Shown in pieces: positions 1 to 34,095 of a stretch of 34,095 bases of DNA. The position numbers and the translations under genes are program-made. The notes beneath the pieces were generated by a model. It ran no database searches and had not been told where the DNA came from. It saw only the letters and a list, made by a program, of their open reading frames with translations. The stretch is from Chitinophagia bacterium. GTDB lineage: Bacteria > Bacteroidota > Bacteroidia > Chitinophagales > Chitinophagaceae. How positions within the stretch are numbered: position 1 is the stretch's first letter; every line of letters begins with the position of its first letter. Location: assembly GCA_021324175.1 (NCBI GenBank), contig JAJPJP010000307.1, positions 1 to 34,095 of the forward strand. Reading direction: 5' to 3'.

Positions 1-108
1 GAATTCAACGAAATTGAAAAATTTGCAAAAGAAAATATAACCGCTCTTCAAGAGAGACTCCAGCGCCGGGCAAGTAATAGGGTAAATATAGCTGGCGAGA
101 TTCAATAA
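1..108 (+). CDS. C-terminal tail of a protein that begins outside the window (partial)
   Basis: Frame 1 is open from the first base to a TAA at 106-108 and gives 35 residues, rich in Glu, Arg and Gln, with a helical look around EIEKFAKENITALQERL. The segment reads as a normal protein end, and no start codon is available inside the window. The family cannot be recognised from so little. It could be the end of any cytoplasmic protein. It is followed by a long non-coding stretch, so it is probably the last gene of a separate transcription unit. Confidence 0.45.
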   Translation, partial: EFNEIEKFAKENITALQERLQRRASNRVNIAGEIQ

Positions 109-656
109 AGCTTCCTCCCTGGTATCATATGACCTGGGATATTTCCGAAATCCATAAGGCTGCCCTGATAGTTTCGCATCCGTGTTGGTTCTTGAAATTC
201 GCTCAAGACCAAATATGGAAAATTGAGATTTCATAATTTTCAAGTAGTTTTGATTTTATTCGGCGACTCACACAAACTAATTAAATCGAATTCTACAAGC
301 GATGTCTGCCCTCAGCCGTCAGAATGATTTCCGTCATCTGTTGGAAGGTTCATGCTGGAATACAGGATATGGCTCGAATTGGCGGAACTAGCAATTCGCC
401 CGTTTTCCGTTTTGAACCCCAATGGTTCTTTTGAATAAAATCGATTGACTGGTCAATTACGCCTTGGCTTTCATGATCCGACTGCTCTCCCATCGCCAAC
501 CGCATCCCGCAAAGGGTGATTAATTTAGATCATCGCCTCAGTTGATTACGGTCATAGCTTCCAAATCCAATGGATGATACCTTTAAGCTGTTAGCTATTT
601 TGAATGGGGTTTCAAGAGGTGAATAGAATTCAATTAACTCTCAAAACAAATAAATT
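109..656. other. Intergenic region upstream of the porin gene, no gene seen
   Basis: About 550 bases with frequent stops in all frames and no open frame that reads as protein. It presumably holds the promoter of the porin/cytochrome group. I find no convincing TAnnTTTG box at the right distance from the ATG at 657. A short palindrome, ATTGACTGGTCAAT, lies at 444-457 but is too weak to call an operator. Confidence 0.5.
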
Positions 657-1871
657 ATGAGATCGAAAAGAATTGTCCTGGGAATCTGCCTGGTGGCCGC
701 ATTAACGAATCGGATACCGCTTTATGCACAAAAGACAGTGGTGGATTCTGCCCTGCTGGACCGGGTTTCAGAGCTGGAAAAGCAAATGGCATCCAAGAAG
801 ACAGGTGAGGATCACTTCATGGTTGTAGGCCTTACAACCGTTGGATTTGCCAGCAACAAGACTACCAATACGCTTGGCGGGGTCAGCACCTCCACCAAAT
901 CGAACAGTTTTCCCGATGCAGACAATTATGAGTTTAGTCCCATGTTTTTGTGGAGGCACGGCAAGAGCTTCCTGATGGAGTTCGAACCCTCGTTTAACAA
1001 TAACGGTCTTAGCGTCAACTGGGCTGATATTTCCTGGTTTGCGGCTCCTGCTTTGATTGTGAGAGCAGGCTATTTTGTTCTTCCCTATGGAACTTATGCC
1101 AAAAGAGAAGCGGCGGGATGGATAAATAAACTCGCACCTGATCCAATGGGAATCGCAGACATGACACCAACAGACTATGGCGTGGAAGTGGAAGGAGGGA
1201 TCCCGGTCGGCAGCACAAAATTCAGCTATGACGTCGCTCTCACCAACGGCAACCAGCTGAATCCGGACGGGACATTGACCTCCGGAAATATTGTAGACAA
1301 CAACAATAATAAAACAATTACTGCCCGGGTGGGATTTCTGCCCCTTTCCAATTCTTCCCTCGAAGTTGGCATTTCGGGGATGTGGGGAAAGGTCGGAGAC
1401 CAAGGCTCGCCGAACCAGAACATCATGGATAATTCCTATGCCTTTGACCTGAATTATGTGAAAATGTACAGTCCAATCCTGTTAAACATTAAAGCACAGT
1501 ATAACATTCAAAATATTGGAAACGTAAATTACATAAGCCCGGTAGATTCCACCCAGACATATACCTTTAAGAATCAGACAACGGCTTCTTTTGTGCAATG
1601 TTCTCTCAGACCAGTTGGAGCAGCCGGTTTTATGAAGGACCTTGAGATTGCCGGCAGGTACACCGTCTTTAATACCCCGTCAAATTCGACTTTTGGAGCC
1701 AACCAGCACGATATCACCGTAGGGCTGGACTATTGGTTGACTTGGCGAACTGTTTTTAAAATCTGTTACCAGGCATATAATGGGAACAGTACAGCCAGCA
1801 AGACACTTAGTTCCTTCACCGGCACCACGACATCGGACACCTTTTTCGTTCAATTTTCTATCCAACTTTAA
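657..1871 (+). CDS. Outer-membrane beta-barrel porin
   Basis: 404 residues. Residues 1-24 form a signal peptide ending in LYAQ, followed by a short coiled-coil-like stretch (about residues 28-45, DSALLDRVSELEKQM). The rest is alternating polar/aromatic beta strands, and the last residues (FFVQFSIQL) have the hydrophobic alternation of a barrel C-terminal strand, although they end in Leu rather than Phe. This fits a general or anion-type porin of Bacteroidota that lets small solutes across the outer membrane. The substrate cannot be read from the sequence. Three c-type cytochrome genes follow on the same strand, the first only 11 nt after the stop, so the porin is probably co-transcribed with them and may admit the substrate or acceptor of an extracytoplasmic redox step. 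That last point is inference. Confidence 0.75.
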   Translation: MRSKRIVLGICLVAALTNRIPLYAQKTVVDSALLDRVSELEKQMASKKTGEDHFMVVGLTTVGFASNKTTNTLGGVSTSTKSNSFPDADNYEFSPMFLWRHGKSFLMEFEPSFNNNGLSVNWADISWFAAPALIVRAGYFVLPYGTYAKREAAGWINKLAPDPMGIADMTPTDYGVEVEGGIPVGSTKFSYDVALTNGNQLNPDGTLTSGNIVDNNNNKTITARVGFLPLSNSSLEVGISGMWGKVGDQGSPNQNIMDNSYAFDLNYVKMYSPILLNIKAQYNIQNIGNVNYISPVDSTQTYTFKNQTTASFVQCSLRPVGAAGFMKDLEIAGRYTVFNTPSNSTFGANQHDITVGLDYWLTWRTVFKICYQAYNGNSTASKTLSSFTGTTTSDTFFVQFSIQL

Positions 1872-1882
1872 TTTAATTCATC

Positions 1883-2146
1883 ATGAAGAAGACAATCATA
1901 ATAATAGTGGCAATCTTCAATAACCTGCTCCTGATCACGGCGATGTATAGCTGCCAGGTTAGCCATAAAGTGATTTCGAAATCCGGCGTACAACTTTGGG
2001 CCGAGAATTGCCAGCGGTGCCATAACACTCCATCGTCTGCGTCATTTTCCCCCGAGCAATGGGAAACAATCGGAATGCACATGCAAACGCGGTCCCTGAT
2101 CACCAATGAGGAGCGCAACAAAATCGTAGAATTTCTGAAACAGTAA
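1883..2146 (+). CDS. Small mono-haem c-type cytochrome, probably a lipoprotein
   Basis: 87 residues. The N-terminal 20 residues are a hydrophobic export signal (KKTIIIIVAIFNNLLLITA) followed by MYSC, a loose lipobox with Cys24 as the likely lipidated residue. One haem-attachment motif, CQRCH, sits at 43-47, with downstream Met residues (IGMHMQ) available as axial ligand. It is an extracytoplasmic electron carrier. It begins 11 nt after the porin stop and is read with it. Very short for a cytochrome c domain, but the haem motif, two helices and a C-terminal helix (NKIVEFLKQ) are all present, so it does not look truncated. Confidence 0.8.
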   Translation: MKKTIIIIVAIFNNLLLITAMYSCQVSHKVISKSGVQLWAENCQRCHNTPSSASFSPEQWETIGMHMQTRSLITNEERNKIVEFLKQ

Positions 2147-2290
2147 ATTGGATTTGTTATGGTGATAAGCGTATTACGTTCCAATTTGCATCGTTTGAAT
2201 CCGGCGATTTCATCATTTTTCCTAATTTTAGTTACCGAAGCTATCCGAATTGTCTTTTTCCTTCTTTGAGCAAATAAATTTTGTAAACAT

Positions 2291-2734
2291 ATGCGGACTT
2301 CAAATAGCAAGTGGTGGGTACCCGGGTCTGGTGGACCAACCATTCTTATTGTGTCAGCCATTCTTGTGCTCATCTTTCAATTGGCAATAGCACAAACCAG
2401 TCCATGGACGGCACCAAAGGACGCCGACAACCTAAAAAACCCGTATGCTGATAACCCAGGTGCGCTGTCGGACGCTAAAAACCTGTACACGGCGAACTGC
2501 GGGCCGTGCCACGGAGACAAAGGGAAAGGTGATGGTCCGGCCGCCGCGGGATTGAACCCCAAACCTGCCGATCATACTTCCGCAAATGTCCAGAAGCAAA
2601 CTGATGGTGCCATTTTCTGGAAGCTTTCCGAAGGCAGGGCCCCCATGCCCGGTTATAAAAAGATCTTTTCTGAACAGCAACGATGGCAACTGGTAAGTTA
2701 TATTCGTACACTCGGCAAACAAAAAAAGAAATAG
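2291..2734 (+). CDS. Mono-haem c-type cytochrome, secreted or membrane-anchored
   Basis: 147 residues. A hydrophobic segment at 16-34 (ending LAIAQ) is either a signal peptide or an uncleaved anchor. The cytochrome c domain carries CGPCH at 70-74, followed by GDKGKGDGPAA, a common class I pattern, and a Met in GRAPMPGY (Met119) as sixth haem ligand. The C-terminal helix QQRWQLVSYIRTLG is the conserved closing helix of the fold. The protein moves electrons in the periplasm or at the membrane surface. It belongs to the porin/cytochrome group, though a 144-nt gap separates it from the previous gene and may contain its own promoter. Confidence 0.85.
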   Translation: MRTSNSKWWVPGSGGPTILIVSAILVLIFQLAIAQTSPWTAPKDADNLKNPYADNPGALSDAKNLYTANCGPCHGDKGKGDGPAAAGLNPKPADHTSANVQKQTDGAIFWKLSEGRAPMPGYKKIFSEQQRWQLVSYIRTLGKQKKK

Positions 2735-2792
2735 TGCAGGGCTACCTATTTCCGTCAATATTGACATGAATATTCGACTAAAATTGAGAAAT

Positions 2793-3293
2793 ATGAAAAA
2801 TATATCTCTGCAGATATTACTGGTTTTCACAGCGTTTTTCATCTACCGGTGCGGGACTAATAAGCAGCCGGGAAACGAAAATAATGTCCAGGGCCCTGAC
2901 AGTTCGGGCACAAAACATAAGTATGACACGGTTCTCATGATGGCAGGAATCAATTCGAAGGGTGTCGGAAGGTTTGACAACATAAAACTGACGCACCCCC
3001 TGGACGAACAGATGGTAACTAGCGGCAAGCGTATTTATGAAACAAAATGTTTTGCATGCCACAAGCTGACCACTGAGTTGTTGGTAGGCCCGGGTTGGTC
3101 GGGTGTGACCAGTCGCCGTACCCCGGAATGGATAATGAATTGGGTCACCAATACCAAGGTTATGCTGGACAAGGACCAGGCGGCCCAGGCTGACATGGCA
3201 GTATGCCTTATCAGGATGCCGAACCAGGATCTCACGGATCAGCAGGCCCGCGATGTCCTCGAATTCATGAGAAAAAATGACGGCAAGAATTAG
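2793..3293 (+). CDS. Lipoprotein c-type cytochrome resembling those beside nosZ in Bacteroidota
   Basis: 166 residues from the ATG at 2793, chosen over an in-frame ATG at 2766 because residues 1-20 then form a clean signal (MKNISLQILLVFTAFFIYRC) ending in a likely lipidated Cys20. The haem motif CFACH is at 86-90. Before it lies a family-like segment, GVGRFDNIKL, and after it LVGPGWSGVTSRRTPEWI and RMPNQDLTDQQARDVLEF, with Met142 the likely axial ligand. From memory this resembles the small cytochrome encoded next to clade II nosZ (nitrous oxide reductase) in Bacteroidota. No nosZ or accessory nos gene follows here, so the partner is unknown and the link to N2O reduction is inference. Confidence 0.8.
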   Translation: MKNISLQILLVFTAFFIYRCGTNKQPGNENNVQGPDSSGTKHKYDTVLMMAGINSKGVGRFDNIKLTHPLDEQMVTSGKRIYETKCFACHKLTTELLVGPGWSGVTSRRTPEWIMNWVTNTKVMLDKDQAAQADMAVCLIRMPNQDLTDQQARDVLEFMRKNDGKN

Positions 3294-3907
3294 ATTTTGT
3301 CGGGTTATCCGCCGTTTGCTGTCCACAGTTTGTTAAATCTCTTAACTCGTTCCGCGTCATCTTCCGCAAATCGGGGATGACTTCCTTACAGACCCATTAA
3401 ACCCTATCGACCCACAAACTTAACCTTCTCCATTCGCCAATTGTCTGTAGTACCCTCAACCCTTATCATACGCAAGAAGCATATCTGGACATCATTTTTA
3501 ATCCATTCCATATTCCTTCTTTAAGAATTTGATATAGGCGATTGCGTGGTTCTCCAAATTCTGAATGTCATCCGTGATGGAAATTGAATTAAAAATGCAC
3601 GGAGTCAAATAATTTTAAACAACTGTATAAGCTGAAAATCGCAATCGACGATCAACTCAAAAAGCAAATTTCACCCTCTTGCCTTTCAACTAAAAATGGG
3701 ACATACTCCAGACGAAAAATATACTTTGGATTGTTTCACAAAAGATATAAGGGTTTGTGGTTGAAAATGACTATCTTCACTTTTGCATTTATTGAATAAG
3801 GATTACAAGTTCGATGATTTATCTTCATCACCTTATAGTCGTTGTCTGACTATATCTTTTGCTGTCTGCACTTCATTTTCCTGACATCATTTTTTAAAAT
3901 ATTTTTT
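3294..3907. other. Long intergenic region, possibly holding a decayed minus-strand gene end
   Basis: About 610 bases without a full gene. On the minus strand a 38-codon stop-free stretch (3498 to about 3614) ends in a protein-like peptide, DIQNLENHAIAYIKFLKKEY, followed by three more codons and a stop. It has no plausible start, so it looks like the remnant of a lost gene end. Nothing else is recognisable. The promoter of the gene at 3908 should lie at the right end. The segment TATATCTTTTG near 3852-3862 is near the Bacteroidota -7 consensus but imperfect. Confidence 0.35.
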
Positions 3908-4381
3908 ATGTTAAGAGTAATTTTATTGGCCTCTATTGGAGTGTTGTTTTTTGGCATTAATACATCTGCGCAAAAAGTCAACACAGATTCATTGAAATTA
4001 ATTTCGAAGATTAGCGAGGACCAGTTGAAGTTGGGGAAGTTGCAAAATACAGTAGATCAAAAAACGAAAAACAAGGAAGATGGTGCAACCGCAGCGCAGG
4101 AATCAGCAGATAAGAACGCAACAGCTGCGAACAGGTTGAGCAATGACCCGCAGAATAAGAAAGATGCCTCTCAGGCGAATAGCACGGCAGGCACCGCCAA
4201 GAGTAACGCAAGGAAAGCCAGAAAGGCTGCAGCTCAACTGGACGACGTACATAAGAACATTGCTGAACTGCAAGGCAAGATTGCTAACGAACTGGCACAA
4301 TTGAGTAGATACACAGGGAGTATTAACATGCCGTCCACGCAACCTTTACCGACTAAACAGGATTCTACGCAACACCCGTAG
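3908..4381 (+). CDS. Secreted Ala/Lys/Asn-rich helical protein of unknown function
   Basis: 157 residues from the ATG at 3908. An upstream in-frame start is possible but would put extra hydrophobic residues before an otherwise standard signal peptide (MLRVILLASIGVLFFGINTS, cleaved after AQ). The mature part is very polar, rich in Ala, Lys, Asn, Asp and Gln, and almost certainly helical: KISEDQLKLGKLQNTVDQK, then low-complexity segments such as NSTAGTAKSNARKARKAAAQ, then LDDVHKNIAELQGKI. The heptad-like spacing suggests a coiled coil in the periplasm or at the surface. I do not recognise a family. It stands alone, with long non-coding flanks on both sides. Confidence 0.6.
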   Translation: MLRVILLASIGVLFFGINTSAQKVNTDSLKLISKISEDQLKLGKLQNTVDQKTKNKEDGATAAQESADKNATAANRLSNDPQNKKDASQANSTAGTAKSNARKARKAAAQLDDVHKNIAELQGKIANELAQLSRYTGSINMPSTQPLPTKQDSTQHP

Positions 4382-4806
4382 TTATTGTGCACTTGATTTC
4401 TTATAACTTGAATTCCATTTGCTTGCAATAATGGCCGAGATTTTTCATTTTGAACTGACCATAGCTGGGTCTGATAATCAAAGAATTCCCCGGTCAATTA
4501 AGTGCGAAGACTGTTGATTTCCCTTGGCGGATTTTCCACTCGAAAAAGTCACAACCGTTTTAAAATGAGCTGCCTGGAATGGAATATATTAAGGAATCAA
4601 ATCTCCAACCCCGTATAAATTCAAAGACCTGCCGAACGAACCATTTTAGTGCGGCTTTTGGAATTAACGACCTATTAACTATCTGCCAAGCCTATGTAAT
4701 TTTATTTGGAAATATATTTTCGATTACCTTAAATTGCGCTTAACCTTTAGGACAATTCACGCGCTCCATCTCTGGGCCAATTACAGACTAATAAATAGAA
4801 CTAATC
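4382..4806. other. Intergenic region, no gene seen
   Basis: About 425 AT-rich bases with stops in all frames. I see no RNA gene, repeat or convincing promoter box. It should contain the promoter of the small gene at 4807. Confidence 0.4.
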
Positions 4807-5034
4807 ATGAAGATTGACTCAATCAATCAGGTTAAGAAATTAGCCGAAGGTCAAGTCCTTTTTCAGGATGAAACCAATCGATTTGTTATTAAGACAATCA
4901 AGGGAGAATTTCTGGTCATGCAAAACCAGAAGGATGGAACCCATGTGAAAATGGTACACGTTCACAATCTGCTTAACGACGGTTGGAATATCGAAATGCC
5001 CAGCCACCAAATGAAAAAGCGCAATTTGGTCTAG
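4807..5034 (+). CDS. Small soluble protein of unknown function
   Basis: 75 residues, no signal peptide and no membrane segment. The sequence alternates strand-like stretches (RFVIKTIKGEFLVMQNQ, HVKMVHVHNLL) and reads as a compact beta-rich domain. An ATG with an AT-rich leader starts it, and it converges with the zinc-ribbon gene at 5076. The protein-like composition and unbroken frame support it as real. I do not recognise a family. Confidence 0.5.
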   Translation: MKIDSINQVKKLAEGQVLFQDETNRFVIKTIKGEFLVMQNQKDGTHVKMVHVHNLLNDGWNIEMPSHQMKKRNLV

Positions 5035-5075
5035 TCTCTTTGGTTACCTGTCTCATGCGAATAAAGAAGTCCTAT

Positions 5076-5513
5076 TTATATGTCGAGCAGATCCCTCACT
5101 TTATTCATAAAAGTTGGCGAATGTAGAAATGCCAAATGTTTGTCCCATTGATTTTCCACACGGATTTTTCTTTCAAATGCTGCTTTATCTTCCTCCATTA
5201 ATTTCTCGACTCTTTCTACCCCGCCGCTGTCAAGCCAAAAGCCATGGAAATTTGGGCATGTATCAATTATCAAATCGGAATACCTGTAGTTGAATTTGGT
5301 CATCACGCTATTGCACAGTGGGCAATTTAGCGCGCTTTTAACCGGATTGAATTCCAATGTTCCTTTTAATTCTTCGTCACTCCATACCTTATCTTCTACC
5401 TCCTCTAATTCGGGGTAGTTCAACCAAATGCCTGAGCACTTATTACATCTGTTGATCGGTAAGCCTTGATAGGTTTCTTCCTTCAGCTCGCCATCGCATT
5501 TTGGGCATTTCAT
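5076..5513 (-). CDS. Tandem TFIIB-type zinc-ribbon protein
   Basis: 145 residues with two zinc-binding units. The first has Cys3, Cys6, Cys23 and Cys26 (KCPKCDGEL and NRCNKCSGIWLN). The second has Cys64, Cys67, Cys86 and His90 (NCPLCNSVM and CPNFHGFWLDSGGVE). The CxxC...CxxCxGxWL and GFWLDxGGxE patterns are those of the zf-TFIIB family, small cytoplasmic proteins of unclear function in many bacteria. The C-terminal 40 residues are charged and helical. A -7 box TATATTTG lies just upstream on the same strand (5528-5535). Function beyond zinc binding is not known. Confidence 0.85.
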   Translation of the reverse strand: MKCPKCDGELKEETYQGLPINRCNKCSGIWLNYPELEEVEDKVWSDEELKGTLEFNPVKSALNCPLCNSVMTKFNYRYSDLIIDTCPNFHGFWLDSGGVERVEKLMEEDKAAFERKIRVENQWDKHLAFLHSPTFMNKVRDLLDI

Positions 5514-5527
5514 ATTTAATATTTCGT

Positions 5528-5535
5528 CAAATATA
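5528..5535 (-). promoter_or_regulatory. Candidate Bacteroidota -7 promoter box of the zinc-ribbon gene
   Basis: Read on the minus strand the bases are TATATTTG, a perfect match to TAnnTTTG, about 15 nt before the ATG at 5513. I see no clear -33 TTTG element, so this is a candidate only. Confidence 0.45.
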
Positions 5536-5803
5536 GCATATGGAATCTGCTTTTTGCTTGAGATTTACCTTTTGGCTAATCTGGTAGGTGGATGCGTAAT
5601 CGACCCCTGGACATGCTTGATCGTTTGGCGCAATTTTATGAGTTATCTACAGTGGAATAAGGTCCAACAAATAGAATGCGATGTGTGATATGGGCCTGTC
5701 AATTGTACCTTGCATTTGGTTGTTAGACTTTGCAAAACAATTTTATTAACCTTGCGCAACTTGGGCGTCATTCTCTAGAAAATCATTGCGGCAACTTAGA
5801 ATT

Positions 5804-6560
5804 TTAAGATTTAAGGGGTAGTTGAATCGTAAACTCACTTTTTTCACCCACTTGGGTTTTTACTTTGATCTCCCCTCCATGGGCTTTAATAATATCATAA
5901 CTCAGAGACAAACCCAGTCCAGTTCCCTGACCTGTGGGTTTAGTGGTGAAGAAGGGTTGAAAGACCTTATCAACGATCTTCTCGGGAATCCCACTTCCGT
6001 TGTCCTGGACCTTAATGAAAACCATATCACCTGATCTTACTGTAGACACTGAAACAAAGGGCATATACCCATCAGCTGCATTTTTCTTTCTTTCAGCAAC
6101 CGCATAAAGGGCGTTGTTGAAAAGGTTAACAAAAACCCCTACCATGTCCTGGGGAACAAATTCGAACTTCCCTATCGATTGATCAAAATCTGTCCGTATT
6201 TGAACCTCAAATGACTGATCCTTTGCTCTCATGTTGCGGTGGCTAAGTTTTAAGCACTCGTCAGCTATGGCATTGATATCTGTCAGGATTTTTTCACCAG
6301 CACCCGTCCTACTGTGTAAGAGCATCCCTTTGACAATCCCGTCCGCTCGTTTGCCATGCTGGATGATTTTTCTTTCATTTTCTTGAATTGCAGTTGAAAT
6401 TTCTAATGCCTCCTGTGTATTGCCAGCCCGAAGCTCTCCTTGTAAATCGGAAATCAGTTCATCATTTACCTATTTTTTCGGATTGGATAAGCTGGGCCTG
6501 AGTGGATTTTAAATTGCCTAACGTGGATTCTAATACCTGATTTGCCTTCTGCTTTTGGCG
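5804..6560 (-). pseudogene. Sensor histidine kinase remnant with the phospho-acceptor H-box deleted
   Basis: The C-terminal part is open and kinase-like: HGKRADGIVKGMLLHSR, the N-box VFVNLFNNALYAV, DNGSGIP, GQGTGLGLSLSYDIIKAHGG and a normal end FTIQLPLKS. Further upstream a second frame encodes the preceding coiled coil (ESTLGNLKSTQAQLIQSEK). Between them, at about 6469-6481, the roughly 27 residues carrying the phospho-accepting His (present in the related kinase at 9695-11842 as GIAHEIQNPLN) are missing, and the join also shifts the frame and makes a stop. No sensor domain can be found upstream. The longest open piece starts at an ATG at 6325 (173 residues), but even if translated it could not autophosphorylate. 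Confidence 0.8.
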
Positions 6561-7057
6561 AACTTTTCAAGATTGAGCTCGAATTTGAGTTTTAATGCTT
6601 ACAGTTGAAGTTAAACCAACTTCCGCAAAATCGTACTTTGCTGATTGGGTCTAAGAAGAAAGTTTTGTGGATGGCGATTATAAGACGTCCACCAATTATT
6701 TCAATAAACTTTGAAAAACCAGAGGGGTGAAGCATATGGGCAGGTTTAATATTTCTCTGTGAAGGGGAGTGATCAAAAATGCCAAAAGCCAGTGCCTGAA
6801 CAGGAAACCCACACAAGTACTTGACGTTTCAGGACGGCTACCCGTTTACTACAATACATGTGGAAATTACCATTTTTCAATCCATTACTTTCGCCATTCA
6901 GCGATTGCCTGCAAAAATCTTACGAATACAGCTATAATACCATAGATTTGACTGCGACGGTAATTTTAAGAATACAGTGAAATAAGGTCATGTCAACCTT
7001 ATACATCCTTTTGCCTAAAAAAAATGTTTATTTGTTTCATCATTAAATAAAATCACT
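6561..7057. other. Intergenic or decayed region between the kinase remnant and the SnoaL-like gene
   Basis: About 500 bases. It may include unrecognisable N-terminal parts of the dead kinase gene. Short open stretches exist on both strands (for example about 40 codons on the plus strand near 6600-6730), but none has a start, a family motif or convincing composition. I see nothing I can name. Confidence 0.35.
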
Positions 7058-7444
7058 ATGACAAATGTAGATTTGGCTAAGCAGGCATATGCTGATTTTG
7101 CCACTGGTAATGTGGAAGCTGTATTAGCCATATTTGACCCCGCAATTGAATGGAACGAATGCAAGGGTATGCCTTTTATGAAAGGCGATGACATTTTCAT
7201 AGGATCCGAAGCCGTAGTAAAAAATGTTTTCATGAATCTTCCTGTTTATTTTGATGGATTCAACATTGCGGTAAATGAAATATTTGGTGCAGAAGATAAA
7301 GTGGTGATGGCAGGTCATTACCAGGGAACGAATAAAGCGACCGGTAAGCCTTTTAAAGCCAATGCGACTCATGTATGGACAGTAAAAAACGGGAAGCTCA
7401 CCCATTTTTTTCAGGCTGTGGACACCGCTGCAATTATCAGATGA
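7058..7444 (+). CDS. SnoaL-like / NTF2-fold protein
   Basis: 128 residues, cytoplasmic. The pattern is typical of the SnoaL-like superfamily: an N-terminal helix (DLAKQAYADFATGNVEAVLA), then FDPAIEWNE, a central GSEAVVKNVFMNL, and a beta sheet with AEDKVVMAGHYQGTNKATGK, FKANATHVWTVKNGKLTHF. The length matches the family. These cone-shaped folds serve as isomerases, hydratases or simple binding proteins, so the specific activity cannot be inferred. It stands alone between two non-coding stretches and opposite in direction to the SDR gene that follows. Confidence 0.8.
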   Translation: MTNVDLAKQAYADFATGNVEAVLAIFDPAIEWNECKGMPFMKGDDIFIGSEAVVKNVFMNLPVYFDGFNIAVNEIFGAEDKVVMAGHYQGTNKATGKPFKANATHVWTVKNGKLTHFFQAVDTAAIIR

Positions 7445-7646
7445 GAATATTTAAGAAAGGATCGTTTCATTTTTCGGGTCTTACAATCCTCATTTCTTTT
7501 CGGGAGAATATGTCTGCCAAGCGCCCAAAGTCCGTATATCTACACATCGATGCTTTGCTTCCATCGCGGAAAAGATCAATGGATGACATTTTGTTTTTTA
7601 CCAGGGAATACTAATGAAGAATGTTAAAAATTAAACGCGTACCCGC

Positions 7647-8414
7647 CTATAAAATCGTCCATCCTCCATCGATTAACAAAGTAGCCCCTGTAATCAGAGA
7701 CGCGGCCGGAGACGCAAGAAACAATACCGCATTAGCAACATCTTTTGGTTCGCCTATTCGTCCTAAAATGATTTTAGAAAGTACATGTTTTTTTGCTTCT
7801 TCATTGGCAAGATATTCCTGAGTTCCTGGCGTATAGACAAAAGTGGGAGCCACGGCGTTGACTGTAATATTGTATTTCCCCCATTCTGCCGCAAAACATT
7901 TGGTTAGATGGGCAATAGCGGCCTTGGTCATGCAGTAAACAGACTCCCCCGGCAAAGCAACGAACCCCGCCTGGGAACTGAGATTAATAATTCTGCCATA
8001 CCTCTGTTCTATCATTAAGCTGCCCGCCAATTGACTTATAAAAAACGTTCCCTTCAGATTTACAGCAAGTGTGTAATCAAAATCCTTTTCAGTTACCTTT
8101 TCCGCAAGATTTTCGGGTGCTACACCCGCATTGTTCACTACGATGTCAAGTCTTTTGAAATATTCTTTTATCTTTTCGAAGGCAGCATGTATCTCTTCCA
8201 TTTTACTGACGTCCATCTGCAACAGCAGGGCTTTTCTGCCAAGCGCTTCTATTTCTTTTACCAGTCCCTGGTCTGCATGCACATCTCTTAACCCAAGCGC
8301 GATATCCGCTCCTGCTTCTGCAAGTGCAAGAGCGCACGCCCTTCCCAGGCCTCTCGCCGCGCCGGTCACTAATGCAACTTTACCATGCACGCTCACTTCA
8401 TCCGAGTATCTCAT
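7647..8414 (-). CDS. Short-chain dehydrogenase/reductase
   Basis: 255 residues, a classical SDR. The nucleotide-binding TGAARGLG is at 17-24, NNAG at 94-97, catalytic Ser147, Tyr160 and Lys164 are in NLSSQAG and YCMTKAA, and the C-terminal GATLLIDGGW is at 243-252. It oxidises or reduces an alcohol/ketone with NAD(P)H. The substrate is not readable, though it resembles FabG or glucose-dehydrogenase-type enzymes. It is a single gene some 4 kb from the pigment cluster and is not clearly related to it. Confidence 0.85.
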   Translation of the reverse strand: MRYSDEVSVHGKVALVTGAARGLGRACALALAEAGADIALGLRDVHADQGLVKEIEALGRKALLLQMDVSKMEEIHAAFEKIKEYFKRLDIVVNNAGVAPENLAEKVTEKDFDYTLAVNLKGTFFISQLAGSLMIEQRYGRIINLSSQAGFVALPGESVYCMTKAAIAHLTKCFAAEWGKYNITVNAVAPTFVYTPGTQEYLANEEAKKHVLSKIILGRIGEPKDVANAVLFLASPAASLITGATLLIDGGWTIL

Positions 8415-8630
8415 CTTTCATCTGCGATTTTGCAAGCAATAAAAGGTTGTAAATCTCCAACAGAATCTGGACTGAAAGTTAAATAAATTTAGAGAGAGTC
8501 CCCCCTATTCGTTAGCCAATTATGAGAAGGGTTTAACTTACCCGGCGATGCGAACCGACAAATGAATCCGATCTTTTGAGGACACAAAAAAACATAAAGG
8601 CAACTTCTTAATACCAGATATGATTTCTGT

Positions 8631-9503
8631 CTACTTCAAAAACCCATCCAGGTAACCCAATATTGTATTGGTCTGCATCATTAGACTGACATGTCCTTGA
8701 GAAGGAACAATGGCCAATTGCGATTTTGGCATTCCTCCGAAATCAGCAGTTACACCACCTCCGAGTAGTTGATATGTTTTTATCAACTCGATTTTATCCA
8801 GACCGTCGTTATCGCCGGAGATAAGTAAGACTGGGGAAGTGATTTTCGCAATATTGGTTTCACCCAGGTCGAATGGTGTCCCAGCAAAAGCAATCATCTG
8901 TTCCAAGAATTTTCTCCATTTTGTTTTGTCAGGCGCCGTTGCATCGTATGCCGTTTCCATAGGAGTATTCGTAAAAAATTCAGGTTTGAAATTTTTGAAT
9001 GCGTTAGTTACTGCGGGCAGCCAACCACTACTTTTATAAGTAGATGAAATGATAACCAATTTGCGCACCCGTTTAGGGCTCTGTATAATGAACTGGTAAG
9101 CCACGGAACCGCCCATGCTATATCCTACGACATCCGCACTATCCACTTTTAAGTAATTCATTACTCCCTCCACATCACCTGCCAGGTTAGCAAAGTCTAA
9201 TTTTCTTTCAGAAAACGGAGTGTGCCCGTGTCCCTGAAATTCAATGGCAATCACTTTTCTTGTTTTTGACAATTCGGGTATTAATTGTCCCCAATTCATC
9301 CCGATCGTATAAAAAGCACCATGCAATAAAACGACCGGCCTACCCTCACCATATACTTCGTAATAAACTTTAATGCCATTAACAGGTATGTAGCCACTGT
9401 CGGCGGGCTTATTCTGTTGCCCCTTGGATTGAAAAACAGTAAAAAAAATTAAAGCAACCATTAATACTGGTCTTGGGGTAGATCCTTTTAATACTCGTTT
9501 CAT
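8631..9503 (-). CDS. Exported alpha/beta hydrolase
   Basis: 290 residues. A basic N-terminus (KRVLKGSTPRP) precedes a hydrophobic stretch (VLMVALIFFTVF) and SKGQQ, consistent with a signal peptide to about residue 29. The hydrolase domain has the oxyanion segment LLHGAFYTIG (59-68), nucleophile elbow GYSMGG with Ser129, an acidic residue in SGDNDGL (Asp231 or Asp233) and the catalytic His271 in SQGHVSLM. It is probably a periplasmic esterase or lipase-like hydrolase with unknown substrate. It forms its own transcription unit between the SDR and the kinase, both on the same strand. Confidence 0.85.
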   Translation of the reverse strand: MKRVLKGSTPRPVLMVALIFFTVFQSKGQQNKPADSGYIPVNGIKVYYEVYGEGRPVVLLHGAFYTIGMNWGQLIPELSKTRKVIAIEFQGHGHTPFSERKLDFANLAGDVEGVMNYLKVDSADVVGYSMGGSVAYQFIIQSPKRVRKLVIISSTYKSSGWLPAVTNAFKNFKPEFFTNTPMETAYDATAPDKTKWRKFLEQMIAFAGTPFDLGETNIAKITSPVLLISGDNDGLDKIELIKTYQLLGGGVTADFGGMPKSQLAIVPSQGHVSLMMQTNTILGYLDGFLK

Positions 9504-9694
9504 AAAATGTTCTTGATTTCATTTGCGTTAAAATGCGGAGCCCAGGAGCAAGAGGGCAAGGAGAAAAACCTTTAGCATTTGCTAAACATCCAATTTACGT
9601 TTTTATGCCCTTCGGACAAGCCAACTGTGTCTTCACCGAGGTTTATGTGCCAGGCAATTGAACGATAAAATCACTGCCTTCACCCTCCCTGCTT

Positions 9695-11842
9695 TCAACC
9701 TTTATTTCCTCCGTGAGCTCGTATGATATCGTAGCTCAAACTCAATCCTAATCCTGTCCCATGTCCAGTAGGTTTTGTGGTGAAAAAGGGCTGAAATATT
9801 TTGTCAATCACTTTTCCCGGGATTCCGTTGCCGTTATCCTCAACAGTGATGGTCACAAATTCACCCACCTTCACTGTAGAGACTGAAACTGAGGGCGTAT
9901 ATCCATCCGATTCACTTTTCTTCTTTTCGGCTACCGCATAAAAAGCATTGTTGAAAAGGTTAACAAAAACTCTTACCAAATCCTGGGGAACAAATGAGAA
10001 TTTACCTAACGACTGATCAAAATCTGTGTGTATCTGAACCTCAAAAGACTTATCCTTCGTCCTCATATTGTGGTAGCTGATTTTTAGGCACTCATCTAAA
10101 ATGGCATTGATATCCGTCGGCACCTTTTCACCAGCACCTGTCCGGCTATGTAAAAGCATCCCTTTAACAATAGCATCGGCCCTTTTTCCATGGTTAATTA
10201 TCTTGTCCTCGTTGGCTTCAATATCCCTTGCAATTGATTTCACCTGGTTAAAGTTGCTCGATTCAATTTCATTGTTCAATTCACCTATCAGTTCCTTATT
10301 CACCTCGGAGAAGTTGTTTATAAAGTTAAGGGGGTTTTGTATTTCATGGGCTATGCCCGCGGTGAGTTCACCAAGGGAAGCCATTTTCTCCTGTTGAATA
10401 AGTTGAGCCTGGGTATCATTGAGTTCTTTGAGCGACTGACTTAGCGCTGCTGTTCGATCATTCACCTGTCTTTCGAGTGTTTCATTTTGGGTCGCCAGTA
10501 TATTTTGTTTTTCCTGCTCCTGGGCAATTGATTTTTTTGAGAGATCTTCAACTTCTGAGAGTTTTTGTTTCAGTGCACGGTTGGTAAAAGCAAAATCGAG
10601 GCCCAGGTAAATGGAAGTGGCTATTGGAATACTTAAGTTTGCGAGGTTAAAAGTGAGATTAATAAATTGAAAATGCGCAATAATTATTTTGTTATAGAAG
10701 CCAAAGATTGCGGCGAAAATGGAAGCCATGACAAATATCAGAAAGCCGATGGCTCCAGCGAGGATAATCCACCCGCCTCTTTTTTTCGCTCGAACGGATT
10801 TAAAAGCAATGCGGGCAATTTCTAAATCGATTATATTCGGCAAAATCACCTGACTTATGAACTCTCCCCACACATGGGTGTAGGCATTTAGCAAAACGCC
10901 AATAATTGTTAAGGTGGTTAACGCCCAAAACACCCATCCTCTTTTCTTGCCGAAAAGGCTATACAGGGCAGTGAGCATAAACAAAAAACCGAGATCCCCA
11001 AGGTCCATAGTGAGATTGTAATAATAGAATTTATACTCAACCGTATGAACTAACATTCTTATGCCGGTAATGCAATAGAAAAACATGAACAACGCAAATA
11101 AGAAAAAATACAAATTGGCCTTTTGAGTTGGATAAAACAGGTAAAATGCTAAATGAAGAATTGCTAAAATGAAAAAAACACCTACCCTGAAAATTTCTAA
11201 GACGGATAAGCCGGAAGAAAACTGTTGAGAGTATTGTTCTATGCCGGATTCCAGAGTGCTTATACGAATCTTTAAAACAAGGTTCCCGTCGGGTGATAGT
11301 GCTGAGTAAGAAACGTTCGGCTGCAATATATATCGTACCGCTAGAACCAACTTACCGCCCCCATTTAGCGGCAATAGAACAGGTTTGCCCCATGGATCAT
11401 AGGCCCTTATTTTACCGGGGTTCGAACTCAACTGGCCAAAATGAGCCAGTAGATTGCCATTTAAGTAAAGCTCCGATGCTCCCGATTGATTGATGATTAA
11501 AGCCAAGGGATGGTTTACGGTACTGTCCGCAAAAAAATGGATTCGAAACCAACAGATTCCTGATTTTAGCATTTGTGACAGTGAATCGCCCATCCCCGAT
11601 TTTGGTTTTTGCATCAGTGAATCATGCACACCTGAAGCCGGATTAACCAATTGCCAGGCTCTGTCGTCATATCCCGGTTTTGCATATTCAGGATTATCAC
11701 CCCGGTGGAATTTCCATCCCTTGTCCAATAAGATGCCTTGAGCCGGAATGCTGTCAATGTGAATAATGCCTGATGTATCCTGCGCATGAGAAAGTGTAGC
11801 CAGGAAAAGGATAAAAAACAGCGCTCGCCCGTGATATTTCAT
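9695..11842 (-). CDS. Membrane sensor histidine kinase (jelly-roll sensor, 7TM), frameshifted at its extreme C-terminus
   Basis: 715 residues as read. A signal peptide (about 1-20) leads to an extracytoplasmic beta-sandwich sensor (about 35-195, with WKFHRGDNPEYAKPGYDD and GASELYLNGN), then seven membrane helices (about 215-420), a coiled coil (about 425-490) and the kinase core: GIAHEIQNPLN with His499, N-box FVNLFNNAFYAV, DNGNG at 669-673 and GTGLGL at 695-700. This layout is that of 7TMR-DISM-type kinases. The frame ends HGGNKG, but one base upstream of the stop the alternative frame continues EIKVESREGEGSDFIVQLP to a TAA at 9643-9645, matching the related remnant's ending. One G seems missing at about 9704-9709. 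Only the last beta strand is affected, so the kinase may still work, or this is a sequencing error. No response regulator gene is adjacent. Confidence 0.85.
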   Translation of the reverse strand: MKYHGRALFFILFLATLSHAQDTSGIIHIDSIPAQGILLDKGWKFHRGDNPEYAKPGYDDRAWQLVNPASGVHDSLMQKPKSGMGDSLSQMLKSGICWFRIHFFADSTVNHPLALIINQSGASELYLNGNLLAHFGQLSSNPGKIRAYDPWGKPVLLPLNGGGKLVLAVRYILQPNVSYSALSPDGNLVLKIRISTLESGIEQYSQQFSSGLSVLEIFRVGVFFILAILHLAFYLFYPTQKANLYFFLFALFMFFYCITGIRMLVHTVEYKFYYYNLTMDLGDLGFLFMLTALYSLFGKKRGWVFWALTTLTIIGVLLNAYTHVWGEFISQVILPNIIDLEIARIAFKSVRAKKRGGWIILAGAIGFLIFVMASIFAAIFGFYNKIIIAHFQFINLTFNLANLSIPIATSIYLGLDFAFTNRALKQKLSEVEDLSKKSIAQEQEKQNILATQNETLERQVNDRTAALSQSLKELNDTQAQLIQQEKMASLGELTAGIAHEIQNPLNFINNFSEVNKELIGELNNEIESSNFNQVKSIARDIEANEDKIINHGKRADAIVKGMLLHSRTGAGEKVPTDINAILDECLKISYHNMRTKDKSFEVQIHTDFDQSLGKFSFVPQDLVRVFVNLFNNAFYAVAEKKKSESDGYTPSVSVSTVKVGEFVTITVEDNGNGIPGKVIDKIFQPFFTTKPTGHGTGLGLSLSYDIIRAHGGNKG

Positions 11843-11998
11843 AAGCAGGCCTTAGTTAATTGGTCCTTTTTGATGGGTTGGAGGTCAGTTAGGAATGAGA
11901 TATAAAAGGTAGGCTTTTTACGACTCGTGATAAAATTTTTGGGTGTATCTTCTGTCTCGAATGGGCCGGTTCATTGAGCGTTTCGATGTCTTCAAAGT

Positions 11999-12449
11999 GA
12001 TGCAGGTAATCCAAAGGAGGTAAGAGAGTTGTTATCAACTCTGAAACACAGTGAGGACAAAATCAATTATCATGGAAAGCGAGCCGATGCTATTGAAAAA
12101 GGTATGCTCCAACACTCTCGTTCGAGCTCAGACGCAAAAGAGCCAACTGATATCAACGCCCTGGCCAATGAATATTTACCCTTGGCGTATCACGGCTTAA
12201 GAGCAAAAGACGATTCCTTTAATGCGACCATGAATACTAATTTAGATGCCAGCATGGGAAAAACAAAAATCATTCCGCAGGATATTGGTCGGGCTTTGCT
12301 CAACTTATACAACAATGCGTTTTATGCCGTGAGTGAAAAAAGTCAACGGCAGATTGAAGGCTATGAACCAGTTAATTCTTTGGGAGTAACCAGAATTTCG
12401 GTTTCTTTGTCGCACCTTGAAACAGAAGCTTGTGCTGTAGTTATAAGGA
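11999..12449 (+). pseudogene. Middle fragment of a third sensor histidine kinase
   Basis: The open stretch reads GNPKEVRELLSTLKHSEDKI, then NYHGKRADAIEKGMLQHSR, LRAKDDSFNATMNTNLD, the N-box ALLNLYNNAFYAV and SVSLSHLETEACAVVI. It then stops exactly where the DNGxG box should follow. The H-box, all sensor and membrane parts, and the G-boxes are absent, so it cannot be a kinase. It is homologous to the dimerisation/ATPase core of the kinase at 9695-11842, but reads on the opposite strand. Its last codons run into the start codon of the first pigment-cluster gene (12460), placing a rearrangement breakpoint at about 12449. A TTG start at 12029 could give a 144-residue protein, but that would be non-functional. 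Confidence 0.75.
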
Positions 12450-12459
12450 AAAAAAGCAA

Positions 12460-13752
12460 ATGAATTTACAAGACATAACTTTTCAGCCGGCCTCAATATT
12501 CAAAAAACTACAGGAAGAGAAACTGCAGCAATTATTATTGTATGTAAGCCATAACTCCCCTTTTTACAAAAAGCTTTTTATTGATCACAATATTGAAATA
12601 TCATCGATTAAATCCATTGACGATCTAAACCTTTTACCCACTACCTGTAAAGAAGACCTTCAACAGCACAACGATGACTTTATCTGCGTAAACCCGGAAA
12701 AAATTATAGAATATACATCTACTTCCGGCACATTGGGCAGCCCGGTTACTGTTGCTCTTACCGAACATGATCTTGAAAGACTTGCTTACAATGAATACAT
12801 GTCCTTCTTAACAACTGGTGGTAATACAAGGGATGTCTACCAGTTAATGCTAACACTTGACAGGCAATTTATGGCAGGTATAGCCTATTATTCTGGCATT
12901 CGAAAAATGGGTGGCAGTATTATTCGCCTCGGGCCTGGTGTGCCATCCTTGCAATGGGAAACCATATTACGCCTTAAACCAACTGCTATTGTTGCAGTAC
13001 CATCTTTCATACTTAAGCTTATACAATTTGCCAATGACAATAAAATTGATGTGAATTCGACAACCGTCAGGAAAGCTATTTGCATAGGGGAAAATATCCG
13101 TAACCTGGATTGCACATTGAACATTCTGGGCAAAAAAATAACAAGTTCCTGGAATATTCAGCTCTACTCAACCTATGCTTCTACCGAAATGCAAACAGCT
13201 TTTACTGAGTGCAGTGAGGGTAAAGGTGGCCATAACCGCCCTGAATTGATTATCGCAGAACTGCTGGATGAAAACAATAGTCCAGTACCCGCGAATGTAC
13301 CGGGTGAGGTAACTGTTACAACACTTGGTGTAGAAGGTATGCCGCTCGTGCGGTATAAAACGGGAGATATATGTGAGTATTTCGATGAGCAGTGCGCTTG
13401 CGGAAGGACCAGCATAAGATTATCGCCCTTATTGGGACGCAAAAAGCAAATGATAAAGTTTAAGGGTACCACGCTTTATCCAACTGCAATATTTGACATA
13501 CTTAATGATATGAAGGAAATACAGGATTATGTGGTAGAAGTACAAAACAACGAACTAGGTTTGGATGAAGTCTTGTTTTACCTGGTTGTCGCCGATGATA
13601 CGGCTGAAAATGACCATAAAATAAGGGCGTACCTCCAGGCAAGACTGCGTGTAAGCCCGCTGATTAAATATGTATCCGTGGAAAATATAAAACGAATGCA
13701 GTTTCCCGATGCAAACAGGAAGGCAATAAAATTTATAGATAAAAGGGAATAA
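12460..13752 (+). CDS. Aryl-CoA / AMP-forming ligase of the flexirubin cluster (PaaK-like)
   Basis: 430 residues from the ATG at 12460; an earlier in-frame TTG at 12430 lies inside the dead kinase sequence and was rejected. ATP-binding motif TSTSGTLGSP is at 86-95, TYASTEMQ is the adenine/aryl pocket segment, RYKTGDICEYF the hinge region, and CACGRTSIRLSPLLGRKKQM resembles the Cys-containing end of phenylacetate-CoA ligases. The likely role is activation of 4-hydroxycinnamate, made by the next gene's product, as an adenylate and thioester to prime polyene synthesis. Whether the acceptor is CoA or the cluster ACP is not shown. It is the first gene of arm A and follows a broken kinase gene by only about 10 nt, so it may lack its ancestral promoter. 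Confidence 0.85.
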   Translation: MNLQDITFQPASIFKKLQEEKLQQLLLYVSHNSPFYKKLFIDHNIEISSIKSIDDLNLLPTTCKEDLQQHNDDFICVNPEKIIEYTSTSGTLGSPVTVALTEHDLERLAYNEYMSFLTTGGNTRDVYQLMLTLDRQFMAGIAYYSGIRKMGGSIIRLGPGVPSLQWETILRLKPTAIVAVPSFILKLIQFANDNKIDVNSTTVRKAICIGENIRNLDCTLNILGKKITSSWNIQLYSTYASTEMQTAFTECSEGKGGHNRPELIIAELLDENNSPVPANVPGEVTVTTLGVEGMPLVRYKTGDICEYFDEQCACGRTSIRLSPLLGRKKQMIKFKGTTLYPTAIFDILNDMKEIQDYVVEVQNNELGLDEVLFYLVVADDTAENDHKIRAYLQARLRVSPLIKYVSVENIKRMQFPDANRKAIKFIDKRE

Positions 13753-13851
13753 TTGGGGCAATTACCGTTACCGGCCTGTTAAACAGCAAAAGCAAAACCT
13801 GCATATTTTTTTCTATTTTTACCCCTTTTGACGCTAAAAAAGATTTTGCCC

Positions 13852-15390
13852 ATGATTGCTGTTGGACAAAAAGCACTTTCTCTAAAAGATTTTTCTGATA
13901 TATTATATAATAAAGAGTCAATTGAGCTACATCAAGATGAATTGGACCGGGTAAAAGAAAATTTTAAATTCTTAAAAAGCTTCTCATCCAATAAAATAAT
14001 TTACGGCATAAATACAGGTTTTGGCCCCATGGCACAATATAAAGTGCCTGAAGAAAATCTTGTAAACCTTCAATACAATCTTATCCGCAGCCACAGTGTG
14101 GGCAGCGGCAATTTATTACCTGGCCTTTTAGCAAGGGCTTTAATGATTGCGAGGCTCAATACGCTGATGCGTGCTTATTCAGGAATACATCCCGACGTGG
14201 TATTCTTACTGGCGGAATTGATCAATAAGAACATCAGCCCCTGTGTTTATGAACACGGAGGTGTGGGTGCCAGTGGCGACCTTGTACAACTGGCGCATTT
14301 GGGCCTGACATTGATAGGTGAAGGGGAAGTTATATTTGAAGAAAAAGTATATCCAACTGCTGAAATATTTGAGCGGTTTAATGTAAGGCCTTTAACGATT
14401 GTGGGCAGGGAGGGGTTAGCTATCATCAATGGTACTTCTGCCATGACAGGAATAGGGCTGGTAAACATCATGATGGCGCACAGGCTGATAAAGTGGTCGG
14501 TTATTTTGTCCTCTATGATGAATGAAGTGGTGGAAGCTTACAATGATCATTATTCATACGAATTAAATATCTTAAAAGATCATACAGGTCAAAATCATAT
14601 TGCGGAAAGGATGCGCTTTATTTTGAGCGACAGCCGTTTGATACGCAACCGATCAGAACATCTTTATGGGCCGGATAGTATTGAAGAGGAGATATTTGAA
14701 GATAAAGTGCAGGAATACTATTCTTTGAGATGCGTCACTCAAATTTTGGGGCCTGTACATGATACTGTTTGCCAGGCTGAAAAAGTGCTCACGATCGAAT
14801 TAAACTCAGTGAACGATAATCCTGTCATAGATCATATTAACCGCAATATTTTTCATGGAGGCAATTTTCATGGTGATTATGTGTCGCTGGAAATGGATAA
14901 GTTAAAGGTTGCCATAACCAAACTGTCCATGTTATCCGAAAGGCAATTGAATTACCTGCTCAATAATAAGCTTAACCAAAAATTCCCTCCATTTATAAAC
15001 CTGGGTATATTGGGCTTTAATTTTGGTATGCAGGGTATGCAGTTTACGGCTACGTCGACAGTGGCTGAAAATCAAACCATGTCATTCCCCATGTATGTGC
15101 ACAGTATCCCCAACAACAATGATAACCAGGACATCGTAAGCATGGGTTGCAATGCTGCATTAATGACCCGGAAGGTCATTGACAACTCATTTACTGTTCT
15201 GGGCATACAGGCAATGTCAGTTTTGCAGGCAGTCGATTATATGCGCTGCCAGGAAAAGCTTTCTACCGTTACAAGAACGGTATATAATGAGATAAGAAAA
15301 ATATTTCCCATGTTTGTAGACGATCAGGTTAAATACAAAGAGTTGCAAAAAGTGAGAGCCTATTTACAGGTGACAGACGCAATAATTTAA
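13852..15390 (+). CDS. MIO-type aromatic amino acid ammonia-lyase, probably tyrosine ammonia-lyase
   Basis: 512 residues from the ATG at 13852 (a TTG eight codons upstream is possible). The catalytic Tyr51 is in IYGINTGFGPM. The Ala140-Ser141-Gly142 triad in GGVGASGDLVQ cyclises to the MIO electrophile. NSVNDNPVID and FHGGNFHGDY are further active-site segments. The substrate-selectivity loop reads NLIRSHSVGSG with Ser80-His81. Several stretches match, from memory, the tyrosine ammonia-lyase of the Flavobacterium flexirubin cluster, so tyrosine to 4-hydroxycinnamate plus ammonia is the expected reaction. Histidine ammonia-lyase is the alternative, but no hut genes are nearby. The aryl starter is passed to the ligase upstream. 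Cytoplasmic homotetramer by family. Confidence 0.88.
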   Translation: MIAVGQKALSLKDFSDILYNKESIELHQDELDRVKENFKFLKSFSSNKIIYGINTGFGPMAQYKVPEENLVNLQYNLIRSHSVGSGNLLPGLLARALMIARLNTLMRAYSGIHPDVVFLLAELINKNISPCVYEHGGVGASGDLVQLAHLGLTLIGEGEVIFEEKVYPTAEIFERFNVRPLTIVGREGLAIINGTSAMTGIGLVNIMMAHRLIKWSVILSSMMNEVVEAYNDHYSYELNILKDHTGQNHIAERMRFILSDSRLIRNRSEHLYGPDSIEEEIFEDKVQEYYSLRCVTQILGPVHDTVCQAEKVLTIELNSVNDNPVIDHINRNIFHGGNFHGDYVSLEMDKLKVAITKLSMLSERQLNYLLNNKLNQKFPPFINLGILGFNFGMQGMQFTATSTVAENQTMSFPMYVHSIPNNNDNQDIVSMGCNAALMTRKVIDNSFTVLGIQAMSVLQAVDYMRCQEKLSTVTRTVYNEIRKIFPMFVDDQVKYKELQKVRAYLQVTDAII

Positions 15391-15399
15391 AAGGCCAAT

Positions 15400-16128
15400 A
15401 TGAAATGCGCGCTTATTACCGGCGGTTCAAGAGGCATAGGCCGAGCTATCTGCATTAAAATGGGGGGGATGGGTTACCATGTGCTGATTAATTACAAAAC
15501 GAACACGGAGGAAGCCAATAAAACCCTTGAACAAATAAAGCAGAATAACGGTGGTGGTGAACTTTTGCAATTTGACGTCGCAGACAAAACGGCCATACAA
15601 TCGGTGTTGGGTAACTGGATGCAAACCAATGCAGAAAAATATATTGAAGTGCTGGTGAATAATGCAGGCATAAAAGATGATGTATTGATGAGTTGGATGA
15701 AAGATGAACAGTGGGAGAAAATAATTAAAACGAACCTCGATAGCTTTTTTTACGTTACAAAGCTGGTATTGAATGGCATGCTGGTTAGAAAATATGGAAG
15801 GGTCATTAATATCGTTTCTCTTTCAGGATTAAAGGGTTTGCCAGGCCAAACAAATTATTCTGCAGCCAAAGCAGGTGTAATCGGTGCTACCAAAGCTCTT
15901 GCACAAGAGGTTGCCAGGCACGGTATAACCGTAAATGCGATTGCGCCTGGGTTCATTAAAACGGATATGATTGAAGGCATTGAGGAAAAAGAGATACAAA
16001 GGCTTGTGCCAGCAAGGCGCATTGGTTTACCTGAAGAAGTGGCTTTTGCAGCCGCCTTCTTAGCTGCGCCGGAAGCAGGTTATATCACAGCCCATGTTTT
16101 GTCCATTAACGGAGGTTTATATTCCTAA
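15400..16128 (+). CDS. 3-oxoacyl-ACP reductase (FabG-like) of the polyene system
   Basis: 242 residues, classical SDR. TGGSRGIG is at 7-14, NNAG at 87-90, catalytic Ser140, Tyr153 and Lys157 are in IVSLSG and NYSAAKAG, followed by VNAIAPGFIKTDM, a FabG signature. It reduces the beta-keto group of the growing acyl-ACP with NADPH in each round, the step before dehydration to a conjugated double bond. It starts 9 nt after the ammonia-lyase stop, and the dehydratase follows after 2 nt, so the three are read together. It is the only clear ketoreductase in the cluster and would therefore have to serve both polyene and saturated chain building, unless the housekeeping FabG helps. Confidence 0.88.
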   Translation: MKCALITGGSRGIGRAICIKMGGMGYHVLINYKTNTEEANKTLEQIKQNNGGGELLQFDVADKTAIQSVLGNWMQTNAEKYIEVLVNNAGIKDDVLMSWMKDEQWEKIIKTNLDSFFYVTKLVLNGMLVRKYGRVINIVSLSGLKGLPGQTNYSAAKAGVIGATKALAQEVARHGITVNAIAPGFIKTDMIEGIEEKEIQRLVPARRIGLPEEVAFAAAFLAAPEAGYITAHVLSINGGLYS

Positions 16129-16130
16129 AT

Positions 16131-16553
16131 ATGACGGCCTCGGAAAATATTACAACCTTCCTCCCTCAAAGGTCACCTTTTATTATGGTAGGCAAGTTAT
16201 TGCATGCAGAAGAAAAAATAACTGTAACAAGTTATGTCATTGAGGAAGGTAACATTTTGGTGGAAGACGGAATATTTACAGAGGCAGGACTGCTTGAAAA
16301 TATTGCCCAAACAGCCGCTGCCGGCGCGGGGTATTACGCAACAATTGGAAATAAGCCTGTATTGAACGGCTACATAGGGGTAGTTAAAAAGTTTTTGTTA
16401 TTTGGATTGCCGAAGGTGAATGATGAATTAAAAACTGAAGTGAGGGAAATAAGCCGGTTTTTTAACATGCAAATTATACAGGGTAAAGTGTGGTCCGGCG
16501 AAAAACTATGGGCACAGTGTGAAATGAAGATATTTCTGCAGGAGATAAATTAA
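16131..16553 (+). CDS. Hotdog-fold dehydratase half-site subunit 1 (ApeP-like, Glu present, His absent)
   Basis: 140 residues, hotdog fold. The N-terminal LPQRSPFIMVGKLL matches the opening of FabZ-type dehydratases, and AGLLENIAQTAAAG aligns with the FabZ helix containing the catalytic acid, here Glu56. The HFPGxPxxPG segment that carries the catalytic His in FabZ is missing; the sequence goes from LVEDGIFTEAG straight into the helix. Alone it should not dehydrate. In aryl polyene systems a Glu-bearing ApeP subunit pairs with a His-bearing ApeI subunit, and the protein at 20719-21087 has exactly the reciprocal pattern. It starts 2 nt after the ketoreductase stop. A 91-nt gap follows, the largest within arm A after the ligase/lyase gap. 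Confidence 0.8.
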   Translation: MTASENITTFLPQRSPFIMVGKLLHAEEKITVTSYVIEEGNILVEDGIFTEAGLLENIAQTAAAGAGYYATIGNKPVLNGYIGVVKKFLLFGLPKVNDELKTEVREISRFFNMQIIQGKVWSGEKLWAQCEMKIFLQEIN

Positions 16554-16644
16554 TTATTAAACCCGCGATCCGAACAACAACGAAATACTATTACAGGGTA
16601 CATTGGTAATTGTTTCTAAACCATAGCCAACACAAAAAAAAATA

Positions 16645-17766
16645 ATGACAGACGTATTTGTTGTTTCGGATAGTGTCATTTCCCCGCTTGGCTCCACTTC
16701 AGCCGACAATTTTATGCAGCTTGAAAGATCAATATCGGGTGTAAGACGTCATGATAATTCAGCCATTTCTCCTCAGCCTTTTTATGCCGCTCTTTTTACC
16801 GGCGACAATTTTGCGAGTGATAATCCATACACAAAGTTTGAACAACTGCTTATTGCATCAATAAAAGATGCCTTGCAAAATACAGATATAGTAACGAGCG
16901 ACGAAAAAACAATCCTGATCATTTCTTCAACAAAAGGTAATATAGGTTTACTAGAAACGGAGGGCTATAACCATGCCCTGGAAAAAAGAATCTCGCTAAA
17001 TACCTCTGCAAACATGGTAGCAAGCCATTTAAATTTTATAAATAAACCGCTGGTTGTTTGCCATGCATGTATTTCAGGCTTGCTTGCCATTATTACAGCT
17101 CTTAGGTTGATAAAATCAGGAATATATGAAAATGCGGTGATTGCAGGCGCAGATGTAATTACGAAGTTCATATTATCAGGTTTTCAATCCTTCCAGGCGT
17201 TGAGCCCGGGTATTTGTAAACCTTTTGATGCCGAAAGAGATGGCATAAATTTAGGCGAGGGCGCAGCAACCGTTATAGTGTCTTCTAATAAAAGGTATGC
17301 GAATAACATAAAATTGAGGAGTGGCTCAGTAAACAATGATGCTAATCATATTTCAGGCCCTTCACGAACGGGCGAAGAGCTTTGCCTGGTAATAGACAAA
17401 GCGCTGACAGAAGCAGGCGTTTCTGCGGCTGAAATTGATTTTATTTCAGCACATGGGACTGCCACTATTTATAATGATGAAATGGAAGCGCAGGCAATTG
17501 CCTTAGCCGGCTTGCAGAATTCACCGGTAAACAGCATGAAAGCCTATTTTGGGCATACACTTGGTGCCGCAGGCCTTTTGGAATCGGCGATGACAATCCA
17601 ATCAATGCAGCGTAATACCGTTTTACCTTCATTGGGATTTACAAATATTGGCGTAACAAAACCGATAAATATTTGTAATACATTAATGCATATGTCTTTA
17701 GACAATTGCCTCAAAACCGCTTCTGGCTTTGGTGGCTGTAATGCGGCAGTTGTGTTCAGTAAATAG
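16645..17766 (+). CDS. Beta-ketoacyl synthase 1 (FabF-like, complete Cys-His-His)
   Basis: 373 residues, thiolase fold. The active-site Cys142 is in CHACISGLLAI, His270 in SAHGTATIYND and His304 in YFGHTLGAAG, so all three residues needed for decarboxylative condensation are present. The structural motifs INLGEGAATV and SGFGGCNAAVV are normal. It is shorter at the N-terminus than housekeeping FabF (about 410), but the fold is complete. Its likely job is chain elongation or initiation in the aryl polyene system, comparable to the extra KS (ApeR type) or the main KS (ApeO type). I cannot decide which. A second, half-length KS-like gene follows within 21 nt and could be its partner. Confidence 0.85.
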   Translation: MTDVFVVSDSVISPLGSTSADNFMQLERSISGVRRHDNSAISPQPFYAALFTGDNFASDNPYTKFEQLLIASIKDALQNTDIVTSDEKTILIISSTKGNIGLLETEGYNHALEKRISLNTSANMVASHLNFINKPLVVCHACISGLLAIITALRLIKSGIYENAVIAGADVITKFILSGFQSFQALSPGICKPFDAERDGINLGEGAATVIVSSNKRYANNIKLRSGSVNNDANHISGPSRTGEELCLVIDKALTEAGVSAAEIDFISAHGTATIYNDEMEAQAIALAGLQNSPVNSMKAYFGHTLGAAGLLESAMTIQSMQRNTVLPSLGFTNIGVTKPINICNTLMHMSLDNCLKTASGFGGCNAAVVFSK

Positions 17767-17787
17767 GAAAAACAATAATCAGGCTAA

Positions 17788-18414
17788 TTGAACATCAATA
17801 AATATATCCTCTCCCATTGTGCGATTAGTAAAAATGCTGTTTATAAGAACGGGCAGAAAATATTTGAAAAGGCCGCCGCAAATCCGCTGGATTTTTTACA
17901 TTCAACTTATGAGCACTTTAATTTAAACTATCCAAAATTTTACAAGATGGATGGTTTAAGTAAGCTTGGCTTGCTTGCATCAGACATATTGCTTGCCGGC
18001 GAAAGCATTATTAAAGATATTAGACCTCAGGGTATTGGAATTGTCCTATCCAACACCAATTCCAGCCTGGATATGGATATCAAATATTTGCAAAGCCTTC
18101 AGGATTTTGCCAGCCCGGCATTATTCGTATATACGTTGCCAAATATTGTAATCGGAGAAGTATGCATTCGTAATGGCTTCAAGGGAGAAAATGCTTTTTT
18201 TATTTTTGAAGATTTTAATGCAGCCTTTATTGAACAATATGTTAGCCATTTGCTGAATAATAATTTGTTGCAAATTTGTATTTGCGGATGGGTTGAATTT
18301 CTAAAGGATAACTACAAAGTGGTATTGTATTTAGCAGGTAAAACTGGCGGGCCCAGTGTCAAATTATTTACAAAAGAAACTATGGATAGTATATTTAACA
18401 ACGAAGCTTTGTAG
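17788..18414 (+). CDS. Half-length ketosynthase-like protein without catalytic residues (ApeC/chain-length-factor-like)
   Basis: 208 residues, equal to the N-terminal half of a ketosynthase only. The stretch RPQGIGIVLSNTNSSLDMDI matches the region before the active site, and YTLPNIVIGEVCIRNGFKGE matches the segment where other KS proteins carry the nucleophile helix, but there is no TACSS, HGT or GHxxGA motif. This fits the 'beta-ketoacyl synthase, N-terminal' family found in aryl polyene clusters, where such a protein acts as chain-length factor for the main KS. It must start at TTG (17788), since the first in-frame ATG would remove 53 residues. It ends directly against the next KS gene (TAG then ATG, no gap), suggesting coupled translation and a complex. 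Confidence 0.75.
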   Translation: MNINKYILSHCAISKNAVYKNGQKIFEKAAANPLDFLHSTYEHFNLNYPKFYKMDGLSKLGLLASDILLAGESIIKDIRPQGIGIVLSNTNSSLDMDIKYLQSLQDFASPALFVYTLPNIVIGEVCIRNGFKGENAFFIFEDFNAAFIEQYVSHLLNNNLLQICICGWVEFLKDNYKVVLYLAGKTGGPSVKLFTKETMDSIFNNEAL

Positions 18415-19635
18415 ATGCAATTAACAAAAAATACACCGCCTGTTTTTGTTGCCGGCGTTGGCGTTGTTTCTGCTATCGGCAATAATGCAGCAGAATGCCT
18501 ATCCTCGCTTGAAAATTACAAGGCAGGCATGGGGGCCATTACTCACCTGGAAACTTTGCATAATGAGCAACTGCCTGTGGCGGAGGTTAAGCTAAGCAAT
18601 AAAGACCTTGAAGATATCACTCGGATGGATTCGGGAACAAGCCGCACAGCTTTATTAAGTATGATGGCTGCAAAAGAGGCACTGCTTGATGCAGGCATTG
18701 ACAATATCTCTTCCCTGCGAACTGGTTTTGTTTCGGCAAATACTGTTGGCGGTATGGATAAAACCGAACAGTTCTACGCAGATTTTCTTTCTGATAATAA
18801 AAAAGGAAAATTGAGGGATGTGATAAATCATGAATGCGGCAAGGTTACAGACCTGGTGGCCGACGCTTTGGGAATAAATTCATATATAAGCACTATAAGT
18901 ACAGCATGTTCTTCTTCGGCAAATGCCATTTTTTTTGCAGCAAGATTAATTAAACATGGCATGCTTGATGTGGCGATTGCAGGTGGCGCCGATGCCCTAA
19001 CAAAATTTACCCTTAATGGGTTCAATGCGCTGATGATACTTGACAAAGAGTACTGCAAACCTTTTGATGACAAACGCCAGGGGTTAAATCTGGGAGAAGG
19101 AGCAGGCTATGTCGTTTTGGTATCGGCAAGAGTAGCAATGTCCCTAAAAAAAAACCTTTACTGTGAGTTGACCGGCTATTGCAATAAAAACGATGCTTAT
19201 CACCAAACCGCTTCTTCTCCCGATGGCACCGGCCCGTATCTTGCCATGAAGGGCGCACTCGCATTAAGCGGCCTTCAGCCTTCAGATGTAGACTATATCA
19301 ATTTGCATGGTACAGCTACGCAAAACAACGATTTTACAGAAGGCACCGCCATAAAAAGGTTATTTGATCCTAAATATCCACCCATGAGCTCAACTAAATC
19401 TTTTACCGGCCATACGTTGGGCGCGAGTGGTGGAATCGAGGCTGTCTTTTCAATATTTTCAATCATCCGCGGCATTATTTATCCCACCCTCCGCCTGCAA
19501 ACACCCATGCACGAATTCACTTTTTCGGCAGAATCCTTTTTTTCTGTAAAGGAGGATATAAGAAATGTTTTGAGTAATTCATTTGGTTTTGGTGGTAATT
19601 GCACTTCGCTGGTATTTTCAAAAATTACAGGATGA
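18415..19635 (+). CDS. Beta-ketoacyl synthase 2 (FabF-like, complete)
   Basis: 406 residues, full thiolase fold. Cys165 lies in ISTACSSSANAI, His298 in NLHGTATQNND and His333 in FTGHTLGASGG. GLNLGEGAGYVVL and NSFGFGGNCTSLVFS complete the pattern. It is a type II condensing enzyme for polyene elongation. It is very close in motifs to the ketosynthase at 22138-23325 on the other arm (both have TACSSSANAI and NSFGFGGNCTSL). The two likely arose by duplication, each followed by a chain-length-factor-like gene. The start overlaps nothing and abuts the previous stop. The end overlaps the next start by ATGA, a tight translational coupling expected for a KS/CLF pair. Confidence 0.88.
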   Translation: MQLTKNTPPVFVAGVGVVSAIGNNAAECLSSLENYKAGMGAITHLETLHNEQLPVAEVKLSNKDLEDITRMDSGTSRTALLSMMAAKEALLDAGIDNISSLRTGFVSANTVGGMDKTEQFYADFLSDNKKGKLRDVINHECGKVTDLVADALGINSYISTISTACSSSANAIFFAARLIKHGMLDVAIAGGADALTKFTLNGFNALMILDKEYCKPFDDKRQGLNLGEGAGYVVLVSARVAMSLKKNLYCELTGYCNKNDAYHQTASSPDGTGPYLAMKGALALSGLQPSDVDYINLHGTATQNNDFTEGTAIKRLFDPKYPPMSSTKSFTGHTLGASGGIEAVFSIFSIIRGIIYPTLRLQTPMHEFTFSAESFFSVKEDIRNVLSNSFGFGGNCTSLVFSKITG

Positions 19636-20690
19636 AAATATACATACGTTCAGTCGCATGCATATCGCCACAGGAAACTTTTGGCCCGGTGTCCTTTCTC
19701 GTTCGCCCTATCACCAATAATGGTAATTTCCTTAAAGCCATAGAACCCGCTTACGAAGCCATAATTGACCCTAGGCTAACAAGGCGAATGAGCCGCATAA
19801 TAAAAATGGGTGTTGCGGCTGCAATGGAGTGTTTATCGAAAGGCGGCATACCAAGCCCGGACGCGATTGTTACAGGAACGGCTTATGGCTGCCTGGAGGA
19901 TACGGGCATTTTTCTAAGTCAGCTTATTCGGCAAGGCGAGCAAATGCTTTCACCAACCGCTTTCATACAGTCTACCCATAATTCAGTGGGCGCGCAAATA
20001 GCGTTGATGCTTAAATGCAATGGGTACAACAACACATTTGTCCACAGAGGCTTCTCATTTGAAAGCGCTTTACTTGATAGCATGATGCTGTTGGAGGAAA
20101 AAGAATCTGAAAATGTTTTGTTGGGGGGCATTGATGAAATGACAGATGCAAGCTTTGCTATTCTAAGCCGATTTGGCTTGTATAAAAATGCACCTGTTTC
20201 CAACCTGTCTTTATTTCACTCAAAGTCAGCCGGTACGATCGGTGGAGAAGGTGCTGCATTTTTTCTCTTGTCATCCGAGCACTCTCAGAATGATTATGCC
20301 CAATTAGAAGGGCTTACTACTTTTTACAAACCATCATCCAGAACGGGTATTGCAAGAAACATTGCTGATTTTATCAACGCACATTCCTTAACGGCTGGTG
20401 AAATTGATCTTGTAATAACTGGAAAGAATGGTGACCAAAATCATGATAAGGTATATGACTTTTTGCATGAAAGCATATTTACTAACAATGCCGTAATTAA
20501 TTACAAATGCTTATGTGGGGAATACCCTACCGCTATTTCTTTTGCCATGTGGCTTGCTGCAAAAATTTTGAATGATGGGAAAGCCCCTGCCATTCTAGGG
20601 TACAGCGGCAACAAGCAAATAAAACGAGTACTGATATATAATAACTATCTCGGTATTCATCACTCGCTTATTTTGTTATCTGCCATTTAG
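19632..20690 (+). CDS. Chain-length-factor-like ketosynthase homologue 1 (all catalytic residues lost)
   Basis: 352 residues from the ATG at 19632, which overlaps the preceding KS stop (ATGA); a start at 19599 would overlap by 37 nt and lengthen an otherwise well-aligned N-terminus. The fold is KS-like (VLLGGIDEMTDA, GTIGGEGAAFFLLS), but the nucleophile position is Gly140 in FVHRGFSFES, the HGT loop is TGKNGD (263-268) and the GHxxGA loop is CGEYPTAISF. It cannot condense and should act as the partner of KS 2, shaping chain length. Its closest relative here is the gene at 21092-22132, which has the same VHRG and CGEYPT replacements. Both families begin with the same ISPQ(E/Q)TF element. Confidence 0.82.
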   Translation: MKIYIRSVACISPQETFGPVSFLVRPITNNGNFLKAIEPAYEAIIDPRLTRRMSRIIKMGVAAAMECLSKGGIPSPDAIVTGTAYGCLEDTGIFLSQLIRQGEQMLSPTAFIQSTHNSVGAQIALMLKCNGYNNTFVHRGFSFESALLDSMMLLEEKESENVLLGGIDEMTDASFAILSRFGLYKNAPVSNLSLFHSKSAGTIGGEGAAFFLLSSEHSQNDYAQLEGLTTFYKPSSRTGIARNIADFINAHSLTAGEIDLVITGKNGDQNHDKVYDFLHESIFTNNAVINYKCLCGEYPTAISFAMWLAAKILNDGKAPAILGYSGNKQIKRVLIYNNYLGIHHSLILLSAI

Positions 20691-20718
20691 TGAAATGTGA
20701 TATCGCTAAAAACACCGT

Positions 20719-21087
20719 ATGCTGATAAATAGCTTTTATACCCTGACTGTTTTAAATATACAGTCATCCACCGCTAATATAACAGTCCAGTTGAATGAAA
20801 AACATGCTATTTATAATGGACATTTTCCTGGGCAGCCTATTGTACCAGGCGCATGCTTAATGCAAATGGTGAAAGAAATTACTGAAGTTATCATGGAAAG
20901 TAAACTGCAAATGTTAAGGGCTGATGAACTTAAGTTTATTTGGCCTGTAAACCCTGTTAATGACAATATTTTGCAAGGAATCATTGAGTACGTGGTTGAT
21001 GATAAAAATCAAATAAACATTGTTGCGAATTTTTCTCAAAATAGTAAAGCATGTTTTAAATGTAAAGCTGCATTTATACGTAATTAA
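20719..21087 (+). CDS. Hotdog-fold dehydratase half-site subunit 2 (ApeI-like, His present, Glu replaced)
   Basis: 122 residues. The FabZ signature NGHFPGQPIVPG is intact with catalytic His35. The catalytic acid, 14 residues later in FabZ, is Gln49 here (GACLMQMVKEITE). That is the reverse of the protein at 16131-16553, which keeps the Glu and lacks the His. In FabZ-type enzymes His and Glu of one site come from two subunits, so a heterodimer of these two proteins would have one working site, as in ApeI:ApeP. It dehydrates 3-hydroxyacyl-ACP to the conjugated enoyl chain. It is the last gene of arm A, with its stop 4 nt from the stop of the opposing gene. Confidence 0.8.
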   Translation: MLINSFYTLTVLNIQSSTANITVQLNEKHAIYNGHFPGQPIVPGACLMQMVKEITEVIMESKLQMLRADELKFIWPVNPVNDNILQGIIEYVVDDKNQINIVANFSQNSKACFKCKAAFIRN

Positions 21088-21091
21088 AATG

Positions 21092-22132
21092 TTATTCAGT
21101 TTTTGACACGAGCATGAAGCTATGCTGCACCCCCTTATGACAATTGTAAATAAGAATATTACTATACGTTGTTTTTGAATCGCCCTTTTTTAGCATGTGC
21201 GCGGGCAATGGAACACCGCTAATTAATTTACATGCAAGCCACAATGCAAACGCTGAAGAGGTTGGATATTCCCCACACATATGCTTAAACCTTGCTACGG
21301 CAATATCATTTTTCAGTAGATTTTCAGCATTTGCATAATATGCCAAAAGACGAGAATCCCCATTTTCACCGCTTAATAACAGGTCAATATTTGTGTTGAT
21401 ATGCTGTTCTAAAAATTGTTGTAGATGTTGTTGCATCTTCATTGCAACTATAGTATGTAAGGTTGATATATTTACAACCTTCGCGACAGCATTGTATTTA
21501 TCATTATTAACCAGCAGCATCACGGCTCCTTCGCCGGCAACCGTTCCTGTTGTGTTGGAGCTATAAAACCCCCCACTGGAAATATCCTCTTTTTTATACC
21601 ACCCGTCAAGACATTCTAATTTGTAATTGTAAGAAGATATTTCATCAACTCCTCCCAATAAATAACAATTGCGTGCATTTTCCCGCAAAAGCATTGCTGT
21701 ATCTATAGCTGCCATTTCAAATGCCAACCCCCTGTGCACATGTGTAATATTATAGCCCCTGTTAAGGCTTGCCAGGCTTAATTGGGATGCCAGGGCATTT
21801 GCCGTGCTTTGTACAAAATGGCCTGGTGTTAAAAGCCCCTCGTTATACTCGATAATCTCTTTTAAAAAAATGACACTATCTTCCATACCGCCATTCCCTG
21901 TGCCAATTATTATTCCGTTAAACCCTTCAACCTGCTTGATGAGAGGCATGGCCGCGCCTATACCGATTCTTGCCGTCTTGCCCATCCTGCGCAAACTGTT
22001 TTTAGGCATATCATTGTAAGCAGGTTCTACTGCATGTAGTCTGTTATTTACAGGTGTCTCTAAATCATCAATGGCTGTATTGTAAAATGTTTGCTGCGGA
22101 GAAATACAGCTTGTCTGATGAATATAGAACAT
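21092..22132 (-). CDS. Chain-length-factor-like ketosynthase homologue 2 (all catalytic residues lost)
   Basis: 346 residues from the ATG at 22132 (MFYIHQTSCISPQQTF), preferred over a TTG at 22141 because it aligns with the start of homologue 1 (MKIYIRSVACISPQETF). Nucleophile region VHRGLAFEMAA, HGT-loop region SGENGDSRLL and GHxxGA-loop region CGEYPTSSAFALW all lack the catalytic Cys, His and His. VAGEGAVMLLV and YLLGGVDEIS keep the fold motifs. It starts 5 nt after the stop of the ketosynthase at 22138-23325, so it is the natural partner of that enzyme. Last gene of arm B, convergent with arm A. Confidence 0.82.
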   Translation of the reverse strand: MFYIHQTSCISPQQTFYNTAIDDLETPVNNRLHAVEPAYNDMPKNSLRRMGKTARIGIGAAMPLIKQVEGFNGIIIGTGNGGMEDSVIFLKEIIEYNEGLLTPGHFVQSTANALASQLSLASLNRGYNITHVHRGLAFEMAAIDTAMLLRENARNCYLLGGVDEISSYNYKLECLDGWYKKEDISSGGFYSSNTTGTVAGEGAVMLLVNNDKYNAVAKVVNISTLHTIVAMKMQQHLQQFLEQHINTNIDLLLSGENGDSRLLAYYANAENLLKNDIAVARFKHMCGEYPTSSAFALWLACKLISGVPLPAHMLKKGDSKTTYSNILIYNCHKGVQHSFMLVSKTE

Positions 22133-22137
22133 ATGCG

Positions 22138-23325
22138 TCAAGATTCAGAAAAGATCAATGAAGTGCAATTGCCGCCAAAACCAAATGAGTTGGACATTAC
22201 ATGCTTTATCGGCAGCTTGCCATACGTTGTTGCGGGGCTAAGACCTATATTTTTGTCAATGTCAGTGAAATGCAGGCTTGGATAAACTTCCTGGTTAATG
22301 ATATTAAATACGCTGTATACAGCTTCGATGGCGCCCGAAGCTCCCAATGTATGCCCGATATTTGATTTTGTAGAAGTAAATACAGGGGGCTCGCCAAATA
22401 CGCGCCTCATCGCCCTGGTTTCTACCTCATCATTATTTTCAGTGGCGGTTCCATGCGCATTAATTAAATTAATATCACTTGCCTGCAATTGCCCCGAAAC
22501 CAATGCCCCCATCATGGCTGCATAGGGACCTTCACCATCATCTGACAAGGAAGTAGAATGAAATGCATCGCTGGTGTTGCAATAACCCTTTACTTCTGCA
22601 TAAACTTTTTTGTTCCTGGCGTCTTCTTCTTTTTCAAGTACGAGAAAAGCAGCACCCTCACCCAGATTTAAGCCCTGCCGATTGCTGTCAAAAGGCCTGC
22701 ATATCTCGGGCGAAAGAATATGAAGGGCATTAAAGCCGTTAATCGTAAATTTTGATAAGCTGTCTGCCCCGCCGACAATTGCCTTAGTAACCATGCCAAG
22801 CCTTATAAGCCTTGCCCCATACATAATTGCATTGGCCGATGATGAACAAGCAGTATTAACGGTATTAGCCAGCCCATTCATTTTATAGCGTTTATGCAGG
22901 TAAAGAAAAACGGATGAACAATCATACGAATCAAGGAATGGCGAATTCATACCCTTGTCATTTGCATCCCGGTACAACTCATCTGTTAAACACATGCCCC
23001 CAACTGTAGTTGCACCGATTAAAGCCGTATTAGGGGATGTTAATTGCTCGCGTGACAAGCCTGCGTCATCCAAAGCTTCCTCAAAAGCATGTGCAGCCAA
23101 TACGGTTGTGCGTGTCACGGAATTATCAGTAATGTTAAGCCTTGATTTTAATGTTTCAGTTGTTATTTTAATTTCTCCTGCGGGAAAAATTTCAGCGTAC
23201 CTTGAATGGAGGTAATCGGGCAAGCTAATTCCACATATACCCTTTCTGAGAGCTGTATGGTTTTCACGAGCAGATGGGCCCAAAGCGCTTATAATTCCAA
23301 TGCCTGTGATTAAGACCTTTGACAA
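22138..23325 (-). CDS. Beta-ketoacyl synthase 3 (FabF-like, complete)
   Basis: 395 residues. Cys160 is in NTACSSSANAIMYG, His291 in NAHGTATENND and His325 in NIGHTLGASGA. The N-terminal VLITGIGIISALGPS and C-terminal NSFGFGGNCTSLIFS are standard. It condenses malonyl-ACP with the growing chain. It follows the ACP gene by 11 nt and precedes chain-length-factor-like homologue 2 by 5 nt, giving an ACP-KS-CLF cassette like a minimal type II PKS. It resembles KS 2 of arm A more than KS 1 or KS 4, so the two KS/CLF pairs look like duplicates facing each other. Confidence 0.88.
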   Translation of the reverse strand: MSKVLITGIGIISALGPSARENHTALRKGICGISLPDYLHSRYAEIFPAGEIKITTETLKSRLNITDNSVTRTTVLAAHAFEEALDDAGLSREQLTSPNTALIGATTVGGMCLTDELYRDANDKGMNSPFLDSYDCSSVFLYLHKRYKMNGLANTVNTACSSSANAIMYGARLIRLGMVTKAIVGGADSLSKFTINGFNALHILSPEICRPFDSNRQGLNLGEGAAFLVLEKEEDARNKKVYAEVKGYCNTSDAFHSTSLSDDGEGPYAAMMGALVSGQLQASDINLINAHGTATENNDEVETRAMRRVFGEPPVFTSTKSNIGHTLGASGAIEAVYSVFNIINQEVYPSLHFTDIDKNIGLSPATTYGKLPIKHVMSNSFGFGGNCTSLIFSES

Positions 23326-23336
23326 TCAATAGTAAT

Positions 23337-23600
23337 TTATTTGGTTCCGTTCTGCTCAATATAGTCGACCATGGTATTTACATCAACCAAAATTTTACGG
23401 CCTTCCTTTGGATCTCTTATAACGATGCCATATTCCCTTTGCAGCAGCACAATTAGCTCCAGAGAATCTATTGAATCCAATCCCAACCCGTCACCAAATA
23501 AAGGTTCATCATCCTTAATATCTTCAGGCTTTAAGGATGTCAAATTCAAAAATTCAATAATCTGCTTCTTTAATAGCAGCTTTAATTCTGTTTTTTCCAT
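23337..23600 (-). CDS. Acyl carrier protein 1
   Basis: 87 residues, acidic, four-helix ACP size. The phosphopantetheine attachment is Ser43 in GLGLDSIDSLELIVLL. DDEPLFGDGLG before it and the VDVNTMVDYIEQ helix at the end fit the fold. The Ile after the active Ser is slightly unusual; Leu is commoner. It carries the growing polyene chain and probably presents it to the BtrH-like transferase encoded upstream in the same operon. Needs activation by a phosphopantetheinyl transferase such as the one at 32686-33378. Sits 10 nt after the permease stop. Confidence 0.9.
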   Translation of the reverse strand: MEKTELKLLLKKQIIEFLNLTSLKPEDIKDDEPLFGDGLGLDSIDSLELIVLLQREYGIVIRDPKEGRKILVDVNTMVDYIEQNGTK

Positions 23601-23610
23601 TTTAAATAAA

Positions 23611-24888
23611 TCAAATCAGGTTTTTTCTTTTCAAACCTGCAAAAGCCACTAGCAGTAATATCAATGTAATAGCCAATAAAGATAAAATATTTGTCATAAT
23701 GTCTTTCAATTTACCCCCCTCCAAGAACAAGGCATAAAACGCCTGTAAGCACCAGTGCAGGGGCGAAATAGCCATTATTGTTTTGAATGAATCCGGCATG
23801 ATAAAGCTTGGAACCATCACACCACCAAGTATAGACAAAATAACAATTGACACTGCCCCAAAGCCGTTTGCCTGTTCCTGTGTTTGTGCAAAAATGCCAA
23901 CACATAACGCATAGCTGACTGCGCACCAACCGCAGGTTAATGTCACCACCAGTAAACCCAGACGATCATGTGGCAGGGATAATGCAGGCAAACCAATGCG
24001 TGGGAAAAGCCAGATACCTAATGCAAATATTACAACGGCCTGCAAAAGTGTAACGGCAAGGTATGTTATTTGCTTAGATAAAATAGCTACCAGGTAATGT
24101 GTTGGTAAAGTTTTTAACCTTATAAAACTTCCGCTTAGTTTTTCCCTTACAATGCTGCCGGCCAGCGACATGACCACAAAGAACATGGCAAAAATCGTCC
24201 ACGCGGGTACGTTGTGTTGGGTTGCATTAAGTACGGTAATATCTCCGCTTTTTGACATGGGCACCTCGGTAATAGATAGCTTGTTGTTAAGCATATCATT
24301 TCCCAACGAATCGGGCATAGTTTTTTCATTGATCGAAAAGTAGAGGTTTTTTAACACCTGTCTGCTTTCAACCATTTGCAAGGCACTGCTTAGCCCGCCC
24401 AGCACAGACGCTTTAAATGATTGCTGAACCACTGGATTATAGTATAACGTGAGCGAGCTTAGATTACCCAGGTTGACTTTTGCGACGTCACCTTCCAGAC
24501 CAAAAGAATTTAAGGCTTTACCTGCTATGGTTTTCGCTTTTGATGCCACCTGCCGGGAAAAATTCGCCGGTATTATAATACCCAGCACAGCATTGTTTGA
24601 GCGAATATCTTCCTTAAACTTTTCTTCTTTCTCATCGCTGGGTATTTCTACCAGTTTAAACATGCCAACATTGTTGACTGCCTCAACAAACTGTATGCTT
24701 AATGCTCCTGTATCCTTGTTGCAAACAAGCAGGGAAACCTTTGTTTTATTAAGCAGGTCGAACGTATTATTTTGTATGCTCGTTACTACAATTACCAGTA
24801 CTACAGGCATGCCAAACATCAGCATAAGGCCCACTTTGTCGCGAAATAATATTTTCAGATCTTTTTGTATAGTTGCCCAGAGCTTCAT
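23611..24888 (-). CDS. ABC-2 type transporter permease
   Basis: 425 residues. One membrane helix near the N-terminus (about 20-37), a large extracytoplasmic loop (about 38-228), then five helices (about 229-247, 272-295, 311-333, 342-362 and 399-418), the layout of ABC-2 membrane proteins of the YhhJ/NatB kind. It partners the ATPase encoded just upstream, whose stop overlaps this start (ATGA). In this setting it would move the finished pigment, or a lipid-like intermediate, across or within the inner membrane. The cargo is inferred from context only. One permease gene suggests a homodimer. Confidence 0.85.
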   Translation of the reverse strand: MKLWATIQKDLKILFRDKVGLMLMFGMPVVLVIVVTSIQNNTFDLLNKTKVSLLVCNKDTGALSIQFVEAVNNVGMFKLVEIPSDEKEEKFKEDIRSNNAVLGIIIPANFSRQVASKAKTIAGKALNSFGLEGDVAKVNLGNLSSLTLYYNPVVQQSFKASVLGGLSSALQMVESRQVLKNLYFSINEKTMPDSLGNDMLNNKLSITEVPMSKSGDITVLNATQHNVPAWTIFAMFFVVMSLAGSIVREKLSGSFIRLKTLPTHYLVAILSKQITYLAVTLLQAVVIFALGIWLFPRIGLPALSLPHDRLGLLVVTLTCGWCAVSYALCVGIFAQTQEQANGFGAVSIVILSILGGVMVPSFIMPDSFKTIMAISPLHWCLQAFYALFLEGGKLKDIMTNILSLLAITLILLLVAFAGLKRKNLI

Positions 24889-25634
24889 GCGTTGGCATAA
24901 TTGTTACCTGTCAGGCTTAAGAACAATCCTTCAAGGCCACCCTGTTGGTGTTGTTCCAATAAATTTTCAAGCCTATCATTTGCTATTATTTTCCCCTTAT
25001 CCATTAAGGCTATTTGCCGGCAGAAGCCTTCAGCTTCGCTTAACTGGTGCGATGTATAAATAAGCGTAGTTCCACTCTTATTCAACTTTAAGAGGTAATT
25101 AATTATATCGCGCCTAGCCTGCACATCAACACCCACCGTTGGCTCGTCCAAAAACAATATCCCGGGTTTATGTATCACACCGATTGCAAGGTTTACTTTT
25201 CGCTTCATGCCACCCGAAAGTTTGCCTACTATTTTATTCTGTGCGTCTTTTAAATGCAGTATTTTAAGCAATTCTTCAGTTCTTTCTTTGGTCTCTTTTT
25301 TTGTCAAACCTGCCCATGCACCAAAAAAAGCCAAATTTTCAACAGGCGTCAGTTCTTCATACAGGGACAAATCCTGGGGCACATAACCGAAGAGTTTGTT
25401 AATGGATTTACTTTTGGTTTTAATGGTATTGCCCAATAATTTGATATCGCCATCCCATCCATGCAATAAGCCTGTCATCAGGCTCATTAATGTGGTCTTA
25501 CCTGCGCCATTGGGTCCGAATAGACCAAACCTTTCACCCGTATCAATGCTCAAGTTGAGGTTATTAAACAACTGAGTTGATTGTCCGTCATATGCAAAAT
25601 TTACATTTTTAATATCTACTGCCGGGTAGCTCAT
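24885..25634 (-). CDS. ABC transporter ATP-binding protein
   Basis: 249 residues from the ATG at 25634, which shares one base with the stop of the BtrH-like gene (TGATG); TTG at 25643 is the weaker alternative. Walker A GPNGAGKT is at 40-47, the Q-loop in GYVPQDLSLYEELT, signature LSGGMKRK at 139-146, Walker B ILFLDEPTVGVD at 159-170 and the H-loop in YTSHQLSEAEG. All catalytic elements are present. It energises the permease encoded by the overlapping downstream gene. The C-terminal end has the short helix typical of drug/lipid-type ABC-2 systems. Confidence 0.92.
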   Translation of the reverse strand: MSYPAVDIKNVNFAYDGQSTQLFNNLNLSIDTGERFGLFGPNGAGKTTLMSLMTGLLHGWDGDIKLLGNTIKTKSKSINKLFGYVPQDLSLYEELTPVENLAFFGAWAGLTKKETKERTEELLKILHLKDAQNKIVGKLSGGMKRKVNLAIGVIHKPGILFLDEPTVGVDVQARRDIINYLLKLNKSGTTLIYTSHQLSEAEGFCRQIALMDKGKIIANDRLENLLEQHQQGGLEGLFLSLTGNNYANA

Positions 25635-26647
25635 CAATGCCAATTTATTTTTGCCAATGACTCAAACGCCTTTTTTTCGATTTCCGCTATTTCAAGCAGG
25701 TAGTCTCCCATCACATTAAAATCTTCCTGGCTGCCGAGCCGTTGCTTATATATGCCTGCTGCCTGTACGGCGGACGTACGCCACAAATCGCCAGCCCTTG
25801 AAAATTCAGCTGAAATTTTCAGCAATCCGTCAGCAGGGTGATAAGCATACGCTTCCTGTAAAAAAGCCGCATAAATATACCTAAAGCCACCACCGCCTGT
25901 ACCAATTTCTTCCTGCATGCGTACCAGTTGCGCCAGGTAAAGCCCAGCTTTCGGCAGACCCAGTTTATCTCTCCATTTCTTTATTTTTCTTCCGGCAAAA
26001 CGAATGCCCCTAACCCCCGCTATTGGTCCGGGTATCCGCAGCATATTGAATACATTCTTTTTAATGCCATCTTTTATGGCTGTTTTCATTTGTTCATCGG
26101 TGACATCTTGATTTTTTTCAACGTAATACAGCTGGCCTTTTGGGGCCAGGGCCCCTTTTGCAAACCTTACCCTTTCAAGCTGGTAACTGGTAAGCATTTT
26201 AACTGTGTCCATAATGGGGTCACTGACCAGGTAATTGTCTCCCTCCTTGCCATATACAATCAAATTATGGGCGTTAAAATGAAAACGGTATTCTTTTGGA
26301 AAATATGGCAGGTAGTAAACCCCCACCTGGCAACCTACCGCGTGGCCCTCTTCCAACCGCTGATCCAAAAAAAGTTGCGCTTTTTGCTTGGAGAAAAATT
26401 TTTTGCGCCTGACTGGTATTTTTAACGATTTGCAGGTTTGCTTAAAAATAATTCCGGGGAATGAACGAAAAGCAATTGCCGGGCCATTGTTTATTTTTAG
26501 GAACGGCACATATACAAAAAACAACCCTGAACCCAGGCCAAATGCGAGAGGCTCAGTCATCTTATTAATTCCTATATTTTTCAATAAATTTCTTGTAACA
26601 CCGCTTTCACAATGTGCAGCCTGCATATGTTGAAAATTAACTTGCAT
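25634..26647 (-). CDS. BtrH-like acyl-ACP transferase candidate (BtrH N-terminal domain, papain/C39-like)
   Basis: 337 residues from the ATG at 26647, overlapping the previous gene by 11 nt. The opening HMQAAHCESGVTRNLL, with Cys13, matches the conserved start of the BtrH N-terminal family. FNAHNLIVYGKEGDNYLVSD supplies His127 and Asp143 in the spacing of a cysteine-peptidase-like (C39-type) fold. The C-terminal half is helical (about 230-335) with no recognised motif. BtrH of butirosin synthesis moves an acyl group from an ACP to an amine. Here the plausible reaction is transfer of the polyene acyl group from ACP to a dialkylresorcinol hydroxyl. This is inference from family and position, between the DarA/DarB and ABC/ACP genes; no other ester-forming enzyme is visible. 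Confidence 0.72.
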   Translation of the reverse strand: MQVNFQHMQAAHCESGVTRNLLKNIGINKMTEPLAFGLGSGLFFVYVPFLKINNGPAIAFRSFPGIIFKQTCKSLKIPVRRKKFFSKQKAQLFLDQRLEEGHAVGCQVGVYYLPYFPKEYRFHFNAHNLIVYGKEGDNYLVSDPIMDTVKMLTSYQLERVRFAKGALAPKGQLYYVEKNQDVTDEQMKTAIKDGIKKNVFNMLRIPGPIAGVRGIRFAGRKIKKWRDKLGLPKAGLYLAQLVRMQEEIGTGGGGFRYIYAAFLQEAYAYHPADGLLKISAEFSRAGDLWRTSAVQAAGIYKQRLGSQEDFNVMGDYLLEIAEIEKKAFESLAKINWH

Positions 26648-27044
26648 CAACCTTCATTGTTTTAAATTCGTTCAAGCTGACATTAAAGACTTCGGCATAT
26701 TTCAATAGAATTTTATTGGATAACTTGTTAAATATTGAAGGTTTTAAATGCCTCTTTACCCGCCATTTCCAAAAACCGGTATACCCGGCCACAATACTTA
26801 CATCCATTACGTTTTTCTCCATGAAAAATAATAACGGGCTGGCCTCATTACTTAACACTTTCTGTCTTGCAGCGGCCATACGCTCTTCTACATTTTTCCA
26901 AGTTACATCGAGAGCCGTAATCTTCACGTCCCAACCACGGCTTTGCTCAGTAGTGTAGTTGCCTTCTTTGTCGGTGGCATAACAAACCTCTGTGGTTATT
27001 TTACCGAGAGCACTCATGTCCTGGGGAACATCCTCCTTTTTCAT
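26637..27044 (-). CDS. Uncharacterised 135-residue protein between DarB and the BtrH-like gene
   Basis: 135 residues from the ATG at 27044 (MKKEDVPQDMSALGKI); a TTG at 27080 would add 12 residues in poor context. It is soluble, with no signal or membrane helix. Segments include KITTEVCYATDKEGNYTTE, RGWDVKITALDVTWKNVEE, a Lys/Arg-rich middle (WKWRVKRHLKP) and a C-terminal helix pair, KLSNKILLKYAEVF and NVSLNEFKTMK, somewhat like a small DNA- or protein-binding helix unit. Its end overlaps the BtrH-like start by 11 nt, implying coupled translation and a related role. I believe similar proteins accompany BtrH-like genes in Bacteroidota pigment clusters, but no function is known to me. Confidence 0.6.
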   Translation of the reverse strand: MKKEDVPQDMSALGKITTEVCYATDKEGNYTTEQSRGWDVKITALDVTWKNVEERMAAARQKVLSNEASPLLFFMEKNVMDVSIVAGYTGFWKWRVKRHLKPSIFNKLSNKILLKYAEVFNVSLNEFKTMKVDAS

Positions 27045-27083
27045 AGCAAAAAAAATTTGGCGATAAACCAGCGTATTCAATTA

Positions 27084-28229
27084 TCAGCATACGGAAAGCA
27101 TGGCATACATATATGAAAAACGGGCACTTTCCGGCACTAGCAACAATAATTTTTCACCCTTTTTCAACCGGCCGCTTTTAAACAGCTCATGTACCATAAA
27201 ATATACCGATGCGGCGCCTACATTACCCAATGTGGTTAAATTCACAAACCACCTTTCGTAGGGCACATATCTGCCTAAAACACTCATTACCTCAAAGATT
27301 TTGCTCTTAAAATACTCGCTTGACATGTGGGGCAAAAAATAATCGATATCATCCACGTCAAGGCCCCTTCGGTCTGCAATATCTTTTATCCCTTTGCCCC
27401 CCAGCGGAACGATATTGTTGCTTAGCACAGCAATATCCTGCTTGATGCTAAAAATAGATTTGTTGATAATTTCTTCGGGTGAAAAATCGAGGTAGCTTTT
27501 AAGTGTCCCATCGGCCCGTTTTTCACCTGCCATGTACATACAGGTTTCCATTTCATTGGCATACGATATTCCTTCAATCCAGTCAACCCGGAGGCTCAAA
27601 TCATTTTCATTAGGTTTGTTACTTAATAAAAAAGCCGAAGCACCATCTGACAACATCCACCGTAAAAATTCCTTATCGAAGCTTATAAAAGGGTTTTCGC
27701 TCAACTCCTGCAATTTATGGGCTTCTTCCTCAAAAACATTCGCAACAAGAGAACCTGAAAATCTTTCCGAGCCGGTAGCTACCGCATTTCCCACATCACC
27801 GGTTTTAACGGCCATGTAAGCATATTTAAATGCATGCATGCCTGCACAGCAAACACCTGAAGGAGAAACCACCTCAATTGACCTTGTTTCAGGTAAACAA
27901 CCATGCACCATTACTCCGTGAGAAGGCATCATTTGATCCGGAGAGGATGTTCCACAGGAAAGCAGTTCAATCTCCCGAAGTTTTTGCCCGTCATTATCAA
28001 ATAATCTTCGAACGGCCTGTGCGGTCATTTCCGCATTACTGTGCGTTGCTTTGCCTTCTTTATTTAGCGCATAATACCTGGTCTTAATACCATTATTGCG
28101 CAATACTATCTTTTTTGACTTTGATGGCTTACCGTTGATATAGCCAAGGTATAGTTCCATCTCTTCGTTTGAAACCGGATCGTTGGGAAGAAAAATGGAA
28201 GTATTTGTAATATAAACTTCGTTAAGCAT
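27084..28229 (-). CDS. darB: DarB-like 3-oxoacyl-ACP synthase III, resorcinol-forming condensing enzyme
   Basis: 381 residues from the ATG at 28229. KAS III fold with Cys128 in SPSGVCCAGMHAF, His301 in YFLPHMSSEYF and Asn336 in TLGNVGAASVYF, the Cys-His-Asn triad of FabH-type enzymes. In dialkylresorcinol synthesis DarB condenses a beta-ketoacyl thioester with a second acyl thioester to give the precursor that DarA aromatises. The adjacent darA gene, 14 nt upstream in the same direction, makes this assignment much stronger than 'FabH-like' alone. The chains to be joined are probably made by arm C. Confidence 0.85.
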   Translation of the reverse strand: MLNEVYITNTSIFLPNDPVSNEEMELYLGYINGKPSKSKKIVLRNNGIKTRYYALNKEGKATHSNAEMTAQAVRRLFDNDGQKLREIELLSCGTSSPDQMMPSHGVMVHGCLPETRSIEVVSPSGVCCAGMHAFKYAYMAVKTGDVGNAVATGSERFSGSLVANVFEEEAHKLQELSENPFISFDKEFLRWMLSDGASAFLLSNKPNENDLSLRVDWIEGISYANEMETCMYMAGEKRADGTLKSYLDFSPEEIINKSIFSIKQDIAVLSNNIVPLGGKGIKDIADRRGLDVDDIDYFLPHMSSEYFKSKIFEVMSVLGRYVPYERWFVNLTTLGNVGAASVYFMVHELFKSGRLKKGEKLLLLVPESARFSYMYAMLSVC

Positions 28230-28243
28230 CACAATGTTTCTTA

Positions 28244-29143
28244 TTAATTCAATTTTAAACAGGCGCGCTTTTTCGCGCTCACATATTTTGGCAGGAAAGG
28301 TTTAAAAATCATAAGGTCAATCATAAATACGATTGGAGCAAATACAAAAAGTACAATTAAAAGATAATATTTGAATGCAGTAAGCCATATCTTCCTTTTT
28401 TTGGTTTTTACAATAAGCCGGGCCCAAATCTTAAACATCATGGCCGCTTTTGTTTCCATAAATATCAAATGAAATTCAGGCACAACAGCTTTATTGCGAA
28501 TCAATTCTTCCATCAGCCCGCTCCACTCATTTTTTTTCAGGTATGGCAAAGTTAGAGAACCAAACCGTTGAGTGTTTGATATATCCTTATCTGCCACGCC
28601 AGGCTTTGGAAAAAAACCCAAATACCTGCTTTTTCTACCATCCATCATCCAATGAAGAATAGTAAAAATGCTCACAAGATTCAAATGCCTGTCAACAAGT
28701 GCCACGGTCCCCACATGATTTGCACCAGCCTCATTCAATAATTTTTTTACTTTATCAAAAGCGTTCACCCACATATTCCGTGCTCCCGTTATGGTAATTA
28801 CCGGGGCATTCTTCACAACTTGTACAAAAGACGATTGAAGCATTAAAGAATTAATTGGTATACTCGGTGATAGAAACCACGGCTGATAGCCTACAACAAT
28901 TAAGTCGTAAGAATGTTCTTTTAAGGTGAATGATTCAAGTTCAGCAGGAACTCCTAATATACAATCGGGCATAACACTAAAAAAATCTTTGCTGGCCCAG
29001 GGGAAAGGGTAATCATTTTTTAAGGTGATCTGCACCTTTTCAACTGAAACGCCATCGTTAATTAAAGGCAGGCAAAAATTATCCATTATTTCTCTTAGCT
29101 GCCCTGATTGGGAATAATAAATAGCCAATACTTTTTTATCCAT
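28244..29143 (-). CDS. darA: DarA-like dialkylresorcinol-forming enzyme with a C-terminal membrane segment
   Basis: 299 residues. The N-terminal third is flavodoxin-like: VLAIYYSQSGQLREIMDNF at 5-23 is a phosphate/FMN-binding loop, followed by LIVVGYQPWFLSPS and VITITGARNMWVNAFDKVKK, segments I recognise from DarA-type proteins of flexirubin clusters. DarA is known as the partner of DarB that completes the aromatic ring of dialkylresorcinols. Residues about 257-280 (FKYYLLIVLFVFAPIVFMID) are a clear hydrophobic helix, so the protein is probably held at the inner membrane. It begins 11 nt after the stop of the small secreted-protein gene and precedes darB by 14 nt. Confidence 0.82.
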   Translation of the reverse strand: MDKKVLAIYYSQSGQLREIMDNFCLPLINDGVSVEKVQITLKNDYPFPWASKDFFSVMPDCILGVPAELESFTLKEHSYDLIVVGYQPWFLSPSIPINSLMLQSSFVQVVKNAPVITITGARNMWVNAFDKVKKLLNEAGANHVGTVALVDRHLNLVSIFTILHWMMDGRKSRYLGFFPKPGVADKDISNTQRFGSLTLPYLKKNEWSGLMEELIRNKAVVPEFHLIFMETKAAMMFKIWARLIVKTKKRKIWLTAFKYYLLIVLFVFAPIVFMIDLMIFKPFLPKYVSAKKRACLKLN

Positions 29144-29154
29144 GCGCCGCGGAG

Positions 29155-29646
29155 TTAAAAGTCCGAACTATGAAGTATTTTCGACGTTTTGCTGTAATCA
29201 ATAACGACCTGTTGAACGGCAGGTAATAAATTTTTGTAGTTTTTTTTAATGTAATCTGCATCTTCTTCGAGCTGTGCGTGGTATTTTATTGCCTCAGGAG
29301 CATGTTCCTGAATAATAAGTCGCAGAAAATGATATTCTGTGTTGCTACCGTTATTGCGCAGCTCAGTTTCTAATTTTATGCGTCCTTGCTTAAAAAGTCT
29401 AAGTTTCTCTTTTGGTTTTCTTACCAAGCCTGCCTTCTTCATCAACAAGGCACCTTTATACGCTTCCTTTTCGTCGATAGACGAAGCTTCAATAACCAAT
29501 ATTTCCTTGTCTATATCATCAACTTTTTGCCCCTTTAGAATACTATAAAATGCAACCCTGTCGACATTTCGTTGTAAATGGGCCGCTTTGCTATTTTTTA
29601 AAAACCCAGTTAATACAAAAAGTGAAATAAATAATTTAATTTTCAT
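29155..29646 (-). CDS. Secreted protein of unknown function, first gene of arm B
   Basis: 163 residues. Signal peptide MKIKLFISLFVLTGFLKNSK to about residue 22 (cut near AA-HL), then a highly charged helical protein (SIDEKEAYKGALLMKKAG, KEKLRLFKQGRIKLETELR, ADYIKKNYKNLLPAVQQV). No Cys for lipidation. It should be periplasmic. Being the first gene of the DarA/DarB operon it likely has a role in pigment handling outside the cytoplasm. No family recognised with certainty. A -7 box TATATTTG sits about 20 nt before its ATG. Confidence 0.65.
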   Translation of the reverse strand: MKIKLFISLFVLTGFLKNSKAAHLQRNVDRVAFYSILKGQKVDDIDKEILVIEASSIDEKEAYKGALLMKKAGLVRKPKEKLRLFKQGRIKLETELRNNGSNTEYHFLRLIIQEHAPEAIKYHAQLEEDADYIKKNYKNLLPAVQQVVIDYSKTSKILHSSDF

Positions 29647-29666
29647 AGTATCACTAACGATAATAA

Positions 29667-29696
29667 CAAATATATGCTATTTAGAGGCCGTATAAA
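29667..29696 (-). promoter_or_regulatory. Candidate Bacteroidota promoter for arm B
   Basis: On the minus strand TATATTTG (29674-29667) matches the -7 consensus TAnnTTTG exactly, and TTTA (29696-29693), 18 nt upstream, is a fair -33 element. Transcription would begin about 29660, giving a leader of about 14 nt before the ATG at 29646. It would drive the ten-gene operon down to 21092. Confidence 0.55.
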
Positions 29697-29708
29697 GCTT
29701 ATGGGTTG

Positions 29709-29725
29709 CATCTGTCTTACAGATG
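29709..29725. repeat. Perfect inverted repeat, candidate operator (CATCTGT-CTT-ACAGATG)
   Basis: Seven-base arms are exact reverse complements around a 3-base spacer. It lies 13 nt upstream of the arm B -33 element and has no U-run on either strand, so it is more like a protein-binding site than a terminator. Confidence 0.45.
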
Positions 29726-29769
29726 GAATTAAAAGAACAAAAGGCACTAAAACCGCCCTCATTTTTATG

Positions 29770-29803
29770 TTGACTATTTTAGAATATTATGTATAAAATA
29801 GTC
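29770..29803 (+). promoter_or_regulatory. Candidate operator/promoter of arm C: 10-bp palindrome over a TTGACT-N16-TATAAA pair
   Basis: GACTATTTTA (29772-29781) and TAAAATAGTC (29794-29803) are perfect reverse complements with a 12-nt spacer. The same stretch reads TTGACT (29770-29775), 16 nt, TATAAA (29792-29797) like a sigma-70 promoter on the plus strand. Further right, TAACCTTG (29824-29831) is one mismatch from the Bacteroidota -7 box. Either promoter would be covered or flanked by the palindrome, so a dimeric regulator could control arm C and perhaps arm B. No regulator gene is in the window. Confidence 0.45.
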
Positions 29804-29865
29804 TAATTTATCAATTGGCTATATAACCTTGCAATTCCTCTGAATGCCGTTTTAAAAGGAAACCG

Positions 29866-30672
29866 ATGGAAAACAAAAAACAATTTGCAGGCCTTTGGGC
29901 GGTCATATTGGGCGGTTCAAGTGGATTTGGTCTTGCGTCTCTAATCAAATTGGCGCAACATGGCATGAACATAGCTGTTGCGTATCGCGAAATGGCTTCG
30001 CAGGAAAAAGAATTAATAAAAACTCTTTTGGAAATTGCGAACGTTAATGGCGTAACGATTTTACCCTGTAATATTAATGCACTTGACGAGCAGGGCAGAA
30101 ACCTCTTCATACAAAAGCTTGGCGAAGCAACGGGCACTAAAAAGTGCATACGGATCCTTTTGCATTCCATAGCGAGGGGTAGCTTAAAACCACTTGTCTC
30201 AGATGAAACCGGTGCCGGCAATCTTTCCCTTGAGGATATACAGCTCACAAGCTATGCCATGTCAAACAGTTTGCTGGACTGGGCAAGAATATTATTACAA
30301 CGAGATTTTTTTTGTGAAGATGCGCGTATTATTGGACTTACAAGTGAGGGATCGGGTAAATATTGGGAAAACTATGCTGCTGTTTCCATTGCTAAAGCTT
30401 CACTCCAAAGCCTGGCTACATATATGGCGGTAGAATTTGCTAAATACGGGCTTAAAACAAATCTCATACAGGCTGGAATAACACGAACACCTGCATTAAA
30501 AAAGATGTCCCGCAATGAAAATCTGGCAGAATTTGCGACGAAAAGAAATCCTTCGGGAAGGCTTACACTTCCTTCAGATGTAGCAAATGTTATCTATCTG
30601 TTATGCACCGATGAAGCTGCCTGGATAAATGGCGCGGTTATTCATGTGGATGGCGGCGAGCATTGTTGTTAA
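29866..30672 (+). CDS. FabI-like enoyl-ACP reductase (SDR family)
   Basis: 268 residues. GGSSGFG at 16-22 is the cofactor loop, LLHSIARGSLKPL (98-110) resembles the FabI HSIA segment, MSNSLLDWARIL replaces the FabI S-x-Y region, and the catalytic pair is Tyr170 and Lys177 in NYAAVSIAKASLQ. The spacing Y-x6-K is that of enoyl reductases, not the Y-x3-K of ketoreductases. The end INGAVIHVDGG is standard. It should reduce enoyl-ACP to saturated acyl-ACP, which polyene synthesis does not need but the alkyl chains of a dialkylresorcinol do. First gene of arm C, transcribed away from arm B. Confidence 0.75.
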   Translation: MENKKQFAGLWAVILGGSSGFGLASLIKLAQHGMNIAVAYREMASQEKELIKTLLEIANVNGVTILPCNINALDEQGRNLFIQKLGEATGTKKCIRILLHSIARGSLKPLVSDETGAGNLSLEDIQLTSYAMSNSLLDWARILLQRDFFCEDARIIGLTSEGSGKYWENYAAVSIAKASLQSLATYMAVEFAKYGLKTNLIQAGITRTPALKKMSRNENLAEFATKRNPSGRLTLPSDVANVIYLLCTDEAAWINGAVIHVDGGEHCC

Positions 30673-30691
30673 TTGCAAATTCTAAAAGCAT

Positions 30692-31153
30692 ATGTATAAT
30701 TATATTTTAGAGAAATTACCGTATAAATCTTCTTTTCGTTTTATTGATAATGTTTCTGAACTGAATGAAAATGGTGTGACTGGGGACTATACCTTAGAAA
30801 AAGACGCTTTTTTTTACGAAGATCATTTCCCGGGCCAGCCCATAACACCAGGAGTGATACTTATAGAAATAATGGCACAAATAGGCCTGGTCATCTTAGG
30901 TATATTCATCATAAACCTATCAGATAATTCTAGTGAAGGCCAGGAAGGAATATTGTTTCCCTTGCTTACCTCAACTGATGTTTCGTTCTACAAAATGGTG
31001 TTGCCGGGGCAAAAAGTGACAGTAGTATCTAAAAAAGAATATTTTCGTTTCAATAAACTCAAATGTAACGTCCAGATGTTCGACGAATCAGGGGAATTGG
31101 TCGCCAGGGGGATATTTGCCGGAACAATAGGCAAAGTGAAAATAAAAAGCTAA
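30692..31153 (+). CDS. FabZ-like 3-hydroxyacyl-ACP dehydratase (complete site)
   Basis: 153 residues, hotdog fold. LPYKSSFRFIDNV opens like FabZ, DHFPGQPITPGVILIEIMAQIG carries catalytic His45 and Glu59 fourteen residues apart as in FabZ, so a homodimer would be active. This contrasts with the two half-site proteins of arm A. It probably dehydrates intermediates for the saturated chains made with the neighbouring enoyl reductase. It begins 19 nt after the reductase stop, and the ketosynthase gene follows after 8 nt. Confidence 0.85.
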   Translation: MYNYILEKLPYKSSFRFIDNVSELNENGVTGDYTLEKDAFFYEDHFPGQPITPGVILIEIMAQIGLVILGIFIINLSDNSSEGQEGILFPLLTSTDVSFYKMVLPGQKVTVVSKKEYFRFNKLKCNVQMFDESGELVARGIFAGTIGKVKIKS

Positions 31154-31161
31154 AATTATTT

Positions 31162-32439
31162 ATGGGCAGTAGAGTAGTAGTTACAGGTTTAGGAGTAGTA
31201 GCCCCAAACGGGGTTGGAATACCGGCTTTTTTGGCTGCACTTAAAAATGGAAGCTCTGGCGTCAAATATATGCCTAAGTACCAGGAGCTTAATTTTAACT
31301 GCCAGGTATGTGGCATGCCCGAATTTGAATTAAGTGATTTGGAAAGTTATCTCTCAGAAGTCGCTTTGTATGGCCTGAGAGGCAGTACTATAGGTTACGC
31401 AGTCAAAGCAGCTGCCGATGCGTGGCTTGACGCAGGCAATACGCTCAATAATGAAGAACTACTGTGGGAAACCGGGTGTGTATTTGGCAATAGTGTAGCA
31501 GACACTGAGGCGATGAAAAGAATTATTGAGTTTGTCGATGCAAAACAAGCGCGTAAATTGGGCTCGAGAATTGTTGAGCAGCTTATGAACAGCGGCGCAA
31601 CGGCGTATATTTCAGGTTTACTTGGATTGGGTAACAGGGTCATAACCAATTCTGCTGCCTGCGCTACAGGTTCACAAGCTGTTCTGATGGGATATGAATA
31701 TATTAAACATGGCACGACAACAAGAATGGTAGTTGGCAGCAACGAATATGTCGACCCATATATTTTTGGGGCCTTTGACAGTATGCGAATCTTGGCCAGG
31801 AAATTTAATCATGCGCCACAACAGGCTTCCAGGCCTATGAGTGCAACTGCAGGCGGATTTGTACCGGGATCCGGGGCCGGCGCCTTGGTTTTGGAAGACC
31901 TTGAATTTGCACTATCGCGAAACGCGAACATTTATGCTGAAGTATTAGGGGGTGAGACGAATTCAGGTGGCCAAAGAGGTGGTGGCACAATGACGTCGCC
32001 TAACCCAGAGGGTGTTGTAAGTTGTATAAAAAATGCCTTAAAAAATGCAGGTGTGGAGGGTAAGGATATAGATCTTATAAGTGGGCATTTACCAGCTACT
32101 GCTGCCGATAAGATGGAAATTGAGAACTGGGCAGCGTCACTTAACAGATATGGGGATGATTTTCCATTGACTAATTCAGTTAAATCAATGATAGGACATT
32201 GCCTGAGTGCTGCGGGATCTATTGAGATCGTGGCTTTAATTTTGCAAATAATGCACAAATTTGTGCATCCGAATATAAATTTAGAGGATCCAAATCCTGA
32301 AATTGCTAAAATTGTAAGTTTGGAACGCCTACCAACAAAATGTATATCTAAAGACATAAAAATTGCCGCTAAAGCCAATTTTGGCTTTGGTGATGTTAAT
32401 ACCTGCTTAGTTTTTTCTAAATATGAAAAAAATGGATAG
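31162..32439 (+). CDS. Beta-ketoacyl synthase 4 (FabF-like) of the saturated-chain module
   Basis: 425 residues. N-terminal VVVTGLGVVAPNGVG, Cys167 in NSAACATGSQAV, His346 in SMIGHCLSAAGS and C-terminal NFGFGDVNTCLVFS are normal. The first His loop reads ISGHLPATAADKMEIEN, with His309 in place, but GHLPAT instead of the usual AHGTST/AHGTAT. Catalysis should be possible, with an altered loop around the His. It is flanked by FabZ-like and ACP genes and would elongate the acyl chains for DarB. Its end overlaps the ACP gene by 8 or 17 nt depending on the ACP start. Confidence 0.85.
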   Translation: MGSRVVVTGLGVVAPNGVGIPAFLAALKNGSSGVKYMPKYQELNFNCQVCGMPEFELSDLESYLSEVALYGLRGSTIGYAVKAAADAWLDAGNTLNNEELLWETGCVFGNSVADTEAMKRIIEFVDAKQARKLGSRIVEQLMNSGATAYISGLLGLGNRVITNSAACATGSQAVLMGYEYIKHGTTTRMVVGSNEYVDPYIFGAFDSMRILARKFNHAPQQASRPMSATAGGFVPGSGAGALVLEDLEFALSRNANIYAEVLGGETNSGGQRGGGTMTSPNPEGVVSCIKNALKNAGVEGKDIDLISGHLPATAADKMEIENWAASLNRYGDDFPLTNSVKSMIGHCLSAAGSIEIVALILQIMHKFVHPNINLEDPNPEIAKIVSLERLPTKCISKDIKIAAKANFGFGDVNTCLVFSKYEKNG

Positions 32440-32689
32440 ACAAGTAATCCTGAATGAACTTAAGAAAGTTCTGGTACCTTATACTCTAAATAAAGAAGCA
32501 TTGAATAATATTAATGAACAGACAGATTTAATTAAAGATTTAAAAATAAACTCAGCCAATTTGGTAGATATTATTATTGATGCAGAAAACCAGTACCATA
32601 TTGAAATTGATATGGATTCTGCAGAAAGAATCAGCAATGTGGGTAATTGTATTGATGTAATTATAGAAAAGATGGGCTCTCCAAATTGA
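32423..32689 (+). CDS. Acyl carrier protein 2
   Basis: 88 residues (or 85 from the second ATG at 32432). Attachment serine is Ser44 in DLKINSANLVDIIID, with Asn in place of the usual Asp before it. The helix before (NEQTDLIKDL) and the C-terminal VGNCIDVIIEKM fit the four-helix ACP fold. It overlaps the ketosynthase stop, and the transferase that activates it starts inside its own stop (TTGA), so the three are translationally coupled. Probably the carrier for the saturated chains. Confidence 0.85.
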   Translation: MKKMDRQVILNELKKVLVPYTLNKEALNNINEQTDLIKDLKINSANLVDIIIDAENQYHIEIDMDSAERISNVGNCIDVIIEKMGSPN

Positions 32690-33378
32690 TAAGTACAGGA
32701 AACGATATTATTGATTTATCCAGAATTGATGTACAACGCACAAAACAGGAAAGGTTCTATTCGAAAATTCTTTCACAAGCTGAAACAGATGGATATTTAA
32801 CTAATGGCTTGGTCAATCTCCCTTTTGAAAATTTCATTTGGTTGCTCTGGTCTGTTAAAGAATCAGTATATAAATTTTCTAAGAGGCGTTTTCCCCTGCT
32901 TGTGTTTTCTCCAAAAAGAATAATCACGGGCCTAATTAGCAGCCCGTTGGAAGATCATTTGCCCGTTTTTGAGGAAAGGGAGTGTGAAAATTTTTCTTTA
33001 AAAAAGAAAGATTGCTATTGTTGTATTATAAATACTGAAACCGGCCAATATTATTCAAGGTCAAAAGTCTATAATGAAATCATATATACGGTTGTCAGCG
33101 AGACTGAAAATTTCGACGATATATGGTGGGGTATAAAATATATTTATGATGTTAGTCCTGCGTGCCAGTCTGAAAGCGTAAGGGCTTTTGCCCTGGAAAA
33201 ATTTAAGGAAATATACCCGAATTCCAAACTCTCCATTTCAAAAAGCCCGGTAGGTTATCCCGTTTTGAACGTTAATGAAAATGCCATGAAAACCCCCTTA
33301 TCGTTTACGCATCATTTTCGGTTTGTTGCATATTCATTTGTTTATAATTCCACGATGATTTCAAAAGACATTTTTTAA
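32686..33378 (+). CDS. 4'-phosphopantetheinyl transferase
   Basis: 230 residues starting at TTG (32686), which overlaps the ACP stop as TTGA; no ATG is near. GNDIIDLSRI (5-14) has the Asp7 metal ligand of the GxDxxxxxRI motif, and WSVKESVYK (55-63) is the WxxKExxxK motif with Lys58 and Glu59. C-terminal SPVGYPVLN and PLSFTHHFRFVAYSF add the PPTase substrate-binding and His elements in a rearranged order. It converts apo-ACPs of the cluster to holo form by adding phosphopantetheine from CoA. Last gene of arm C. Confidence 0.8.
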   Translation: MISTGNDIIDLSRIDVQRTKQERFYSKILSQAETDGYLTNGLVNLPFENFIWLLWSVKESVYKFSKRRFPLLVFSPKRIITGLISSPLEDHLPVFEERECENFSLKKKDCYCCIINTETGQYYSRSKVYNEIIYTVVSETENFDDIWWGIKYIYDVSPACQSESVRAFALEKFKEIYPNSKLSISKSPVGYPVLNVNENAMKTPLSFTHHFRFVAYSFVYNSTMISKDIF

Positions 33379-33414
33379 ACCTGCCTAGAACGGGGCCAAT
33401 CAGGTGGGTTTTTT
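33379..33414 (+). terminator. Weak candidate terminator after arm C
   Basis: ACCTG (33379-33383) pairs with CAGGT (33401-33405), followed by GGG and six T (33409-33414). The loop is long and the stem short, so the hairpin is marginal, but the position right after the last cluster gene is right. Confidence 0.3.
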
Positions 33415-33485
33415 AGAGCGATCGGTGAGCAGACAGCTAAAAGTTGGCGGTTACTAAGTGCGCATTGGTCAATAATAACTGTAAA

Positions 33486-34016
33486 ATGAATACGAAAGTT
33501 TATATTGGTACCAGCCTTGATGGTTTTATCGCAAGAATGGATGGAGACTTCAATTGGCTAAGCCAATTTGCCAACGATGAAGCTACCAAAGCTTATGAGG
33601 AATTCTTAAGCACAATAGATGCGATCGTAATAGGCAGGCGGACTTTTGAAACGGTACTTACTTTTTCTGCGTGGCCGTATACAAAAAATGTATTTGTCTT
33701 AAGCAATGCTATTAAAAAAGCCCCAGATTCTCTAAAAGGGAAAGTAATTATTCTTTCGATGAGACCAAAAGATTTACTGGTCCATCTTGCAGCCATGGGC
33801 ATTGTCAACATATATATTGATGGTGGAGTAGTGATTCAAGAGTTTTTAAAAGAAGATCTGGTTGACGAGTTAATTATTGCAAAGGCTCCTATACTCATTG
33901 GAAGTGGCATCCCACTATTTGGTTATATCCAAAATGATCTTCAATTCGCGCATACAAAAACGGAAATACAAAGCAATGGATTGGCGAGGAGTTACTATAA
34001 AAGAATAAGAAAATAA
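33486..34016 (+). CDS. Dihydrofolate reductase-family protein (RibD C-terminal domain)
   Basis: 176 residues from the ATG at 33486 (an in-frame upstream start at 33444 adds 14 unlikely residues). VYIGTSLDGFIARMDGDFNW opens like the DHFR/RibD fold, DAIVIGRRTFETV and KNVFVLSN follow, IYIDGGVVIQEFL is the NADPH-binding glycine segment, and ELIIAKAPILIGSGIPLF is the standard C-terminal strand. It is one of the small YyaP/YwjB-type reductases with unknown substrate, not a true folate enzyme as far as can be seen. It lies 107 nt beyond the cluster and is likely an unrelated flanking gene. Confidence 0.85.
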   Translation: MNTKVYIGTSLDGFIARMDGDFNWLSQFANDEATKAYEEFLSTIDAIVIGRRTFETVLTFSAWPYTKNVFVLSNAIKKAPDSLKGKVIILSMRPKDLLVHLAAMGIVNIYIDGGVVIQEFLKEDLVDELIIAKAPILIGSGIPLFGYIQNDLQFAHTKTEIQSNGLARSYYKRIRK

Positions 34017-34095
34017 AATCTGTGATTTGATAACAAAAAAATTTGACTTAATTAACCATAAAATAGAATGAAATGAGGATTTTAAAATTACCGGC

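Follow-up and report, generated by a model that had tools for sequence, protein, structure and literature searches.

A putative split-site dehydratase of flexirubin clusters: two hotdog proteins with complementary half-sites as a likely counterpart of ApeI:ApeP

The window, i.e. the whole stretch of 34,095 nucleotides analysed here from a Chitinophagia bacterium (contig JAJPJP010000307.1), is a flexirubin cluster: FlxY, FlxA and FlxB in the left arm and DarH, DarG and DarB on the minus strand pass their NCBIfam cut-offs, and flexirubin membership follows from FlxA, FlxB, FlxY and DarB. In the left arm, the plus strand encodes the putative acyl-CoA ligase FlxY (12430–13752, NF053551), the tyrosine ammonia-lyase FlxA (13828–15390, NF053541) and the ketoreductase FlxB (15400–16128, NF053542), which ends 2 bases before P0001 (16131–16553), an ApeP-like hotdog subunit of the Glu type. 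Two ketosynthases (16645–17766 and 18415–19635) and a ketosynthase-like protein (19599–20690), likely a chain-length factor, lie between P0001 and P0002 (20719–21087), an ApeI-like hotdog subunit of the His type; all these genes are on the plus strand, the ketosynthase-like gene immediately preceding that of P0002. Both hotdog genes are thus found within an aryl polyene type II PKS cluster together with FlxA, FlxB, FlxY, the ketosynthases and the Dar genes, while no enoyl reductase was recognised in the left operon that carries them. DarB, the dialkylresorcinol ketosynthase, is encoded on the minus strand (27084–28232, NF053539). The right arm comprises, on the plus strand, an enoyl reductase-like SDR (29866–30672) and, immediately next to it, a complete FabZ-like dehydratase, P0003 (30692–31153), with a ketosynthase directly downstream of the latter (31162–32439), together with a carrier protein (weak Pfam match) and a phosphopantetheinyl transferase. 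The frames of P0001, P0002 and P0003 are all open at these coordinates.

Several further frames were observed in the window. A protein of 208 residues encoded between the two ketosynthases (17788–18414, plus strand) has no Pfam or NCBIfam match and is the best match for 83 frames in related loci, the window's own included; by gene order it may be FlxL, perhaps a truncated ketosynthase-like partner, and FlxL is listed as a putative ketosynthase in the part of PMC3992019 consulted. The plus-strand frame at 12029–12463 is weakly similar to histidine-kinase ATPase regions (AtoS, 1.7e-5) and is possibly a remnant. Two proteins adjoining DarB on the minus strand (28244–29143 and 29155–29646) have no clear family; in related loci, 37 frames have the former as best match, mostly beside DarB, and 3 frames the latter. 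Besides, the minus strand at 21092–23600 encodes an extra ketosynthase, a ketosynthase-like partner and a carrier protein, so that several ketosynthase sets are present in one cluster.

P0001 carries Glu56 within LLENIAQTAAAGAGY and has no HFPG segment, as the original prediction had described it, and in the profile alignment with P0003 the region upstream of the Glu is five positions shorter in P0001. P0002, in agreement with the same prediction, carries His35 within NGHFPGQPIVPG and has Gln49 at the position that aligns with the FabZ Glu and with the Asp of ApeI. In profile alignments, Glu56 of P0001 coincides with the Glu of P0003, of solved FabZ chains and of the ELMAQT motif of E. coli ApeP, and His35 of P0002 with the His of ApeI, of P0003 and of 3ESI, an ApeI-like chain. 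P0003, which had been put forward as the complete dehydratase that offers a contrast, does contain both His45 and Glu59. The FabZ arrangement, with His and Glu in one chain, is therefore seen in P0003 and in neither P0001 nor P0002, and the residues support the idea of complementary half-sites in the latter two.

AlphaFold2 single-chain predictions gave P0001 and P0002 a hotdog make-up, with a mean pLDDT of 93.6 for P0001 (65 sequences) and 95.8 for P0002 (26 sequences); the structure alignments drew on 64 of 79 P0001 and 25 of 26 P0002 homologues that the related-loci set offered. In the predicted chains, Glu56 of P0001 and Gln49 of P0002 are each the sixth residue of a long helix. The ApeI:ApeP pair of aryl polyene systems had been named as the precedent, and this holds by profile matches of P0002 to chain A (1.3e-9) and of P0001 to chain B (2.4e-5) of 6QSR, entitled 'The Dehydratase Heterocomplex ApeI:P'. 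By profile comparison, the P0001 family scores 87.7% against ApeP and 0.1% against ApeI, and the P0002 family 96.6% against E. coli ApeI, slightly below its 97.1% against the FabZ-like P0003; the P0001 profile is likewise closer to FabZ chains (2.3e-8) than to ApeP. Chain B of 6QSR was also recovered by fold, with the top query TM-score (0.87 at 1.9 Å) among the 50 Foldseek matches listed for P0001, while chain A, although found by profile, is absent among the 50 fold matches listed for P0002; most of the matches listed are FabZ chains in the case of P0001, and FabZ or FabA chains in that of P0002. Grammbitter et al. 2019 is said to be the primary structure paper for the ApeI:ApeP heterocomplex. 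The kinship to ApeP and ApeI is distant and visible by profile comparison: P0001, searched as a single sequence among solved structures, gave one match (E 0.2), neither P0001 nor three relatives tried matched the Pfam ApeP-like family (PF22817), and P0002 reached 19 bits against the ApeI-like family (PF22818), below the 28.5 cut-off.

The likeness to the crystallised ApeI:ApeP complex (6QSR), from Xenorhabdus doucetiae, extends to the composition of the pair, namely a Glu-type hotdog protein without HFPG (ApeP) and a short His-type hotdog protein (ApeI), both detectably homologous to the window's proteins and encoded in a type II polyene PKS cluster. ApeI and ApeP are described as heterodimeric 'with a single active site' in the portion of PMC8041823 consulted, and in the part of PMC8253772 consulted 'most' core mutants are pigment-free. 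A term search of the main texts of two reviews (PMC12141560 and PMC12664062) found neither 'ApeI' nor 'ApeP'. In contrast to ApeI:ApeP, the pair studied here belongs to flexirubin clusters of Bacteroidota, and the P0002 family has Gln or Glu at position 49 where ApeI has Asp. FabZ homodimers share the hotdog fold and the His and Glu motifs, but FabZ has both residues in one chain, an arrangement absent from 146/146 P0001 homologues.

These homologues make up a set of 147 rows, 146 of them distinct and the window's P0001 included, from which a P0002 homologue (L110) and a duplicate (L152) had been dropped. Glu56, Ala59, Gln60 and Pro16 are identical in all 146, and an HFxxxP motif is present in none. 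Since 79 of the 146 came from a pattern scan whose patterns contain that Glu, the fair count for Glu56 is that among homologues found by whole-protein similarity, the window's included, where it is kept in 67/67. We rejected the possibility that P0001 is a degenerate remnant, given the invariant Glu56 and the confident predicted model, and likewise that of a recent duplication behind P0001 and P0002, as the two profiles do not match (0.4%).

In the P0002 family, from which the window's own P0003 had been dropped, His35, Pro37, Pro43 and Gly44 are present in 60/60 homologues, the window's P0002 included. Position 49 is never other than Gln or Glu: 46 Gln and 13 Glu among the 59 sequences on the tree, one short row having been left out, while the alternative count of Glu in 14/60 includes one contig twice (L108 and L152). 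At least 7 changes between Gln and Glu are required on this quick tree, in which 12/56 inner branches are starred and the window's row sits on a long branch. Glu occupies this position in L095, the window's nearest relative, which belongs to the same genus and shares its gene order. Gln49 as a family-wide loss of a half-site was rejected on these two grounds, and the claim that only a heterodimer would be active, which had relied on Gln49, lacks support in that form, given the Glu of L095. As Gln49 is not a family trait, only the P0001 family, judged by its motifs, always lacks half a site, namely the His loop, and obligate dependence appears to be one-sided. P0002-type proteins in 13/59 of the family could by motif keep a complete homodimeric site, and such Glu49 forms could act alone.

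The pattern of residues fits an arrangement in which Glu56 of P0001 and His35 of P0002 would form the working site while position 49 would face a dead one. We consider it quite probable that P0001:P0002 is the flexirubin counterpart of ApeI:ApeP and works as a heterodimer with a single site. Complex formation, activity and substrate are inferred here from the predicted single-chain folds, the residues, their conservation, the co-occurrence of the genes and the homology to ApeI and ApeP. The two proteins together would be the 3-hydroxyacyl-ACP dehydratase for the flexirubin polyene, a double-hotdog heterodimer whose working site would combine His35 in a loop of P0002 with Glu56 on the facing helix of P0001. 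The mirror site would be dead, P0001 having no His loop, and residue 49 of P0002 would drift between Gln and Glu for that reason. In every round of extension the heterodimer would follow the FlxB ketoreductase, and double bonds would accumulate because the P0001/P0002 operon has no recognised enoyl reductase. It is unlikely that a homodimer of P0002, or P0002 together with a housekeeping FabZ, does the work and that P0001 is non-catalytic or regulatory. Such a role for P0002 would draw on Glu at position 49 in 13/59 sequences, which would give these, the window's nearest relative L095 among them, a full FabZ-like pair of residues, and on a FabZ-like domain with both residues elsewhere in the genome, the last part of a 471-residue frame (G000:C176) that is probably an LpxC-FabZ fusion. 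Position 49 is nevertheless Gln in 46/59, the window included, and a non-catalytic P0001 would have no need of a Glu56 that is invariant in 67/67.

The pairing itself is in line with the distribution of the two genes. In a sample of 395 genomes of the phylum, the P0001 and P0002 profiles each have matches above the score gap in 36 genomes, and the two sets of 36 are identical, the gap lying between 92.6 and the next 42.9 bits for the Glu type and between 125.3 and 46.6 bits for the His type; of the 15 rows in the P0002 profile, 8 besides the window's own were taken from loci belonging to this sample. Matches below the gap, whose frames are mostly of about 150 or about 470 residues, suggest by frame length stand-alone and LpxC-fused FabZ. 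A distant outlier (L094, genome G335) is kept among the 67 homologues above and lies outside the 36 genomes; one earlier tally reads 37 because it was counted. P0001 and P0002 are thus in company in 36/36 genomes, a co-occurrence that shows a shared pathway rather than contact, as two members of a single cluster would be expected to occur together in any case. In the 47 loci with both genes, all 53 gene pairs are on one strand, and in three loci (L074, L077 and L150) the homologues adjoin each other. In one genome (G017), the gene of the Glu type and that of the His type sit on separate contigs. Seven loci (L130, L134, L141, L146, L147, L151 and L153) show a Glu-type hotdog gene with one ketosynthase, the other query proteins being unmatched within the fetched flanks; in their genomes, as in G017, the cluster seems to be split.

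It is very unlikely that P0001 pairs with P0003 or a housekeeping FabZ instead of P0002. Both candidate partners carry the His that P0001 lacks, and P0003 homologues occur in the same clusters in two extended loci (L199 and L200); yet among the frames of the other 135 loci, which are cut at their flanks, none matches P0003 best, so that most P0001 homologues have no P0003 nearby, and P0001 and P0002 homologues are together in every one of the 36 genomes. A complete FabZ-like protein in another arm, as had been suggested, and an enoyl reductase beside it were found again in the 2/2 extended loci, picked for extension since their clusters resembled the window's, where the enoyl reductase, FabZ-like protein, ketosynthase, carrier protein and phosphopantetheinyl transferase recur beside Dar genes. 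This arm fits a role in making the saturated chains of the dialkylresorcinol part, and a division of labour would follow in which the P0001:P0002 heterodimer serves the polyene and a homodimer the saturated chains.

Hotdog folds are used in many thioester reactions. That P0001 and P0002 form a hotdog complex with a thioesterase-like or isomerase-like role in the pathway is nevertheless hardly credible beside the proposed dehydratase, as both the catalytic residues and the closest structures point to FabZ and ApeI:ApeP and as FlxF and FlxS, in the part of PMC3992019 consulted, were earlier proposed as dehydratases in Chitinophaga pinensis. Counted from FlxA as the first frame, the P0001 homologue comes sixth in two Chitinophaga loci (L179 and L195), which fits the place of FlxF; P0001 is thus probably FlxF of C. 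pinensis by gene order, and P0002 is possibly FlxS, an assignment less certain than the former. FlxF and FlxS are named there as putative flexirubin dehydratases, and the part of PMC3992019 consulted presents the dehydratase as '(FlxF, FlxS)' rather than as a single heterodimer. Among the matches listed in a search of the open-licence literature, no title or abstract opening describes a heterodimeric flexirubin dehydratase. The split dehydratase is already known in aryl polyene systems, and what is added here is its probable flexirubin counterpart.

Again unlike ApeI:ApeP, flexirubin loci carry tandem Glu-type copies: in 24/36 genomes, two adjacent Glu-type genes accompany one His-type gene above the score gap. 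These tandem Glu-type hotdog genes adjoin DarB (L066, L067, L069–L073, L075, L076 and L079–L093). On a quick tree, the copies separate by their place, first or second, into two groups with one change each, against about 16 with shuffled labels. In these 24 genomes one His-type subunit might have two alternative Glu-type partners and so form two heterodimers, a reading we hold tentatively and think doubtful. Mycobacterial HadAB and HadBC are heteromeric dehydratases that have one subunit in common, and both catalytic residues reside within HadB. If the two-partner reading were true, the tandem genomes would hold a split-site analogue of HadAB/HadBC, with the difference that in P0001 and P0002 the residues are divided over two subunits. 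It is possible that they represent a new variant of the split-site dehydratase.

Altogether, the proposed P0001:P0002 heterodimer would extend the split-active-site dehydratase, known from aryl polyenes in Proteobacteria, to flexirubins in Bacteroidota, and would identify a Glu-type subunit that is missed by Pfam and matched in NCBIfam only far below cut-off. The Gln or Glu at position 49 and the presence of one or two Glu-type subunits would offer a natural series for probing the advantage of a half-site heterodimer over a FabZ homodimer. If two heterodimers are indeed formed in the tandem genomes, they would be two dehydratases that differ in chain-length or substrate preference.
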